From positions 1 through 64,000 of the forward strand of contig JACRKC010000006.1 in the NCBI GenBank assembly GCA_016235555.1: 64,000 nt of DNA, read 5' to 3'. Position 1 is the first letter of the stretch, and each line of letters begins with the position of its first letter. Of this stretch, positions 1 to 64,000 are shown piece by piece. The position numbers and the translations under genes are program-made. A model generated the notes under the pieces. That model had not been told where the DNA came from, searched no databases, and worked only from the letters and a program-made list of their open reading frames with translations. This DNA comes from Verrucomicrobiota bacterium (GTDB taxonomy: Bacteria > Verrucomicrobiota > Verrucomicrobiia > Opitutales > Opitutaceae).

Positions 1-19
1 GGACGCCTCGTCCACGACT
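1..19. repeat. Right arm of family P2 hairpin repeat (cut by window edge)
   Basis: The window opens inside a GGACGCCTCGTCCACGAC arm, the same arm seen at 27,538, 43,941-44,018, 56,166/56,645 and 58,642. It lies about 90 bp upstream of the receptor start at 110. The left half is outside the window. Confidence 0.8.
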
Positions 20-109
20 CTCGCACGCTCGCGTGACTGATCCTTCCCCCTCCCACGGCCATTGACGTTTCCGGTTTGCCCGCCACGCTCGCCGCCGACC
101 CCACCCACC

Positions 110-2998
110 ATGACTCGCCGTTGGCTGGCCGCTTTTGTCGGCCTCGTCAGTCTCTCGTCCGCCTTGTTCGCCCAGACTTCGGCCGCCCGCCCTGAGCCTG
201 CCGGACGGGCGACCGGCTCCGTCGCCGGCCGCGTGTTCGAAAAGGCCACCGGCAAGTCGCTGCAAGGCGCCATGGTCCGCATCACCGGCACCCAGCTCAC
301 CGACTCCACCGACCCTGACGGACGTTTTCTTCTCTCCGCCGTGCCGACCGGCCCGCAAACCATCGAAGTCGAATACGTCGGCCTCGATCTCTTCCAACAG
401 CTCGTGAGCGTCGGCGCCGGTCGCATCACCGCGGTCGATGCCCCGATGAAGAGCGACATCCTCACACTCCAGCCCTTCGAGGTCGCCGAGGCCGCCCGCG
501 GGCAGGCGCTCGCCATCAACCAGCAGAAAACCGCCCGCGGCATCGTGAACATCGTCTCCGAGGAAACCTTCGGCGCGATGAACGAGGGCAACATCGGCTA
601 CGTCCTCCAGCGCCTGCCCGGCCTCACCGTCAACGAAAACGAGGACGGCGCCCCCGAGGGCGTCAACATCCGCGGCCTGCCTGCCGAGTTCAACGCGTTC
701 CAAGTCGACGGCAACCGTGTCGCGCGCGGCGGCTTCAACGCCCGCACGCTCGTGGCCGACGGCGTGGCCAACATCGAGGTCATCAAGGCCGCCACGCCCG
801 ACAAGGACGGTGACGCGATCGGCGGCACGATCAACGTCGTGTCGCGCTCCGCGTTCCAGCGCGATGGCCGCGAGATCCGCCTCGGTTTCAGCGGCACCTA
901 TCTCGGCCTCCCGGAAAAATGGGGCTACAACGGCCGCGCGACCTACACCGATCTCCTCGGCATTTTCGGCAACACCAAGAACCTCGGCCTCAGCATCACC
1001 GCCACGCACTACCTCGCCAACCGCTACTACACGAACAACGACACCGATTTCGGCGTGGCCAATCGCGCCAACAACCCGACCTACAATCTCCCCTCCGAGG
1101 TGTTTCTTTTCATCACCAACGCCTCGACCGAATACAACCTCCGCACCACCCGCTCCTCCGGCATCAACGCCACGCTCGATTTCCGTCTCGGCCCGCAGCA
1201 CACGTTTTATTTGAAGCCGCTCTTCAGCCACTACGACCTCGCCGCCCAGCGCTACATCACGCGCCCCTTCATCGACAACGGCCGCTTTCAGGACGCGATC
1301 ACCGGCCGCAAGACCTACCAGGTCCTGCAATATGACTACGGCCGCGGCACCGCGGGCGCCAACGGCTAGCGCGGCGAGATCCGTTATTCGGCCGATTTGT
1401 CGGACACGGAGAACGACCTCTGGTCGCTCGGTGCCGGCGGCCGCCACGAACTCGGCACCCTCACGATCAACTACGATGCGTTCTACTCCCACACCGTCAC
1501 GCGCCGCACGAGCAACCTGAACTTCATCGTCCGCAACGTCCCCTCGGCCCAGGGCTACTTCCAGTGGGAATACGATCTCTCCAACCGCCTCTATCCCCGC
1601 ATCCGCGTCATCAACGGCCTCGACCCGCGCAACCCCGCCACGATGAACCGCGCCGACCTCACCCTCGAGCCCGAGGATCGCATCGAGGAAACCGTGACCG
1701 CGAAAATCGACGCCGAGAAAAAATTCGTGACCGACCGCTTCGTGTTCGCGTTCAAGACCGGCGGGAAAATCCGCGCCACCTTCCCGCGCTTCGACCAGTC
1801 GCAGCAAAACTACACGACCGGCACGACGTTCCCCTACGCGCAGGTCGTGCGTCCCACCGACCGCGTCGTCCACAAACGCCCGCAATATCTCGAAGTCATC
1901 CCCGAAAAAGTGCGCGAACTCCTCGCGAGCAGCCCCGCGCTCTTCCCCTCCAACGTCTACGCCGCCAAGCGCGCCTCCGTCATCGAGGACTTCGCCGCCG
2001 AGGAGAAGACCGGCGCCGCCTACGCGATGGGCACCGTCCAGCTCGGCCGCCACACCACCATCCTCGGCGGCGTGCGCGTCGAGGCCAACTGGTGGGAGTC
2101 CCGCCGCAAGCAGGTCGACCAAGCCACGCTGCGCGAGACCCCCGTGAACAACGGCAGCTATTACACCAACGTCCTGCCCGGCCTCCATTTTCGCCACGCG
2201 CTCGGCCCCAATCTCATCCTGCGCGAAAGCGTCAACCGCAGCTACGGCCGCCCCACGCTCTCGCGCCTCACGCTGGGCCGCTCCGAGGACATCAACGGCA
2301 ACATCGCCCAGGGAAACCCCTACCTGCGCCCGACCACCTCCGACAATTTCGACGTGCAACTCGAGCGCTACACCGCGCGCGGCGGCCTCTTCTCCGTCGG
2401 TCTTTTTTGGAAGAAGATGCAGGGCTTCTACTACAACCAGAGCTACCGGTTCACCACGCTCGACGCCAACGGCGACGCCATTCCCGACCCCAACGGCACC
2501 CGCACCTGGCAGAAATGGCAGAACGCCGCCGGCGCCGACAACAAGGGCATCGAGCTCATCGCCCAGCAAAAACTCCACTTCCTGCCGAAACCGCTCAACG
2601 GCCTCGGCCTCTCGCTCAGCGCCACCTTCACCGACAGCGTCGCCCACTATCCGGACCGCCCGGGCGAAAAACTGCCGACCTATGGTTTCTCGCGCGCGAT
2701 GTTCAACGCCTCCGGCGACTACGTGCTCGGCCCCTTCCGCGGCCGCCTCAGCTACCGCTACCGCTCCGCTTATCTCGAAGGGATCGACACTACGCGATAC
2801 CTCGACGACTGGTTCGCCGCCCGCGAACAACTCGACGCCGAGGTCAGCTGGCGCCTCCGCAAGAACACCCGCCTCACGATCAGCGGCGAGAATCTCACGT
2901 CCCGCGTGCAAGCGTCCTATCAAGGCTACCTCCCCTACATCGAAGACAACAGCAACTACGGCTGGCGCGCGACCGTCGGCGTGGAGCTGACTTTCTGA
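110..2998 (+). pseudogene. TonB-dependent receptor interrupted by an in-frame TAG
   Basis: The ATG at 110 opens a signal peptide (residues ~1-22, ending ALFAQ). A carboxypeptidase-regulatory-like beta-sandwich follows (~36-110), then a TonB-box-like segment (LQPFEVAEA), a plug with the usual NIRGL and GDAIGGTINV motifs, and a beta-barrel ending in the aromatic-terminated GVELTF. Such receptors import large substrates (oligosaccharides, siderophores, cobalamin) across the outer membrane using TonB energy. Codon 420 (1367-1369) is TAG. The same frame then runs open to 2998 with barrel-like sequence on both sides, and no shift is needed. One base change would restore about 960 residues. It is therefore a recent nonsense mutation, a sequencing error, or a readthrough case. 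Without readthrough the product stops in the early barrel and should be non-functional. Substrate unknown. Confidence 0.85.
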
Positions 2999-3000
2999 GC

Positions 3001-3113
3001 GTGGCTGAGGCGTCCCGCCTCAGTTGGCACGTGGCAGTCGATCGTAGCGGCCGACGTGAGGAGGCCGGAAAGAGGCGCGCCGTGCAGTCCAGCCTCGTTA
3101 CCTCGGCTGCTAC
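3001..3113. repeat. Two hairpin repeats between convergent genes
   Basis: The gap between the receptor stop (2998) and the convergent sulfatase stop (3169) holds a P2-like single arm (GTGGCTGAGGCGTCCCGCCT, from 3001). An inverted pair follows at 3044-3113 (GTAGCGGCCGACGTGAGGAG ... CTCGGCTGCTAC). The second has a relative at 27,380-27,451. Either could act as a bidirectional terminator; that is inference. Confidence 0.6.
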
Positions 3114-3168
3114 CGACCGGCGCGCGCACAGGGCTTGTTCTTCGCCCTCTGCGCCTCGCCCACTCGCT

Positions 3169-4731
3169 TCAATCCAGCGGCCCCTTCTCAAAATCCGTCG
3201 AACTGACCCAGTTGGCCTGCAGTTTTTCACCGCGCATGTAGCGCTCGTAGAAACCGACGTGCGCGGTGTTTGAGTGCACGTATTTGTCGAACACCTCGCC
3301 CTGGCCGAACATCCGCGGGTCGCCCTGCGCTTTCAGCTCGGCATACAGCGCGGCCTTCAATTCGGCGCGCCGTTTCTCAGTCGCGGGCGAGGTCGCGAGG
3401 TTCTTCACCGCGTCGGGATCGGTCTTCAAATCGTAGAACTCGACCGGCGGGCGTTTGCCGAAACAGAGATCCCAAAACGGATCTTTGCCGGTGGCACGAC
3501 GGTGCTCGAGGATGACCGTCTTGGTCGCGCCGCCGTCGACGTTGAGGTAGCCCGTCTCCGGATTGCACGCGGGCCAGCGTGATGGCTCGAAGTTTTCGAG
3601 GTAGAGCTGGCCGTGCTTCACGATGCCGCGGATCGGAAAGCCGACGTCGTTGGGCCGGCCGATGTCGTGGCGCTCCATGCCGATGAGCACGTGGTCGCGC
3701 GCCGGATCGATTTGTCCCGACTGATCGACACGGAAGAGCGGCGTCAGGCTGCGGCCGGCGGGTTCGGCCATGCCGGTCTTCGCCCATGGCAGGCCGGCGA
3801 CGTCGATGAACGTCGGCGCAAGATCGACGAAGCTGATGTAGTCCGACACCACGCGGCCGCGGCCGGCGATGCCCTTGGCCCACATGGCGGCGAACGGCAC
3901 GTGGTTCGAGTATTCGTAGGCGCTGCCCTTGCCGCGCGGGAACGGCATGCCGTGGTCCGACGTGACGATCACGAGCGTGTTTTCGAGCAGCCCGCGGCGC
4001 TCGAGACTCGCGAGCATGCGGCCGAGGTGCGTGTCGAAGTGCTCCACCTCGAAGGCGTAGTCGAGCATGTCGTGGCGCACCGTCTCGTTGTCCGGCCAGA
4101 ACGCCGGGACGCGGTCGATTTCGTCAAGGCGGTGGCCGCCCTTTTTCACGCCCGAGCCGAACTCGTAACCGCGATGCGGCTCGATCGCGCCATACCAGAA
4201 CGCCCACGGCTGTCCCTTCGGCGCGGCCTCGAGAAAATCGTCGAAGTTGGCCGCGTAGTCGGCGTTGCCGATCTCGGCGGTCGGTGGCTTGAGTTTTTTC
4301 GCGTTGAAGGCGCGACCGGTCATCTGGCGCGGCTTGCCCGCCGCATCCTTGGCGACGCCTGGACCCCAACCTTTGGTCGTGTGCCCGACGAACCAGCCGT
4401 GGTCATTGAGCGCCTCGCCCCAGCCTTTGAATTCGGCGGGAAAATAGCAGAGATGGTTCGCCGCTTCCTTGAGTTGCCAGGAGTTGCGGCCGGTGAGGAT
4501 GCACGCGCGCGACGGCGCGCACTTGGCGTTGGGTGTGTAGGCGTGGGTGAAGAGGATGCCGTCGCGCGCCACGCGATCAAAGTGCGGCGTGCGCACCCAC
4601 TTTGTGCCATAGGCGCCGGCGTGCGCGCCCCAGTCGTCGGCGATGGCGAAGAGGATGTTGGGCGGGGCGGCGTGGGAAGCCGCGGCCAGTGCGAGCAAGG
4701 CGGCGGCGAGGGACGCGAGGTGCTGTTTCAT
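3169..4731 (-). CDS. Secreted sulfatase (formylglycine type)
   Basis: 520 residues from the ATG at 4731. A Sec signal peptide (~1-21, ending ASHA) is followed directly by the sulfatase N-terminal strand [12 protein letters not shown], with the metal-ligand Asp pair at 32-33. The activation motif C71-A-P-S-R with ACILTGR matches CxPxR, so Cys71 should be converted to formylglycine by a separate maturase not seen here. Further conserved parts are a TSDHG metal-binding stretch and the C-terminal [15 protein letters not shown] segment. The frame stays open upstream to 4818, but that extension is only repeat P9 and is rejected. This is the last gene of a minus-strand run with another sulfatase, an SGNH hydrolase and a TonB receptor, so a role in desulfating a polysaccharide is plausible. 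The substrate cannot be told from sequence alone. Confidence 0.92.
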
Positions 4732-4760
4732 GGGAACAGAGCGGGTAGTTTGGCGGGGAA

Positions 4761-4818
4761 GTGGCACGGGTCTCCTGACCCGTGACGATGGGCACACGGG
4801 TCGGGAGACCCGTGCCAC
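4761..4818. repeat. Family P9 hairpin repeat
   Basis: Inverted arms GTGGCACGGGTCTCCTGACC and ACGGGTCGGGAGACCCGTGC enclose a short spacer. Related copies lie at 24,893-24,948 and 41,870-41,928. It sits just upstream of the sulfatase start at 4731. Confidence 0.85.
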
Positions 4819-4860
4819 GAAATGAACAACGTTGGGTGAGAGTCAGACATTCTTTCCAAG

Positions 4861-4890
4861 TGCCCCGGGGCTTGCCCCGGGGATGTTTAC
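4861..4890. repeat. Family P5 hairpin forming the stop codon of the next gene
   Basis: The sequence is TGCCCCGGGGCTTGCCCCGG followed by GGATGTTTAC. The TTA inside GTTTAC is the complement of the TAA stop (4887-4889) of the sulfatase to the right. The same arrangement recurs at 41,971-42,000, and a third copy is at 43,081-43,110. Confidence 0.85.
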
Positions 4891-6818
4891 TGTTTGGCGG
4901 CCTTTTTCTTCCCGCGTTTTGGCGCGGCGGGCGGACCCGAATCGGGCGCGGCCCCGAGGTCCACGCGCAACTTTTCGAGGATGCGCGGAACGTAGGGCGC
5001 GTAACGGGCATCGGGCGCCGGTCCGCTCGCGGGCAGGGCGAGGATCGCGCCGCGGACGCCAGCCAGCTTCTCCGACCCGAGCGCTTCGAGGGCATGCAGA
5101 GCGGCGAGCGTCGTGAACACGTCGTGCTTGCTCCAATCGGCGAGCGCCGTGAGCACCGGCAGCGCGGCCACGAGATCCGCCCCATCACCAAATTGCCCGA
5201 GCGCCTCGGCGGCGGCGATGCGCACGCATGTGGCGGAGTCGGCGAGCGCCGCGCGCAGCGGAGCACGCGCCGGCGTGACCGCGGACGCCCCGCGCATCAG
5301 CAGGCCCATCGCGCCCCAGTAGCGCACGGCGCTGTCCGGGTCGGAAAGAAGTTTCGCCAACGCCGGTGCCGCCTCGGGCCGGAGCGATGAGGCGAGCTCG
5401 GCGGCGGCGACCACGCGCTCGTAGGGATATTTCGCATCGTCGTGGCCAAAATCGTAGGGTGCGAGCGAACCGGCGCGCGCGAGACGCTCACCCTCGGGAA
5501 CGAAGCCAAGATCGCGGATGCGGCGCGAGTGCGCCTGTTGCGCGGCGCGGAGTTTCTCGAGGACCGCGCGGTGCGCGGGCGAGGCGGCGAGGTTGTTCAC
5601 CTCGTCGGGATCGCTCTGGAGATCGTAGAGCTCCTCGGGAGATTTCGGCGTCCGCCAAAAGATCTGTTGGGCGGGCGTGGCCTTGCCCTCGTCGTAGATT
5701 TTTTTCCAGACGGCGGTCGTGGGCGTCTTGAACTGCGTGTCGACATGCTGGCCCTGCGAAAGATGTGGCAGGTAGTTGCGCAGATAAACGTAGCGGCCGT
5801 CGGTCACGCTGCGGACGAGATCGTAGCGCTCGTCCATCCGGCCGCGGAAGCCGTGGACGTAGGGCTGCGCGGGCGCGGCGAACTTCCCGAGAAACGCATA
5901 ACCCTGCATCCACGCCGGCGGGGCGAAGCCCGCGAGGCTGCACAGCGTCGGCGCGAAATCCGCGAAGCTCACCAACCGGTCCGTCGTGCCTCCTTCGCGA
6001 TAATCGGCCGGGCTGAGGTCGCGGAATTTCTCCGGGATGTGCACGAGCAGCGGCACGCGCAGGCCGGAGTCGGAGGGCCAGCGCTTGCTGCGCGGCATGC
6101 CGGAACCGTGGTCGGCCCAGTAAAACACGATGGTGTCCGCCGCGAGGCCGTCGGCTTCGAGTTGGGCGAGCACGGCGCCAGCGTCGGCATCGGCCGCCGT
6201 GACGGAGTCGTAGTAGAGCGCCCAGTCGCGCCGCACCTCGGGCGTGTCCGGGTGGTAAGCCGGCACGCGGACTTTGGCGGGATCGTGGAGCGGTTTCGCC
6301 GTGGGGCCGCCGCGGATGATCTGGCTTTCGTGGCTTTTCGTGGAGTTGAACACCGCGAAGAACGGTTTGCCCGTGGGACGGTTGCGCCAATGCGCCTGGT
6401 TCGAGGATGCATCCCAGACGGCCGGCGTCTTCGGGAGGTTGTAATCCTCCTTCACGCAGTTGGCGGTGTAGTAACCCGCCTCGCGCAGCAGCTGGGGGAA
6501 CATCTTCTGGCCCGCGGGATACGCGACCATGCTCCGCATGTGATCGCCACCGGACGACGGGCCGTGCACCCCGGAGATGATCGTCGTGCGCGTGGGCGCG
6601 CACACCGGCGCCGCGGACCACGCGTGCGTGTAGCGGAGGGCGCGCTGGGCGAATTTGTCGATGTTCGGCGTGGTCGCGTAGGCGTCGCCGTAACATCCCA
6701 TCTGCACCCCATGATCCTCGCTGGAAATCCACAGGATGTTCGGTCGGTCGGCGGCGGCGGTGCGCGCGAGAGAAACCAACAGGAGGGCAGCGACAGTCAG
6801 AGCGTGACGGAGGTTCAT
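4887..6818 (-). CDS. Secreted sulfatase with C-terminal HEAT-like repeats
   Basis: 643 residues from the ATG at 6818. A signal peptide (~1-23, ARTAAA) precedes RPNILWISSEDHG, which carries metal ligands E34-D35. The activation motif is C73-A-P-T-R, followed by TTIISG, giving a cysteine-type sulfatase. After the catalytic and small C-terminal sulfatase domains (LYDLQSDPDEVNNLA) the protein has about 150 extra residues. These contain alternating helical units such as LAKLLSDPDSAVRYWGAMG and IAAAEALGQFGD, typical of HEAT/PBS repeats. A basic tail (KRGKKKAAKQ) ends the protein. Sulfatases with a HEAT tail are common in Verrucomicrobia and Planctomycetes. The tail probably mediates protein or glycan contacts. 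The stop codon lies inside repeat P5. It is 101 bp downstream of the SGNH hydrolase gene, same strand. Confidence 0.92.
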   Translation of the reverse strand: MNLRHALTVAALLLVSLARTAAADRPNILWISSEDHGVQMGCYGDAYATTPNIDKFAQRALRYTHAWSAAPVCAPTRTTIISGVHGPSSGGDHMRSMVAYPAGQKMFPQLLREAGYYTANCVKEDYNLPKTPAVWDASSNQAHWRNRPTGKPFFAVFNSTKSHESQIIRGGPTAKPLHDPAKVRVPAYHPDTPEVRRDWALYYDSVTAADADAGAVLAQLEADGLAADTIVFYWADHGSGMPRSKRWPSDSGLRVPLLVHIPEKFRDLSPADYREGGTTDRLVSFADFAPTLCSLAGFAPPAWMQGYAFLGKFAAPAQPYVHGFRGRMDERYDLVRSVTDGRYVYLRNYLPHLSQGQHVDTQFKTPTTAVWKKIYDEGKATPAQQIFWRTPKSPEELYDLQSDPDEVNNLAASPAHRAVLEKLRAAQQAHSRRIRDLGFVPEGERLARAGSLAPYDFGHDDAKYPYERVVAAAELASSLRPEAAPALAKLLSDPDSAVRYWGAMGLLMRGASAVTPARAPLRAALADSATCVRIAAAEALGQFGDGADLVAALPVLTALADWSKHDVFTTLAALHALEALGSEKLAGVRGAILALPASGPAPDARYAPYVPRILEKLRVDLGAAPDSGPPAAPKRGKKKAAKQ

Positions 6819-6919
6819 GGGGTAAGGCGAAACCGAAGCCGACCCAGGTGCGGGTGTCAGCAGCATTTCGCCCGCCTGCGTCCGCGTTCTTGCTTTCGGC
6901 CCACCGCGCAGGCGCGAGG

Positions 6920-7660
6920 CTAACGCGACCTCGCTTCAGGCGCGCCCTGATCACGCGTCGGGAGAACCGCCGTCGATGGTTCGAGCGAAAGCGCGCGCAG
7001 CAGCACGGGCATGACCACCTGACGCCAGCCGTCGGCGTTGGGGTGAACGCCGTCGGGCACGAGTTTCTTGAAACCGGCCTCCCCCTGCTCACGGAGCAGG
7101 CGATTCCACGCCGTCGAATGGTCGATGAGCAGCAGGCCGCGGCGCTGCGCGGCGTCGCGGTAGAGCTGCTGGTAAGCATCCTGATTGCGCCGATGGCTCG
7201 GGTCACCTTCGGGTTTCCCGACGGCAGGGTTCATGATCTGCAGGATGATCTCGCAGCGGGGAAGCATGGTCGTGATGCGGTCGAGGATCGTGTCCACGTT
7301 GTGGCGCACGTTGTCGAGCGAGAGATCGAAGCGCGTGACGGCATCGTTGATCGCAAACTCGATGAACACGACGTCGGGTTTCTGCGCGACGACGGCGGCG
7401 TCGACATTCGCCGCGCCCCAGCCGGAGTGCTGGCCGCCGCGCGCACTGTTGGTGAGTTTGACGAGGCCGGAGAATGCCGCGTCGAGGGAGGCCTGAAGCT
7501 GCGGCACCCACACGCCGCCCTTGCTGAGGCTCGTGCCGTAGATGACGACGTGCTGCGGCCGACCGGCGCGCAGGGCCGTGATGAAGCGCGGGGCGGATGA
7601 TTCGGCCGCCGTGACAACGGAACCAAATGAAAGCAGCGCGAGAGCGACGAGGAGCTTCAT
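6920..7660 (-). CDS. Secreted SGNH/GDSL-family hydrolase
   Basis: 246 residues with a signal peptide (~1-19). SGNH block I reads YGTSLSKG with the nucleophile Ser44 (GTS in place of GDS). Block II is NSARGG (Gly75). Block III is FAIND with Asn105. Block V is PDGVHPN with Asp203 and His206. The full set of catalytic and oxyanion residues is therefore present. Members are esterases or lipases, often deacetylating polysaccharides. Only 6 bp separate it from the TonB receptor stop upstream, so the two are almost certainly co-transcribed. Together with the sulfatases this suggests removal of acyl and sulfate groups from a glycan. The exact substrate is inference. Confidence 0.9.
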   Translation of the reverse strand: MKLLVALALLSFGSVVTAAESSAPRFITALRAGRPQHVVIYGTSLSKGGVWVPQLQASLDAAFSGLVKLTNSARGGQHSGWGAANVDAAVVAQKPDVVFIEFAINDAVTRFDLSLDNVRHNVDTILDRITTMLPRCEIILQIMNPAVGKPEGDPSHRRNQDAYQQLYRDAAQRRGLLLIDHSTAWNRLLREQGEAGFKKLVPDGVHPNADGWRQVVMPVLLRALSLEPSTAVLPTRDQGAPEARSR

Positions 7661-7666
7661 GCAATT

Positions 7667-9886
7667 TTAGAAACTCAACGTGTAGGTCGTGCTCGTCTCG
7701 CGACCGCGGCCGAGCTTGTTCGACGGGTTGAGGTAGAATTTGTCGAACACGTTGTTGCCGTTGACGGCGAGGCTGTGACGGAGGCGTTGCTGTTTCCACG
7801 TGTAGCTGACGAAGGCGTTGACGAGTTGGTAGGGGCTGTGGAACTCCCGCGCGCGCGTCGCGGTGGCGGCACTCACGAGCGTGCCGCCGGTGTAGGTCCA
7901 GCCCGCGCCGACGCGCAGGTTCTTCAGCGCCCCGTCGAGGAACGAGTAGCGCACGACGGCCGACGCGGTCTTGTCCGCGACGAGCGTGAGCCGATCGCCG
8001 ATGAGCGAGGCGGTCTCGTGCTTGCGGATCTTGGCGTCGACGTAGCCGAGCGTGCCGAGGAGCGTGAGCGCCGGCGTGACACGCGCCGAAAAACTTAGAT
8101 CGGCGCCGCGCGCCTGCTCCTGGCCCTGGCCGAGGTATTGCGGCACGCCGGCGGGCGGGACGCCGGCGATGTAGTCGGGGTTGGGCGTGGCGATGTCGTC
8201 CTTGCGAATGTCGAACGCCGCGAGCGTGTAGGCGAACCGCTCGCCGCCGAAGACGCCCTTGACGCCGGCCTCGGGCCCGCGGCCGCGCTCCGGCTGCTGG
8301 ATGCGGCCCGTGCCGCCGTCGACGGCGACGCCGGTGTTGAGCGAGGCGCTGTAGTTGGCGAAGAGCACGAGCGCGTCGCCGGACACGCGGTAGTTGGCGC
8401 CGGTGCTGTAGGTGACCTTGTCATGCGCGCCGTAGCCCTTGCGGAAGTTGGCGGCAACGAGATCGTCGACGAGCGCGCTCACGTAGTTGTAGCGGGCGCT
8501 GGCCATCGCGATGAGGCGGTTCTCGAGGAGGCTGGCGCGGTAGCTGGCGGTGGCGCCCTTCACGAAGAAGCGGCGGAGCTGGAGATTGGTGAAGCGAGTG
8601 ACACGCGACAGATCGGCGGGGGTCCAGTCGGGGTTGCGTGGGTCGAGGTAGCGCATCGAATCCCGGAGCAGCGCGGTGTTGGCGATGTCGGCCGTGCTGT
8701 ATTGGATGCTGTGGTTCTCGAACGCCTGCCGGTAATAGTCGCCGGCGAACAACACCTGCTGCGGCACGCCCGCGGCGGTGAAGCGGCCGAGCAGATCGAC
8801 CTGCACCGAGTGCGCGCGGTCATACTGGTTCTGGTGAAACGGCGTGCGCGAGGTAAGCCGGCCGGTCTCGGGCACGTAGTTGATGCCCGAGGACCAGCGA
8901 TCCTGGTGAAATTCCTTCCACACCATCTCGTAGTTGACGCGTGCGCTCCACACGGGGCTGAAGCGATGCTCGATGCGCACGTTGGCGCCGTCGTAGTCGC
9001 GGATGTAGTGGTCGTTCGGCCCCATCTGATTGAAGCGGATGAGCGGCAGGTAAACGCTGCTGACCACGCCGCCGGTGCGCACGAGGGGGTTGGTGCCGCT
9101 CTGGCGCGAGCCGACCAGCAGGCCGACGGCGCCCGTGCCGCGGTTCGACGTGGTGCGCGACTGTTCCCAGTAGGCGGTGACGGACGTGTCGGGCGTGAGC
9201 TTGTAAGCGAGCGTGGCGGTGTAGATTTTGCGGCGGCTGTAGTAGTGCTCGAGGTCGGTCTTGTTGGTGCGGTAGCCGGTGGTGAAAAGATAAAAGAGCT
9301 TCTTCGGCACCAGCGGGCCGGTGGCTTCGAACTCGACGCGGTTCATGTCGTAGTTGCCGTTGGCGAGCGTGAGGCGGTAGCCGGGCGTTTCCTTCGGGCG
9401 CTTCGAGATGTAGTTCACGATGCCGCCGGGCTCGGTCTGGCCGTAGAGCGTGGACTGCGGACCCTTGATGACCTCGACCTGCGCGATGTTGGTGAGGTCC
9501 GCGGGGCTCGCGCGCGAGAGGCCGTCGCGCATCTGCAGCGGCTCGAAACCGCGCAGGCGGTTGCCGCCACCCGTGCCGCTGTCGGGATCGCGCGAGGTGA
9601 AGTTGGCGTTGAAGCGCATCTGCTCGTCCTGCTCGTAGAGGCGGAAATCCTCGATGAACTCCTTGGTGAGCACCTCGACGTCGTAGGGCAGCTCGAGGAT
9701 CTTCGCCCCCGTGCGCGTGCCGCTGATCGCCTCGGAGGCGACGTAGTCGTCGATGTGCTGCGAGGTGTTGACGGTGAACTCGGGGAGCACCGTTGCGTCG
9801 GGCGCGGGGCGCGCAGGACCGGGCGCAACCGTCTGCGCGACGGCGGCCACCGGCAGCGTGAGCAAAAGCAAACGGAGGGTTTTCAT
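7667..9886 (-). CDS. TonB-dependent receptor, FhuE/ferrichrome type
   Basis: 739 residues from the ATG at 9886. After a signal peptide (~1-18) comes a TonB-box-like LPEFTVN. The plug contains the RLRGFEPLQMRDGLSR segment, VEVIKGPQSTLYGQTEPGG and NYISKRP. A 22-strand-type barrel follows, ending TTYTLSF with the C-terminal Phe required for outer-membrane assembly. There is no N-terminal signalling (STN) or carboxypeptidase-like domain. The plug pattern is that of TonB-dependent siderophore receptors, but in this phylum the subgroup also occurs in carbohydrate loci. Its neighbours here (oxidoreductase 42 bp upstream, hydrolase 6 bp downstream) favour a catabolic rather than an iron role. Substrate unknown. 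Confidence 0.9.
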   Translation of the reverse strand: MKTLRLLLLTLPVAAVAQTVAPGPARPAPDATVLPEFTVNTSQHIDDYVASEAISGTRTGAKILELPYDVEVLTKEFIEDFRLYEQDEQMRFNANFTSRDPDSGTGGGNRLRGFEPLQMRDGLSRASPADLTNIAQVEVIKGPQSTLYGQTEPGGIVNYISKRPKETPGYRLTLANGNYDMNRVEFEATGPLVPKKLFYLFTTGYRTNKTDLEHYYSRRKIYTATLAYKLTPDTSVTAYWEQSRTTSNRGTGAVGLLVGSRQSGTNPLVRTGGVVSSVYLPLIRFNQMGPNDHYIRDYDGANVRIEHRFSPVWSARVNYEMVWKEFHQDRWSSGINYVPETGRLTSRTPFHQNQYDRAHSVQVDLLGRFTAAGVPQQVLFAGDYYRQAFENHSIQYSTADIANTALLRDSMRYLDPRNPDWTPADLSRVTRFTNLQLRRFFVKGATASYRASLLENRLIAMASARYNYVSALVDDLVAANFRKGYGAHDKVTYSTGANYRVSGDALVLFANYSASLNTGVAVDGGTGRIQQPERGRGPEAGVKGVFGGERFAYTLAAFDIRKDDIATPNPDYIAGVPPAGVPQYLGQGQEQARGADLSFSARVTPALTLLGTLGYVDAKIRKHETASLIGDRLTLVADKTASAVVRYSFLDGALKNLRVGAGWTYTGGTLVSAATATRAREFHSPYQLVNAFVSYTWKQQRLRHSLAVNGNNVFDKFYLNPSNKLGRGRETSTTYTLSF

Positions 9887-9928
9887 GGCAGCGTTGGTCA
9901 AAAATTCTGTTGCGGGCCCGGGACCGGC

Positions 9929-12175
9929 CTATTCGCCGACCCAGATCCAGCGCACGGTGTCGATCTGCACATAGCCGTCGACGCCGACGTTGGTGAGGAC
10001 GACAGTCGCGGGCGCGCCGGCCTTGAAGCGATACTCGCCGACGGGCGTGAACGCGAACGGCGACGGCTTCTTGCGCTGGTTCACCGTCGCGGTCGCGATA
10101 CCGTCGGCGTGCGTGATTTGCACGGGGGTCTTCGTCGAGCGATTGCCGCCCGTGGCGTAGGCGACAGAGACAGCGTAGCGGCCGGTTTTCGGCAGGGTGG
10201 TCGTAAACTCGGCGCGCGATCGGCCGTCGCGCTTGTTTTCGTCGAGCAGGCCGACGCGGAACCGATACTCGATCTCCGAGCCGCGCGAGCGCGACCAGCG
10301 CCCTACGGTCGTGGCGTGCGTGTAGTGCACCTCACGGTTGAGCGAGGCGCCGCCCTCGACGGTCACGTCGAGCAAAGCGGGCAGCGCGAACTGTTTTTCA
10401 TCCTCCCACGCGAGCAGCATGACCTGGTATTTGCCCGGCTGGGCGAACGCGAAGCGCGCCGTGCGGCCGTCGCCCTGCACCCGGCCGCTGCCGTCGAATG
10501 ACCACGCGAAGCGCTTGAGCGGCGTGCGCACATCACGATCGACCACCTCAAAATCAACCGGCGCACCGGGCTTGAACGGCCCCGCCTGCAGCGCGCGAAT
10601 CTCGATCCACGGGCGGTAGGGGGCCTTCAGTGGCATCTTCGCGGCGGTGAGCGCCGCTTGGAGTTTCGCAATCGGCACGTCCTGCACGGAGGTGCGGCCG
10701 GTGAGCGCGAGATGCGCCGCGAGGCCGCCCGCGTGGCCGAGCATCATGAACACCGGCTCCATCCGCACGCTCGAGTAGGCCACGTGGCTCGCGGAGATGG
10801 CCGCGACCACGAGCAGGTTTTTCACGCCGTAAGGCGTGATGCTGCGGTAGGGAATCTCGTAAGGATCGGCGCCGGCGTTGAAGTCGCCCTCCAGCTTGAT
10901 GCCGGCATCGGTCTGGATGAACTGGATGCCGTGGCAGTCGGTGCCGTAGCTGCCCAGGCAGATCGTATCGGGCTTCGAACGATCCACCTGCACGTCGCGT
11001 TGCGTCAGAAAATAGCGCCCCATCATGCGGCGCGCGACCCGCACGTAGATCTGCGGCGTGAGGTGGTCGCTCTCGAGATATTCATCCTTCGGCAGGCCGT
11101 AGTTGCGGGCGTCGGCCTTGAAGTCCTCCGGCAGGGCGGGATCGTTCTGCAGCATCCACCAGAGGCTGAGCCAGTAGTCGCGCACCTTGGCGTAAATGCG
11201 CGCCCGCTGCTCGTAGTCGCCCTCGCTGTAGCCGAGGTTGACGCCGATGAAGTCGCCCTTGTTGGGGTCCAGCTTGCCGTTGATCTCGGCCCAGCGATCG
11301 CGGTCGGGGTAGAGCTCCACGAGGCGCTTGAGGCGGTGGTCGTTGACGGTCGCAATGAGGTGCGCGTGGGCCTCGCGGAAATACTGCTGCGGCTTCGGGA
11401 TCGGCACGCGGTTCGCCGGATCCACGCAAATGGTGCTGCGGATGTTGAACGACTGCACGCGATGGTCGCCCATGCCGTGATACTCCGCCGGGCCCTCGGT
11501 GATGCCGGCGAGCGACTCGTTGTATTCGGCACGCGCCTCGCGGCCCACGCGATAGAGCACGCCGGCCTGCGCCATGAGATCTCCTTCGTAGGAACCGTCG
11601 ATGAACACCTTGCCCGCGTAGCGCGTCGCGGCGCCGGTCTCATAGTGTCGGGTGACGAAGCCCCGGATCTCGCCGGCCGGCGCCTCGACCGATTGCAACT
11701 GCTCCTTGGTCCGCACGGTCACTTTCGCCTCGGCCAGCATGTCGCGGAAAATTTGCAGCGCGATTTTCGGCTCAAAGTAAAACCCGTCACGTGTGTGGTC
11801 CTGCGTGTAGTCGAGCGCCCTCACCTGCGGCGAGTCCGGCCCATAGGTCTGGGTGTAGTAGCGCAGGACGCGCTGGAAAAACTCGCGCGACAGGCCGCCG
11901 ACGGTTTCACGCTTGCCGATGTCGGTCTTGTGCAGGCCGCCGCTCATCAGTCCGCCGATCAGGTAGCTGGGCTCGACCAACACGACGCTCGCACCACCGC
12001 GACCAGCGGCAACCGCCGCCATGATGCCGGCGGGGGTGCCGCCGAAAACGACGATGTCGGCCGAAACCGCGACGGGCTGGGCGGCGTGGACCACAACGGC
12101 GAGGGCACCTCCCAACGAGCTGCGGATCAGGTGGCGGGCAAGACGGTGGAGAAAGAGTGCGGGGGTTGTTTTCAC
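9929..12175 (-). CDS. Secreted FAD-dependent oxidoreductase with C-terminal xanthan-lyase/golvesin-like domain
   Basis: 748 residues if translation begins at the GTG at 12175. That start gives a cleavable N-terminus (hydrophobic stretch ~17-38) immediately before the Rossmann motif ADIVVFGGTPAGIMAAVAAG (40-59) and VVLVEPS. The frame stays open further upstream, but that part runs through the divergent gene and its leader and has no domain. Conserved features of the FAD_oxidored family are GGLMSGGLHKTDIG, the stretch KVFIDGSYEGDLMAQAGV, and GHAGGLAAHLAL near the end of the FAD domain. The last ~150 residues (TTLPKTGRYAVSVAYATGG ... GYVQIDTVRW) resemble the beta-sandwich found at the end of xanthan lyases and golvesin. 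It is probably first in the minus-strand run to 3169. Substrate is unknown; oxidation of a sugar is a guess. Confidence 0.85.
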   Translation of the reverse strand: MKTTPALFLHRLARHLIRSSLGGALAVVVHAAQPVAVSADIVVFGGTPAGIMAAVAAGRGGASVVLVEPSYLIGGLMSGGLHKTDIGKRETVGGLSREFFQRVLRYYTQTYGPDSPQVRALDYTQDHTRDGFYFEPKIALQIFRDMLAEAKVTVRTKEQLQSVEAPAGEIRGFVTRHYETGAATRYAGKVFIDGSYEGDLMAQAGVLYRVGREARAEYNESLAGITEGPAEYHGMGDHRVQSFNIRSTICVDPANRVPIPKPQQYFREAHAHLIATVNDHRLKRLVELYPDRDRWAEINGKLDPNKGDFIGVNLGYSEGDYEQRARIYAKVRDYWLSLWWMLQNDPALPEDFKADARNYGLPKDEYLESDHLTPQIYVRVARRMMGRYFLTQRDVQVDRSKPDTICLGSYGTDCHGIQFIQTDAGIKLEGDFNAGADPYEIPYRSITPYGVKNLLVVAAISASHVAYSSVRMEPVFMMLGHAGGLAAHLALTGRTSVQDVPIAKLQAALTAAKMPLKAPYRPWIEIRALQAGPFKPGAPVDFEVVDRDVRTPLKRFAWSFDGSGRVQGDGRTARFAFAQPGKYQVMLLAWEDEKQFALPALLDVTVEGGASLNREVHYTHATTVGRWSRSRGSEIEYRFRVGLLDENKRDGRSRAEFTTTLPKTGRYAVSVAYATGGNRSTKTPVQITHADGIATATVNQRKKPSPFAFTPVGEYRFKAGAPATVVLTNVGVDGYVQIDTVRWIWVGE

Positions 12176-12361
12176 GTTGGAAGGGGAAGTTGAAAGCGCG
12201 CGCCCCGAAGGCCGGGCCGGCCAGCCTTCAGGTTGAAGGCTGCTCCACCGGGGCTGCAATCCCATGGAACTGCGGGGCCAGACGAAGCTCCGGGGCGCCG
12301 GATGCGCACCTTTGGGCTTCTCGCGCGCGTCTCGTCCCGCCACGTTTCCCGCCTGCCCGAC
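12176..12361. other. Divergent intergenic region
   Basis: This 186 bp region separates the FAD oxidoreductase start from the plus-strand membrane/spermidine-synthase-like gene, so promoters for both should lie here. It contains short inverted sequences (CCAGCCTTCAGGTTGAAGGCTG). I see no convincing -35/-10 pair. Confidence 0.45.
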
Positions 12362-14665
12362 ATGCCCGCTTTCGCCCTCACGATCTTCACCGGTGCGTTT
12401 CTCCTGTTCCAGGTCCAGCCCCTCATCGGCAAATACATCCTGCCGTGGTTTGGCGGCGGACCGGGCGTGTGGACGACGTGCATGCTGTTTTTCCAGCTGC
12501 TGCTGCTCGGCGGCTACGCCTACGCGCACTTCCTGAGCAAGCACCTGCGCCCCCGCACGCAGGTGATCGTGCATCTCGTGCTGCTCGGCGCCGCGCTGGT
12601 GTCGCTGCCCATCACGCCCGGCGACCACTGGAAACCCACCCCGAGCGAGAATCCCGCGTGGCAAATCCTCGCGCTCCTTGCCGCCAATCTCGGCCTGCCC
12701 TACCTCGTGCTCTCCGCCACGGGGCCGCTCATGCAGGAGTGGTTCCGCCGCTCGGTGCCGGGCGCCTCACCCTACCGGCTCTACGCGCTTTCCAACGTCG
12801 GCTCGCTGCTCGCGCTGGTGAGTTACCCGTTTTACTTCGAGACGAATTTCACGCGGCTCGCCCAGGCGCGCTTCTGGTCGTGGGGGCTCGTGGCCTACGC
12901 GCTGTTCGCCGCGGTGTGCGCATGGCGGGTGTGGCGGTTGCCGGCTGCGACCAGCGAAATCGCCGCGCCACCCGCTGGCGGCGGCGCGCCGGCCACGCCA
13001 CCGACCTTCTTCCAGCGCCTCCTCTGGGTGCTGTTGCCGGCCTGCGCCTCGGTGCTGCTGCTCGCCATCACGAACAAGATTTGCCAGGACGTCGCGGTCA
13101 TCCCGTTCCTCTGGGTGCTGCCGCTCGCGCTGTATCTGCTGACGTTCATCATCAGCTTCGACAGCCCGCGGTGGTATGCGCGTTTCTGGTGGATGTTGCT
13201 GCTCGGCGGCACGGTCGTCGCTGCGTGTTACGCGCTCTTTCAAGGCGCCGATCTCGCGATCGTCCGGCAGGTGGTGATCTTCTCCGCGCTCCTCTTCGTC
13301 GGCGGCATGGTCTGTCACGGCGAACTCTACCACCTCAAACCCGACCCGCGTCACCTCACGTCGTTCTACCTGATGATCTCGGCGGGCGGCGCACTGGGCG
13401 GGCTGTTTGTGGCGCTGGTGGCGCCGGCGGTGTTCGACAACTTCTACGAATTTCACCTTAGCGTGGCGCTGCTGGTCGGGTTGTTGCTCGCCCTCCTGTG
13501 GCGCGGCGCGGGCGACTTTTCACCGCGCCGCTGGCAAATCCTGACCGTCGTCGCTGGCCTCGGGCTGCTCGCGGGCCTCGACCGCGGGCTCGACTACGCG
13601 GCGACTTGGGCCGTGCAGAAACAATGGATCTCCTACGGCGCGCTGGCGCGCTACTGGACCTCCACCTATGTATTCAAACTCCATTGGCCGCTCTGGTTGC
13701 TGGCCGCGATCGTCGTCGCGGGCATCGCCGTGAGGCGCCGCGGCCGTTCCGGCGCGCTCAACTGGCACCGATTGGCCTGCGGATCGATCGCGACCGCATG
13801 GTGCGGCCTGGTGGTCGTGCTGGCGTGGCAGATTCAGGAGGCGGACGGCGGCGCCCTCGTGCGCTCGCGCAACTTTTACGGCGTGCTCGCCGTGCTCGAA
13901 TACGAGCGCGAGAACTCCTCCTCCCACTATTACGCCCTCCAGCACGGCCGCATCACGCACGGCATTCAGTTCGCCGACCCGGAGCGTTCGCGGATGATCA
14001 CGTCGTATTTCGGTTCGCGCAGCGGGCTCGGCCTCGCGTTCAACCACTTCCCGCGCGTGGAGGGTCGTCGCATCGGTCTGCTCGGCCTTGGCGTCGGCAC
14101 GATCGCCGCCTATGCGAAGCGCGGCGACTATCTGCGCATCTACGAGATCGACCCTGCGGTGAAGACGATCGCCGAGAAACCATTCCGCTACCTCGCCAAC
14201 AGCGAGGCGAAGATCGAAGTCGCGATGGGCGACGGCCGGCTCTCGATGGAAAACGAGCCGCCGCAGAACCTCGATTTCCTGATCATGGACGCGTTCACCA
14301 GCGACGCCGTGCCCGTGCACCTGCTGACCAAGGAGGCGTTCGCCATCTACGGCCGCCACCTCAAGCCCGACGGCGTGATCCTCGTGAACATCTCCAACCG
14401 CTACCTCAACCTCCGCCCCGTGATCGAAAACGCCGCCCGCGAATTCGACTATCCCGTGCACCACATCGAGTGCGAGGACGGCAGCGACGACGATGACGAC
14501 GGCGGTGCGTGGTGGCTCTACGGCAACACGTGGATGGTGCTCAGCAAGAACACCGGGTTCATGGCGCGCCACGCGCTGCGCAGCGTCGCGAGCCCGCCGG
14601 CGAAACCGAACGACATTCCGCTCTGGACGGACGACTACTCGAGCATGTTTCGCGTGCTACAGTGA
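12362..14665 (+). CDS. Fused membrane transporter-like/spermidine-synthase-like protein
   Basis: 767 residues from the ATG at 12362. The start is chosen because MPAFALTIFTGAFLLFQVQP is the usual beginning of the family and upstream in-frame codons show no conserved sequence. The N-terminal ~500 residues are strongly hydrophobic with about 12-14 membrane segments. The cytoplasmic C-terminal ~230 residues have the Rossmann fold of spermidine synthases: GLLGLGVGTIAAYAKRGD (SAM/dcSAM-binding), YEIDPAV, and DFLIMDAFTSDAVPVHL. Proteins of this fused type are widespread and functionally poorly defined. True aminopropyl transfer should not be assumed, since the putrescine-binding residues cannot be verified here. 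It is monocistronic and converges with the phosphoesterase gene. Confidence 0.85.
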   Translation: MPAFALTIFTGAFLLFQVQPLIGKYILPWFGGGPGVWTTCMLFFQLLLLGGYAYAHFLSKHLRPRTQVIVHLVLLGAALVSLPITPGDHWKPTPSENPAWQILALLAANLGLPYLVLSATGPLMQEWFRRSVPGASPYRLYALSNVGSLLALVSYPFYFETNFTRLAQARFWSWGLVAYALFAAVCAWRVWRLPAATSEIAAPPAGGGAPATPPTFFQRLLWVLLPACASVLLLAITNKICQDVAVIPFLWVLPLALYLLTFIISFDSPRWYARFWWMLLLGGTVVAACYALFQGADLAIVRQVVIFSALLFVGGMVCHGELYHLKPDPRHLTSFYLMISAGGALGGLFVALVAPAVFDNFYEFHLSVALLVGLLLALLWRGAGDFSPRRWQILTVVAGLGLLAGLDRGLDYAATWAVQKQWISYGALARYWTSTYVFKLHWPLWLLAAIVVAGIAVRRRGRSGALNWHRLACGSIATAWCGLVVVLAWQIQEADGGALVRSRNFYGVLAVLEYERENSSSHYYALQHGRITHGIQFADPERSRMITSYFGSRSGLGLAFNHFPRVEGRRIGLLGLGVGTIAAYAKRGDYLRIYEIDPAVKTIAEKPFRYLANSEAKIEVAMGDGRLSMENEPPQNLDFLIMDAFTSDAVPVHLLTKEAFAIYGRHLKPDGVILVNISNRYLNLRPVIENAAREFDYPVHHIECEDGSDDDDDGGAWWLYGNTWMVLSKNTGFMARHALRSVASPPAKPNDIPLWTDDYSSMFRVLQ

Positions 14666-14680
14666 GCTGAGCTTGTTGTC

Positions 14681-14751
14681 GGGCGGGGTCGCCGAACCCC
14701 GCCGCGAATTGATGGGGATGGAAAAAACGGCGGAGTCCGGCGACCCCGCCC
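14681..14751. repeat. Inverted repeat between convergent genes
   Basis: Arms GGGCGGGGTCGCCGAACCCC and GGAGTCCGGCGACCCCGCCC lie about 20 bp apart, 15 bp after the stop at 14665. The position between two convergent stops suits a bidirectional terminator or RNA-stabilising hairpin. There is no U-tract. Confidence 0.7.
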
Positions 14752-14768
14752 TGCAACCGAGCCTCATG

Positions 14769-15680
14769 TCACACGCGCCACGTGAGCTCCTTCACCTCTC
14801 CGTGATCTTTCCGGGTCGGATCGACGCAGCGAAGGTGGAGCTTCACGCCGCGCGGCGCGAGCTGCGCGATCACCCAGCCCGCAGGCTGCGCCGCATCGAA
14901 CACATACGCGGTCGCTGGCAGGTTGATCCGGTGCAGGCCGGTGGCGTCCGTCTTTACACTCCACACATGCGAGTGGCCAAAGAGGTGCGCCTTCACCTGT
15001 CGCCGCGGCTGCAACACGGCGTAGAGCGCGGCCTCGTCGATGATCGAGACCTTGGTCGGATCGGTCGTGGGGTTGTGGTGCGTGACGACGAGCGCGGGCC
15101 GGTCGGTGTGCGCGTCGAGTTCACGCGCGAGCCACGCGAGTTGCGCTTCGCCGAAGCGGCCGGGCGTCTTGTTGGTCTGGTCGAGTGAGTCGAGGATGAA
15201 CCAGTTGGCCCGCTCGGCGGCGACGCGGGCCACCTGCCGGTCCGCGAGCGGCCGCCTGGCGGTCGCGTCGTCAGCCAGCGCCGTCCAAAAGCGCTCACGG
15301 TGGTCGTGGTTGCCGAGCGCGAGGTGGAGCGGCAGGGCGGCCGCGCGCAACGGCGCGATCAGCGCGGCAAACGTCGCGTAGTCCGTCGACTCGCCGGTGT
15401 TGTAGGCGAGGTCGCCGTTGACGATCGCGGCGGCGGGCGCGACCGGCTGCGCGAGCACATCGCGCACGACGGCCTCGAGGTGCGCCGCCATCGCGATGTT
15501 ACGCGCGACCTTCGCGCGGTCGGCGGCGATGTGCGTGTCGGACAGGAGCGCCCAGGTGTGCGGATCGGCGCGGCGACCCGCGGGGAGGCGCGCGCAGGAG
15601 CCGAGCAGCAGTCCGGCGCCGCCGATCAGCGAACGGGAGAGAAACTGACGACGCGTGAGGGGTGGCAGCGTGATCGGCAT
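14769..15680 (-). CDS. Tat-exported calcineurin-like metallophosphoesterase
   Basis: 303 residues from the ATG at 15680. A twin-arginine signal (TRRQFLSRS, RR at 10-11) leads into a hydrophobic stretch ending LLLGSC, so Cys29 may be lipidated. The metallophosphatase motifs are all present: LLSDTH (Asp48, His50), NGDLAYN (Asp90), LGNHDHRE (Asn124, His125), VTHHNP, and FGHSHVWS near residue 240. A dinuclear metal phosphoesterase active outside the cytoplasm is expected; substrate unknown. The open frame extends upstream through a P2 repeat and a DUF1501 remnant, both of which I exclude. Convergent with the upstream gene. Confidence 0.88.
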   Translation of the reverse strand: MPITLPPLTRRQFLSRSLIGGAGLLLGSCARLPAGRRADPHTWALLSDTHIAADRAKVARNIAMAAHLEAVVRDVLAQPVAPAAAIVNGDLAYNTGESTDYATFAALIAPLRAAALPLHLALGNHDHRERFWTALADDATARRPLADRQVARVAAERANWFILDSLDQTNKTPGRFGEAQLAWLARELDAHTDRPALVVTHHNPTTDPTKVSIIDEAALYAVLQPRRQVKAHLFGHSHVWSVKTDATGLHRINLPATAYVFDAAQPAGWVIAQLAPRGVKLHLRCVDPTRKDHGEVKELTWRV

Positions 15681-15762
15681 GGCGGCCGGAGCGTGGCTGC
15701 TGGCTGCCAGAATGCCAACCCAAAGCCAGGACAGGGGTTGGTCTGCCGGGTCAAAAATCCGC

Positions 15763-15824
15763 GTGGCGAGGCGTCTCGCCTCGTGGATTGAAGGGTCCGG
15801 ACTGAGGCGGGACGCCTCAGCCAC
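15763..15824. repeat. Family P2 hairpin repeat
   Basis: Arms GTGGCGAGGCGTCTCGCCTC and TGAGGCGGGACGCCTCAGCC with a short spacer. It is a P2 variant with CTGAGG/CCTCAG in place of the usual CGTGGACGAGG. It lies between the phosphoesterase start and the DUF1501 remnant. Confidence 0.75.
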
Positions 15825-15828
15825 GAAA

Positions 15829-15940
<112 letters not shown>

Positions 15941-16032
15941 TGGACGGATCGCGGGGCGAGCTCGGTTGCACTGCCAGGGTCGGCGGGGCAGGGTTGACAC
16001 GCCGGACATTAAAATGACATTTATCTGTCCCA

Positions 16033-16392
16033 ATGAAAACGCTGACGATCACGACTGCGCGGCAGAACCTCGGCGCCTGGCTGGCGCGGGCGGCGGGGGG
16101 GGAGGAGATCGGCATCGTTTGCGGCGCGCAGGTGATCGCCTTGCGCCCGGTCGCCATCCACGCCGCCGATTACGCCGAACAGGAATACCGCCTGACCAAG
16201 GCCGAACTCGCGGAGGCTGCGAAAAAAATCCATGAAGAAATCGACGCCGCCGAAACCTTCGAGTTCACCGGCGACCTCCGGACCACCGCCCTCGCCGCGA
16301 GTCCTGCTGACCAAACGCTTTCTCAGCCTCGCGGGAAAGCTGGCGCCCGCCGAAATCGACGCGGTCAACGCCGCGTTGCGAGCGTTGCCTGA
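16033..16392 (+). CDS. Phd/YefM-type antitoxin (overlaps toxin gene)
   Basis: 119 residues. The N-terminus [20 protein letters not shown] and [13 protein letters not shown] match the DNA-binding part of Phd/YefM-family antitoxins. The middle ([20 protein letters not shown]) is helical and would wrap the toxin. The last ~40 residues are translated in a frame that overlaps the toxin gene by 160 nt and look like out-of-frame sequence (rich in Arg, Gly, Pro). The natural end is probably near residue 80, so a frameshift or lost stop is possible. It should bind and neutralise the downstream product and autorepress the operon. Confidence 0.65.
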
Positions 16393-16573
16393 GTGCTGGG
16401 GCCGGCCCCACGCCCATCGCGGCTACGCGTTGCGCCGACTCGCGCCCGGCCTCTACGAGATTCGCGCCGGAATGAGTCTGCGGATCGTCTTCGACGCGGC
16501 CGGCGGGCTCTTGCGCTGCGACTTCGTCGGCAACCACGACGATGTGCAAACCTACCTGCGGAATCGCGCGTGA
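16232..16573 (+). CDS. RelE/ParE-like toxin
   Basis: Up to 113 residues from the ATG at 16232; the conserved part starts around residue 24 ([14 protein letters not shown]). The core GYALRRLAPGLYEIRAGMSLRIVFD followed by GNHDDVQTYLRN is the beta-sheet of the RelE/HigB-like fold, including the paired Arg residues and C-terminal hydrophobic strand. The first ~20 residues are Ser/Pro rich and lie within the antitoxin overlap, so the true start may be internal. If active it would cleave mRNA at the ribosome or inhibit gyrase; which is not decidable here. Confidence 0.65.
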   Translation: MKKSTPPKPSSSPATSGPPPSPRVLLTKRFLSLAGKLAPAEIDAVNAALRALPECWGRPHAHRGYALRRLAPGLYEIRAGMSLRIVFDAAGGLLRCDFVGNHDDVQTYLRNRA

Positions 16574-16679
16574 GAGAAGCGCGTAGGATCCACGGCTGCA
16601 TCTGGCTCTAGCCGTCGATTTCCAAACTTGTCGGGTCGCCACGGCGAGGGAAGAACCGGCGTTCCTTTCTGAAATTTCT

Positions 16680-16982
16680 TCAGATCCACGTTATGCGGCG
16701 GCGCCAATAGTTCGGCCGTCGGCGGTTGTGGGCGACTGCGACCACATAGACCACTTGTTCGTGGACGAAATAGAGCAACCCGTAGCGATAAGGGCTGAGC
16801 AGGATTTTCCTCACGCGCCGGCCGACAAGAAAGCCCGCCGAGGTCGGCCGGGACATCGCGGCCGCAACCGCCTCTGCAACTCGTGCGCGAAACCCCTCCG
16901 CCGCCCGGACCGAGCGCGCCTGATACCAATCGAAGGCCTCCTCGAACTCGTCCTGCGCCGGAACGAGAAACTCGAAGGTCAT
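16680..16982 (-). CDS. ParE/RelE-family toxin
   Basis: 100 residues from the ATG at 16982. MTFEFLVPAQDEFEEAFDWYQARS is the typical first strand and helix of the ParE/RelE fold. It is followed by RKILLSPYRYGLLYFVHEQVVYVVAVAHNRRRPNYWRRR, with the conserved Arg-Tyr pair, the VYVVAVAHNRR strand and the P-x-YW ending of ParE-like toxins. The start codon overlaps the antitoxin stop (ATGA, 16,979-16,982), so translation is coupled and antitoxin comes first. Predicted gyrase poison or ribosome-dependent RNase; ParE is the better match. Confidence 0.82.
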   Translation of the reverse strand: MTFEFLVPAQDEFEEAFDWYQARSVRAAEGFRARVAEAVAAAMSRPTSAGFLVGRRVRKILLSPYRYGLLYFVHEQVVYVVAVAHNRRRPNYWRRRITWI

Positions 16983-17197
16983 GAACGACCGCGATAAGCT
17001 AGCACCTTGGCGCCCGGGACGGTCTTGATGTGGCCCTTCAACAGGCCGTCGATGCGGGACTCGGCTTCCTGCACCCAAAGCGAATCGAGATGACGCTGGC
17101 TCGGCCGCTTCACGCTCCCCAAGATGGCCTCCGCGAGCTTTTCGCGACGCCTCGCCGGAAGTTTGAGGGCGGCGTGGAGGAGATTGGCTTCGCTCAT
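16979..17197 (-). CDS. Antitoxin of the addiction-module component family (TIGR02574/PF09720)
   Basis: 72 residues from the ATG at 17197. The family pattern is clear: a first helix ending LPARRREKLAEAILGSV, then WVQEAESRIDGLLKGHIKTVPGAKVLAY. The ERLA-like helix plus W-x-x-E-x-x-x-R-I and G-x-x-K-T-V-P are hallmarks. Its last bases overlap the start of the ParE-like toxin by 4 nt. The usual partner of this family is exactly such a ParE/RelE toxin. Confidence 0.82.
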   Translation of the reverse strand: MSEANLLHAALKLPARRREKLAEAILGSVKRPSQRHLDSLWVQEAESRIDGLLKGHIKTVPGAKVLAYRGRS

Positions 17198-17293
17198 GAC
17201 GGGCTGAATGTGGTCGGTCGCTTCGCGCTGGCAAGACGGGAACGCACGACGAAGTTCGCGCACGAAGAGAATCGGCCATCTGCGGAATTGCAC

Positions 17294-17704
17294 ATATTCG
17301 TGCGCGAAGGCGGTGCGGCTGCACGTGCCACTGCCGCATGGCCGATGCGGTAGATCGTGTCAGCGATAGGGAAGATTTTCCTACCAAAAATCTCCTTACC
17401 CGCCATCCGGCGGATCATAGGGCAGGAAAATTTTCTTGGGAGGAAGATTTCAGAGCTGACGGGTTCGCTCTGGCGCGGGACCAACGGGAGTTTCTTTTCC
17501 GATTCCACGTTCGCACGAATGGCGGTCGGCGGCTGACATTAAGCATCAAAACCCGACGCCTTTTGTCTTTTTTGGCGAATATCCCGGAGCGGACTGAAAG
17601 ATTTGCGAACGAAGCCCGACCGGCTCTCAGCCGTCCCGCCCCGACGGCAGTCAAGAGTCAAGACATGACCCTATCGGTTCTTTTATCGGTTCTTTACTAA
17701 AATA
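17294..17704. other. AT-richer intergenic stretch with inverted repeats
   Basis: No convincing gene. It contains inverted arms around AGATTTTCCTACCAAAAATC (17,371 on) and GGCAGGAAAATTTTCTTGGG (17,422 on). A segment at ~17,488-17,545 (CGATTCCACGTTCGCACGAA) is a diverged copy of 17,928-17,990 (CGATTTCACGTTCGAACGAG). Base composition is clearly less GC-rich than in the flanking genes, which suggests acquired or decaying DNA. Confidence 0.55.
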
Positions 17705-17857
17705 TTAAACATTAAAACCTGACCCCTTCGGCCGCTGCCCTTCGGCCGCTGCCTTCGGCCGCTGTCCCAACCGGGCCTCATACCATTCAGCAAATTCCTC
17801 CCGTTCGCGGGCCGACAATTTTTCGAACGCGGCGGCGATTTCGATCACGGTGCTCAT
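17705..17857 (-). CDS. Small orphan antitoxin-like protein
   Basis: 50 residues from the ATG at 17857 to a TAA. MSTVIEIAAAFEKLSARERE followed by EFAEWYEARLGQRPK resembles the short helical antitoxins of addiction modules (I-E-x-A-F-x-K-L ... W-Y-E-x-R-L). A low-complexity tail is built from two copies of GQRPK, reflecting repeated CTTCGGCCGCTGCC units in the DNA. No toxin gene follows on the minus strand, so the pair has either lost its toxin or this is a solitary relic. The assignment rests on pattern only. Confidence 0.5.
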   Translation of the reverse strand: MSTVIEIAAAFEKLSAREREEFAEWYEARLGQRPKAAAEGQRPKGSGFNV

Positions 17858-18082
17858 GAGAATACGCTGCCGGAAAAACCTCAGACCGCAAGTCTACGGG
17901 CGGTCCGCCGGTGGCCGAAATTTCTCTTCGATTTCACGTTCGAACGAGTGGCGGCGGGCGACAGATATTATTAAACTTTTGAACCTGACCCCTTCGGCTC
18001 CTTTTAAAACCCAATGCCTTCGGCCTCCGCGCCGATCCTTACCGTTCGTTTTGGCTGCTCTAAAACCGATCAGCTCTGCCCT
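17858..18082. other. Repeat-rich intergenic stretch
   Basis: It holds a second diverged copy of the ~60 bp element described at 17,488, ending in ATTAAACTTTTGAACCTGAC. A similar AT-rich string occurs at 17,704-17,726 (ATTAAACATTAAAACCTGAC). The CCTTCGG-containing unit is reiterated several times. No gene seen. Confidence 0.5.
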
Positions 18083-19405
18083 TCACCGGTTGAACGATTG
18101 TTCCGTGATCCAGTGGAAACCGCGGCTGAGCAGTGTGAATTGCCTCTCGTCCACTCGCTGCAAAGTCACCTTCAACGCCGCACCGTTCAGTTTCGCCTCC
18201 AGCAGCATCCGCCCGGCTTCGGGCAGGGAGATTACCACGGGTGTAGGCGTGGCGTCAGAAGCTGAAGTTCCGAACAGATACCCGCCGGCCGCTTCGGCCT
18301 TGCGCACGAACCAGAATCCCGCCCGGGTGCCATCCATCCGACGTGCGGCGACGATTCGGTAGTCGCCGAAGATCACGGTCTGCCAGCGCTGAGTGTCGGT
18401 CGTCAGCGGCGGCACGAGCTGGCCGTCTCGTTCATAGGCCTCGACGCGCCAGATGCCCCGCAGCTCCGGCGGTGTGGCGCCGTAGCGCGCCGCATTGTCA
18501 GCGCCCGCCTTGAGCTGGCCACCGATCGCTTGATAGAGGGTGCCAACCGCGACAACGAGTGTAAGTGCGGTCGCCAGCCGCCTCTGGCCCAAGGTCGGCC
18601 ATGTTTCCACGGCGGGATCCAGTTCGGTCGGGCGGTGGAACCAGAGCAACAACGCAAGCCGTCCCCGGTCAGGCCAGATCAAGAAAACCGCCATGACCAG
18701 GAGGTGCCCTGAATACAGCTTCACCGGCACGTCGTAGCAGAGGTTGAGCATGACGACATTGGCCATGATGCCCGCAGTGAGCAGTGCGCCGAGCAGCGTC
18801 GTGCGGCGGAAAAACAGCAGCGCGCCCGCCATCACCTCGGCCACTCCGAGAAACACAACGTAGGCCGGAGAGAAGCCCATGAATTTCCACAGCAATCCCT
18901 GCGGTGAAGACTCACCCAGCGTTTGGGTCAATTGGTGCAACGAAGGCGGCGGGAACTGCGTCGGCGGGACGATCTTCATGAACCCATAAACCAACATCGC
19001 ACTGCCGAGCACGAGGCGCAGCCCGAACCGCAGCCAGCGGCACATTCGGACATCCGGCGTGCACCTCCGGTCGCCGATGATCCAAGCCATTGCTGCCATC
19101 GCCGCCATTGTCGCAAAAATTCCCACGCGGAGCCAGTCGGCGGTCGTATCGGAACTCCCCGTGAGCCCCGTCGGAATCTCGCGCGTGATTCCGAGGATCC
19201 GGTGACCTATCCACGCCGCCGCTTGTTTCACTGCCGTCCCGCTTGCGTCGCCCAACGCATCCAAGCCGGGCACGAGCCCTAGCACGGCCGTCAGATTGTG
19301 CAGCACCAGATAGATCGCGCCGAGGCGAAACCCGAAGGCACGCGCTCGTTCCGCTACAGCAACCCGCGTTGGTGACTGATCAAGGGGAAGAGGGGGCGTT
19401 TCCAT
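18083..19405 (-). CDS. DoxX-like multi-pass membrane protein
   Basis: 440 residues. The N-terminal ~290 residues contain about seven hydrophobic segments, including GAIYLVLHNLTAVLGLVPGL, LVLGSAMLVYGFMKIVP, YVVFLGVAEVMAGALLFF and GHLLVMAVFLIWPD. The K-x-x-P after FMKIV, the VAEVMAG segment and the four-helix order are typical of DoxX/SURF4-type proteins. The C-terminal ~130 residues are soluble and beta-rich (ELRGIWRVEAYERDGQ ... RQFTLLSRGFHWITEQ); I do not recognise that part. No clear partner in the neighbourhood. Function unknown; DoxX homologues are linked to redox or lipid membrane functions. Confidence 0.65.
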   Translation of the reverse strand: METPPLPLDQSPTRVAVAERARAFGFRLGAIYLVLHNLTAVLGLVPGLDALGDASGTAVKQAAAWIGHRILGITREIPTGLTGSSDTTADWLRVGIFATMAAMAAMAWIIGDRRCTPDVRMCRWLRFGLRLVLGSAMLVYGFMKIVPPTQFPPPSLHQLTQTLGESSPQGLLWKFMGFSPAYVVFLGVAEVMAGALLFFRRTTLLGALLTAGIMANVVMLNLCYDVPVKLYSGHLLVMAVFLIWPDRGRLALLLWFHRPTELDPAVETWPTLGQRRLATALTLVVAVGTLYQAIGGQLKAGADNAARYGATPPELRGIWRVEAYERDGQLVPPLTTDTQRWQTVIFGDYRIVAARRMDGTRAGFWFVRKAEAAGGYLFGTSASDATPTPVVISLPEAGRMLLEAKLNGAALKVTLQRVDERQFTLLSRGFHWITEQSFNR

Positions 19406-19503
19406 TGCCGCGCGCGACTTGTCGCATACCGACTACGTCACGTTGCTGGCCGAAGGGCAGGACCGTGGCAGTCAGTCTTTGGAGTTTGGGGTGCGAGAGT
19501 GGT

Positions 19504-20985
<1,482 letters not shown>

Positions 20986-21071
20986 GGCGGGGCCTTTCTC
21001 TTTTGGGGGATGGGAGATGGGAGTTCGGAGATGGGGCGACGGATTCCCTAGAGGCGGTGACAAAACGTGCC

Positions 21072-21168
21072 TGTCATTCTGAGCGTAGCGAAGAATCCAG
21101 CAGGAGATGCGAACGCGCTCATCGCTTGCGAGTATCCAAGTGGATTCTTCGCTGCGCTCAGAATGACA
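21072..21168. repeat. Family P8 inverted repeat
   Basis: Arms TGTCATTCTGAGCGTAGCGA and TTCGCTGCGCTCAGAATGAC lie 21,072-21,168, between the DUF1549/1553 stop and the DUF1501 start. A transcript of the operon would contain this hairpin, which might tune expression of the last gene. Confidence 0.8.
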
Positions 21169-21196
21169 AACGCGGGAGAGGACATCGGATGATTTC

Positions 21197-24100
21197 CTAG
21201 TGGTTGAACAAAAACGCCGGCGTGTTGATGAGGGCCCACGCCAAGTCCTGGGTGGCGGCGAGGCGGTGGTTGGCTTGTTGTTTTTCGCTCATCTCGGTGT
21301 CGGCGCGGAGTTGGGCGAGCTTCGGGTCGAGCGGCACGGGCAGCTCGGCGGTGGCGAGGGCGGCTTTCAGGGATTTGAGTTTCGAATCCTCGGGGAGTGG
21401 GCGCTCGGCGGTGGTGAGGGCGTGTTGTTTTTTCAGGAGCGCGGGGTCGGCGGCGCGGTAGTAGGCGGTGAGCGCGGTCGCTTGCTCGGATGTGCGAGCG
21501 GCGGCCGGAGTCTTGAGGATGGCGGCGATGTCTGACGGAAGGCCGAGCTCGAGCGGATCGGTGGAGGTGGTGGCCCAGAGGCGGAAGCGGCCGACAAAGA
21601 AATCGTCGCGGAAGCGGTGATAGAGAATGAGCGTGAGCGTCGTGCCGCCTTCTTCGCCGGCGGGTTCGGCGAGCGCGAAGCGGGCGTAGTGCGGCTCGCC
21701 GAAACGCGGGCTCACGGCCCAGCCGTCGCGGGCGTCGTCGATCTTGCCATCGATGGCGAGCTTCACGTCGAAGTTGTTCTGTGAAAAGTCGGCGCGGGCG
21801 TCCTTGAACTTGGCGTCCTTGACGTCGCGCTTTGCGGCTTTGTCGGCAGTCCGGAGGACGATTTCGGTGAGGACAAAATTGCCGTTGGCGCGGCCGGGGC
21901 CGTAGTTGGGGAGCGAGTTGTCGGGGAGCGCCTCGAGCATGATACCCGTGATGCCGGTGAGATCGGTGGTGCCGGTGAGGGTGACGTCGACGTTGTTGGT
22001 CTTGGCGCCGGTGGCGAGGTAGGCGCCGTCGGGCTGTTTGGTGACCTTGATATTGTTGCTGCCGCGCATGGTGGTGAACGTGAGCGGCTGCCACGTGGTG
22101 CCGAGGCGCGCGGGCGGCAAAGCGGCTTCCCAAGCGGCCTGCGCGGCGGGCACCTTTTCCTCCTCGGCGGCGAGGGCGGTGCGGGTGGCGGCGATTTTCT
22201 CGATGCGCTTCTTCTCGGCCTCGGCGACCTGTGGCGCGATCGCGATGGTGCGGGCCTCGACCGCGGCGCGGGCGGCGGCGATCGCGGCGGTGCGGTCGGT
22301 TTCCTTCTTGGCGAGGATGGGCACCCACCAGGCTTCGCGCTCGGCGCGGGCGGCGGTGAGTTTCTGGTGGTCGGTGTCGAGGCCGCGCCAGGCGGCGAGC
22401 GTGGAGTCGATTTCGGCAGGGGTGGCGGGGCGGTTGAGGATGCGGAGGAAGACTTCGTTGATGAGACGGCGGTCGTCGGGCTGGGCGGCGACGAGTTTCG
22501 CGAGATCGTTTTTCGGATCCTGGATCGCGTCCGAGACGGCCGGGCCGCTGAGGAGGGCCATGACGTTGCCGAGGCCGATGTCGGAGTTGCGTTCGCACTC
22601 GCAGGCGGACTCGCGCGCGGGGCGGCCGAGGTTGGCGAGGAAACCGCTCGGCAGATCGATCGCGGAGTCGGGGAGCTGGGCGGCGCGCGTGCCGGCCGCG
22701 ATGCCCGGGAATTTCGGCGTGGAGCCGGTGACCTTGAAGACGGAGTCGAGCAGCACCTCGGCGGGGAGGCGGCGGGCGAGCGCGTGGGAGTAGTTGGTCT
22801 TGTCGTCGGAATTCCAGCGATGCGTAGCGACGGCGAGTTGGTAGGTGCGCGAGGTGGTGATGAGGCGGAGGAGCTGGCGTGTATCGAAGCCGCTGCGCAC
22901 GAATTCCGACGTGAGGTAGGCGAGGAGCTCGGGGTTGCTGGGCGGGTTGCCGGCGCGGATGTCGTCGAGCGGATCGATGAGGCCGACGCCGGTGAGGTAG
23001 CCCCAGAGGCGGTTGGTGTAGCTGAGGGCGAAGTAGCGGTTGTCGGGGGAGGTGATCCAGGCGGCGAGGGATTCGCGGCGGGAGGGGGAGGACGGAGCGG
23101 CCGAGTCGGGGCGTAAAGCCCCTCCCACAACTTTCGCGGCGTAGGGGAAGGCGGGCGCGGTGATCTGGCCGGTGCGGTCGTGGGTGATTTCGCCGTCGGT
23201 TTTGTCGGCGACGATTTCGTAGAGGGGCTTGGCGCCCTCGACGGCGGTGCCGGCGATGGTCTTGTTGCCGGACTGCGGATCCTTCTTGAGGTCGAGCCGG
23301 GCGAAGAAGGCGGAAAGTTCGTAATACTGATCCTGCGTCCAGCGTTCGAAGGGGTGGTCGTGGCACTTGTTGCAGTTGAAGCGCGTGGCGAGGAAGAGGT
23401 GCGTGGTGTTCTCCATCGTCTCGGTCGGCGTGCGGAGGACCTTGTAGTAACTGGCCGCGGGATTTTCTCGCGTGGAGCCGGTGGCGGTGAGGATTTTGCG
23501 CGCGAAGGCGTCGTAGGGCGTGTTGGCGGCGACCTCGCCGCGGATCCATTCGCGGAATTTTTTTGCGCCCTCCTCGCCGAGGAATTTCCGGTTCACTTGG
23601 AGGAGGTCGGCCCATTTGTTGGCCCAGTGGTCGACGAACTCGGGCGAACCGATGAGCCGATCGATGACGGCGTCGCGCTTCGTGCGCACGGGGCGGTTGT
23701 CGGCGAGGAACGCGCGCACCTCGTCGGTCGTCGGCGGCAGGCCGGTGAGATCGAGGTAAACGCGGCGGAGGAACTCCTCGTCGCCGGCGAGCGCGGACGG
23801 GAGGATTTTCAGGCGCTGCCATTTCGCGGCGGTGAACTCGTCGATCTGGTTCCACTTCTCCGGCTCGGCCCACGCGAAGCCGCTGCGGTCGCCCATGACG
23901 GTGACGGTGGTGGCGGCGTAGTTGCCCTCGAAACGCGCGAGCACGGGCGCCTCGCCGCGGCGGAGCGTGGTGACGAGGCCGTGTTCGTCGACGGTGACGA
24001 CATCGGTGTTGCCCGATTCGATGAAGCCCTCGGCGGTCACATCGCGCGCGCGGCCGTCGGCGTAGGTGGCGACGATGCGCATCTGCTGGCGCGAGCCGAC

Positions 24101-24850
24101 GGCTTGGAGGACGGGATCTTGCGGCGAGATTTCGATCTTGGTGACGCGCGGCGTGGCGGGGTCGAGCTTGGCGCCGCCGGCAATCCACGCGCGGAGGATG
24201 CGATAGTATTTGCTGTCGTAAGGCGTGCGCTGGCCGCCTTCGTGGGGGACGGCACCGGTGGCCTTGAGCAACATCAACGAGTCGTCGGGCGAGGCGAGGT
24301 TGACGCGGCGGCCGGCGTGGTCGTCGACGAGCGAGCGCACGTCGTAGATCGCGTCGTAGCCGCGGAGCGAGAGCTTGAAGCCGACCTTACCCTCCTTCGC
24401 GCCGTGACACGTGCCGGCGCTGCAACCGAGGCGGTTGATGACGGGGCTGACGTCGCGGACGTAGTCGACGATCGGTGATTCGACGACTCGTGCGACGGTG
24501 ACGGCGGCGCGTGCGGACTGGCCGGAGAGCGAGGCGGTGAGGGTGGCGCGGCCGTTGGCGCGGGCGTGGAGCTGGCCGGCGGGTGTGACTTCGGCGGCGG
24601 CGGAATCGACGGAGAGTTTGGCGAGGCGCGTTGCGTCGAGGCTCGTGCCATCGACGAGGCGCGCGGTGACGAGGATTTGCGCGGAGTCGAACGTGCCATT
24701 GAGGGCGACGGAGGCGGGCGCGATCTCGAGGGCGGCGACTTTTGTGCCGGCGGGGAGGACCTCGGGGGCGATTTTGGGAATAGGCGCCATCGCGGCGAAG
24801 AGAGGCGTAACTAACAGGGTGCCGAGGCAGACGAGCGAGCGGGGCGTCAT
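21197..24850 (-). CDS. DUF1549/DUF1553 (PSCyt2-PSD1) protein with Big-2-like domain
   Basis: 1217 residues from the ATG at 24850; sequence upstream of it is repeat DNA. A signal peptide (~1-20) is followed by an immunoglobulin-like Big-2-type domain (~38-120). Next comes a cytochrome-like C143-SAGT-C148-H149-GAKEG motif, a region with a second Ig-like stretch (~210-290), then DUF1549 ([20 protein letters not shown] ... [13 protein letters not shown]). DUF1553 contains [19 protein letters not shown] (CxxCH near 493) and [20 protein letters not shown]-terminal region has coiled-coil-like alanine-rich helices (~900-960). These huge exported proteins are typical of Planctomycetes/Verrucomicrobia and may bind c-type haem; function unknown. 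A 27-bp repeat arm (23,104-23,130) is embedded in frame. Confidence 0.88.
23104..23130 (-). repeat. Family P6 repeat arm inside a coding sequence
   Basis: The complement of this segment (TGTGGGAGGGGCTTTACGCC then CCGACTC) is the same arm that forms the hairpin at 34,502-34,572. Here it is a single arm inside the DUF1549/DUF1553 gene and is translated as [11 protein letters not shown] (about residues 573-583), between two conserved segments. Confidence 0.8.
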
Positions 24851-24869
24851 GAGCGAAAATCGAGAGGAA

Positions 24870-24979
24870 GGAGCCTGCTTGCAGGCGATTTCGTGGCACG
24901 GGTCTCCCGACCCGTGAGTCCGAACACGGGTCGGGAGCCCCGTGCCACTCCAAGCCATCGCCTGCAAGCAGGCTCCTAC
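24870..24979. repeat. Family P10 hairpin with a P9 hairpin nested inside
   Basis: Outer arms GGAGCCTGCTTGCAGGCGAT and ATCGCCTGCAAGCAGGCTCC enclose a complete P9 element at 24,893-24,948 (GTGGCACGGGTCTCCCGACC ... CCCCGTGCCAC). The P10 copy at 53,325-53,400 has a different core. It lies in the 158-bp gap between two co-directional genes of the cytochrome/DUF1549 operon. Confidence 0.85.
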
Positions 24980-25008
24980 CTTCATGCAGTGCGCATTCAT
25001 TGGGGTGT

Positions 25009-26535
25009 TTATCGTGACACCGCTTGCGCCAGTTTTTTTGGCGCGACGGTGACCGGGACGAATTCGCTGACGATTGTGCCGTCGGCGGTGTTGAGGAGGC
25101 GGATGCGGCCGTCTTCGCCGGCGGCGGCGAGGCGCGTGCCGTCGGGGTGAAAGGCGAGCGCGTAGACGCCGCAGGGAAACTTGGTTTCGGCGAGACGCTT
25201 TGCGCCGTCGGTGGTGAAACGCTCGATCTCGGCCTTCTCCTCCTTGGTGTAGGCGCTGGCGATTTTGTCGGCGTAGGCCTTCAGGAGGAGCTCAGGGATC
25301 TCGGTGTTGAATTCGCCGGGGAACAGGTGCACGGCGCCGTGGCCGTTGTAGCTGCTGGCGGCGGCGATGAGTTTGCCGTCACGGCTGTAGTCGACGGCGA
25401 AGACGCGGCCCTCCATCGCGGGGAATTTACGGAGGAGGTTGGCGTTGTCGCCGATGCGGCGCTTGGTCTTGCGGAAAATCTGGTAGAGCGCGGGCACGCC
25501 GTCGGCGCCGCCGATGACGACTTCGTCACGGTCGGGGCGCAGCGCGACCGAGTGCAGGCCGCCGCGGAGCGCGCCGGGCGTGATCGAGCTGATGTTGTCG
25601 ATGAAGCGCTGCGTCTCGACCTCGGTGAGCTTGGTGCTCATGTCGCGGCCGACGGAAATGAGGTGCTTGCCGTCGCGCGTGAACACGGTGTCGAGCACCC
25701 AGTCGTTGTGCGAACCCTGCTGGAGCACCTGCTCGCCGGTGGTGGCGTCGATGGCGCGCACATTGTTGTCGGGGCAACCGAAGGCGACGAGCTGGCCATC
25801 GGGCGACCAGCTCACGCCGTAGACGGTGTCGTAGCCGATCGGCACGGACACGGTGAGCTTGCGCGCGGCGAGATCCCACACCTGCACCTCGCCCATGCGC
25901 GCGGGCAGGCCGCCGGCGACGGCGAGGCGTGAACCGTCGGGCGAGAAGCGCACGGACTCAATACGCTCGGAGAGGCCGATGAGGCGCGCGACGAGGCCGG
26001 AGCCGTCGGCCTTGTGCAACAGCACTTCGTGAAAGCCGGAGACCGCGAGGAGCGATCCGTCAGGCGAAAACGCGAGCGACGTGATGACGGGCGGGCGCGT
26101 GTAGGTGGGCGGATGCCCGGCGTCGATGCGTTGCACGGCGTTGGCGGGCGTGTCGTCGACCGCGCCCTCGGCGATCCAGCGCGTGATGAGCGCGCGATCG
26201 GCCTCGGGGAGCGCGGCTTTGTCCTTGGGCATGTCGAACTCGCCGCTGGCATCGGGCGTGATGGCGTGGACGAGCGGACTGGTTTTCGGGTCGCGCGGGA
26301 CGATGGCGGGCGAGCTGTTGTCGCCGCCGGCGAGCAGGCGCTTGAACTCGGTCATGACGAAACCACCCTTGGGCTTGGCTGGTTGATGGCAGCCCTGGCA
26401 ATGAGCCTGGAAGACCGGGCGGACCTGTTGCCAGTAGCTGACCGGCTTCGTGGGGTCGACCGGATCGGACGGCGCGGCCAGGGCGCGCGTGGCGACGAGC
26501 AACAGCAGGCAGGCAAACGCGAAGGGACGTCGCAT
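25009..26535 (-). CDS. Planctomycete-type cytochrome c domain protein with WD40 repeats
   Basis: 508 residues from the ATG at 26535. A signal peptide (~1-20, ATRALA) is followed by a PSCyt1 domain: YWQQVRPVFQAHC46-QG-C49-H50-QPAKPKGGF (covalent haem site), with the ligand-region motif FDMPKDK. WD40-type blades occupy ~150-500 (SLAFSPDGSLLAVSG, SVRFSPDGSRLAVAGG, GVSWSPDGQLVAFG, ALAFHPDGTRLAAAGEDG). Such proteins precede DUF1549/DUF1553 and DUF1501 genes, as here, suggesting an exported haem-containing complex. First gene of the minus-strand trio 26,535-19,504. Confidence 0.9.
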   Translation of the reverse strand: MRRPFAFACLLLLVATRALAAPSDPVDPTKPVSYWQQVRPVFQAHCQGCHQPAKPKGGFVMTEFKRLLAGGDNSSPAIVPRDPKTSPLVHAITPDASGEFDMPKDKAALPEADRALITRWIAEGAVDDTPANAVQRIDAGHPPTYTRPPVITSLAFSPDGSLLAVSGFHEVLLHKADGSGLVARLIGLSERIESVRFSPDGSRLAVAGGLPARMGEVQVWDLAARKLTVSVPIGYDTVYGVSWSPDGQLVAFGCPDNNVRAIDATTGEQVLQQGSHNDWVLDTVFTRDGKHLISVGRDMSTKLTEVETQRFIDNISSITPGALRGGLHSVALRPDRDEVVIGGADGVPALYQIFRKTKRRIGDNANLLRKFPAMEGRVFAVDYSRDGKLIAAASSYNGHGAVHLFPGEFNTEIPELLLKAYADKIASAYTKEEKAEIERFTTDGAKRLAETKFPCGVYALAFHPDGTRLAAAGEDGRIRLLNTADGTIVSEFVPVTVAPKKLAQAVSR

Positions 26536-26854
26536 CGGGTGGGGTGGGGACCGGTTGATGGCAGCGTGGCTGCGGCGACGCGGCAACGAGAAACTCGGGC
26601 TCCGGGCCAACGGGGGTGTAACTCAAACTGAGGTCAGCGATTTGTAGCGGCGCTCGATGACCGCCGAACGAATGCCCTTGGCGCAAAGCCGGCGGTCATA
26701 GACCGCCGCTACAGCCGAGGCATTCGAAAACTGACCTCACTTTGAGTTGCACCCCGGGCCAACCGACGCGCAGCGAATCGCAAGGAACGCAGGGCGAAGT
26801 CGCGCGACCGGCGTAGCGTGTCGCCGTGGCAGAAGCTCTTAACCCCAACCCGCC
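26536..26854. other. 319-bp intergenic region holding a P1 element
   Basis: Apart from the P1 element with its target duplication (26,602-26,763), about 90 bp remain before the DksA-like gene and 66 bp before the cytochrome gene start. These should carry the divergent promoters. No clear promoter motif or other gene is seen. Confidence 0.5.
26602..26763. mobile_element. P1 miniature hairpin transposon, copy 1 (with 10-bp target duplication)
   Basis: Element 26,612-26,753. Termini GGGGGTGTAACTCAAACTGA and CTCACTTTGAGTTGCACC; inner inverted pair GTAGCGGCGCTCGATGACCG / GCGGTCATAGACCGCCGCTA. CCGGGCCAAC occurs directly on both sides (26,602-26,611 and 26,754-26,763), a target-site duplication. 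No coding capacity, so non-autonomous. Confidence 0.8.
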
Positions 26855-27358
26855 ATGAACGACTCAACCCATCCGTCAGATGCGCGACCGGGCCCCACGG
26901 AAAACGAAATCCGGGAACTGGCGTATCAACTCTACGAGCAGGGTGGTCGCGAACACGGCCGCGATCTGGATCACTGGCTCAAGGCCGAGGTTGCGCTGCA
27001 GCAGGCGGCGAAACCCGGCTCCGTCCCGCGCAAATGGGCGTGGCATGACCGCACGTTGCGGCGCATCCGTGAAACGTTGCGGCGCGAGCACGACGAACAT
27101 GCGGCCGAAGCCCGCATGCCGCTGCCGCGCGGCGGCGCCGATGCGGTCGACGTGGCCAACGATGAATGCGAACACGACACGTTGATGGCCGAGATTTCGC
27201 TGGCCGAGACCGAGCTGGCGGAAATCGATGCCGCGCTGGAGCGGATTGCCAACGGCACCTACGGTGTCTGTGAAGTCACCGGTCAGCTGATTCCGGAAGC
27301 ACGGCTGCGCGCGGTGCCGTGGGCACGGCGGTGCGTGGCGGCGGCGGAGAAACGCTGA
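26855..27358 (+). CDS. DksA/TraR zinc-finger-like protein with N-terminal DUF2934
   Basis: 167 residues. Residues ~15-50 (NEIRELAYQLYEQGGREHGR then DLDHWLKAE) match DUF2934. The C-terminal ~60 residues (EIDAALERIANGTYGVCEVT then PEARLRAVPWARRC) match the zinc-finger segment of DksA/TraR proteins. Only two Cys of the usual four remain (GVC and ARRC), as in the non-zinc branch of the family. DksA proteins insert their coiled coil into the RNA polymerase secondary channel to modulate transcription. Here the coiled-coil region is short, so a smaller TraR-like regulator is more likely. Monocistronic, divergent from the cytochrome/WD40 operon. Confidence 0.75.
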   Translation: MNDSTHPSDARPGPTENEIRELAYQLYEQGGREHGRDLDHWLKAEVALQQAAKPGSVPRKWAWHDRTLRRIRETLRREHDEHAAEARMPLPRGGADAVDVANDECEHDTLMAEISLAETELAEIDAALERIANGTYGVCEVTGQLIPEARLRAVPWARRCVAAAEKR

Positions 27359-27379
27359 GCCGGAAGGGTGCCGTCGGCC

Positions 27380-27451
27380 GTGGCAACCGACGTGAGAGGC
27401 TGGAGCAAAGAGAGTCGCGTCAACCCGCCTCGTCACCTCGGCGGCTACCAC
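27380..27451. repeat. Inverted repeat related to 3,044-3,113
   Basis: Arms GTGGCAACCGACGTGAGAGG and CTCGTCACCTCGGCGGCTAC; same family as 3,044-3,113. It lies just after the DksA-like gene and could end its transcript. Confidence 0.65.
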
Positions 27452-27537
27452 GTTTGGCGAACTTCAACGGCAACGTTAAAGTTGAGCGCGGGTTCGAGGT
27501 GGTCGCGGAAAAATGGCGCGGCTGGTGTAATCCGGGC

Positions 27538-27563
27538 ACGAGGCGGGACGCCTCGTCCACGAC
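27538..27563. repeat. Single arm of family P2
   Basis: ACGAGGCGGGACGCCTCGTC then CACGAC, 10 bp from the stop of the next minus-strand gene. The arm is itself an imperfect palindrome (GAGGCG/CGCCTC). Confidence 0.75.
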
Positions 27564-27572
27564 GGGCCGAAC

Positions 27573-30500
27573 TCAGTAGGTGAAGCGGGCGGTGAGCGCG
27601 AACTTGCGGGGGGCGTTGAACCACTGGGCGTAGCGGAGGGTGCCGTTGGCGCTGCTGATCAGGTAGAGCACGCGATTGGAGTCGAGGGCGTTGCTCACGT
27701 TCAGTTGCAGGCCGGCGCGGATCGTGCGCGACACGCGGAAACTGTAGCTCGCGAACACATCGTTCAGGAGGCGGTTGGGGAAGAAATACATCTTCCGTTT
27801 GTTCGCGTCGGCGGCGTCGGTATACATGTAGCCGCGGTAGTTCTGCTGAAAGCTGGTGGTGACGCCGACGGTGAGGCCGCGGAGGCGGCCTTCGGTGAAG
27901 CGGTAGGTGTTGATGAGGCTGTAGGCTTTTTCGGCGTAGCCGGCGGTCTTTTCGCCGGCGCGGCGCACGATGAGCGTGCCGCCGGAGGGTGAAGTGAAAC
28001 CGAGCTGATGATCCGTGATGGGGAGGCCGTTGACGCCGGTGCCGACGCCGGGAGTGAGGAGGCCGAGCTGCTGAGCGTTGGTGATGTAGCCGCCCTCGGG
28101 ATCGAGGACCGCGTAGTAGGGGCTGGCCTGGTCCTTCATCATCGCGAGGGAGAGCGGGATGGGCGCGGAGGCGGGATCAAGCGGATCGGAGGGGACCATG
28201 AGCGGCGAAAGCGCGCCGGCGGTGGACTTGACGGCGACGACCTGCTGGCCGCCGACCGTGGTGGTGTTGAACTGGTCGTTGTAGAACTGGGGGAGGGTGA
28301 CGTTGCTGCGCTCGGAGCCGTTGGCGGTGGCGAAGGTCGCGCGGATCTCCCAATTGCGCGTGGGGCGGGCGGAGAGGGTGAGGTTGTAGCCGTCGGAGGT
28401 CTTGCTGTAGGTGTAGGCGTTGCCGCCGTGGCGGCCGTTGAGGCCGTTGGGATCGAGGTCGTCGCGGTTGCCGAAGGTGGCGGTGAAATTCTGGGCCTGG
28501 GACTTGTAGTAGTTCACATTGCCGGAGAGGCGGCGGTCGAAGAGGTCGAACTTGAAGCCGACATCGCGGCTGACGCCTTTGCCGGGCGGGAGCGGGTCGT
28601 TGTAGATGTCGCGCGTGGTGTCGAAGTTGATTTTTCCGTTGGACGAATAGTTGCCGGAAAGGCGGAGGTCCTTCACGGGCGTGTCGGCCACGAAACCGAC
28701 GGTGAGGCCGTCGTAGGAGATGGGGCCGCGTTTGAGGCCGAGGGCCTTGCGCAGGCCGGTGGCTTCCTCGCGGCGGATGCCGGCCATGGTGTCGATTTTG
28801 CCGCGCCACCATTCGCTGAAGAGGCTGGCGCCCCAGCTCTTCTCATTGGTGTCGTCCATGATGTGGGCGGTGTTGCTGGGGTTGCCGGTGGTGGCGTTGG
28901 TGCCGCCGGACATGCCCATGGGATTCGCCGCGGTGGGGGTGACAGCGCCGGAGTAAACGCGCGGGGCGTATTTGTAGGTGCGGCCGTTGGGGTGGTTGAT
29001 GGTGTCGATGCGCCAGTCCTGGCCGCCGAGGAGCGTCCCGGGGAAGATGGGCATCCAGACGGCGGGCATCACGTTGCGGCCGGACTCGGCGTTGGTGATG
29101 GTGGCGGGGTTTTGGATGATCGCGCCGTTGGGATCGACCTCGTAGAAGCGGCCCTCGTATTGGTTGGACCACGATTCCATGACCTGCCGGAAGACGCTCG
29201 CTTGGTGGCGGCCGAACCATTTGCCGAGGTCCTTCTGGTAGGCGACGGCGGCGCGATAGCCGCGGGCGCCGGTGAAAAATGGCGTGGCGACGAGCGAATT
29301 GTTGAAGGCCCATTTCTGGCCGACAGCGCCGGTGGCGGGATCGACGTAGTTGTTGCCGGTGGCGCCGGGTGCAAACACCGTGGTGCTGCTGGCACGCGGG
29401 GCGTCGTTGACGCGCGCGTCGTGACCGTAGCGGAGCTGCACGGCGAGGCCTTCCATGAGCGTGGCCTCGGCGACGATGGACTTGATCTGGTTGAAATAGA
29501 AATCGCGATGGTAGGGCGCGATGGCGGAGTCGACCTTGGTGAGGTCGAAGACGCCGCCGGTGATCTGCGAGGCTTCGGGGAAGGCGACGAGGTAGCGGGT
29601 GTTCTGGTTGTCGACGCGGGCGCCGTTGGGCAGGAGCCAGGTGAGCGGCGCGCGCACGATCACGGCTTGGGCGAAGATGGTGTCGCGGCTGTAGTCGCGG
29701 AATTCGCCGCGGATCTGGAGGCGTTTCCACGGCTGGAAGGTGGCGGTGAGCTGGTAGCCCTTGGCGTGGCGGGCGAGGCCGGGGCGGAAATACTTCGTGT
29801 CGTCCCGCACGGCGTTGGCGCGGAAGGCGAAGTATTTCATGCCGACCTGGGCATCCAGCGTGTAGCGGCGGGAGCCCTCGGAGTCGGCCATGGCGGAGAG
29901 CGTCATCGTGGGGCGGCGGTTGAGATAGGCGCGTTTGGAGGCGGAGGTGATGACGCCGCCGGCGTCGCCGGAACCGAAGAGGAGGGAGTTGGAGCCGCCG
30001 ATGGCCTCGACGCGCTCGATGTCGAAGGTGTCGAGCAGCGTGGTGTCGGAGCGGAGGAAGCCGTCGCGGCGCGGGTTGTTGATCTGGAGGCCGCGCATCG
30101 ACATCGACTTCGGGTCCTGCCGGTCGCCCTCGACCATGCCGCGCACGTCCTCACTCGCGTTGATGACGGCCGGCCCGAGGCCGCCGAGCTTCCAGAGCAT
30201 GTCGGTCATGTCGACCACGCCCATGTCGTCGAGCATCTGGCGGTTGAAGATCTTCGCGTCGAGCGGGGTCTTGTTGAGTTCGGTGTTGGTGCCGGTGACG
30301 AAGGAGGTGTTGGTGGCCTGGTAGGTGTCGGCGTCGTCGGCCTTGACCTCGAAGACGGAGAGCTGCACGGCCTCGTCCTTGGCGGCGGTCGACTTGGCCT
30401 GGTCGCGTTGGAGCGCCGCGAGTTCCTCGGGGTCGAGGCGGCCGTTCTTGTTGGCGTCGTATTTGGCGAGCTGCGCCGCCGTCGGGGCCGGATTGGCGGC

Positions 30501-30581
30501 TTGCGCGAAAGCGGGGGGGATGGTGGCAAACAAGGCGCCGAGCACGAGGGCGGCGACGGAAACGGGCAGGGATCGCTTCAT
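27573..30581 (-). CDS. TonB-dependent receptor with an N-terminal EF-hand
   Basis: 1002 residues with a signal peptide (~1-26, PPAFAQ). Between signal and plug lies a single canonical EF-hand loop, D42-A-N44-K-N46-G-R48-L-D50-P-E-E53, with calcium ligands at positions 1, 3, 5, 9 and 12. A TonB-box-like VQLSVFEV follows, then a plug (SMRGLQINNPRRDGFLRSDT ... VEAIGGSNSLLFGSGDAGGV) and a long barrel ending KFALTARFTY. Receptors of this phylum usually carry a carboxypeptidase-like or STN domain there, so an EF-hand is unusual. It may stabilise the N-terminus or gate import with calcium; that is inference. A free two-EF-hand protein accompanies another receptor at 50,140. No obvious operon partner. 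Substrate unknown. Confidence 0.88.
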   Translation of the reverse strand: MKRSLPVSVAALVLGALFATIPPAFAQAANPAPTAAQLAKYDANKNGRLDPEELAALQRDQAKSTAAKDEAVQLSVFEVKADDADTYQATNTSFVTGTNTELNKTPLDAKIFNRQMLDDMGVVDMTDMLWKLGGLGPAVINASEDVRGMVEGDRQDPKSMSMRGLQINNPRRDGFLRSDTTLLDTFDIERVEAIGGSNSLLFGSGDAGGVITSASKRAYLNRRPTMTLSAMADSEGSRRYTLDAQVGMKYFAFRANAVRDDTKYFRPGLARHAKGYQLTATFQPWKRLQIRGEFRDYSRDTIFAQAVIVRAPLTWLLPNGARVDNQNTRYLVAFPEASQITGGVFDLTKVDSAIAPYHRDFYFNQIKSIVAEATLMEGLAVQLRYGHDARVNDAPRASSTTVFAPGATGNNYVDPATGAVGQKWAFNNSLVATPFFTGARGYRAAVAYQKDLGKWFGRHQASVFRQVMESWSNQYEGRFYEVDPNGAIIQNPATITNAESGRNVMPAVWMPIFPGTLLGGQDWRIDTINHPNGRTYKYAPRVYSGAVTPTAANPMGMSGGTNATTGNPSNTAHIMDDTNEKSWGASLFSEWWRGKIDTMAGIRREEATGLRKALGLKRGPISYDGLTVGFVADTPVKDLRLSGNYSSNGKINFDTTRDIYNDPLPPGKGVSRDVGFKFDLFDRRLSGNVNYYKSQAQNFTATFGNRDDLDPNGLNGRHGGNAYTYSKTSDGYNLTLSARPTRNWEIRATFATANGSERSNVTLPQFYNDQFNTTTVGGQQVVAVKSTAGALSPLMVPSDPLDPASAPIPLSLAMMKDQASPYYAVLDPEGGYITNAQQLGLLTPGVGTGVNGLPITDHQLGFTSPSGGTLIVRRAGEKTAGYAEKAYSLINTYRFTEGRLRGLTVGVTTSFQQNYRGYMYTDAADANKRKMYFFPNRLLNDVFASYSFRVSRTIRAGLQLNVSNALDSNRVLYLISSANGTLRYAQWFNAPRKFALTARFTY

Positions 30582-30809
30582 GGGTCAGGAGGATTGCTGA
30601 GGGTTTCGAGGTCAGACGCCTGATGGGGTCAAGGTCAGGGCCACGCCGCGCAAGGTCTTGGGCGGGTAACGGCTCGATCTTCGCACGGTCCGAGGGGAGG
30701 AAGGCAATCCCGACTTTGGTGAATTCGTTCACCGGATTGCGGCGCCGCGACGGTGCCGGACCGCGCAATTCAGGGTCGCCCTGCGCGGGGCGGTCAAGCG
30801 GAGCCGCGA
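30582..30809. other. Intergenic region upstream of the EF-hand receptor
   Basis: 228 bp with no gene. A string at 30,763 (GCGCAATTCAGGGTCGCCCT) recurs in near-identical form at 39,664 (GCGCAATTCAGGTTCGCCCT), again just outside a gene. Its role is unknown. The receptor promoter should be here. Confidence 0.4.
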
Positions 30810-33179
30810 CTACCTCTCCAGCAACCGGCGGATCTCTTGCCCGAGTCGTTCGCCCCGGGCATTAGTAGAAACGATGCGGCCTTTCTGATCGACGAGGAAC
30901 ATCGCCGGGATGGCGCCGATCCCGAACTTAGTCGCGATCTCGTTCTTCCAGTAGTGCCCGTCGAAGTGCTGCGGCCAGGGCAGGTGGTTTTGGGCGGTGA
31001 AATCGGTGAGAACCTTGCGGGCTTTTGCGAGTTTGGCTTCGCGTTGCTCGGGGGTGTCGTTGGCGGCGACGTTGCCGTTCTCCAACGCGATGCCGACGAC
31101 CTCGAAACCCTGATCGTGGTATTTCTTGTAGGCGGCGATGATGTTCGGGAGCTCGGCCTTGCACGGGCCGCACCACGTCGCCCAAAAATCAACGAGCACA
31201 ACCTTGCCGCGCAGCTTCGCCAGATCGACGGGGCGGCCGTCGACCGCGGTGAACGCGAGGTCGAGCGGTTTCTCGATCTGGGCGAGTGCGGCGAGTTTCT
31301 CGGTGGCAAATTTCTTCACGCCCGGGTCGGGTGCGGCGAGAAAATGCCTGCAGCCTTCCTCCATCGAGCCGGGGATGACTTCGCGCCATGCCGAGAGAAA
31401 ATTCTCCGCCTCGGGTCCGAGCCGGGCGTTGCCCGCATGGCGGGCGACGTGTGCATCGAAGCGTGCGAGCAGCCCCTGCCAAAGTGCGCGCGCATCCTTC
31501 TCTTCGCCGCTCTTGAGTTTGGCGCGCAGGCCGCGGGAGGTGGCGGCGAAGTCCTGAAATTCGATCATTTCGCGCTGCTCCGGCTGGCTGTCGCTGGCGG
31601 CCAGCAGGGCGCGCTTCAACTCATCGGTCCGGGCCGTCCACGCCTGCTTGGCCTCCTCATCGGGCACGATGTCGTTGACGCTCTGAGTCACGCCCGGCTT
31701 CGGGACGAAGTCCTTCATGAAGTAGGGCGCGCGGTTGATGACGGTCATCACGACATCCCAGCGGCGCGCGTCCTGCGGGTTACTTTTGTAGAACGCGAGG
31801 CCTTCGGCCGTGATTTTTTGGGCGCGGGCGTCGACCCATGCCACGTATGATTTCATGCCGCCCATCTCAAGTGGCTTGCCGGGCGGCGATTCCTGGCGGA
31901 GCGCGACGAAGGCCGCGTAGTCGCGGTCGGCGGGCGACTCGGCGGACGCGGAGGGGGCCGTGGCGGGCGCGTTCGACTTCGCGGGCGCTGGCGCGGGTGC
32001 CGCGGTGGCGGGCTTGGGAAACATGTCGGGCGTGGGCAGATCTTCCGGCGCAACCTTCACACCCGCGCGGCGCAGCAGCTCGGCGAGTCCGCGCAGGGAG
32101 GTCGCCACCTTGGGCGCGATCTTGCCGACGAGTTTGCCTTGTGCGTCCAGCACGAGGGCAAACGGCATCGGAGCCACCATGCCGATGGCCTGAAATACCG
32201 CCGACTCGCGAATCGCGTCTGCGCCTGCGGGATCGAGGGCGGTGGTGAATTTGACCTTGGCGCCGTGGAGCGCGAGCCAGCCACGGTAGTTCTCCGCGGT
32301 GTCGCGTGTCACGACCACCAGCACTTGCACGCCCTGTGCGCCGTATTTGGCGACGACGACGTCGAGGTAGTCCGCCGGGATCATTTCCGCGGGAGAGAAG
32401 CACACGAGCGCCGGGTGGCCGCGAAGGCGGGAGGTCTTGAGTTCCTTGTGGTCGACGCCGCGCAATGTGAGGTCGGGCATTTCGGTGCCGGCCTTGAGCC
32501 GGACCGCGTCCTCGGTGAAAGCCGGCGGCACCACCTTTTTTCCGCTGTTGGCGACCGCTGCCGCCTTGCGGGCCTCGTCGATGCGCTGCTGCGTCTTCGT
32601 GGCCTGGGCGATGGCCGCACCGGCCACCTTGACGCCGGCCTTCGCCAGCGCGGCTTCGAGGCGCGGGTCGCCGGGCGTGAAGCCATCGGTGGTCGCGACG
32701 ATCCGGCCCTCCCGATCGAGGATGAATTGAGCCGGGATGGCGGGCACGCCGTAGTGGGCACGCGACGCACGGTTGTTTTCGGCCGGCGTGCCTTGCTCGT
32801 GGGGATCGAAGGTAAAGCGCATCGCCGGGTAGGCCTTGCCCTTCAGCTTCACCCAGTCGTCGAACTTCTGGCGCTTGTCGCCGGTGCAGACGGCGAGCAC
32901 GACCACGCCTTGGTCAGCGTATTTGGCGGCGACTTCATTGGTGTGCGGCATCGAGGCGATGCACGGCGCGCACCAGGTGGCCCAGAAATCGAGCACGAGG
33001 ATTTTTCCGCGATAGTCGGCGAGTTTCACTTCGCGGCCCGCCGCATCGAAGGACGAAAAGTCCGGCGCCGTTTTTCCGGCACCGAGCATGGCCGGCGGCG
33101 GCGTCCCGTCGGCGGCACGCACGACGGCACCCAAACCGAAAAGCAGCGCAACCAGACGGGCAACGGAACGGACTTTCAT
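30810..33179 (-). CDS. Exported protein with three thioredoxin-like domains (TlpA/ResA type)
   Basis: 789 residues with a signal peptide (~1-22). Domain 1 (~35-175) has an intact W69-C70-A-P-C73 active site and the TlpA-type AAGREVKLADYRGKILVLDFWA. Domain 2 (~225-380) keeps the fold (ELKTSRLRGHPALVCFSPAE ... FALVLDAQGKLVGKI) but has a single Cys and no CxxC, so it is redox-inactive. A Pro/Ala-rich linker (~398-425) and a helical region follow. Domain 3 (~625-789) has an active WCGPC (near 667) and ends AMFLVDQKGRIVSTNARG. It is probably a periplasmic thiol-disulfide reductase with a non-catalytic middle module. The upstream gene at 34,468 has the same architecture in short form and lies 29 bp away, so the two form an operon. 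Confidence 0.85.
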   Translation of the reverse strand: MKVRSVARLVALLFGLGAVVRAADGTPPPAMLGAGKTAPDFSSFDAAGREVKLADYRGKILVLDFWATWCAPCIASMPHTNEVAAKYADQGVVVLAVCTGDKRQKFDDWVKLKGKAYPAMRFTFDPHEQGTPAENNRASRAHYGVPAIPAQFILDREGRIVATTDGFTPGDPRLEAALAKAGVKVAGAAIAQATKTQQRIDEARKAAAVANSGKKVVPPAFTEDAVRLKAGTEMPDLTLRGVDHKELKTSRLRGHPALVCFSPAEMIPADYLDVVVAKYGAQGVQVLVVVTRDTAENYRGWLALHGAKVKFTTALDPAGADAIRESAVFQAIGMVAPMPFALVLDAQGKLVGKIAPKVATSLRGLAELLRRAGVKVAPEDLPTPDMFPKPATAAPAPAPAKSNAPATAPSASAESPADRDYAAFVALRQESPPGKPLEMGGMKSYVAWVDARAQKITAEGLAFYKSNPQDARRWDVVMTVINRAPYFMKDFVPKPGVTQSVNDIVPDEEAKQAWTARTDELKRALLAASDSQPEQREMIEFQDFAATSRGLRAKLKSGEEKDARALWQGLLARFDAHVARHAGNARLGPEAENFLSAWREVIPGSMEEGCRHFLAAPDPGVKKFATEKLAALAQIEKPLDLAFTAVDGRPVDLAKLRGKVVLVDFWATWCGPCKAELPNIIAAYKKYHDQGFEVVGIALENGNVAANDTPEQREAKLAKARKVLTDFTAQNHLPWPQHFDGHYWKNEIATKFGIGAIPAMFLVDQKGRIVSTNARGERLGQEIRRLLER

Positions 33180-33208
33180 GGGAAAAAGTGTTCTGGCCGC
33201 CGGGAGAC

Positions 33209-34468
33209 TTACTTCGACGCGTCTCGTTTCTTCTGATCAACTTCGGCCTGGGCGATGATCTTGGGATCGACCTTGATGCCGGCCTTGGCGAGCGCGGCGT
33301 CGAGCATGACTTCGCCTGGGAGGTAACCGGTCACCAGCGCCACGATCCTGCCGGCCCGGTCGATCACGAACTGCTGCGGGATACCGGACACGCCGTAGAG
33401 TTTTTGCGAGATGCTCGCGGACGAACGCTCGGCCGGATCGTGGGCGAAGATGAAGTCCGGGTATTTCGCGCGGTTGGCTTTCACCCATTTCTCGAAGGCG
33501 GCGCGCGTGTCGCTGGTGCACGAGCCGAGCACGACGACGCCCTGATCCTTGTAGCGGGCGGCGACTTCGTTGGTGTGCGGCATCGAGGCGATGCACGGGC
33601 CGCACCACGTGGCCCAGAAGTCGAGCACGACGACTTTGCCGCGGAAATCGGAGAGCTTGATCGGGCGGCCCTCAAGATCCTTGACGGTGAAATCCGGGGC
33701 GACGGCACCCGCCTTCAGGAGCTCGGTGCGCGCGACGGGCGCGGCGGTCGGCGCCGGCGGTTTGGTTTCCTCACGCGTGTAGACGCGCTCCGGCATGTCG
33801 CTCGCCTCCAGCTTCACCCCGGCGCGCAGGAGCAGATTGGCCAGCGCGGTCTGATAGGTGGCCTGTGTGCCGGTGAACCAGCCGACGAGTCTGCGCTGGG
33901 CATCGACGACGATGGTCGTCGGATAGGGCGCGAGCACGCCGGCGATCTGCATGCAGATTGACCTAGCGAAGAACGCGCGGTTGCGCTCGGCCTCGGCCTT
34001 CACTTCTTCGGGCGTCATCTCCTGGCGCGTCTTCGCGGCCGGGGGATATTTGCCGATCGGGTCGAAGGCCACGGGGAAGGAAAACTTGCCGGCGTTTTTC
34101 TGACGCCAGGTGTCGAATTCCTCGCGACTGCCGTAACTCCCGATGCCGAGAAAAATGACGCCCGCGTTTTTGTATTTCCCGGCGAGCTGCTCCCAGTGAT
34201 CGAGGAGCGGCGCGGGCAGCCCGTAGCTGGCGCCCCAGAGGGAAAAGACCGTGATCTTGCCGGCGCCGAAGTCGGAGAACTTGCCGGTGTCGCCGGCGAT
34301 CGTTTGCACCGCAAAGTCCGGCATCACTTCGCCGGCCTTGAGTTTGGGAAAATCTTCCCGGAAGGGCGGTGCGACTTTTTTCGGCTCGACCGCCGGCTGC
34401 GCTAACACGGAGGAATTCAAAAGCAGGGCCAGGCCGAGCGCAGCGAGGAAGCGTGGGAGATATTTCAT
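33209..34468 (-). CDS. Exported protein with two thioredoxin-like domains
   Basis: 419 residues with a signal peptide (~1-23). Domain 1 (~42-215) has the thioredoxin-like fold, but its active site reads WGASYG without cysteines, so it is inactive. Domain 2 (~255-400) carries WCGPC (about 287-291) and PHTNEVAARYKDQGVVVLG, almost identical to domain 1 of the downstream protein (PHTNEVAAKYADQGVVVLA). The two genes therefore share a recent common module. Predicted periplasmic disulfide reductase or cytochrome-maturation-like partner. First gene of a two-gene minus-strand operon. Confidence 0.85.
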   Translation of the reverse strand: MKYLPRFLAALGLALLLNSSVLAQPAVEPKKVAPPFREDFPKLKAGEVMPDFAVQTIAGDTGKFSDFGAGKITVFSLWGASYGLPAPLLDHWEQLAGKYKNAGVIFLGIGSYGSREEFDTWRQKNAGKFSFPVAFDPIGKYPPAAKTRQEMTPEEVKAEAERNRAFFARSICMQIAGVLAPYPTTIVVDAQRRLVGWFTGTQATYQTALANLLLRAGVKLEASDMPERVYTREETKPPAPTAAPVARTELLKAGAVAPDFTVKDLEGRPIKLSDFRGKVVVLDFWATWCGPCIASMPHTNEVAARYKDQGVVVLGSCTSDTRAAFEKWVKANRAKYPDFIFAHDPAERSSASISQKLYGVSGIPQQFVIDRAGRIVALVTGYLPGEVMLDAALAKAGIKVDPKIIAQAEVDQKKRDASK

Positions 34469-34482
34469 GAGAGTGGTGGCTT

Positions 34483-34613
34483 AGGGAGTGTTTTCAAAAC
34501 TTGTGGGAGGGGCTTTACGCCCCGACGGGCTTCGGTGTGCGCCGGGCGTCGGGGCATAAAGCCCCTCCCACAATTCTTTTTCGCGCAGTTCATGAGTTTG
34601 AAAACACTTCCTA
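34483..34613. repeat. Nested hairpins: family P7 arms around a P6 hairpin
   Basis: Outer arms AGGGAGTGTTTTCAAAACT (34,483-34,501) and AGTTTGAAAACACTTCCTA (34,595-34,613) enclose a P6 hairpin at 34,502-34,572 (TGTGGGAGGGGCTTTACGCC ... AAAGCCCCTCCCACA). The last bases CTA of the outer arm are the complement of the receptor stop TAG (34,611-34,613). The element fills the gap between two minus-strand genes. Confidence 0.85.
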
Positions 34614-37600
34614 GAACGGTTGCGTGAAGGAGAATTCAAAGGTGCGGCCAAACGCCCAGCGTCCGTAGACGCCGGCGTTGAAGCCGTAGATGTTGTTCGA
34701 GAACGGCGGTTTTTCGTCGGTGAGATTGGCGACGCCCACGCCGAGCCGGAGGCCCTTGCCGTATCTCCGCCACACGCCGTTTTTGAATTCGTAGCTGCCC
34801 CGGAGATCGATGAGGTGCATCCACGGGGTGTTCGACACGATATTCGAGGTGATGCCGGCGCGGTCCGAGCGGAATCCGCTCATGAGGCTGAACGAGGACG
34901 ACGCCGACCACGGGCCCTTGTTCCAGTAGAGTCCGGACGTGAGGTTCCAGCGCGGGCTGGAGTAGGTGTCGCCCACGTCGTTGGTGGGCGGCTGGCCGAT
35001 GTTGAGCTGGCGCGTCTGCGTGATGGTTTTCGCCGCGTTGACGTTGAGCCGCCAGCGGCCGAGTTGCTCCCACGGGAGGCGATACTCGGCGCCAAAATCG
35101 ACGCTCTTGTTGAGGATTACGCCGAAGTTCACGTATTGCGAATAGAGCGTGCTGACCGGGCCTTTGAAACCAGCCGCGGTGTCGGCGGCCGTCGGCGTGC
35201 CGCGCACCACGAAACCGGGAAACAGCGCCTCGTTGTTCAAGATGACTGTCGAGCCGAGCTGCTGGATCGCATCGCGTTGCTGGGTGCGGTAGTAATTTAC
35301 CTGGAGGCTGAGCCCTTTGACGAACGACGGCTCGAACACGGCGCCGTAGAATTCGTTCTTCGAAGTTTCGGCCTTCAATCCGGGATTCGTCCGGGTGACG
35401 ACGGTGGTCAGGTAGGATTGATTGCCGCGCGCCGGATCGGTGACCGTGGCGGTGGTGCTGGTGGTCACGCGCCGATCTTCGGTGAGGCTCGGGGGGCGGT
35501 AGCCCTCGGAAAAACTGCCGCGGAAAAGCAGGCCGCGCAGCGGTGACCAGGTGGCGCCGTATTTTGGCACGCCGCGGCCGGACGCATCGCTCAGGCTCTC
35601 GTAGCGTCCCGCGAAGTTGGTCTCGAGACGGTGCAAGAGCGGCACGCGGTTGCCGGCGCCGACGACGGGCACATGCAATTCGCCGTAGGCCGCGCGGGTG
35701 GTGCGCACATCGCGGTAGCTCGCGGTGGTCGCGACCACCGGGAAGCCGGCATACGCCACCGCGACGTTCTTGCTGATGTCATTTTCGTAGGAACCGCCCA
35801 AGGCCGTGCGGATCGGGCCGCCCCAGATGCGGTAAACGTCGCCGTTCACGGTGAGATCGACGCTGTTGAGTTTCGAGCGTCCGTCGACGGTGGGGAAGAG
35901 GGCGGTCTGCGCGAGGAGCGCGCTTTGGTTGGGCGCGCCGGGCACCCGCTCATCCACGTAGGGGTTGAAGCGCTGGGCGGGGTCGTTCGCGTTGGCGAGG
36001 GCGGTGAAGGCGGTGGCGTTGAACGTGCGCTGGCGGGAAAAATAGTGCTGGTTTTCATGGCGATAGCCGAGGTCCCAGCGCCACGTCTCGCTCCACCGGC
36101 CGCGCGCGCCGGCGGTCACGCGGTGGGACTGCGTCTTGGTTTGCTGCGAAACCTGGCCCCATTGCGGCAGCAACATGCCGAACTGGATCGCCTCGCCGAA
36201 CGGGTTGTTGGCGGCGCTGACGGCGACGTTCGCCACGTAGACCGGCAGCGTCTGCGCATGACCGCGCGAATCGCTGAAGCTGTAGGTGCCGTAGACCTCG
36301 AGTCCCGGGCGCGCTTCGTAGGTGCCGGTGGCGGTGAGGCCGTGGCGATCGGCGGAGGCGACGAGTTCGGTCCACGGCGAGGGATCGGTGATGCGCTGGC
36401 CCTGCGCCACGATGGCCGTGCCGGTCTGGCCGGGGTCGTTGGTCGTGCGGCGCTCGAAGGCCGTGACCGCCGGCGTGCTGGTGGCGCCCGCCGGCGCGAG
36501 GAGCACGCGGACGCCGGGGAACGAGACGAAGCCCGTCGCGGCGGTCGCCTGAATCGAAGCGGGATAGCCCCACTGGATGCGTTGATCCGAACCATAGACG
36601 GCCGCGCCCGTGGTGGGATTGGTGCCCTGGCGGCGCGCGCGAAAATCCGGGTGCTTCGAGAACGACCGCTGCGCCGCGGTCAGCGGCGCGCGATCGTAGT
36701 AGCTGACCGCGAGCGTGCCGCGGAACTTCCCGCCGAAGCCGGCTGCACCGGTGGTCAAGGTGGCCTGCCGCTCGCGTGCGCCGCCGTGTTCGGTGAGTTT
36801 CACGGAGCCGTTCAACTCGGTGCCGACCCAGGATTTCTTCAACACGATGTTGATGACGCCGGCGACCGCATCGCCGCCGTAGATCGCGGAGGCGCCGTCG
36901 GTGATGATTTCGACGCGCTCGACAAGCCCGAGCGGGATCGTGTTGAGATCGACGAAACCCTGGCCGGAGTTCGAGCCGCGGTTGCGTTCGCTCGACTGTG
37001 CGACGCGGCGGCCATCGACGAGCACGAGGGTCGAGCCAGCGCCCAAGCCGCGGAGGCTGACGCCCGACGAGCCGGTTTGCACGGGTGCGTTGGTGGCGAG
37101 CACGGGGCTCACGCCCGCGGCGGGCGGAATCGGGATGAGGTTCTCCGTGCGCTGGCCGGCGGAGATGTTGAGGTCGTCGGGCGTGCTGTTGCGGCCGGCG
37201 CCCACGCCGTTGTAGGTCTGGGGCACGGTGCGCATGAAGTCGGCGAGGTTCATAGCGCCGGTGGCGCGAATCGCGTCCACGCCATAGGTGGCCACCGGGG
37301 TGGGCCCGTCCGTCTCCGTGCGGCGGATGCGCGAGCCGAGCACCTCCATCCCGTCCATCTTGACGATCGGCCCGGGGGCTGCCGAGGAGTCAGCGACCGG
37401 GCCCGGGGCGTTTTTTGGTGCGTCTTTCGCGAGGTCGCGGCGCACGGTGAGCGCGCCGGTCTTCGCATCCTGCACCGCGATCAGGCCGGTGCCTTTGAAC
37501 ATCTGGTCGAGGGCCTCGCGCGCCGTGAGGTTGCCCTGCACGCCGTTGGCGCGCACGTTGCGGACGGTCTCGGACGGGAAAATCACCTGGAGGCCGGACT

Positions 37601-37766
37601 GCCCGGAAAACCGGCGGAGGGCGCGGTCCGCATCGTCGGCCGGGAGGTCGTAGGCCTTGCGGGCCTCTGTCGCTTGGGCGCGGGCCGGCGTGGCGCCTTC
37701 GAGCAACAGGAGTGCGGCCGACGCAGCAAACGTCAGCACGCGGAACAAGCGGTCGGGTTTGATCAT
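34611..37766 (-). CDS. TonB-dependent receptor with N-terminal STN signalling domain
   Basis: 1051 residues with a signal peptide (~1-31). The secretin/TonB N-terminal domain occupies ~37-108 (YDLPADDADRALRRFSGQSG, TAREALDQMFKGTGL). A plug follows with SSGVSLRGLGAGSTLVLVDG and VEIITDGASAIYGGDAVAGV, then a large barrel ending FGRTFEFSFTQPF. The STN domain touches a FecR-type anti-sigma regulator when ligand is bound, and the FecR and sigma genes lie directly upstream (37,863-39,421), so this is a transenvelope signalling receptor. Plug motifs such as DGASAIYGGDAVAG are those of the large carbohydrate/vitamin group rather than a classic siderophore receptor. Substrate unknown. Confidence 0.92.
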   Translation of the reverse strand: MIKPDRLFRVLTFAASAALLLLEGATPARAQATEARKAYDLPADDADRALRRFSGQSGLQVIFPSETVRNVRANGVQGNLTAREALDQMFKGTGLIAVQDAKTGALTVRRDLAKDAPKNAPGPVADSSAAPGPIVKMDGMEVLGSRIRRTETDGPTPVATYGVDAIRATGAMNLADFMRTVPQTYNGVGAGRNSTPDDLNISAGQRTENLIPIPPAAGVSPVLATNAPVQTGSSGVSLRGLGAGSTLVLVDGRRVAQSSERNRGSNSGQGFVDLNTIPLGLVERVEIITDGASAIYGGDAVAGVINIVLKKSWVGTELNGSVKLTEHGGARERQATLTTGAAGFGGKFRGTLAVSYYDRAPLTAAQRSFSKHPDFRARRQGTNPTTGAAVYGSDQRIQWGYPASIQATAATGFVSFPGVRVLLAPAGATSTPAVTAFERRTTNDPGQTGTAIVAQGQRITDPSPWTELVASADRHGLTATGTYEARPGLEVYGTYSFSDSRGHAQTLPVYVANVAVSAANNPFGEAIQFGMLLPQWGQVSQQTKTQSHRVTAGARGRWSETWRWDLGYRHENQHYFSRQRTFNATAFTALANANDPAQRFNPYVDERVPGAPNQSALLAQTALFPTVDGRSKLNSVDLTVNGDVYRIWGGPIRTALGGSYENDISKNVAVAYAGFPVVATTASYRDVRTTRAAYGELHVPVVGAGNRVPLLHRLETNFAGRYESLSDASGRGVPKYGATWSPLRGLLFRGSFSEGYRPPSLTEDRRVTTSTTATVTDPARGNQSYLTTVVTRTNPGLKAETSKNEFYGAVFEPSFVKGLSLQVNYYRTQQRDAIQQLGSTVILNNEALFPGFVVRGTPTAADTAAGFKGPVSTLYSQYVNFGVILNKSVDFGAEYRLPWEQLGRWRLNVNAAKTITQTRQLNIGQPPTNDVGDTYSSPRWNLTSGLYWNKGPWSASSSFSLMSGFRSDRAGITSNIVSNTPWMHLIDLRGSYEFKNGVWRRYGKGLRLGVGVANLTDEKPPFSNNIYGFNAGVYGRWAFGRTFEFSFTQPF

Positions 37767-37862
37767 GGTTTGGTCAGGCCGCGCAGGATGCGGCTTATTG
37801 CAGGGGACGAACCAGCGGGCGAAATCAGGTAACCCATTCTTGTCCGCGGCCGCGCCGCCGGT

Positions 37863-38885
37863 TCACGGCCCGCGCCGGAGGACGATCTTTCCGTCGCGCG
37901 GCTCGGCCACGATCCCGAAGCCGGCCCGCAGAAGGTTGGTGAACACCTCGGCATCGTCAGCCCGGAACAACCCGCTCAGCGGCACCGCCGCCAGCGACGG
38001 ATCGGCGAGCGCGAATTTCGTTTCGTTGTAGCGGTTCAAGACGGTCACGACCTCGGACAGCGGGGCGTTGAAGAACTCCACGCGGGGCGTCCGCCAGGCC
38101 AGTCGCTCGGCGACGTCCGCGGGCTTCACCGGCTCGATGGCCGGCATGGCGACGGGTTGCAGCGCCACCTCGACGGAGAGGCGGTTACCGGCGTCGACGA
38201 ATGCGAGTGGCGGCGTCACCGGCGCCGCTGAACTGGCCGCGGGCCGGTCGATCGCGACGCGGCCCTCGGTCACGAGCACTTCGACTTGCGAGGCGCCGAG
38301 CTGCACGGAAAACGCCGTGCCGACCGCGCGCACTTCCACGCCGCCCGCCCGCACCACAAACGGTCGCTTGGCGTCCTTCGCCACCTCGAACAACGCCTCG
38401 CCGCGCAACAAGTCCACCCGCCGGAACGCCCCCGAAAAATCCACGCGCACCTCCGCCCCCGGCCGGTGCTCAATTACACTGCCGTCCGGCAACATCTGGC
38501 GCTCCGGTGCGAGAATCGTGGTGCGCGGCGTCGGCGCGAGCGCCACGGCCGGGGTCGCCGCGGGCGGAGAAGTCCGCCAAAGGAAACCGACGAGGAGAGC
38601 GGTCGCGCACGCGGCCACGGCGACGAGAGCGCGCCGCCGCCGGCGACGGCGCAGCAAATCACCGAGCTCGCTCTGGAGCACCGGTGCCGCACCGGTGTGG
38701 CGCGGCCGGGCCAGCGCCGACCAGGTGGCTTCGAAGCGGTCGACGGCTTCGACGTGGAGGGCGTTTTCGGCGCGCCAGCGTTTGAACTCGACGTCTTCCG
38801 CCGGCGTCAGCCCGGCATCGCGCCGCGCCACCCAGCGGGCGGCCTCGGCATCGATCTGGGCCAGCGTTGGCGCGGTGCGGCTCAT
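37863..38885 (-). CDS. FecR-family anti-sigma regulator
   Basis: 340 residues from the ATG at 38885. The N-terminal cytoplasmic part (~1-60) has the DUF4880/FecR_N pattern (EAARWVARRDAGLTPAEDVE, WRAENALHVEAVDRFEATW). A single membrane segment follows eight arginines (~86-103). The periplasmic FecR domain (~125-230) includes LPDGSVIEHRPGAEVRVDF and LLRGEALFEVAKDAKRPFVV. A C-terminal STN-like module (PLSEVVTVLNRYNETKFALA ... NLLRAGFGIVAE) should bind the receptor. The start codon overlaps the sigma gene stop (ATGA), so the two are translationally coupled. It would hold or activate the sigma factor in response to the receptor at 34,611. Confidence 0.92.
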   Translation of the reverse strand: MSRTAPTLAQIDAEAARWVARRDAGLTPAEDVEFKRWRAENALHVEAVDRFEATWSALARPRHTGAAPVLQSELGDLLRRRRRRRALVAVAACATALLVGFLWRTSPPAATPAVALAPTPRTTILAPERQMLPDGSVIEHRPGAEVRVDFSGAFRRVDLLRGEALFEVAKDAKRPFVVRAGGVEVRAVGTAFSVQLGASQVEVLVTEGRVAIDRPAASSAAPVTPPLAFVDAGNRLSVEVALQPVAMPAIEPVKPADVAERLAWRTPRVEFFNAPLSEVVTVLNRYNETKFALADPSLAAVPLSGLFRADDAEVFTNLLRAGFGIVAEPRDGKIVLRRGP

Positions 38886-39421
38886 GGCACGCGGCGGCCG
38901 TCGACGCGGCGGCGCATGAATTCTTCGACGCGGTGCAGGCCGTTGACGACGTGCGTCTGCACCGTCAGCTCGGACAATCCGAGCCGGCGGGCGATTTCCT
39001 TCTGCGGAACACCTTCGATCTGGCGGAGCAACATGACCTCGCGACACCGCGGCGGCAGATCGAGGAGGGCTTGCGCGAGGAGGGCGATTTCCTCCCGCGT
39101 GCAGGCCACCTCGGCCACACCGGGGCTATCATCCAAGACGGACAACGGGGCGTCATCAGGTAACCGGGAGACGGGAGAGGCGATTTCGCGCCGCAGGGTG
39201 TCGATCGCCAGATGACGGGCGACTGCGAATAGGAATGATTTGGCGGATTGAATCGGCCGCGCGGTGCAAGTTTTCCATACGCGAAGGTAGGATTCCTGCA
39301 CCAGATCTTCGACGTCGGGCACCGACGGAAACGAGCCGCGCAGGTAGGATCGTAGCTGCGTGTCGTGGCGATGCACCTCGCGGCAAAACCAGCGGGCGTT
39401 TTCTGAGTCAGGCGGTTTCAC
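38882..39421 (-). CDS. ECF sigma factor (FecI-like)
   Basis: About 179 residues if begun at the GTG at 39421 (VKPPDSENARWFCREVHRHD). The frame is open further upstream through repeat P1, which I do not count as coding, so the start is uncertain. Region 2 reads LRSYLRGSFPSVPDVEDLVQ with ESYLRVWKT and SFLFAVARHLAIDTLRR. Region 4 reads LDLPPRCREVMLLRQIEG, then EIARRLGLSELTVQTHVVNG, a complete helix-turn-helix. With the FecR and STN-receptor genes it forms a classic cell-surface signalling unit and should transcribe the receptor gene. No promoter consensus could be assigned. Confidence 0.88.
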   Translation of the reverse strand: MKPPDSENARWFCREVHRHDTQLRSYLRGSFPSVPDVEDLVQESYLRVWKTCTARPIQSAKSFLFAVARHLAIDTLRREIASPVSRLPDDAPLSVLDDSPGVAEVACTREEIALLAQALLDLPPRCREVMLLRQIEGVPQKEIARRLGLSELTVQTHVVNGLHRVEEFMRRRVDGRRVP

Positions 39422-39494
39422 GGGTGCTGCAGCCGGGGAACTGACAGTTCCAGCGCCGGAGATCAAGCAACCTGCTCCGCGAGCGCGAGCCGGA

Positions 39495-39657
39495 CCTGCC
39501 CCTGGGGTGTAACTCAAACTGAGGTCAGTTCGCGAATGCCTCGGTTGTAGCGGCGGTCTATGACCGCCGAACGAATCCCCTTGGCGCAACGATGGCGGTC
39601 ATAGACCGCCGCTACAAATCACTGACCTCAGTTTGAGGGTCACATCCCCTGCCCCTG
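39495..39657. mobile_element. P1 miniature hairpin transposon, copy 2 (10-bp target duplication)
   Basis: Element 39,505-39,647, ends GGGTGTAACTCAAACTGAGG and CCTCAGTTTGAGGGTCACAT. CCTGCCCCTG lies directly on both sides (39,495-39,504 and 39,648-39,657). The inner segment between the hairpin arms (GAACGAATCCCCTTGGCGCA) is inverted relative to the outer ends compared with copies 1, 3 and 4. It sits between the sigma gene and nadK. Confidence 0.82.
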
Positions 39658-39711
39658 GCCCCGGCGCAATTCAGGTTCGCCCTGCGGCGGCGCGGTGTTT
39701 TGAGTGCCGCC

Positions 39712-40575
39712 ATGCGAGTCAGCCGGGTCGTCATCGTCATCAATTCCGCCAAGGCGCACGCGCGCCGCACGGCGGAGACGCTCAAGTCCGTGTTTAGCGC
39801 GCACGGGGTCACCGCGGACTGGCGCGAAGCGCTGCCGCAGGGCCAGATCGTCTACCGGCGGCTGAACGACCTGCGCGATGCCGCGGCGGACTTGATCATC
39901 GCCTGCGGCGGCGACGGCACGCTGCTCCAGACGGCGCATCGCGCGCGGGGCTCCGGTGTTCCAATCCTCGGCATCAACATCGGCTATCTCGGGTTCATCA
40001 CTTCGGTGCACGGGCGCCAGGTAAAGTCGGCCATGCGGCGCATCCTCAAGGCCGACTACGTGATCAGCCGCCGCACCGCGCTCGACATCGATGTCGAGAC
40101 CAAGGGCAAGGTCGCCAAGGGCTGGGCGCTCAACGACGTGGTGATCGCCCGCGGCGCGAACCCGCACCTCATCGCACTCAACGCCAAGATCGGTTCGCGT
40201 CCGCTGACCAAATACCGGTGCGACGGCCTGATCGTGGCGACGCCCACGGGCTCGACGGCGTATTCGCTCGCGGCGGGTGGCCCGATCGTGAGCCCCGAGT
40301 GCAATGTGCTCACGGTGACGCCCATCTGCCCGCACGCCCTCACCAACCGGCCGGTGGTGATCGGCGCGACGGAGGAAATCCAGCTGCGGCTCGCCCGCGG
40401 CACGGGCCATGGGGCCGTGCAGGTGGACGGCATCAGCATCGCGGATGTCGAGACGGACAGCGTGATCAGCGTGCGCGTCTCGGCGGACTCGGTGCCGGTG
40501 GCGTTTCTGCCGGAGACGAATTACTACGACATCCTCGCTGAAAAACTGGGGTGGACGGGTGACGGGTTGAAGTGA
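39712..40575 (+). CDS. nadK: NAD kinase
   Basis: 287 residues from the ATG at 39712 (an upstream TTG adds only four codons). All NAD-kinase motifs are present: I-x-x-GGDGT at 66-70 (LIIACGGDGTLLQTAH), the inserted LGINIGYLGFIT, NDVVIARG, and DGLIVATPTGSTAYSLAAGG for nucleotide binding. Then LTVTPICPHALTNRP and the C-terminal strand. It phosphorylates NAD to NADP using ATP or polyphosphate in the cytoplasm. The length is normal for the bacterial enzyme. It is alone on the plus strand, within 4 kb of pncA and the NrtR-like gene, making this a loose NAD-metabolism neighbourhood. Confidence 0.96.
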   Translation: MRVSRVVIVINSAKAHARRTAETLKSVFSAHGVTADWREALPQGQIVYRRLNDLRDAAADLIIACGGDGTLLQTAHRARGSGVPILGINIGYLGFITSVHGRQVKSAMRRILKADYVISRRTALDIDVETKGKVAKGWALNDVVIARGANPHLIALNAKIGSRPLTKYRCDGLIVATPTGSTAYSLAAGGPIVSPECNVLTVTPICPHALTNRPVVIGATEEIQLRLARGTGHGAVQVDGISIADVETDSVISVRVSADSVPVAFLPETNYYDILAEKLGWTGDGLK

Positions 40576-40670
40576 TGGCGGGCGCCGACCAGCGGCGCCC
40601 CCAAGAAAGCGCGGTGGGGGCAACGCGCTCCACCTCGAGCGAGAGGGCTGCCCGGCGCACGCGACCCGCT

Positions 40671-41672
40671 TCACGCCGGCTGCGACGGCGGATGAGTGGC
40701 CGCAGGCATGGCAGGCGCACCACAGGTGGCCGAGAACCGCGTGATCAGCTCCTCAACGTCAGCGCGCCGCGGCAAGGCCTCGATCCACCCGGCGGGAATC
40801 GCGTCCCAGCCATAAACCAGACCGGCCAGCCCTCCGGCCACGCACCCGGTCGTATCGGTGTCGCCGCCCAGGTTCACCGCGGCCAGAACGGTGGAGCGGT
40901 AGTCGGTGTGCCGGAGCAGGCACCACAGCGCGGCTTCGAGGGTATGCAGCACGTAGCCGGACGCGGCCACCTCTTCGCGCGGCAGATGGCTCACGCGGCC
41001 ATCCAGAATCCGCGCAAACCGGGCGCGTTCCCGGGGAAACTGACCGAGGACGCGCTCAATGTCGGCGATGGCTGCACGGTAGGCCGCGAGTGGTTCCGTG
41101 CCGCCCAACAAGCTGGCGACGACGCACGAATAGAACGCGCAGGCCAGCTGGCTGCGCGGATGCGCGTGGGTGATCGCGGACACCGCCATCGCCTTTCGGC
41201 AAATGGCCCCGGGATTGTCGTGGGCGAATCGCAAACCGACCGGCAGGATTCGCATCAGCGAACCGTTGCCATTCTGCCCTTCTCCCGTTTCGCCGGACGC
41301 CTCGCCGGGCGATCCGCCGGCGAGTCGGGACAACGAGGATCGCGTCGCACCGCCGATGTCGAACACCTCCCCGCGCGCCCCCCAGTGCCCGGCGCGCATC
41401 CATTGCACGTAGAGCGCGCCGAGTCGCGGGAGCGAGAACTCACCGAGCAAGCCCTCCGCCGTGCAGAGCAGGAGCGAGCCATCGTCCGACCAGGTGCCCG
41501 GCGGTTGATTCCAAGTGCCCCAGCCTTGCATGCCGGTCACCGGCCTGGCGTCCCGGGCTGCCCGGTCGGAGAACTCAACCGGCACACCCAAGGCGTCGCC
41601 GGCCAACGCGCCATAGATCGCGCCGCGGATCCGGCTGTGCCGCGAAAGCGGCGACTGACTGGGTTCGTTCAT
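40671..41672 (-). CDS. ADP-ribosylglycohydrolase family protein
   Basis: 333 residues from the ATG at 41672. The family motifs are intact: RIRGAIYGALAGDALGVPVE near the N-terminus, TWSDDGSLLLCTAEG (metal-ligand Asp pair in SDD), GNGSLMRILPVGL, THAHPRSQ, and the C-terminal AVNLGGDTDTTGCVAGGLAG with the second acidic metal cluster. It should remove ADP-ribose from a protein or small molecule using two Mg ions, or hydrolyse ADP-ribosyl compounds (DraG/ARH type). A P1 element has inserted immediately before the start codon, replacing its native upstream region. The neighbours nadK, pncA and NrtR link it loosely to NAD turnover. Confidence 0.9.
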   Translation of the reverse strand: MNEPSQSPLSRHSRIRGAIYGALAGDALGVPVEFSDRAARDARPVTGMQGWGTWNQPPGTWSDDGSLLLCTAEGLLGEFSLPRLGALYVQWMRAGHWGARGEVFDIGGATRSSLSRLAGGSPGEASGETGEGQNGNGSLMRILPVGLRFAHDNPGAICRKAMAVSAITHAHPRSQLACAFYSCVVASLLGGTEPLAAYRAAIADIERVLGQFPRERARFARILDGRVSHLPREEVAASGYVLHTLEAALWCLLRHTDYRSTVLAAVNLGGDTDTTGCVAGGLAGLVYGWDAIPAGWIEALPRRADVEELITRFSATCGAPAMPAATHPPSQPA

Positions 41673-41830
41673 TCTCGGTGGGGTGTAACTCAAATTGTTG
41701 TCAGTTCTCGAATGCCTCGGTTGTAGCGGCGGTCTATGACCGCCGGCGATGCGCCAAGGGGTTTCGTTCGGCGGTCATAGACCGCCGCTACAAATCACTG
41801 ACATCGGTTTGAGTCACACCCTTCTCGGTG
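41672..41830. mobile_element. P1 miniature hairpin transposon, copy 3 (9-bp target duplication)
   Basis: Element 41,681-41,821, ends GGGTGTAACTCAAATTGTTG and CATCGGTTTGAGTCACACCC. TTCTCGGTG occurs on both sides (41,672-41,680 and 41,822-41,830). The left duplicate includes the first base of the ADP-ribosylglycohydrolase start codon, so insertion was exactly at the gene's 5' end. Confidence 0.82.
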
Positions 41831-41997
41831 GGTCTGATACCGCGAAGCTTGCTTCGGCTTGGAGGGAAGGTGGCACGGATCTCCTGACCCGTGGCGAAGT
41901 GGATCACGGGTCAGGAGACCCGTGCCACAAAACCGGCGAGGTTGGGGGCGGAACATGGAGGTTTGGTCAACTGCCCCGGGGCTTGCTCCGGGGATGT
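41831..41997. other. Repeat-filled gap (P9 and P5 hairpins)
   Basis: With the P1 element this makes a 325-bp gap that holds only repeats. P9 arms are at 41,870-41,928 (GTGGCACGGATCTCCTGACC ... GGTCAGGAGACCCGTGCCAC). P5 starts at 41,971. A short string at 41,831-41,860 (GGTCTGATACCGCGAAGCTT) recurs at 42,950-42,975. No gene seen. Confidence 0.7.
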
Positions 41998-42000
41998 TTA
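41971..42000. repeat. Family P5 hairpin forming a stop codon
   Basis: TGCCCCGGGGCTTGCTCCGG then GGATGTTTA. The final TTA (41,998-42,000) is the complement of the TAA of the frameshifted gene to the right, as at 4,887. Confidence 0.8.
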
Positions 42001-42298
42001 CGACCGGTGCCCTCCTCGTTCGATGCACTCGTAGGTTTTCGCGAAGATGTCCGGCTTGCACGCGTAGTGTTCGCCGTGCACGCCGCGCACGATGTAGTCG
42101 CCCGGCTTGACGAGCATCCAGCCTTCGAGGGTTTTGATCGTGCCGAGCTGCACGCGCTCGAACGGGCCGCGGGAAACGCCGGCCTCCGGCTGCGGCACGG
42201 GCACCTCGGGGGGGCACCGGATGGATCACCGCGGCGTGATCGCCGGGCTTCCACCATTGCGACGCTTCAACCACGACGGCTTTTTTGCGATATTTCAT
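41998..42298 (-). pseudogene. Frameshifted small protein of the KPDIF type (phage-like)
   Basis: The ATG at 42298 gives MKYRKKAVVVEASQWWKPGD then [10 protein letters not shown], after which a run of seven C (complement of G 42,208-42,214) shifts the frame. With six C the frame continues [20 protein letters not shown], then [20 protein letters not shown] and [18 protein letters not shown], ending at 41,998. The reconstructed ~99 residues match small proteins starting MKYRKKPV and ending CKPDIF-x-x-TYE that are common in phages and also occur in chromosomes; function unknown. The shift may be a real mutation, a slippage (phase-variable) site, or a sequencing error in a homopolymer. Confidence 0.75.
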
Positions 42299-42318
42299 CG
42301 GGGGAGGGCGGGTGAAAT

Positions 42319-42942
42319 TCAGTTGGCGGCCGGCACTTCGTCACTGCCGAGCACGCGCACGCCGGCCGCGCGCATCTCCGCCACGGCGCGGTCGATGTCG
42401 CCCGGGGCGAGTTCAACCCCGCGGCAGCCGTCGAGAACGAGGTGCGTCGCAAAACCGAGCTGGCGGGCGTCGAGCGCGGTGGCCTTGACGCAGTAGTCGG
42501 TCGCGAGGCCGAGCATGTAGACGTCGGTCACGCTGTGCGCACGCAGATAGTCGCCGAGGCCGGTGGCCTTGCGGTGGCCGTTGTCGAAGAAGCCGCTGTA
42601 GCTGTCCATCGCGGGGTCGGTGCCTTTCGGGACAACTTCGGCGAGGTGCCTGGTGTCGAGACCCGGTGCAAACTCGGCACCGTTCGTGTGCGCGACGCAG
42701 TGCACGGGCCACATCACCTGCGGGAGGCCCCCGAGTTCGGCGAGTTCGCCGGGTTTGCGGCCGGGATGGTTGGCGGCGAAACTGCCGTGGTTCGCGGGAT
42801 GCCAGTCCTGCGTGGCGACGATGAGGGGGAAGCGCGGCATCACGCGGTTGGCGACCACGATCACTTCGTCGCCCCGGGGCACGGGCAGCGCGCCAGTCGG
42901 GAGAAAATCGTTCTGAAGGTCGACGAGGATGAGCGCTTTCAT
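42319..42942 (-). CDS. pncA: Nicotinamidase
   Basis: 207 residues. Catalytic residues of the isochorismatase-fold amidase are visible: Asp8 in ILVDLQNDF, the Lys in VVPKGTDPAMDSYSGFFDN, and the nucleophilic Cys in LATDYCVKATALDA. The metal-binding TQDWHPANHGSF is also intact. It hydrolyses nicotinamide to nicotinate plus ammonia, feeding the Preiss-Handler NAD salvage route. The upstream co-directional gene is a NrtR-like Nudix regulator, a known controller of NAD genes. Length is normal for the family (about 200-215). Confidence 0.95.
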   Translation of the reverse strand: MKALILVDLQNDFLPTGALPVPRGDEVIVVANRVMPRFPLIVATQDWHPANHGSFAANHPGRKPGELAELGGLPQVMWPVHCVAHTNGAEFAPGLDTRHLAEVVPKGTDPAMDSYSGFFDNGHRKATGLGDYLRAHSVTDVYMLGLATDYCVKATALDARQLGFATHLVLDGCRGVELAPGDIDRAVAEMRAAGVRVLGSDEVPAAN

Positions 42943-42986
42943 CCGCCGTGGGTCCGATCCCGCGAAGCCTGCTTCGCCTTGGTTGG

Positions 42987-43110
42987 GTAGCGACGAGCGC
43001 CAGCGAGTCGAAGCGCGCCGGCTCGCTGGCGCTCGCCGCTACGATGAATGATCGAAGGTTGCATGGTGGGATTGGTCAAAGGCCCCGGAGCTTGCTCCGG
43101 GGATGTTTAC
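42987..43110. repeat. Two hairpins between the NrtR-like gene and pncA
   Basis: An inverted pair at 42,987-43,042 (GTAGCGACGAGCGCCAGCGA ... GCTGGCGCTCGCCGCTAC) and a P5 copy at 43,081-43,110 (GGCCCCGGAGCTTGCTCCGG then GGATGTTTAC). A readthrough transcript from the regulator into pncA would contain both hairpins. Here P5 stops 6 bp short of the gene stop. Confidence 0.75.
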
Positions 43111-43116
43111 GGGATT

Positions 43117-43806
43117 TCAGAGTTCGAAGTTGAACCCCGCTTTCTTCAGGCGGCGGTAGGCGGCCTCGTCGAAGCGGTAGAGGCGGGCCGCGCGGTGGGC
43201 GACGTCCTGCTGGATCTCCTCGGTGTCGGCGAGCAGGCCCATGCTGAGGATTTTTTTGCGAAAATTCCGCTTATCGAGCGGCTGCTCGAGGATGGTCTCG
43301 TAGAGGCGTTGCAGTTCCGAGAGCGGAAACTTTTCCGGGAGCAGCTCGAAGCCGATCGGTTCGTAGCGAATTTTCCCCTTCAGGCGGCGCAGCGCCACGT
43401 CGAGGATCTCCTCGTGGTCGAAGGCCAGCGCGGGCAGATCGGCGACGGGGAACCAGGCGACGTTGCGCGCGTCGCTGGCGGCGCGGACCGTGTGGTCGGC
43501 GAGTTTCACGAGCGCGTAGTAGGCGACGCTGATCACGCGTTCGCGCGGGTCGCGTTTCGGTTCGCCGAAGGTGTAGAGCTGCTCGAGGTAGAGTTGGGTG
43601 ATACCGGTCTCCTCCGCGAGTTCGCGGCGGGCGCCGTCCTCGAGGCTCTCGGTCATCTCGACGAATCCGCCCGGGAGCGCCCAGCGCAGCTTGTAGGGCG
43701 CGGCTTCGCGCTGGATGAGCAACACCTTCAGATCGGCGTCGTCGTAACCGAAGACGACGCCGTCGACGGTGACGGCCGGGTGCGGATATTCGTAGGTGTA
43801 AGGCAT
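43117..43806 (-). CDS. nrtR: NrtR-like Nudix transcriptional regulator
   Basis: 229 residues. The N-terminal Nudix domain has an intact Nudix box, [20 protein letters not shown] followed by TGI, fitting GX5EX7REUXEEXGU. The C-terminal ~80 residues ([20 protein letters not shown] then NFRKKIL) form a winged helix-turn-helix. This is the architecture of NrtR regulators, which repress NAD synthesis/salvage genes and release DNA on binding ADP-ribose. Because the box is intact, hydrolysis of ADP-ribose is also possible. pncA lies downstream on the same strand and two operator-like palindromes lie 26-71 bp upstream of its start, supporting autorepression and control of pncA. Confidence 0.85.
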
Positions 43807-43831
43807 GGCGGAGAGAGCTGGGGTGAACAGT

Positions 43832-43876
43832 GTGTGAGGCGGACACTAAGGCAAATTAAAAGTGTGAAATGGACAC
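43832..43876. promoter_or_regulatory. Two operator-like palindromes before the NrtR-like gene
   Basis: GTGT-gaggcgg-ACAC (43,832-43,846) and AGTGT-gaaatgg-ACACT (43,861-43,877) share the GTGT-N7-ACAC design and are followed by the same TAAG. They are 30 bp apart, so on roughly the same DNA face. Both lie between the regulator start and any upstream gene. Confidence 0.55.
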
Positions 43877-43940
43877 TAAGTGACTTTGCGGCGCTGGAGG
43901 GAGGGCGGGCCGCGGCCGGCGGGCGGCAACCCGGCAGCGT

Positions 43941-44018
43941 GTCGTGGACGAAGCGTCGCGCCTCGCAGAAGCGGGGGATTGGGAACACGGAGACGAGGCG
44001 GGACGCCTCGTCCACGAC
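43941..44018. repeat. Complete family P2 hairpin at a gene end
   Basis: Arms GTCGTGGACGAAGCGTCGCG and GGACGCCTCGTCCACGAC with a core GGGGGATTGGGAACACGGAG. The last base is part of CTA, the complement of the receptor stop TAG (44,018-44,020). This copy shows the uninterrupted P2 core that is split at 56,211/56,630. Confidence 0.82.
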
Positions 44019-46774
44019 TAGAATCTATACGTCGTCGTCAGAAAGCAGGCACGGGGCTGGACGGGGACGTATTGGAGCATCGTGTCGTGGCCGGTGGCGG
44101 GGAGGGACGTGTAGCTCTGGCGGTCGCCGGGATTGATGCCCCAGCCGCGCCACGTCATCACGCCTTCGGTGTCGGTCACGTTGTTGACGTTGAGGGTGAG
44201 AGACCACTTCCGGTTGATCGTGTAGCCGGTGCCGAAGTCGAACTGGTTGAAGCGCGGGAGGATGATCACGTTGGCGGCGTTGCCGGCGCGCTGGCCCATG
44301 TGGCGCCAGGAGAGATTGGCGAAGAACTTCGGCGTGCGGTAGCTGAGCGTTTCGTTGAAGATGAAGTCGGGATTGTTGTCCGACTTTCTCCCCGAGAAAT
44401 CGAGGTAGCTGTCGTCCTGCGAGCCGTTGGCGCCGGCGACGAAGATTTTCCAGACGGTGTTCGTCGACCACTGCTTCGTGAACACGGAGCGCAGACTCCA
44501 GCGATCGCTAATGCGGAACTGGCCTTCGAGTTCGAGGCCGTAGGAGGTGACGGCGTTGTAGATCGGGTCCGGGAAATAGGGCGTGACGCCGTCGGCTTCG
44601 GTGGCCTGCGTGATCGCGAGCACGTGGCCGAGCTGCGTCCAGAACGGCGTGGCGGTGAGGGTGACGCGGGGCGTTTTCCAGCGGTAGCCGAGCTCGGCCT
44701 GGAGGACGGTTTGCGCGCGGGGCTTCAGGTTATCGAGACGGAACTGGGAGGTGTAGTTACGGAAGAAACCGTAGTCGGGCGCCTTCTGGCCGTCGGCGAA
44801 GCGGACGTAGAACGAGTGTTCGTTGTTGATGACGAAATTGCCGGCGCCGGACCAAGAGAAGGACTTGATGGATTTGTCGAAGGCCCATTTGGCGGCGGGA
44901 TTCGGCGCCGTGAAACGGTTGTCCGCCATCGTGAAGATATCGCCGTCGGCGCCGCCGTAGGTCGGGTCCCAGTTGCCGCGTGCGTTTTGCACGCCGGCCT
45001 GGTTGAAGCCCTTCACCGCGAAGCTTTCGGCGCGGAAGCCCCAGTCGAGGGTGAGCCGCTGGTTCACGTCCCACTTGTGCCCGAAGAAATACGCGAGCTG
45101 GCGCGCAATGGCTTTGTCGCGCGTGTAGCCGACGCCGAGCGCGGTGAAGCCCTCGGGGTTGGTGAGCAGGACGGGTTTGCCGCCGAAGCCGGCGATGGCG
45201 GTGAGCGCGGCGGCGGGCGTGCCAGCGGGGGCGTTGCCGGTGGTGGCGGGAATCCAAAGGATGCCGAGGGGCTGCGGCTGCTCGACGAGGGGGGCGGCGG
45301 TGCGGCCGCCGCTCGACTGGCGGTCGGAGATGCCCGAGTAGCCGAAGAAACCGCCGGCGGTGAAGGTCATCTTCCCGAGGCGTTTCGTGAACGAGAGCCG
45401 GTCCATGATCTCGTTGATGTGCTCGTTGGCGGTGCGGCCGACGTTGGTCCAAAGGGCGTTGGGCAGGATCTGCTGGTTGGGCAGCGCGGCGAAGCGGACG
45501 ACGAGGCCGGCGTTGTTGAGCGCGTTCGCGTTGACGGTAAAGTTGCCGTTGGAGGTGACCTCGGCGGCGATGTTGCCGTTCTGGCGGTCGAAGAAGCGAT
45601 AGGTGCCGGCGGGGATCCGGCCGTTCTGGCCGCCGCCGCTGAACTGGATCGACATCGTCGAAAAGAAATTCGGCCAGTCGAGCGAGCGGGGCGTGACGCC
45701 GGAGGAGGAGTTCCAGTCGGCCCAGTTGCGGGCGAAGCGGAGGTTGTGGTTCACGGACCAGCCGTCGCCGAACTCGTGCTTCCATTCGGCGCCGACGTAG
45801 CGCTGGCGCGAACGCACGGCGTCGGTGGTGTCGAAGGTGTTGAGCTGCGTCTCGGTCTCGCGCGGGTATTGGAACTTGGTTTTCGGATGCAGATTCGTGC
45901 TGAAGCGGCTGAGGCCGGGATACTGCTTCGGGTTCGCGGGATCGCGGGCGAGCAGGTATTCATACCAGTGGTTCCGGTCGTCGAGGAACTTGCCGTAGAG
46001 CTTGAGCGAGCCGTGGCCGTAGTCCTTCGAGAGGTTGCCGCGGACGTCGAAGCCGTTGTTCATCGGCCAGCCGTCGGGCGGGCGGTGGCCCTCGGCGTAG
46101 CGGTAGAAGCCGCCGACGGCATAGGTCCAGCCCTGCTTGCCGAGCGGTCCGCCGAACGAGAGATCGGTGCGCAGGTGCGGTGACTGGCGGCCCTCAAGGC
46201 CCGTGCGCGTGCGGACCTCGCCGCCGAAACGCGACGGGCCGGTGCGGCTGATGTAGTTGAAGGCGCCGCCGGGAGAGTTGGACGACGTGATGGAGGCGCT
46301 GCCGCCGCGGACGGCTTCGAGGCGGTTGAGCATGCCGTCGGGGCGGTTGAAGTAGCCGGAGCCGTAGTTGCCGAAGCTGACGTTGGTGAACGGCAGGCCG
46401 TCCTCCTGCATGGAGACGTAGTAGGTGCCCGTGGCGCCGTCGGAGCTGTCGGCGGAGACGCCGCGCGAGTAGACCATGCCGCGGATCTCGCCGAGGGAGG
46501 AATTGACGAACACGCCGGCGACGTTGAGCAGAAGATCGTCGGCGCTGAGCGGCACCTGCTCGATCATGAAGTCCGAGCTGAGCGTGGTGATCGCGGTGGT
46601 GGCCTTGCGGGCCTCGGTGGCGTTGAAGACGCCGGTGACGACGAACTCCTCGAGTTTGACGGAGCCGTCTTTGTCCGGCTTCGCGGCGGGCGGGGTGGAG
46701 CTCGGGGCGGTCTGGGCGATGAGCGCGGGCAGGGACGCAAAAGCCAGCGCGAGAGACGCGGTTCGAATCGTCAT
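44018..46774 (-). CDS. TonB-dependent receptor
   Basis: 918 residues with a signal peptide (~1-21, ALIAQ). A TonB-box-like LEEFVVTGV precedes the plug (LLNVAGVFVNSSLGEIRGMV, EDGLPFTNVSFG, LEAVRGGSASITSSNSPGGA). The barrel ends CFLTTTYRF with a terminal Phe. No N-terminal extra domain. The plug pattern is that of large carbohydrate-type receptors in this phylum. The alginate lyase gene lies upstream on the same strand, separated by a P3 element, so a role in uptake of uronate oligosaccharides is possible but unproven. Confidence 0.9.
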   Translation of the reverse strand: MTIRTASLALAFASLPALIAQTAPSSTPPAAKPDKDGSVKLEEFVVTGVFNATEARKATTAITTLSSDFMIEQVPLSADDLLLNVAGVFVNSSLGEIRGMVYSRGVSADSSDGATGTYYVSMQEDGLPFTNVSFGNYGSGYFNRPDGMLNRLEAVRGGSASITSSNSPGGAFNYISRTGPSRFGGEVRTRTGLEGRQSPHLRTDLSFGGPLGKQGWTYAVGGFYRYAEGHRPPDGWPMNNGFDVRGNLSKDYGHGSLKLYGKFLDDRNHWYEYLLARDPANPKQYPGLSRFSTNLHPKTKFQYPRETETQLNTFDTTDAVRSRQRYVGAEWKHEFGDGWSVNHNLRFARNWADWNSSSGVTPRSLDWPNFFSTMSIQFSGGGQNGRIPAGTYRFFDRQNGNIAAEVTSNGNFTVNANALNNAGLVVRFAALPNQQILPNALWTNVGRTANEHINEIMDRLSFTKRLGKMTFTAGGFFGYSGISDRQSSGGRTAAPLVEQPQPLGILWIPATTGNAPAGTPAAALTAIAGFGGKPVLLTNPEGFTALGVGYTRDKAIARQLAYFFGHKWDVNQRLTLDWGFRAESFAVKGFNQAGVQNARGNWDPTYGGADGDIFTMADNRFTAPNPAAKWAFDKSIKSFSWSGAGNFVINNEHSFYVRFADGQKAPDYGFFRNYTSQFRLDNLKPRAQTVLQAELGYRWKTPRVTLTATPFWTQLGHVLAITQATEADGVTPYFPDPIYNAVTSYGLELEGQFRISDRWSLRSVFTKQWSTNTVWKIFVAGANGSQDDSYLDFSGRKSDNNPDFIFNETLSYRTPKFFANLSWRHMGQRAGNAANVIILPRFNQFDFGTGYTINRKWSLTLNVNNVTDTEGVMTWRGWGINPGDRQSYTSLPATGHDTMLQYVPVQPRACFLTTTYRF

Positions 46775-46842
46775 CGGTTGGGGCAGGGGTTTGCGGCACG
46801 AAATACCCGAATGACGCAGAGGGAAACAGAAATCTAAGTGCG

Positions 46843-46978
46843 GAGCGAAAAGGGGTGCATCTCAGTTTCTTGCCGTCCGGCGGGAGCGACGGAGCGGCGG
46901 TTTTCAACCGCCGAGCTTGGGCGCTTGGAAAAGCGACCCTCCGCGGTGCAAGAAAGTGAGATGCACCCGAGCGAAAAG
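46843..46978. mobile_element. P3 miniature hairpin transposon, copy 1 (10-bp target duplication)
   Basis: Element 46,853-46,968 (116 bp). Termini GGGTGCATCTCAGTTTCTTG and CAAGAAAGTGAGATGCACCC are inverted. GAGCGAAAAG is duplicated at 46,843-46,852 and 46,969-46,978. The interior contains its own hairpin (GGCGGTTTTCAACCGCC) and differs entirely from that of copy 2. No coding capacity. Confidence 0.85.
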
Positions 46979-47032
46979 CGCGACCGATGCCGCGTGGTCC
47001 GCGCTGCCGCCCGCCGCGAATCCGCGAAACGA

Positions 47033-48181
47033 TCAACGCCGGTCCACGCCAGCCGCGCCCACGTCGCCGTGCGTCAGCGTTTCCCACACCATGTGGTTGA
47101 GGTCCGCGCCCGTGGGGCGATTGGTCGGCAACACCCGGGCCATCCGGGGCAGACTTTGCCCGAGGCGATGGTGGAAATGGTTGTAGGCGATTTCCCACGT
47201 GGGCTGCAGCGCCATCTCGAGGTCCGGCGGCGGCTTTGCGGCGTTGGGCACGAGAAACTGCGCCTGGAACTCCATCGCCGCCGTGATGCGCCGGCCTGCC
47301 TCGGCGTAGAGATCGAGCCCCTGCTGGCGGGCGGTTTCGGCCGCGTTGACGATCGAGGCAAACCCCATGTTCGCGTGATGCGGATCGCGCATCGACTCCT
47401 GCAACAACCCGTCGACGAGCGCGGTGCCCTTGCCCTTGTTGGTCCAGCGCGCGGTGTCGCGCGTGCCGTTGGGCGGTGCGACGGGCTGCGGGCCGTCGCT
47501 CGCGAGATAGATGTAGGCCGGCGTGCGGGCGCGCCACATCTTCACGCCGGCCTCGTAGAGCGCGCGATCGCTGCAGAACACGCCCACGTTGATCAGCGCC
47601 TCCGCCATCGCGAGTTCCTTGTTCCCGTTCTCGACCGAGCCGCCGATGATCGAGGGCACGTATTGCTCGCGGAGCATTTTTTCGAAACGCGCGATGTCTT
47701 CCGGCGCCCAGAACACCGACGTGTGCCGGATGAGCTCCGCGGCGCGCGGCCAGACCGAGGCGGACCACGCGGCCTGGATGGGGCCGTTGGCGAGTGTGTG
47801 CCCGCCGGTCAGCGTGCCGGACCACGCATTCATGATGCGGATGGCGTTGCGGGCGTAGCGCTCCTGACCGGTGAGGCACCACGCGAGTGCCTGCGAGTAG
47901 GCGGCGGTGGCGTCGCGGCGTTCGTCCTTGCAACCCAGGTCCGGGCGGGAATTCGAGCCGCACTCGACCTTCGCCCGCGGGCTCGGCGCGTAGTCGAGCG
48001 CCGCCAGCGGGCTCGCGAGCAGCGCGGCAAACGCCGTCTTCTGCGGCTCGGTGCCCGCCGCGACGCGCTGCTTGAGCAGGTCGAGCTGGGCGCGATTGAG
48101 CAGGATGCCCGGATGGCGAAAATCGTCGGCGCGGGCGGCCAGCGCCAGCGCGGCGAGAAGGAGAAGCGTGACGCAACGCAT
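47033..48181 (-). CDS. Secreted alginate-lyase-family protein
   Basis: 382 residues from the ATG at 48181; the signal peptide is ~1-18 (ALAARA). The (alpha/alpha) toroid of PF05426-type alginate lyases is recognisable: FRHPGILLNRAQLDLLKQRV, a Trp/Ser/Thr-rich stretch at GHTLANGPIQAAWSASVWPR, the conserved GGSVENGNKELAMAEALINV, WTNKGKGTAL, and C-terminal PTWEIAYNHFHHRLG with His residues suited to beta-elimination. It would cleave alginate or a related uronate polymer in the periplasm or outside. Divergent from the sugar-isomerase-like gene and upstream of a TonB receptor. Confidence 0.82.
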   Translation of the reverse strand: MRCVTLLLLAALALAARADDFRHPGILLNRAQLDLLKQRVAAGTEPQKTAFAALLASPLAALDYAPSPRAKVECGSNSRPDLGCKDERRDATAAYSQALAWCLTGQERYARNAIRIMNAWSGTLTGGHTLANGPIQAAWSASVWPRAAELIRHTSVFWAPEDIARFEKMLREQYVPSIIGGSVENGNKELAMAEALINVGVFCSDRALYEAGVKMWRARTPAYIYLASDGPQPVAPPNGTRDTARWTNKGKGTALVDGLLQESMRDPHHANMGFASIVNAAETARQQGLDLYAEAGRRITAAMEFQAQFLVPNAAKPPPDLEMALQPTWEIAYNHFHHRLGQSLPRMARVLPTNRPTGADLNHMVWETLTHGDVGAAGVDRR

Positions 48182-48286
48182 GGAGATTTGCTCAACGTAA
48201 TAGCTCGGCCGCGTCCGATCGAGACACCACGCCGCCAATTTGTCCGAATTGCAGCCGACCGCGCTATTCCCTTATCGAATCCTCGC
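48182..48286. other. Divergent promoter region
   Basis: 105 bp between the alginate lyase and the sugar-isomerase-like gene, both facing outwards. No repeat element here. No clear consensus promoter or operator was recognised. Confidence 0.4.
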
Positions 48287-49273
48287 ATGACCCCGCCCCC
48301 TTCCCGTCGCGCTTTTCTTAAGACCGCCGCCCTTCTGCCGCTCGCGGCCGCTACTGGCGCCACGACCCGCGCCGCCGTCGAGCCGATCAAGCGCGTCGGT
48401 GGCCCCCATCTCAAGGTGTCCTGCAACGCCTACTCGTTTGCCAAGCTCCTCAACGACCACGCGCTGGGCCGCGGCCCCGGTCTCAGCCTCATCGGGCTCG
48501 CCGAATTTTGCGCGAAGCAGAACTTCGACGGCTTCGATCCCACCGGCTACTATTTCCCCGGCTATCGCGACCGGAAGATTCCCAGCGACAAGTTCGTCTT
48601 CGAGCTCCGCCGCCGCGCGTTCGACCTCGGTCTCGGTGTGAGCGGCACGGGCGTGGGCAACAACTTCACCGTCGCCGACAAGGCCGCACGCGCCAAGGAC
48701 GTCGACTGGATCAAGCAGTGGTGCGAAGTCGCCGCGAAGCTCGGCGCTCCGGTCATCCGCGTGTTTGCCGACACCCAGATGCGCGCGCAGACGTGGGAGA
48801 CGGTCTCCAACGGCGCGAAACGCGACGAGGTCGAGCAGTGGATCGCCGACGACATCCGCACCTGCGCCGAGCACGCCGCGAAATTCGGCGTGATCATCGG
48901 CGTGCAGAACCACGGCGACTTCATCAAGACCGCCGCCGATCTCATCTCGCTGATCAAGCGCGTCGACTCGCCCGCATGCGGCGCGATCGTCGACACGGGG
49001 TATTTTCGCGCGCCCGACGTCTATGCCGAGATGGCCAAGGCCGCGCCCTACGCCGTGAACTGGCAGGTGAAGCAAAGCCCGTTCGGCGTCGAAAAGGAGG
49101 CCGAGGCGCCCACCGACCTGAAACGCCTGCTCCGCATCGTGCGTGCTTCCGGCTACCGCGGCTATCTTCCCATCGAGACCCTCTCGCCACGCGGCGGAGG
49201 CAACTACGACCCGTTCACCGTCGTGCCCAAATTCCTCGCCGAGCTCCGCCAGGCGATCGCCGAGACCGCATGA
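48287..49273 (+). CDS. Tat-exported xylose-isomerase-like TIM-barrel protein
   Basis: 328 residues from the ATG at 48287. A twin-arginine signal (SRRAFLKTAALLPLAAATGA) precedes a sugar phosphate isomerase/epimerase domain: LAEFCAKQNFDGFDPTGYYF, VIRVFADTQMR, AKFGVIIGVQNHGDF (metal/substrate His), GAIVDTGYF and GYLPIETLSPRGG with the C-terminal Glu ligand. Such exported AP-endonuclease-2-fold proteins are usually linked to sugar or inositol catabolism. Its stop overlaps the start of the DUF1080 gene (ATGA), so they are co-translated; the pair is very common in Verrucomicrobia and Planctomycetes. Reaction unknown. Confidence 0.88.
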   Translation: MTPPPSRRAFLKTAALLPLAAATGATTRAAVEPIKRVGGPHLKVSCNAYSFAKLLNDHALGRGPGLSLIGLAEFCAKQNFDGFDPTGYYFPGYRDRKIPSDKFVFELRRRAFDLGLGVSGTGVGNNFTVADKAARAKDVDWIKQWCEVAAKLGAPVIRVFADTQMRAQTWETVSNGAKRDEVEQWIADDIRTCAEHAAKFGVIIGVQNHGDFIKTAADLISLIKRVDSPACGAIVDTGYFRAPDVYAEMAKAAPYAVNWQVKQSPFGVEKEAEAPTDLKRLLRIVRASGYRGYLPIETLSPRGGGNYDPFTVVPKFLAELRQAIAETA

Positions 49274-50037
49274 ATTCGCCCGCAAAATTTTTCCTCGTTG
49301 CCGGTTTGTTCGCCGCCGCACTGGGTGCGGCGGAAGAGAAGGCCGCCACCTTCGTCCCCGCCAGGCCCGGCACGCAGCCCGCCACCCCCGAACCCCCGAC
49401 GCTCGGGGCCAAACCGCCGCCGGGCGCGATCGTGCTCTTCGACGGCCGCACGCTCGACGCGTGGGCGAAGAAGGCCGGCAAGGACTGGCTCAAGGAGGAT
49501 GGCCCCGCGCAATGGAAACTGGTCGACCCGCTCGACAAGCTCGGGGCAGGCGGTGGCGCCGTCGAAATCGTGCCCGGCACCGACTGCCTCATCACGCACC
49601 GGAAATTCGGCGACTGTCGCGTGCACCTCGAGTTCCGCACGCTCGGCGCGCCTACGAACAGCGGCGTCTATTTTCAGACCCGCTACGAAGTCGATCTTAA
49701 CGAGACCTTCGGCCGCACCGACGGCAACCCGTGCGGCAACCTCGGCAACTGCACGCCGAAAACTTCACCGCTGAAAATCCGCGCTTCGCGCCCGCCGCTC
49801 GTGTGGCAGACGCTCGACGTCGACTTTCGGGCGCCGCGCTTCGACGCCGCCGGCAAAAAGATCGCCCCCGCCCGTGCGACGGTCGTGCTCAACGGCGTCA
49901 CCCTCTACGACAACCAGGTCCTCGATCCACCCACCGGCGCCGCCGGCCGCCTCGGCGAAGCCCCCACCGGCCCGCTCATGCTGCAGGAGCACGGCGCGCC
50001 GGTGCAGTTTCGGAATATCTGGTTGGTGGAAAAGTAG
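49270..50037 (+). CDS. DUF1080 (3-keto-disaccharide hydrolase-like) secreted protein
   Basis: 255 residues from the ATG at 49270, overlapping the previous stop. A signal peptide (~1-20) is followed by the family opening GAIVLFDGRTLDAWAKKAGK, then ITHRKFGDCRVHLEFRTLGA, NSGVYFQTRYEVDL and LMLQEHGAPVQFRNIWLVEK. The fold is a concanavalin-like beta-jellyroll. Some members hydrolyse 3-keto-disaccharides and others have unknown activity. With the isomerase-like gene it forms a two-gene unit for an exported sugar step. The TAG stop is the first part of the P11 hairpin arm. Confidence 0.88.
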   Translation: MNSPAKFFLVAGLFAAALGAAEEKAATFVPARPGTQPATPEPPTLGAKPPPGAIVLFDGRTLDAWAKKAGKDWLKEDGPAQWKLVDPLDKLGAGGGAVEIVPGTDCLITHRKFGDCRVHLEFRTLGAPTNSGVYFQTRYEVDLNETFGRTDGNPCGNLGNCTPKTSPLKIRASRPPLVWQTLDVDFRAPRFDAAGKKIAPARATVVLNGVTLYDNQVLDPPTGAAGRLGEAPTGPLMLQEHGAPVQFRNIWLVEK

Positions 50038-50093
50038 AGCAGCGCTTCAGCCCGCACCCGGAGATCGTGAAAGTGCGGGCTGAACCACCGCAC
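50036..50093. repeat. Family P11 hairpin at a gene end
   Basis: Arms GCAGCGCTTCAGCCCGCAC and GTGCGGGCTGAACCACCGC. The motif begins at the TAG stop of the DUF1080 gene (AAGTAGAGCAGC). The same arrangement (AAGTAGCGCGGTGC) occurs at 55,016. Confidence 0.8.
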
Positions 50094-50139
50094 GACCTGT
50101 CTGAAAAACCTTCCCCGCGCTATTACCTTTCTGTCTCGC

Positions 50140-50445
50140 ATGAAAAAATCCCTGCTCCTCGTCGCGCTCGCGACGTCATCCGCGTTGATCGCCCAGCCCG
50201 CGCCCGGACCCAAGGCCCGCATTTTCGCCAAATACGATACCAACAAGAATGGCGTAATCGACGGCGACGAAGTCGAGGCCGTGCGCAAGGCTTTTGCCGC
50301 CGACCCGAAGGGTGAGTTTGCGCGCTACGACACCGATCACGACGGCAAGTTGAGCGACAAGGAAATCGCCGACCTCAAGCCGCCGGGCGCCAAGAAAGCC
50401 GGCGAGAAAAAGAACGGCGGAAAAAAGAAAGCCGACACGAAGTAA
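50140..50445 (+). CDS. Secreted two-EF-hand protein
   Basis: 101 residues with a signal peptide (~1-19, SSALIAQ). Two calcium loops are intact: D-T-N-K-N-G-V-I-D-G-D-E and D-T-D-H-D-G-K-L-S-D-K-E, each preceded by a helix (RIFAKY, EFARY). The C-terminus is Lys-rich (KKAGEKKNGGKKK). It lies 72 bp upstream of a TonB receptor on the same strand. In the 27,573 gene an EF-hand of the same NKNG type is fused to a receptor, hinting at a functional link between calcium loops and these receptors. Confidence 0.85.
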   Translation: MKKSLLLVALATSSALIAQPAPGPKARIFAKYDTNKNGVIDGDEVEAVRKAFAADPKGEFARYDTDHDGKLSDKEIADLKPPGAKKAGEKKNGGKKKADTK

Positions 50446-50517
50446 CGCCTTCATCAGGGCGCTGCTCGTCGGCGCCCGCCCGCGTCGGAGAACGACGATC
50501 CGCTCAACCCGAACCCC

Positions 50518-52734
50518 ATGCATTCCACCGCTCGACTCGCCGTGCTCGCAATCGCGGGCTGCGTGCTGACCTCCACCGCGCTCGCGCAGGCCGCGCGCCC
50601 CGCGCCCGCCGCCACCAAACCCGAGGACACCGTCCTCCTCTCCGAATTCACCGTGAAGGAGAGCTCCGCCGTCGGCTACGTCGCCTCTGAATCGATCACC
50701 GGCACGCGGGTGGCGACCCAGATCAAGGATCTGCCGTTCAGCGTGAGCGTGATCACGAGCGAGTTCATGCAGGACTTCGACCTGTTCGACCTCGCGGGCG
50801 ATCTCGCCTACACGGCGAACCTCAACGGCGTCGATACGCAGGGCAACGCCAACCTCCGCGGCTACGGCGCGACCTTCCAGCTCCGCAACGGCTTCTACCG
50901 CCTCGGCCTCAGCGACCGCGCCAACACTGATCGCATCGAAGTCATCAAGGGCCCCAACGCCGCCATCTACGGCTCCACTTCGCCGGCCGGCCTCGTCAAT
51001 TTCGTCTCGAAGAAGCCGCGCTTCGACACGTGGTCCGAACGCCTCTCGCTCACGACCGGCAGCCTCGATCTGTTCCGCGGCGAGTTGTCGGTCAACACGC
51101 CGCTCGGCTCGCTCGGCGGCGTGAAATTTGCCCAGCTCTTCACCGCCGAGGCCACCAACGTCGGCTCGGAGACGGACTTCGCGTTCAACCGCAACCGTCT
51201 CCTGAGCGAGAGCATCACCGCGAAATTCCGCGACGGCAGCACGCTCAACTTCGAGGTCGAGTGGTCCAAGCGCCGGGCCACGCCTGCAACCTCCGCCGTG
51301 CCGTTCGAATACAACGCCACCACGCGGGTCTATTCCTCCATCGTGCGCCGCGACCTCGCGCACTTCAGCCAGGGCGGCCCCGACTCGGTGGCGAATCGCG
51401 AGCTCACGAGCGCCTACCTCACGTTCGACAAGCGCTTCAACCGCGTGTGGTCCACCCACGCCGGCGCCTACGCCTACGGGCGCCACGCGTTCAACTTCAA
51501 CAACGGATCCAACGACCAGTTTGATCCACGCACCGGCCGCTTCGGCCGCGGCAACGTCATCGTCGATCCGCTCAACGAGGACGGCGGTGGCGTGCAGATC
51601 GACACGCTCGCCGACTACGCCGCGTTTGGCGGCAACGTGCAGAACAAGACCCTGCTCACGCTCGATTGGTCGCAGAACTGGCGCTACCGCGAGCAGCGCA
51701 GCCCCAACACGCGCGTCTGGACGATCACCGGCGTGACGCTCACCAACCCCGACTATTCGCTCCCGCCGCGCTGGGCGTTCAACGTCATCACGCGCCGCGA
51801 CAAAACGCGCTGGGACGTGAAGGGTTTTCTCCTTCGTCAGCAGAGCGCATTCCTCTCCGGCCGCCTGCTCGCCTTCGCCAGCCTGCGCCGCGACATCGTC
51901 ACCTACAACTTCACGTTCGGCGATCAGTTCAACCGCGCCGGCGGTGCCCTCGCCACGCGTGGCCTCGTGCAGCACTACACCGACACCGCGTGGTCGCCCA
52001 ACGTCGGCCTCAACTTCAAGGCGACGAGCAATATCTCCCTCTATGCGAGCCGCAGCCGCTCGTTTTCCCCGCAGGGCCAGGTGGCGCGCCTCGGCGAGCC
52101 GCACCTCGACAACGAGACCTCCGCCGGCTGGGATTACGGCGTGAAGGCCGCGTATCTGGACAACACCCTCGTGTTCACGCTCGGCGGCTTCTACATCGAC
52201 CGCAACGGCGTGAAGACCACGCAGCGCGATCCCGTCACCGGGCTCAACGAAACCGTGTCCGCCGGCAAGCAGCTCTCGCGCGGCGTGGAGTTCGAAGGCT
52301 CGTGGCGTGCCAGCGAGAGCCTCACGCTCACCGCGAGCTACGGCCACGTGAATGCCCGCATCCGCTACAACGGCAACGCCGTCACCGACATCGGCCGCCG
52401 CCCCGCGAGCGTGCCGGTCGAGCAAGGCAGCCTCGCGTGGAAATACTCCGTGCTGCGCGGCGCGCTGAAGGGCCTCGCGTGGAACGGCGGCGTGACCTCC
52501 TCGGGCGACGCGTATCCGAATTCCACGGCCACCGACGCCCGCCGCAACGTCGCCGCGCCCGGCTACTTCCTCGTGAACACCGGACTCGCCTACACGTGGA
52601 GCGCTGGCGAGCGCCGACTCCGCCAGACCGTGCGCGTCAGCGCGAAGAACCTGCTCAACCGCGACTACCTCGACCAGCGCGGCAATCTCGGAGCGGAGCG
52701 TGGCGTGTTCCTTGCCTACACCGTGGCCCGGTGA
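50518..52734 (+). CDS. TonB-dependent receptor, FhuE/siderophore-type plug
   Basis: 738 residues with a signal peptide (~1-23, STALAQ). LLSEFTVKESSAVGYVASES is TonB-box-like, followed by SITGTRVATQIKDLPFSVSV and the plug (NLRGYGATFQLRNGFYRLG, IEVIKGPNAAIYGSTSPAGL, NFVSKKPRF). The barrel ends RGVFLAYTVAR, unusually without a C-terminal Phe. The stop overlaps the GTG of the sigma gene by 4 nt (GTGA), so receptor and sigma factor are translationally coupled. It resembles the receptor at 7,667. Substrate unknown. Confidence 0.9.
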   Translation: MHSTARLAVLAIAGCVLTSTALAQAARPAPAATKPEDTVLLSEFTVKESSAVGYVASESITGTRVATQIKDLPFSVSVITSEFMQDFDLFDLAGDLAYTANLNGVDTQGNANLRGYGATFQLRNGFYRLGLSDRANTDRIEVIKGPNAAIYGSTSPAGLVNFVSKKPRFDTWSERLSLTTGSLDLFRGELSVNTPLGSLGGVKFAQLFTAEATNVGSETDFAFNRNRLLSESITAKFRDGSTLNFEVEWSKRRATPATSAVPFEYNATTRVYSSIVRRDLAHFSQGGPDSVANRELTSAYLTFDKRFNRVWSTHAGAYAYGRHAFNFNNGSNDQFDPRTGRFGRGNVIVDPLNEDGGGVQIDTLADYAAFGGNVQNKTLLTLDWSQNWRYREQRSPNTRVWTITGVTLTNPDYSLPPRWAFNVITRRDKTRWDVKGFLLRQQSAFLSGRLLAFASLRRDIVTYNFTFGDQFNRAGGALATRGLVQHYTDTAWSPNVGLNFKATSNISLYASRSRSFSPQGQVARLGEPHLDNETSAGWDYGVKAAYLDNTLVFTLGGFYIDRNGVKTTQRDPVTGLNETVSAGKQLSRGVEFEGSWRASESLTLTASYGHVNARIRYNGNAVTDIGRRPASVPVEQGSLAWKYSVLRGALKGLAWNGGVTSSGDAYPNSTATDARRNVAAPGYFLVNTGLAYTWSAGERRLRQTVRVSAKNLLNRDYLDQRGNLGAERGVFLAYTVAR

Positions 52735-53306
52735 ACGCCGCTCCCGCCAGTCCCGTCGTGCCCCCTCCGCCGGAATCCGAAGGAGACAGCCGCAAGCGGC
52801 TCATGACGCTGATCACGCGGCATCAGCGCCAGATCTTCGCTTACATCTACACGCTCGTGCCCGACCGCCACGATGCCGAGGACCTGCTGCAGGAGACCAG
52901 CCTAGTCATCTGCGAGAAGTTCGACGAGTTCACGCCCGGCACCGACTTCGTGGCCTGGGCCTGCCAGATCGCGTGGTGGCGCATCCGCTACTCGCGGCAG
53001 AAATTCGCGCGCGCGAAGGTGGTGTTCGACGACGAACTGCTCGCCGCCGTCGCGCACACCGCGGGCGAGATGGCCGCGGAGCTCGACGAGCGCCATGTGG
53101 CCCTGGCCGGGTGCCTGCAAAAACTCTCGCCCCGCGATCGCGAGCTCGTGCTCACACGCTACGAGCCGGGCAGCGGGGTCGCCGAGGCTGCGCGCCGCAG
53201 CGGCCGTTCGATGGAGGCCGCCTACAAGGCACTCAACCGCCTGCGCAAACTGCTGCACGATTGCGTGACCCACCAGCTTGCGCACCAACGGGGAGGCACC
53301 GCATGA
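52731..53306 (+). CDS. Sigma-70 factor, Rhodopirellula/Verrucomicrobium family
   Basis: 191 residues from the GTG at 52731; an internal ATG at 52803 would still include all conserved parts. Region 2 reads RHQRQIFAYIYTLVPDRHDA then EDLLQETSLVICEKFDEF and FVAWACQIAWWRIRYSRQK. Region 4 reads LSPRDRELVLTRYEPGSGVA then RSGRSMEAAYKALNRLRK. The TPGTDFVAWA sequence is diagnostic of this PVC-specific family, which is usually paired with a FecR-LamG gene, as here (53,416). The start overlaps the receptor stop. Confidence 0.88.
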   Translation: MNAAPASPVVPPPPESEGDSRKRLMTLITRHQRQIFAYIYTLVPDRHDAEDLLQETSLVICEKFDEFTPGTDFVAWACQIAWWRIRYSRQKFARAKVVFDDELLAAVAHTAGEMAAELDERHVALAGCLQKLSPRDRELVLTRYEPGSGVAEAARRSGRSMEAAYKALNRLRKLLHDCVTHQLAHQRGGTA

Positions 53307-53324
53307 ACCTTACGACCGCAAATT

Positions 53325-53400
53325 GTAGGAGCCTGCTTGCAGGCGATGGCTTGGGCAGGGACGCCCGCCGCTACGAATCGCCTGCAAGCAGACGCCTACC
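53325..53400. repeat. Family P10 hairpin
   Basis: Arms GTAGGAGCCTGCTTGCAGGC and GCCTGCAAGCAGACGCCTAC around the core GATGGCTTGGGCAGGGACGC, between the sigma and FecR-LamG genes. The transcript linking these genes would carry this hairpin. Confidence 0.8.
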
Positions 53401-53415
53401 TTTCGCGATTCGCCC

Positions 53416-55020
53416 ATGAATTTATCCGATCGTGAAATTCTCGAGCTGAACGAGCTGTGCGGCGCGGTCGTCGACGGCACGCTCACCGACGCGCAGCGCG
53501 AGCGGCTCGCCCGGTGGTTGCGTGAATCGGACGCGGCGCGCCGCGGCTACGTGCGCGCCCTCGGCCAGTCGGCCAGCCTGCACACTTACGCCGCCGAGCT
53601 GCACGCCGGCGCGCCCGATGCGCCCGTCGCGATCGAGCCGGTGCCATTCTGGCGGCGCCCCGCATGGTTCGGCGGGCTCGCCGCCGCCGCCGCGCTCGCG
53701 CTGGGATTTATTGCGTGGTCCGCTGGTCGCAGCGGCGACGAAACATCGCGCGCCGGGCTGCCCAACGGCGTCGTCGCGCGCGTCACCGGCGCCAGGAATT
53801 CCCAGTGGATCTCCGGCACCCTCGTGCCCGGCGCCACCTTGAAAAAAGGCCAGGCGCTCGAGCTGGCCTCGGGGATCGCCGAGATCACGTTCGACTCCGG
53901 CGCGCGTGTCGTGCTCGAGGGAGCGTCGTCGCTGGAGATCAATTCCGCGTGGGGCGCCACGCTCCGGCGCGGCCTGCTCAAGGCCAGCGTGCCGCCCGAA
54001 GCGCTCGGCTTCCGCGTCTCCAACCCCGCCGTCGAGGTCGTCGACCTCGGCACCGAGTTCACCATGATCGCCGACGCCCAGGGCGCCGAGGTGCTCGTGC
54101 TCAAGGGCGAAGTCGAGGCGGCGCCGCTCCCGGCGGCCGGGCAGGAAACCATCCTGCTGCGCGAGCGGGAGGCGCGACGTTTCGCGGCGAACGGCGTGTC
54201 CGTCGTGAGCGACCGCGAACGGAAGTTTGCGCTCTTCGCCGAGCCGCTCGCCCTCGACCGCCTGGTGCAGCCGACGCGCATGGTGCACTGGTCCTTCGAC
54301 GAGGCCGCCGGCCGCCGCCTGCGCGCCGACTCCACCGATCCCCGATCCGAAATTTTTGAAGCCGAACTGCGCTCGACCACCGACGCGGAACAGGCGCACG
54401 TCGGGGGCCGCCGCGGCCGTGCGCTGCGCTACGATGGCCAGACCTACGTGTGGGCCAGCGTGCCGGGCCTCTCCGCCAGCACGCCCCACACGATCGCCTT
54501 CTGGGTGCGCGTGCCGGAGGAGGCGCCGTTGTCCGACGCCTATTCGATGGTCACGTGGACGACCCGCAGCCGCAAACTCGGCAACCGCCACGCCGGCATC
54601 AACTGGAACCGCGATCGCACCGAGGGCCCGCTCGGCGCGCTGCGCACCGACTTCGGCGGCGGCCACGCCATCGGCACGACCTCGTTGCGCGACGGACGCT
54701 GGCATCACATCGCCGTGTGCTTCGCACCGGGCGCGGACGATACCGACACGCCCGTGCAAGTCCGCCAATACGTCGACGGCCGTCTCGAGAGCAGCACCGT
54801 GATGCCCGGCCGCACGCGCGGGCCCGCGGCCCCGGAGAATGCCGCGCTCGCCGACAAAGTCTGGCTGGGCCGGCGCCTCAGCCCCAGCGGCCTGCGCCGG
54901 GAGCACTTTCGCGGAGAGCTCGACGAACTCTTCATCGTGGACCGCGGCCTCGAGCCCCACGAGATCGTTTCGCTGATGAACGACAACCGGCTGCCCTCGG
55001 CCGCGCTGGCGACGAAGTAG
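53416..55020 (+). CDS. FecR-LamG transmembrane regulator
   Basis: 534 residues. The N-terminal helical part (DREILELNELCGAVVDGTLT, WLRESDAARRGYVRALG) faces the cytoplasm, followed by one membrane segment (~90-108, GLAAAAALALGFIAWSAG). The FecR-like domain (~125-250) shows LELASGIAEITFDSGARVVL, ASVPPEALGFRVSNPAVEVV and DLGTEFTMIA. A LamG/concanavalin-like domain (~305-520) contains PHTIAFWVRVPEE, LRDGRWHHIAVCF and REHFRGELDELFIVDRGL. This combination is characteristic of Verrucomicrobia. It should sense an extracellular or periplasmic ligand through the LamG part and control the sigma factor encoded immediately upstream. The TAG stop opens a P11 hairpin. Confidence 0.9.
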   Translation: MNLSDREILELNELCGAVVDGTLTDAQRERLARWLRESDAARRGYVRALGQSASLHTYAAELHAGAPDAPVAIEPVPFWRRPAWFGGLAAAAALALGFIAWSAGRSGDETSRAGLPNGVVARVTGARNSQWISGTLVPGATLKKGQALELASGIAEITFDSGARVVLEGASSLEINSAWGATLRRGLLKASVPPEALGFRVSNPAVEVVDLGTEFTMIADAQGAEVLVLKGEVEAAPLPAAGQETILLREREARRFAANGVSVVSDRERKFALFAEPLALDRLVQPTRMVHWSFDEAAGRRLRADSTDPRSEIFEAELRSTTDAEQAHVGGRRGRALRYDGQTYVWASVPGLSASTPHTIAFWVRVPEEAPLSDAYSMVTWTTRSRKLGNRHAGINWNRDRTEGPLGALRTDFGGGHAIGTTSLRDGRWHHIAVCFAPGADDTDTPVQVRQYVDGRLESSTVMPGRTRGPAAPENAALADKVWLGRRLSPSGLRREHFRGELDELFIVDRGLEPHEIVSLMNDNRLPSAALATK

Positions 55021-55021
55021 C

Positions 55022-55180
55022 GCGGTGCTTCAGCCCGCGCGGCGAATCGGCGAAGTTGTTTAAGCACGAATCACACGGATGAACACGGATCGAATCACGC
55101 TGCGAAGCCTGCTTGGTGTTTATCCGCGTAATCTCTGCTCAACCTGCCTGGCTTTTCCGAGTGCGGGCTGAAGCACCGCA
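55022..55180. repeat. Family P11 inverted repeat with a second repeat inside
   Basis: Arms GCGGTGCTTCAGCCCGCG (55,022) and GTGCGGGCTGAAGCACCGCA (55,161-55,180) lie far apart. The interior includes ACACGGATGAACACGGATCG, a tandem ACACGGAT type. The element fills the 172 bp between the FecR-LamG stop and the VOC gene. Confidence 0.75.
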
Positions 55181-55192
55181 CCACCCCAAACC

Positions 55193-56164
55193 ATGAAACT
55201 CCGCTGCCTCCTCATCGCATTTCACCTCCTCATCACGGTCGCACCCGCTGCGGAGCCCGCGCGCCCGCGCATCGTCGGCGTGTCGCACGCGGCGTTTTTT
55301 GTCAGCGACATGGCGAAGGCGCGGGCGTTTTACGAAGGCTTCCTCGGGTTCCAATCGCCCTACGCGATCCCGCGTCCAAAGGGCGGCGAGCTCGTCTGGA
55401 TCAAGATCAACGACCGGCAGAGCGTGGAGTTGTTTCCCGGCTCCGAGGTCGAGCCCGACGCCGACCGGCTCTACCACATCGCGGTCGAGGTCGAGGATTG
55501 CGACGCGATGCTCGCCTACCTGCGGGCGAAAGGAGTGGCCGGCCTCCCGCCCGCGGCCACCGCCCCACTCGGCCGGATCGGCAACAAAAATTTCACGATC
55601 AAGGACCCGAGCGGCAACGGCGTGGAGTTCGTGCAATATCTGCCCGACGGCTGGACGGCGCGGGAGAAGGGAAAATTTCTCCCCGACACCCGTGCCGCGA
55701 AGCGCATGAGCCACGTGGGCGTGATGGTCGGCCAGCTCGACGCCTCGCTGAAATTCTACGGCGAGTTGCTCGGTTTCAAGGAGACGTGGCGTGGGGGCGC
55801 GGGAAAGACGTTGAGTTGGGTGAATCTCCGCGTGCCGGACGGGGAGGACTACGTGGAGTTCATGCTCTACGAAAAATACCCGACGCTCGATCGCCTGCGC
55901 ACGATGCATCACATCTGTCTTGAGGTGCCGGACGTCGCGCAGACCGGCGCGTTGCTCGCGACGCGTCCGTATCCCGCTGGCAGCAAGCCCGCGACGCCGA
56001 TGAAGGAAGGCGTGAACGGCAAGCGGCAGATCAACTACTACGACCCGGACGGCACGCGCGTGGAAATCATGGAGCCCAACACGGCCGACGGAAAACCGCG
56101 CCCGCCGTCGACCGCGCCTGCACCCGTGGGCGAGCCGCGGCCGGCGGGGACCGTGAAGCCGTAG
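55193..56164 (+). CDS. Secreted protein with two VOC (glyoxalase-like) domains
   Basis: 323 residues with a signal peptide (~1-20, APAAEP). Domain 1 (~29-155): SHAAFFVSDMAKARAFYEGF, LYHIAVEVEDCDAMLAYL, NFTIKDPSGNGVEFVQYL. Domain 2 (~172-295): MSHVGVMVGQLDASLKFYGE, MHHICLEVPDVAQT, NYYDPDGTRVEIMEP. Each keeps the H...H...E metal pattern of the vicinal-oxygen-chelate fold. The proline-rich tail is low complexity. VOC enzymes include dioxygenases, epimerases and lyases; the reaction is unknown and export is unusual for the fold. Its stop abuts a P2 repeat arm. Confidence 0.85.
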   Translation: MKLRCLLIAFHLLITVAPAAEPARPRIVGVSHAAFFVSDMAKARAFYEGFLGFQSPYAIPRPKGGELVWIKINDRQSVELFPGSEVEPDADRLYHIAVEVEDCDAMLAYLRAKGVAGLPPAATAPLGRIGNKNFTIKDPSGNGVEFVQYLPDGWTAREKGKFLPDTRAAKRMSHVGVMVGQLDASLKFYGELLGFKETWRGGAGKTLSWVNLRVPDGEDYVEFMLYEKYPTLDRLRTMHHICLEVPDVAQTGALLATRPYPAGSKPATPMKEGVNGKRQINYYDPDGTRVEIMEPNTADGKPRPPSTAPAPVGEPRPAGTVKP

Positions 56165-56218
56165 TGTCGTGGACGAGGCGTCCCGCCTCGTCGGAGCGGA
56201 GGGTTGGGAACGCGTGTA

Positions 56219-56388
56219 ACTCAAACTGGGCGCATCTCAGTTTCTTGCAGCGAGGCGAAAGGTGGGCCGGCCGCTCCGCGGGCGGCCATAGGCGCGCAGC
56301 ATTCGAAGTGCTCTGGCCGGGCGCGGAGCGCCCGGCCCACCCCCGGGTGCGGCACATTGCAGGAAACTGAGATGCGCCCACTCAAACT
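56219..56388. mobile_element. P3 miniature hairpin transposon, copy 2 (9-bp target duplication)
   Basis: Element 56,228-56,379 (152 bp). Termini GGGCGCATCTCAGTTTCTTG and CAGGAAACTGAGATGCGCCC. ACTCAAACT is duplicated at 56,219-56,227 and 56,380-56,388, inside the P1 end. The interior carries another hairpin (GTGGGCCGGCCGCTCCGC ... GCGGAGCGCCCGGCCCAC) unlike that of copy 1. Confidence 0.85.
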
Positions 56389-56414
56389 GAAGTCAGTGAT
56401 TTGTAACGGCGGTC

Positions 56415-56532
56415 TATTATTACTTCGTTATGCTCACTCTCATCACCGCCGGGTTTTTCAGAGGGAAAGTAACCCAATGGGTTACTTTCGTTTTGGAGTC
56501 GTTTTTGAGAGGAGCGTGACAAAGTAGTGCTA
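56415..56532. mobile_element. P4 miniature element with TA duplication (IS630/Tc1-like ends)
   Basis: 118 bp including TA on both sides (56,415-56,416 and 56,531-56,532), exactly splitting the P1 palindrome GGTC-TA-TGACCGCC. The ends TTATTACTTCGTTATGCTCA and GCGTGACAAAGTAGTGC are diverged inverted repeats (about 21 of 27 positions with one gap). An inner perfect hairpin reads GAAAGTAACCC-AAT-GGGTTACTTTC. TA duplication suggests an IS630/mariner-type transposase acting in trans. Confidence 0.75.
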
Positions 56533-56670
56533 TGACCGCCGAACGAATCCCCTTGGCGCAACGCCGGCGGTCATAGACCGCCGCTACAACCGAGACATTC
56601 GAGAACTGACCTCAGGTTGAGTTACACCCGTGGGGAACAAGGAGACGAGGCGGGACGCCTCGTCCACGAC

Positions 56671-58044
56671 TTACTTCGCGGCGGCGCGGAGGTCGGCGAA
56701 GCGGGTGCGGAGGGCGGCGAGCTGCGGGGCGCGGGCGGGATCGGCGGAGAGATTGCGTTCCTCGAAGGGATCGGCGGCGAGGTCGTAGAGTTCCTCGTGG
56801 TTGAAGTCGGGCCACAGGATATACTTCACCTCCTTGCGCACGAGGGCTTGCGAGGCGGGGATGAAGTCGAGGGAGCGCACGGTGGCGTGTTCGTAGAAAA
56901 ATTCGTCGCGCCACTTCGGCGGCGTGGCGGCGAGGTAGAGCGGCGCGAGGTCGCGGCCCTGCATGCGGGGCGGCACGGTCGAGCCCGTGGCAGTGAGGAT
57001 CGTGGGGGCGAGGTCGACGCTGAGCGTGAGCGCATCGTTGGTCGTGCCGCGTTTCGCGACGGGGAGGCGCGGGTCGCGCACGATGAGCGGCACGCGGATG
57101 CTTTCCTCGTAGGGATACCATTTGTCGGCGAGGCCGTGTTCGCCGTGGAAATAACCGTTGTCACCGGTGAAGATGACGAGCGTGCGATTGAGCACGCCCT
57201 GGGTGCGGAGCTCGGCGAGCACGCGGCCGCACACGGCGTCGGCCTCGGTGGCGAGCCGGTAGTAGTTCTTCATGTATTCCTGGTAGCGCTCCGGGGTGTC
57301 GAAGCGCCACGTCCAGCGGTTGCGGCCCTCGTTCTTCGGATTGGCGATGAAGGGCGGGAGCCGGCGGAAATGTTCGTCGGTCGCCGTCTTCGGCACGGGC
57401 ACCGTGACATCGCGGTAGAGGGACATGCTCTCGGGCTGTGGAAGATACTGCTTAGGGTTCTGGTCTTCGGCGTGCGTCGCGACGAACGCGAGGGTGAGCA
57501 CGAAGGGTTTGTTCTTCGGGCGGGTGCGGAGGAACTCCATCGCGTCGTTTTCGTTTTTCTTGGTGACGTGGATCTCGGTGCCGTCGGGCTGCTTCAACCA
57601 GTGGCGCATCGGGGTGATGCAGTTGGCGCCGAAGTCGAACTGGTCGGCGGGGAATTTGCCGTTGTGCCACTTGCCGACGTGGCCGGTGTAATAGCCGCGC
57701 GCGCGCAGGACGCCGGGATAGGTCTCGGCCCACGACGTGGCGAACATGCCGTTGGCGGGTTGGCCGTTGCGGGACATCCACTGGCCGGTGAAGAGATTCG
57801 AGCGGCTGACCCAGCAGATGGAGGTGGTGACGCAGTTGTGCGTGAAGCGCACGCCCTCGCGCGCGAGTTGATCGAGGTTGGGCGTCTGGACGACGGGGTT
57901 GCCGGCGATGCCGAGCGTGTCGTGGCGCCAGTCGTCGCCGTAGAGGATGAGGACGTTGAGCGGGGGCTCGGACGTTGCGGCGGAGGCGGCGAGCGCGGAG
58001 AGGGAGAGGAGAAGAGAGAAGGCGAGGGGGAGAGAGTGGCGCAT
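56671..58044 (-). CDS. Secreted sulfatase with a CxVSR activation motif
   Basis: 457 residues from the ATG at 58044; signal peptide ~1-23. Opening [17 protein letters not shown] has metal-ligand Asp37-Asp38. The motif position reads TTSIC77-W-V-S-R81-SNLFTGQ. Cys and Arg of CxPxR are kept, but the usual Pro is Val. Other sulfatase features are present: [30 protein letters not shown] (typical of the iduronate/choline-sulfatase group) and [16 protein letters not shown]. It probably desulfates a polysaccharide or small sulfate ester. It is monocistronic, convergent with the VOC gene, and its stop is adjacent to a P2 arm. Confidence 0.9.
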
Positions 58045-58169
58045 GGGGCGGTGGATTTGGAGCGAGGTGAAATGGCAAGGCAAAGGAGCGGCTGAGGTGG
58101 CCGGTTCTCCTCCGCGATTTTCGCCGGGAAATGGGTTGCGGGCGCGATGCGGCTGGCCAGATTACCGGC

Positions 58170-58382
58170 ATGTCGCTGGCTGAAATCCAGTCCCAAGTTG
58201 AGGCGATGCCGCCTTCGGAGCGGGTCGTGCTTTCGGCGTATCTTCGCCACCTTGCGCGGCGTGACTCAGTGGCCAACAAGCAATCACTCGATGCCGCGGC
58301 GGCACGAATCGAGGCCGGAGAAAAAGTATCGCGCGCCCAATTGATGCGCCTGCACGAGACGCTCAAGGCCGCCGGCGTGTAA
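58170..58382 (+). CDS. Antitoxin of a type II toxin-antitoxin pair
   Basis: 70 residues from the ATG at 58170. MSLAEIQSQVEAMPPSERVV then LSAYLRHLARRDS is a helical N-terminus of the kind found in small antitoxins, and AAARIEAGEKVSRAQLMRLH follows. The toxin gene begins 3 bp after the stop. The frame can be extended upstream to 58,131, but those codons are not conserved-looking. The assignment depends on the toxin next to it. Confidence 0.65.
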   Translation: MSLAEIQSQVEAMPPSERVVLSAYLRHLARRDSVANKQSLDAAAARIEAGEKVSRAQLMRLHETLKAAGV

Positions 58383-58385
58383 GCG

Positions 58386-58637
58386 ATGGAGCCGTATGAT
58401 TTTGTCCTCGGTGCGGAGGCGGTTCACGCGTTCACCGTCCGAAGCACCCGGGAACGCGAGAGGCTGGTGCAGATCTTCGATGAGTTGACGCAGCGTCCGT
58501 TTGAGCCGGGAGATTATCGCGAGCCGGGCCTGGCCGGGCGGGAGTATGAAGTGCGGTTGCGGGACGATGTGATTGTGACGTGGTGGGTCGATCACGCGGC
58601 ACGGGAAGTCCGCATTGTGCGAGTCGAGTGGGCGTGA
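58386..58637 (+). CDS. RelE-like toxin
   Basis: 83 residues. The pattern AVHAFTVRSTRERERLVQIF then DYREPGLAGREYEVRLRDDV and IVTWWVDHAAREVRIVRVEW is that of small RelE-fold toxins: two helices, a GxxYEVR strand, a V-T-W-W strand, and a final strand with the VxxVE ending. Directly follows the antitoxin gene (3-bp gap). Likely an mRNA interferase; catalytic residues were not assigned. Confidence 0.68.
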   Translation: MEPYDFVLGAEAVHAFTVRSTRERERLVQIFDELTQRPFEPGDYREPGLAGREYEVRLRDDVIVTWWVDHAAREVRIVRVEWA

Positions 58638-58641
58638 AGCT

Positions 58642-58667
58642 GCGAGGCGGGACGCCTCGTCCACGAC
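58642..58667. repeat. Single arm of family P2
   Basis: GCGAGGCGGGACGCCTCGTC then CACGAC, 4 bp after the toxin stop and 6 bp before the stop of the convergent receptor gene. Confidence 0.75.
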
Positions 58668-58673
58668 TTGAGT

Positions 58674-61613
58674 TCAGAAGCGGCCGTTCACGCCGAAGGT
58701 CCAGGTGGTGCCGTTGATGATCGTGCTTTGCATCTGGTCGGGGATGCCGCGGTAGATGCGCTGGGGTTCGTTGCCGAGGTTGGCGAGGTCGACCGTGAGT
58801 TGCAGCCAGGGGCGAAGCTGGTAGGCGGCGCCGAGATTGATGACCTCGTATTTGTAGCGGTAGAGATTCCGGCCGAGGCTGGCGGCGGTGTAGCTCGTGA
58901 TGTAGCTGCCGGTGACGTTGTAGAGGATGCGCGTGCTGAATTTCTTGTAACGCCACGAGAGCGAGGCGTTGCCGGTGCGCGGGATGAAGCCGGCGACTTC
59001 GTTGGTGCTGCGTTGCACGGCGCCGCCGAAATCGCCGTGCGTGGCGATGAGCGTGTAGTTGGCGGAGGCGCCGAGGCCCTTGAGCAGGCCGGGCAGGAAG
59101 GTGAACTGCTGCTGATAGACGAACTCCCAGCCTTGCACGTAGGCGGTGCCGGCGTTGGACGAGGTGAGGCGGGTGAAGCCGGGGTAGTCGCCGTTGAAGC
59201 CGTTGTCGGTGCCCGTGCCGATGGTCCCGGCATTCACGCCGGTCACGATGTAGTCGCGGATGCGTTTGCGGAACCAGCCGAGCGAGAGATTGCCGACGGG
59301 CTCGAAATAATACTCGAGCGTGGCGTCCCACGTATCGGCGAGCTGCGGCTCGAGGCCGGGGTTGTTGATGGTGAGGGTTTGGTTCGCCTCGCTGATGGTT
59401 TCGTTGGGGAGGACGTTGGTGATGGCGGGGCGGCCGAAGCTGGTGGACCAGCTGAGGCGGCCCTTGAGATCCTTGGTGAAATCGTGCGTGAGATGCACGC
59501 TGGGGAAGGACTTCGTGTAGCCGCCGGCGAGGCGGCGGAGGGTGTTGGCGTAATCGCGCTGCGCGGAACCGACGGGATCGGCGAGCTGCTGCGCGGCGGT
59601 GCTGCCGGTGCGGGCGCGGACGTAGCCCCAGCTCTCGGTGTCGGTGAGTTCGGCGCGCAGCCCGGCGACGAAGCCGGTGCGACCGACGCGGCCCTGCGCC
59701 ATGAAGTAGCCGGCGCCGATGGTCTCGGTGGCGGCGCGGTTGGCGGTGTATTTGTTCTGCTCGTGGTAGTAGCGGTCGTCGGTCCAGAGGGCGGGCGTGG
59801 CCGGCTGACGGTCGGGGAAAAACTGCAGCGGCTCCCAATACGGCACGCGGCGGCCGGTCTTGATGAAGTCGAAGGTGACGATCGACGGGTCGGCGGGGAG
59901 CGCGGTGGTGCCGGCGTAGTTCCAGCGGCGGGCGACGTTGAAGGAGCCGATGTAGTGGCGGCGCCAGAGCGCGCCGGACTTGAGCGAGAGCGGGAAGCGC
60001 GTGGGCAGCGTGTAGCGGGCGTTGAGGCGCGCCTCGCGGATCTGGTCATCGGCCTGGGTGATGTTGTTGTTGTAGGTCGTGGGGCGGTAGTTCGCCGCGT
60101 TGGTGAAGTCGGCGCCCTCGGTCTGCGTGAATTTCGGGTAGAGATCCGACTCGGTGCGATCGAGCACCCAGCCGACGCCGGTGAGGCGGTTGACGAGGAT
60201 GCCGCCGCGGCCGCCGCCGCCGCCGTTGATGTCGGTCATCGTGAACGAGGCGTTGTAGTCGAGGGTGAGGGCGCCGAAGTTGTGCTCGGCGCCGCCGTCG
60301 AGGCGGCGCATGCGGTTGTAGAAATTGCCGGGGCCGGTGGTGGTCTGCTCGAGCGTGGAGCCGGCGGCGCCGCGCACGCGCGTGATGCGGTCGGTGTAGC
60401 CGGGGAGGATGCCGGCGGTGCCGGTGGTGCCGACGGTCTGCGTGGTGAAGGCGCGCATCTCGTATTGGCGGCGGAAGGTCTCGTTGGCGTCGTTGACGAT
60501 GGTGTTGAGCGAGAGCTTCGTGTTGGGCGAGAGGCGGTAGTCGGCCTTGAGGTTGACCGAGGCCTGCTTGCGGTTGTTGAAGTTGTCCCACGTGCGGTAG
60601 TCCCAGAGGTAGGCGGGCTGCGTGGTGGTGTTCTGGAAATCGCGCGTGGTGCGGAAGCCGCCGACGGCGTTTTCGCTGTAGAACAGGTTGACGGAGACGC
60701 CGAGGTTGCGCTCGCCGCCGAACACATCGAAGAGCTCCTGCGCGGCGACGTTGACGATGGGGTGGGCGCGGTGCTTCTCGCGCGTGGGGGTCTGCTGCGT
60801 CCACGGCGGGGCGACGCGGGTGCCGAGGCTGTAGCTGACGCGGCGGCGCTCCTTCATGCTGAGGGGCGAGCGGCTCTTGAGGTTGATGGTGCCGCCGATG
60901 GAGCCGGCCTCCTTGTCGGGCGTGTGGCCCTTGGTGAGCTCCATCTGGTCGAACATCGTGCCGGTGAGATTGTTCAGGTTGGTGCCGCGGGTGGTGGCGC
61001 CCTGGCTGGTAAGCTGCGCGCCGTCGAGCGTGATGCTGTTGAGACCCGGGCCGATGCCGCGGATGGTGATGCCGTCGATGAGGTTTTCGTCGCCGGGATT
61101 GCCCGCGACGCCGGGCAGGCGGATCGCGACCTCGCCGGCGTTCAGGTTGGGCAGGTTGCCGTAGGAATCCATGGCGACAATGCTCTTCAGGTTTTCGGCG
61201 TTGCGCTGCGAGGTGATCGCGGCGGCGCCGCCCTCGCGTTCGCCGGTGACCTTGAAGGCGTCGAGTTTGTAGATGCCGGTGGAGAGATCGAAGTTGCGCG
61301 CGGTGCGCCGGCCGGGGGCGACGTCGACGTTGTTGCGCGAGGAATCGAGACCGATGTAGGAGACGACGACCTCGTGCCGGCCGGCGGGCACGGCGTGGAG
61401 CGTGTAGAGCCCGGTCTCGTCGGTGAGGACGGCGAGGTTGAGGGCGGGAATCTCCACGCGGGCGCCCTCGAGGAGGTTGCCGGTGGCGACGTTGGAGACG
61501 GTGCCGGTGAGCGTGGCGGTTTCGGCGGCGTGGGCGCGAAGCGCCGAAAAGGAGAGAAGGAGGGAGAACGAGACGGCGAGAAGAAGGGACGGGAAAAGGC
61601 GAAGGTTGTGCAT
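58674..61613 (-). CDS. TonB-dependent receptor with carboxypeptidase-regulatory-like domain
   Basis: 979 residues from the ATG at 61613; signal peptide ~1-29 (RAHAA). The N-terminal beta-sandwich (~32-115) shows LTGTVSNVATGNLLEGARVE and YTLHAVPAGRHEVVVSYIGL. TonB-box-like YKLDAFKVTGE, then the plug (ITIRGIGPGLNSITLDGAQL, KEAGSIGGTINLKS), and a barrel ending TTWTFGVNGRF. The plug GSIGGTINLKSRS pattern is that of the carbohydrate-type receptors in this phylum. It is a paralogue of the partial receptor at 62,240 (shared YQQQFTFLPG-LKGLGAS, TIGTG-DNG and GVNGRF), with a toxin-antitoxin pair between them. Confidence 0.92.
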   Translation of the reverse strand: MHNLRLFPSLLLAVSFSLLLSFSALRAHAAETATLTGTVSNVATGNLLEGARVEIPALNLAVLTDETGLYTLHAVPAGRHEVVVSYIGLDSSRNNVDVAPGRRTARNFDLSTGIYKLDAFKVTGEREGGAAAITSQRNAENLKSIVAMDSYGNLPNLNAGEVAIRLPGVAGNPGDENLIDGITIRGIGPGLNSITLDGAQLTSQGATTRGTNLNNLTGTMFDQMELTKGHTPDKEAGSIGGTINLKSRSPLSMKERRRVSYSLGTRVAPPWTQQTPTREKHRAHPIVNVAAQELFDVFGGERNLGVSVNLFYSENAVGGFRTTRDFQNTTTQPAYLWDYRTWDNFNNRKQASVNLKADYRLSPNTKLSLNTIVNDANETFRRQYEMRAFTTQTVGTTGTAGILPGYTDRITRVRGAAGSTLEQTTTGPGNFYNRMRRLDGGAEHNFGALTLDYNASFTMTDINGGGGGRGGILVNRLTGVGWVLDRTESDLYPKFTQTEGADFTNAANYRPTTYNNNITQADDQIREARLNARYTLPTRFPLSLKSGALWRRHYIGSFNVARRWNYAGTTALPADPSIVTFDFIKTGRRVPYWEPLQFFPDRQPATPALWTDDRYYHEQNKYTANRAATETIGAGYFMAQGRVGRTGFVAGLRAELTDTESWGYVRARTGSTAAQQLADPVGSAQRDYANTLRRLAGGYTKSFPSVHLTHDFTKDLKGRLSWSTSFGRPAITNVLPNETISEANQTLTINNPGLEPQLADTWDATLEYYFEPVGNLSLGWFRKRIRDYIVTGVNAGTIGTGTDNGFNGDYPGFTRLTSSNAGTAYVQGWEFVYQQQFTFLPGLLKGLGASANYTLIATHGDFGGAVQRSTNEVAGFIPRTGNASLSWRYKKFSTRILYNVTGSYITSYTAASLGRNLYRYKYEVINLGAAYQLRPWLQLTVDLANLGNEPQRIYRGIPDQMQSTIINGTTWTFGVNGRF

Positions 61614-61758
61614 GGGGTAAGGGTGAGCATACGAAGCGCGCCAATAACCAACAGCACGAAAACGAGGATGGAAGCTTGCGGCGCACAACCCAGGCGGCGG
61701 CATGCACGGATTTGCCTGCGGGCTTGTTTTCACCTCAGTCAACGCTACGGTGTGCGTC

Positions 61759-61953
61759 ATGACGAATGCCACCGTTGAGATTCCGGTCTCAGTCTTGTCT
61801 TCGGTTGAGACGCTTGATGAGTTGCAGGACTGGCTCACGGCGCAGTCGCCGACCATCGTCGCGGAACTGCGCGAAGCCCGGGCGGAAGATGTAGCGGGCA
61901 AGTTCACGGAGTGGAAGCCGCGTCACGTCCCGTGGTCTACCGCGTCGAAATAG
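61759..61953 (+). CDS. Antitoxin of a type II toxin-antitoxin pair
   Basis: 64 residues from the ATG at 61759. MTNATVEIPVSVLSSVETLD then ELQDWLTAQSPTIVAELREA is an N-terminal segment followed by helices, usual for small antitoxins. The last 43 nt overlap the start of the toxin gene. The codons between 61,702 and 61,759 are unlikely to be coding. No family was recognised; the role is inferred from the adjacent RelE-like gene. Confidence 0.6.
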   Translation: MTNATVEIPVSVLSSVETLDELQDWLTAQSPTIVAELREARAEDVAGKFTEWKPRHVPWSTASK

Positions 61954-62207
61954 GATCGCGCGCCGACGGACAGTTGGCGGAGCTGGATGCCGCCATAGGA
62001 ACGGGCGTCGAGCGCAAGATTCAATGGCTGGCGGAGAATGCCAGCGGCATGGTGCATCGCCGGTTAGTCGGAATGCCGGACGATTTGGCGGGATTGTGCA
62101 AACTGCGGGTCGGCGACTATCGGATTCTCTACTGGGTCTATCATCCACAGGCCATCGTCCGCATCTATCGTGTGCAGCACCGCTCGGAAGTTTACCGCCA
62201 GTTGTAG
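61911..62207 (+). CDS. RelE/ParE-type toxin
   Basis: Up to 98 residues from the GTG at 61911 (a GTG at 61932 is also possible). YRVEIGSRADGQLAELDAAI then HRRLVGMPDDLAGLCKLRVG and DYRILYWVYHPQAIVRIYRV ending QHRSEVYRQL is a textbook RelE fold: the L-x-x-L-R-x-G-D-Y-R strand, I-x-R-I-Y-R-V, and the H-R-x-x-V-Y tail. Expected to be a ribosome-dependent mRNA endonuclease. Overlap with the antitoxin suggests coupled translation. Confidence 0.82.
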   Translation: MEAASRPVVYRVEIGSRADGQLAELDAAIGTGVERKIQWLAENASGMVHRRLVGMPDDLAGLCKLRVGDYRILYWVYHPQAIVRIYRVQHRSEVYRQL

Positions 62208-62239
62208 TTTCCGGGTGGCGGCAGATATCTGAACGTGGC

Positions 62240-64000
62240 TCAAAACCTGCCGTTCACGCCGGCGGTGACGGTGGTGCCGCCGAAGAGTTTGAACTGCATT
62301 TGATCCGGGATGCCGCGGTAGGCGGCCTGGGGAGCGTTGGTGACGTTGTTGACGTCGATCGAGAAGGTGACGGATGGCTTCCACTGGTAGCCGATGCCGG
62401 CGTTGATGACGGTGCGGGCGAAGAGGTAGCGGCTGCGCGCGGGCGAGCCCACGGTGAATTCGGTGATGGATTCGCCGGTGTAGTTGACGATCACGCGCGA
62501 GGTGAAGCCGCGGTGGCGCCAGAACACGCTCGCGTTGGCGACGCGCGGGACGAAGCCCTCGACATCGCGGCCCTCGCGGCGGCCGCGGCCGCCGTAATCG
62601 CCGTGGGCATTGAGCGCGGTGAGGTTCACGCTCGCGCCGAGGCCCTTCAGGAAGCCGGGCAGAAAAGTGAACTGCTGCTGATAGCTGAGCTCCCAGCCTT
62701 GGACAAACGCCGTGCCGGCGTTGGCGCTGCTGAGGCGGGTGAAGCCGCCGTATTCGCCGTCGTAGCCGTTGTCACGGCCGGTGCCGATGGTGCCGGAGGC
62801 GAGGCCGTTGACGATGAAGTCGGTGATCTTTTTGTGAAACCAGCCGACGGTCACGCTGCCGACCGGCTCGAAGTAGTATTCGAGCGCGGCGTCCCAGTTG
62901 CTCGCGGTCTGGGGCAGCAGGGCGGGGTTGTTCACCGTGAGGGTTTGCTGGGCCTCGTTGATGGTTTCGTTGGGCAGCAGTTGCGCCATGGGCGCGCGGC
63001 CAAAACTCGTCGACCAGCTCAGGCGGGCTTTCCAATTCGGCGCGATGTCGTGGGTGAGGTGCGCGCTGGGGAGCGTCTTGCTGTAGCCGCCGCGGAGTTC
63101 GCGGCGGGTGTTGGAGTAGTCGCGCAAGGCGGAACCGACGGGATCGGCGGCCTGCTGGGCGGCGGTGCTCGGCACGCGGGCGCGCACCCAGCCCCAGCTG
63201 TTCGTGTCGGTGTCCTCGACGCGCACACCGGTGACGAAGCCGGTGTTTTTCACCCGACCCTGCGCCATAAGATAGCCGGCGGTGACCGTCTCGGTGACGC
63301 GGCGCGTGCCGGTGAAGCGCTGCATCGTGCCCCAGTAGCGGTCTTCGTTCCAGAGGGCGGGATTGATCGGGTTGCGGTCGGCGAAAAACTGCGACGCATA
63401 CCAGAACGGAATGATGAGGCCGGTTTTTGTGCCGTTGATGTTCCGGATCGACGGATCGGACGGGAGCGTGGTGCCGAGGTAGCTCCAGCGGCGGTGGCGA
63501 TTGAAGTCGTGAGCGAACTGCTCGCGCCAGTGGACGCCGGTCTTGAAGAACGTGCGCCAGTCGGGCACGTCGAACTTCACGTTGGCACGGCCCTCGCGGA
63601 CCTCGTGGTCGTTGTCTACGTTGTTGTTTTGGAAGAAGCCGTTGAGGCGGTAGCTGTCGGGCTTGGTGAGATCGAGGCCGGCGGTTTGGGTGAGGCGCGG
63701 GTAGAGGTCGGACTGCGTGCGGTCGAGGACCCAGCCGATGTTGGTGACGCGCATGGTGAACTGGCCGCCGTCGTTGCCGAAGCCGTTGTTGATATGGGTG
63801 GCGCTGAACATCCCGCCGTAATCGAGCGACCAGCGGCCCAGCGTGTGCTCGGCCCCGAGATCGAAATTGCGCGTGCGCAGGAAAAAGTTGTTCGGCCCCT
63901 GCGTGAGCACGTCGAAGTTGGACGCCGTGGACTGGCGCACCGTGGTGATGCGATCCGTCCAGCCCGGCATGATGCCGGCGGTGGCGTTGGTGCCGGTGAC
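62240..64000 (-). CDS. TonB-dependent receptor (5' end outside window)
   Basis: The last ~586 codons of a minus-strand receptor. The frame is open to the window edge, so signal peptide and plug lie beyond 64,000. The visible barrel shares many segments with the receptor at 58,674: YQQQFTFLPGFLKGLGASVN, TASNWDAALEYYFEPVGS, RRELRGGYSKTLPSAHLTHD, and the end VTAGVNGRF with terminal Phe. The two are paralogues, probably from a tandem duplication. Substrate unknown. Confidence 0.9.
   Translation of the reverse strand, partial: VTGTNATAGIMPGWTDRITTVRQSTASNFDVLTQGPNNFFLRTRNFDLGAEHTLGRWSLDYGGMFSATHINNGFGNDGGQFTMRVTNIGWVLDRTQSDLYPRLTQTAGLDLTKPDSYRLNGFFQNNNVDNDHEVREGRANVKFDVPDWRTFFKTGVHWREQFAHDFNRHRRWSYLGTTLPSDPSIRNINGTKTGLIIPFWYASQFFADRNPINPALWNEDRYWGTMQRFTGTRRVTETVTAGYLMAQGRVKNTGFVTGVRVEDTDTNSWGWVRARVPSTAAQQAADPVGSALRDYSNTRRELRGGYSKTLPSAHLTHDIAPNWKARLSWSTSFGRAPMAQLLPNETINEAQQTLTVNNPALLPQTASNWDAALEYYFEPVGSVTVGWFHKKITDFIVNGLASGTIGTGRDNGYDGEYGGFTRLSSANAGTAFVQGWELSYQQQFTFLPGFLKGLGASVNLTALNAHGDYGGRGRREGRDVEGFVPRVANASVFWRHRGFTSRVIVNYTGESITEFTVGSPARSRYLFARTVINAGIGYQWKPSVTFSIDVNNVTNAPQAAYRGIPDQMQFKLFGGTTVTAGVNGRF

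Follow-up and report, generated by a model that had tools for sequence, protein, structure and literature searches.

Nested hairpin elements in one intergenic gap of a Verrucomicrobiota genome: stepwise insertion of MITEs with ISKra4-type ends and REP-doublet interiors

The Locus

The window discussed here is a stretch of 64,000 nucleotides from a draft Verrucomicrobiota genome, and coordinates without a prefix refer to it. Near its end, a gene of the glyoxalase superfamily and a convergent sulfatase gene are separated by a gap at 56165-56670, the contents of which are listed in Table 1. A preliminary description, made from the letters of the window without database searches, had read this gap as four families of hairpin elements, P1 to P4, inserted into one another with the P2 arms outermost. 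Every piece that it described is present, and the P2 arms are 27 nt long and 100% complementary.

Table 1. Features of the gap and its surroundings, with the intact P2 used for comparison
Feature	Coordinates	Strand	Remarks
Upstream gene, glyoxalase/bleomycin-resistance superfamily	55193..56164	+	Pfam PF00903, E 1.1e-31
P2 REPIN, left part	56166..56211	+	REP arm 56166-56192; 27-nt inverted repeat with 56644-56670
Left P1 target copy, GTTGGGAAC	56203-56211		Last bases of the left P2 part
P1 MITE with P3 and P4 inside	56212..56629	+	Begins GCGTGTAACTC, finishes GAGTTACACCC; 141 bp once restored
P3 target duplication ACTCAAACT, left copy	56219..56227		Exact repeat of 56380-56388
P3 MITE, 152 bp	56228..56379	+	Ends GGGCGCATCTCAGTTTC[T/C]TGC; two inverted repeats
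GTGGGCCGG REPIN core of P3	~56261-56341
P3 target duplication, right copy	56380..56388
Left REP of P1 (GTAACGGCGGTCTAT), first part	56403..56417	+	Cut by P4; left CTAT at its end; resumes 56534-56541
P4 element, 112 bp	56418..56529	+	Imperfect ends TATTACTTCGTTATGCTC / CACTACTTTGTCACGCTC; CTAT on both sides
Palindrome GAAAGTAACCCAATGGGTTACTTTC, centre of P4	56465..56489
P4 target duplication CTAT, right copy	56530..56533
Right REP of P1 (CGGCGGTCATAGACCGCCGCTACAA)	56565..56589	-	Inverted repeats; REP also present in other P1 copies
Right P1 target copy, GTGGGGAAC	56630-56638		8/9 match to GTTGGGAAC
Right target copy of P1 and right P2 part	56630..56670	+	REP arm 56644-56670
Downstream convergent gene, sulfatase	56671..58083	-	Pfam PF00884, E 5.6e-46
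Intact P2 REPIN	43941..44018	+	Within-genome empty site

Restoring the Elements

If P3 and P4, together with one copy of each of their duplications, are removed from 56212-56629, a P1 of exactly 141 bp is left, which is the length of the intact copies. It aligns without gaps to 41681-41821 on the reverse strand (129/141 identical), and agrees with 26614-26754 at 127 of 141 positions. Removing P1 in the same manner leaves a P2 of exactly 78 bp, identical at 70 of 78 positions to the intact copy in Table 1; P1 had been said to split the P2 core, and it does. The 9-bp duplication ascribed to a P3 in the left end of P1 was likewise found, exact on both sides. Intact copies of P1 and P2 match the restored ones and act as empty sites within a single genome.

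The restored lengths, the target duplications and the solo copies strongly support an order of insertion in which P2 would be older than P1, and P1 older than both P3 and P4. To that extent the earlier claim that the order can be read directly stands; it does not extend to P3 and P4, whose relative order is unreadable because each sits in P1 independently of the other. The placement of P4 in the P1 hairpin was also correct (it lies in the first REP of P1), but the TA duplication attributed to it was not, for the repeated bases are CTAT here and CTAA at a solo copy in C60.

The preliminary description had hoped for empty sites in related strains. No shared gap was found among 56 relatives, none of them of the same genus: 10 match the upstream gene, and no sulfatase gene adjoins it at the loci examined by tblastn, that is, at 8 of the 14 loci returned (L110-L116, L120). 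With no relative found to have the same gap, relatives yield no empty site. No plasmids carrying the upstream gene were found.

Two other histories of the nest should be weighed at this point. The 505 bp might have moved or formed whole, as a single compound unit, as the perfect outer inverted repeat of the P2 arms, enclosing everything, could suggest. We give this next to no credence: among the 40 top-ranking places that were scored, out of 669 candidates, the composite matches end to end at one place in the genome only and its other matches cover no more than about 210 bp, whereas P1, P3 and P4 are each found alone elsewhere in the genome, with component copies bearing duplications of their own and a solo full-length P3 (L002) that is 98% identical to the P3 of the gap. 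Whole units at unrelated sites without any solo copies, the pattern that the preliminary description had set against its own account, is thus the reverse of what the genome contains. Alternatively, the nest, which is a single locus in a draft assembly of 140 contigs, might be a product of misassembly or of recombination between dispersed repeats, since repeats of this kind do break assemblies. That is very improbable, given three duplications and the exact lengths of 141 and 78 bp, which are expected of insertion and not of recombination or misassembly, and given a second, independent case at C1:80062, where a P3 sits in the end of a P1 with target duplication CATCAGTTT (outside the 1.62-Mb sample defined below).

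Stepwise insertion, then, is the reading that we follow from here, and several further arrangements belong beside it. A P3 lies within a P2-type hairpin at C16:9121 with target duplication GACGAGGCG, also outside the sample. At C19:112747-113136 of the same genome, P1, P3 and P1 are adjacent and a P1 duplication (CGGGCGCGT/CGGGTGCGT) overlaps the start of P3, which suggests that P1 may have gone into the P3 end there, the opposite order to that in the gap. At C48:11098-11199 (L015), a P3 copy stops within its second core REP and unrelated sequence follows, so that another insertion sequence may have entered a REP there. Of the two other nests that had been proposed in the window, the one at 24870 is real: 24867-24979 is a GTAGGAGCC REPIN with a GTGGCACGG REPIN (24893-24948) in its loop. 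At 34483 there is just one plain REPIN (34496-34578).

P1 and P3 as High-Copy MITEs

The preliminary description had proposed following the termini of the elements through the genome. With up to three mismatches and on both strands of the 8.03-Mb genome, the P3 end matches 338 times and the P1 end 325 times, each reversed pattern giving 0 matches; half of the end matches corresponds to roughly 160 copies of either element. The P4 ends occur at four places.

Pairing of ends was carried out in a sample of ten contigs amounting to 1,617,529 bases, a fifth of the genome. It gave 38 P3 and 39 P1 pairs, with 20 single P3 ends and 19 single P1 ends set aside. Most P3 pairs have a size of 93, 115-117 or 152-154 bp, and 27 of the 39 P1 pairs measure 140-142 bp. 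With inverted ends of 21-24 bp, within the 15-30 bp expected of MITEs, short length and no gene, both families are MITEs. A target duplication, called when 8-10 bp are repeated with at most one mismatch, flanks 26/38 P3 and 31/39 P1 pairs; random partners gave 3/760 and 2/780.

A scan blind to the elements, which looked for an exact 9-bp duplication with inverted ends, returned 40 candidates, 19 of them P1- or P3-like and 99-194 bp long. Eighteen of the 40 begin GGG[C/T]G and one more is a P3 variant that begins GAG; the remaining 21, judged by eye, are without a common end.

Of the 77 paired elements, 76 lie outside genes as predicted by a home-made gene caller (87.4% coding). Convergent gaps hold 6 of the 72 assignable elements (five were not assignable) against 19.3% of gap bases, a share computed after removal of the elements (two-sided p 0.016). 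For P3 the figure is only 1/34, and the P3 studied here sits in such a gap. This scarcity would agree with a report that several members of the ISKra4 family tend to insert upstream of promoters (PMC3942029).

P1 ends come in two subtypes, ...ACTCAAACTGAGG and ...ACAGGAAGTGAGG (for example C19:14247-14387 and C34:10147-10287), and the P1 at C26:117004-117143 apparently has one end of each.

Do Hairpins Attract Insertions?

On the strength of the nests, the preliminary description had suggested that these elements prefer to insert into other hairpins. The paired elements do not bear this out. Insertion sites were restored, and gaps of 0, 40 or 70 bases between repeats were bridged to let hairpin loops count; the midpoint of the duplication then lies within intergenic repeats or hairpins in 2, 3 and 3 of 57 cases, against 12.0%, 15.1% and 16.7% of intergenic bases. 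Two of the three insertions in hairpins are those of the gap under study. For 3/57, the one-sided p for a deficit is 0.02 at 15.1% and 0.009 at 16.7%, and that for an excess is 0.97 at 12%; k-mer versions of the test gave 4/57 at a background of 15.2% and 2/57 at 13.0%. These numbers cover the 57 of 77 pairs that have a called duplication, and the mask takes in repeats present at least six times in the sample. The counts do not support a preference for hairpins; if anything, they run in the opposite direction.

One could still imagine transposases that recognise cruciforms or REP palindromes, so that nesting would be targeted, and the nests outside the gap (C1:80062, C16:9121 and the REPIN within a REPIN in the window) are of the kind that this predicts. 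It is nevertheless improbable, with 2 or 3 of 57 insertions in repeats or hairpins, below their intergenic share and with no excess. The nest in the gap is an ordinary outcome of transposition.

P4

The four places with P4 ends (TATTACTTCG/CACTACTTTG) are the gap, C60, C127 and C34. Beyond the two duplications given above, the solo copy at C127 is flanked by AACG/ATCG, no clear duplication, and the C34 copy is one-ended. P4 was considered as a MITE of the Tc1/mariner-IS630 type and rejected, the duplications being CTAT and CTAA and not TA. Its source did not emerge from the 78 other genomes of the order, 8 of which have single end matches at one mismatch, not above the reversed control, and no autonomous partner was found in these or in its own genome.

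The 25-nt palindrome of P4 (at most three mismatches) also occurs without P4 ends at C35:87900, C21:74991, C26:37059 and C20:7513 in the same genome. Two other lone palindromes, GTTTGTCATCTAATGGATGACAAAC and TTGTAACGTATTACGTTACAAAC, have 8 k-mer matches each in the 1.62 Mb.

The Link of P1 and P3 to ISKra4-Type Elements

P3 ends are found around transposase genes in two other places. In G114, a genome of the same family and another genus, they bound, at one and two mismatches, an element of 1477 bp with an exact duplication (CCCACTCAC), and between them two reading frames match the NCBIfam ISKra4 profile (E 3.1e-40 and 4.4e-21). These half-frames score 138.5 and 75.5 bits, each under the cut-off of the profile (NF033572; 205 bits, 422 positions). 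In a Verrucomicrobiota record (L313), perfect P3 ends enclose an intact ISKra4 transposase of 473 aa that scores 209.7 bits; the sequence begins at the end of the element, and the duplication is consequently not readable there.

The genome under study has two intact ISKra4 insertion sequences of its own, with transposases of 478 and 480 aa that score 237.7 and 231.1 bits, above the cut-off. The two proteins share 84% identity, and each is 51-54% identical to that of L313. The duplications of these insertion sequences are AGCGTGGGA, exact, and CCAGCGCCC/CCGGCGCCC, with 8/9 bases in agreement. Their ends resemble those of P3; in L240 they are GGGCGCACATCAGTTTTTGG and GGGCGCAAATCAGCTTTTGA, with 16 and 14 matching bases out of 20. 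P1 ends, for their part, bound an 859-bp stretch of the same genome (L243) that holds a decayed ISKra4 frame, a remnant scoring 79.3 bits over profile positions 321-421, below the cut-off.

An end-pair scan of the 1.62 Mb, together with a genome-wide search that used the C-terminal region of the transposase from G114, revealed neither an intact insertion sequence with P1 ends nor one with exact P3 ends in the own genome. Likewise, no long element with P1 or P3 ends was recognised in the sample, the wider pairs being separate short elements as judged by position. P1 ends are absent from 193 other genomes of the phylum (at most two mismatches), and single matches, at two and three mismatches, occur in 2 of 131 other genomes of the order. 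P3 ends occur, at up to two mismatches, in only 4 of 132 genomes of the order, the own genome included, which points to a patchy spread; outside the own genome, only G114 has an end pair. Viral contigs gave 0 exact matches to the P3 ends.

The IS256 family was examined as another source of P1 and P3 and set aside: PF00872 has 0 matches in the genome, while 6 of 14 control genomes were positive.

The P3 ends of G114 and L313, the two own insertion sequences and the L243 remnant within P1 ends trace both MITE families to ISKra4-type elements. As judged from these sequences, P1 and P3 appear to be derivatives of such elements, the case for P1 being made on a decayed remnant. Both show the traits of the ISKra4/p-MULT group, with duplications of 8-9 bp and inverted repeats in the range of 18-39 bp.

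Shells and Cores

REP doublets usually make up the interior of P1 and of P3. Like P2, these cores have two inverted REPs, G-rich tetranucleotide heads and many copies, as REPINs do; in the 93-bp class of P3, the heads point inward. In the 1.62-Mb sample, each REP was classed as enclosed by a paired element (inside), as having an end no more than 300 bp away (beside), or as away from any end (free). Of 125 matches to the P1 core, 71 are inside (64 in P1 and 7 in P3, the pattern also catching a related short-core REP of P3), 40 beside an end and 14 free. For the long core of P3 the numbers are 24, 5 and 5 (n=34), and for its short cores 19, 8 and 1 of 28 and 16, 7 and 2 of 25. Two REPs are mostly free: that of P2, with 4 inside 93-bp P3 elements, 9 beside an end and 18 free (n=31), and the GTAGCGGCGGGCG REP, with 6 inside P1, 5 beside and 13 free (n=24). 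In five other REP families, no more than one match lies near an end (any end within 130 bp). Two doublets of the P1 type and one of the P3 long type are free, with no ends in their 74-bp flanks.

As to a link of these REPs with a RAYT gene, the genome has ten Y1 transposase loci, two of them short from contig ends. Five are flanked by REPs of other families, namely GTAGGTCGG, GTGGGAGGG, GTAGGGCCGG and GTGGCACGG (L103, L104, L106, L107, L108). The P1, P3 long and P3 short cores were found beside none of the ten in the stretches retrieved, and P2 lies more than 1 kb from one. A further inverted repeat of the window, at 21072-21168, has 46-nt arms (TGTCATTCTGAGCG...AATGACA) that are 80% complementary.

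A scan of named records with the exact P3 end returned at least 100 stretches, and 80 loci among those listed were analysed. They come from 23 record prefixes; 71 have names of Verrucomicrobiota type (Opitutia, Pedosphaera, Limisphaerales and Akkermansia, which we take to belong to the phylum) and 9 are named 'bacterium' only. A further 20 stretches, kept outside the clusters, hold 11 end pairs, 3 with a duplication. Among the named elements of the listed loci, 28/59 have a 9-bp duplication (at most one mismatch), compared with 18/20000 in the control. Twelve of the 80 loci belong to a CAMAUZ record that is titled Akkermansia muciniphila (label as given; L252, L256, L264 and others), and some of these have large composite cores.

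From the 80 loci and the own sample, 97 elements shorter than 450 bp fall into at least 27 core types in at least 17 genomes, the own included; two of the clusters, which combine own cores with a named one, may be loose, and only 15 of the 27 types include an element whose duplication was called. Representatives of 20 of the 27 fold with z below -2 (median -5.3), and 7 lie above -2; random intergenic 90-mers of the own genome, from a pool not cleared of repeats, gave 11/60 below -2 and a median of -0.6. A stem headed G[TG][ACG]G is present in 18/27 types, against a mean of 3.3 and a maximum of 7 in 30 base shuffles. Taken together, the clusters, the folding and the headed stems indicate that one P3 end pair surrounds many unrelated cores, mostly hairpins. 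The named genomes sampled hold few free copies of the cores (JACRKB 4, CAMAUZ 2, CANJNJ 1, four others 0).

We consider it likely that these elements spread by Mutator-type DDE transposition of MITE "shells" that would have taken up REPINs. Beyond this genome, we suggest only tentatively, at somewhat less than even odds, that an ISKra4-type end pair serves as a general vehicle across the Verrucomicrobiota, that it has repeatedly gained hairpin cores, and that REPINs lacking a RAYT are the cargo of DDE elements, with exchangeable cores. The hairpins of P1 and P3 might instead have arisen within the MITEs themselves, where they could serve as two-way terminators, for instance, or as folds that move better. 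Some cores are indeed nearly confined to shells, with no end within 300 bp in 1/28, 2/25, 5/34 and 14/125 matches, and free copies in the named genomes are few. We regard this as unlikely, if clearly worth keeping in view: the P2 REP (18/31) and the GTAGCGGCGGGCG REP (13/24) are mostly free and yet sometimes enclosed, the three free doublets have no ends in their flanks, and headed stems are far above the shuffle mean.

Proposed Course of Events

Our preferred account, to which we assign a probability of about 0.9, is stepwise nested transposition, in which P1 and P3 are ISKra4-derived MITEs moved by transposases of that type and the REPIN cores were probably captured. The REP doublet P2 would have been the first occupant of the gap. 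The 141-bp P1 would then have entered the P2 core, making a 9-bp duplication, after which the 152-bp P3 would have landed in the left end of P1, also duplicating 9 bp. Before or after P3, the 112-bp P4 would have split the first REP of P1 and duplicated 4 bp.

P1 and P3 would be non-autonomous derivatives of ISKra4-family insertion sequences (DDE transposases of the Mutator superfamily). The transposase would bind their inverted ends of 20-24 bp, and the elements would be excised or circularised, a circular intermediate being presumed, and inserted with a 9-bp stagger, mostly into intergenic DNA. The ISKra4 transposases of the own genome may move P1 and P3 in trans, as the similarity of ends would allow. 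Capture of free REPINs by a shell with such an end pair, followed by co-amplification, would be the most likely origin of the interiors.

Relation to Known Systems

Bacterial MITEs include RUP, NEMIS, ERIC and Nezha (PMC3733652). Like them, P1 and P3 fall within 70-300 bp and are non-coding and intergenic with inverted ends, and they also have target duplications and high copy number; they differ in that the P3 ends have been traced to ISKra4, the usual interior is a REP doublet, and one end pair surrounds many unrelated cores. The ISKra4 group was defined in PMC3942029, with inverted repeats of 18-39 bp and, in the wider superfamily, duplications of 8-9 bp. With this family (p-MULT 4; NF033572), P1 and P3 share GGG...CCC ends of about 20 bp and 9-bp duplications, and transposases above the cut-off are present in L313 and in the two own insertion sequences; unlike the family, P1 and P3 have no gene. 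Neither 'MITE' nor 'Verrucomicrobi' occurs in the main text of that paper.

REPINs were defined in PMC3116915. P2 and the usual cores resemble REPINs and their RAYTs (PMC3116915, PMC3733652) in consisting of two inverted palindromes with GTAG, GTGG or GGAG heads. They depart from them in that the P1 and P3 cores are absent near the ten Y1 genes, in the stretches retrieved, and lie mostly inside or beside DDE-type ends with duplications of 9 bp. REP dimers within palindromes have been described in a few bacteria, and O. terrae was noted to have many REPs (PMC3733652). The dimers of A. variabilis and H. neapolitanus are similar in that doublets are regularly enclosed by a second inverted repeat, but the section on them, whose authors state that they made no detailed study, mentions no duplication, transposase family or exchange of cores. 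The MITEtron of Thiomargarita (PMC4853749) also fuses two kinds of mobile element, in that case a group I intron and a MITE and not a REPIN in an ISKra4 shell. PMC9208149 is related prior work. No paper on REPINs inside ISKra4 ends was found in the literature searched, which was mostly without subscription journals.

Conclusions

The gap is a clean stack in which each step of insertion can be reversed in the sequence, and counts over a fifth of the genome correct the idea that hairpins attract hairpins. The part most worth following is the pattern of shell and core: REP-like repeats in this genome are partly cargo within the ends of DDE transposons. The shells offer a possible explanation for the REP dimers in palindromes that were noted in 2013 (PMC3733652). 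If the wider proposal is true, it would provide a testable route by which REPINs without a RAYT could spread, and two unrelated classes of non-autonomous element would merge into one.
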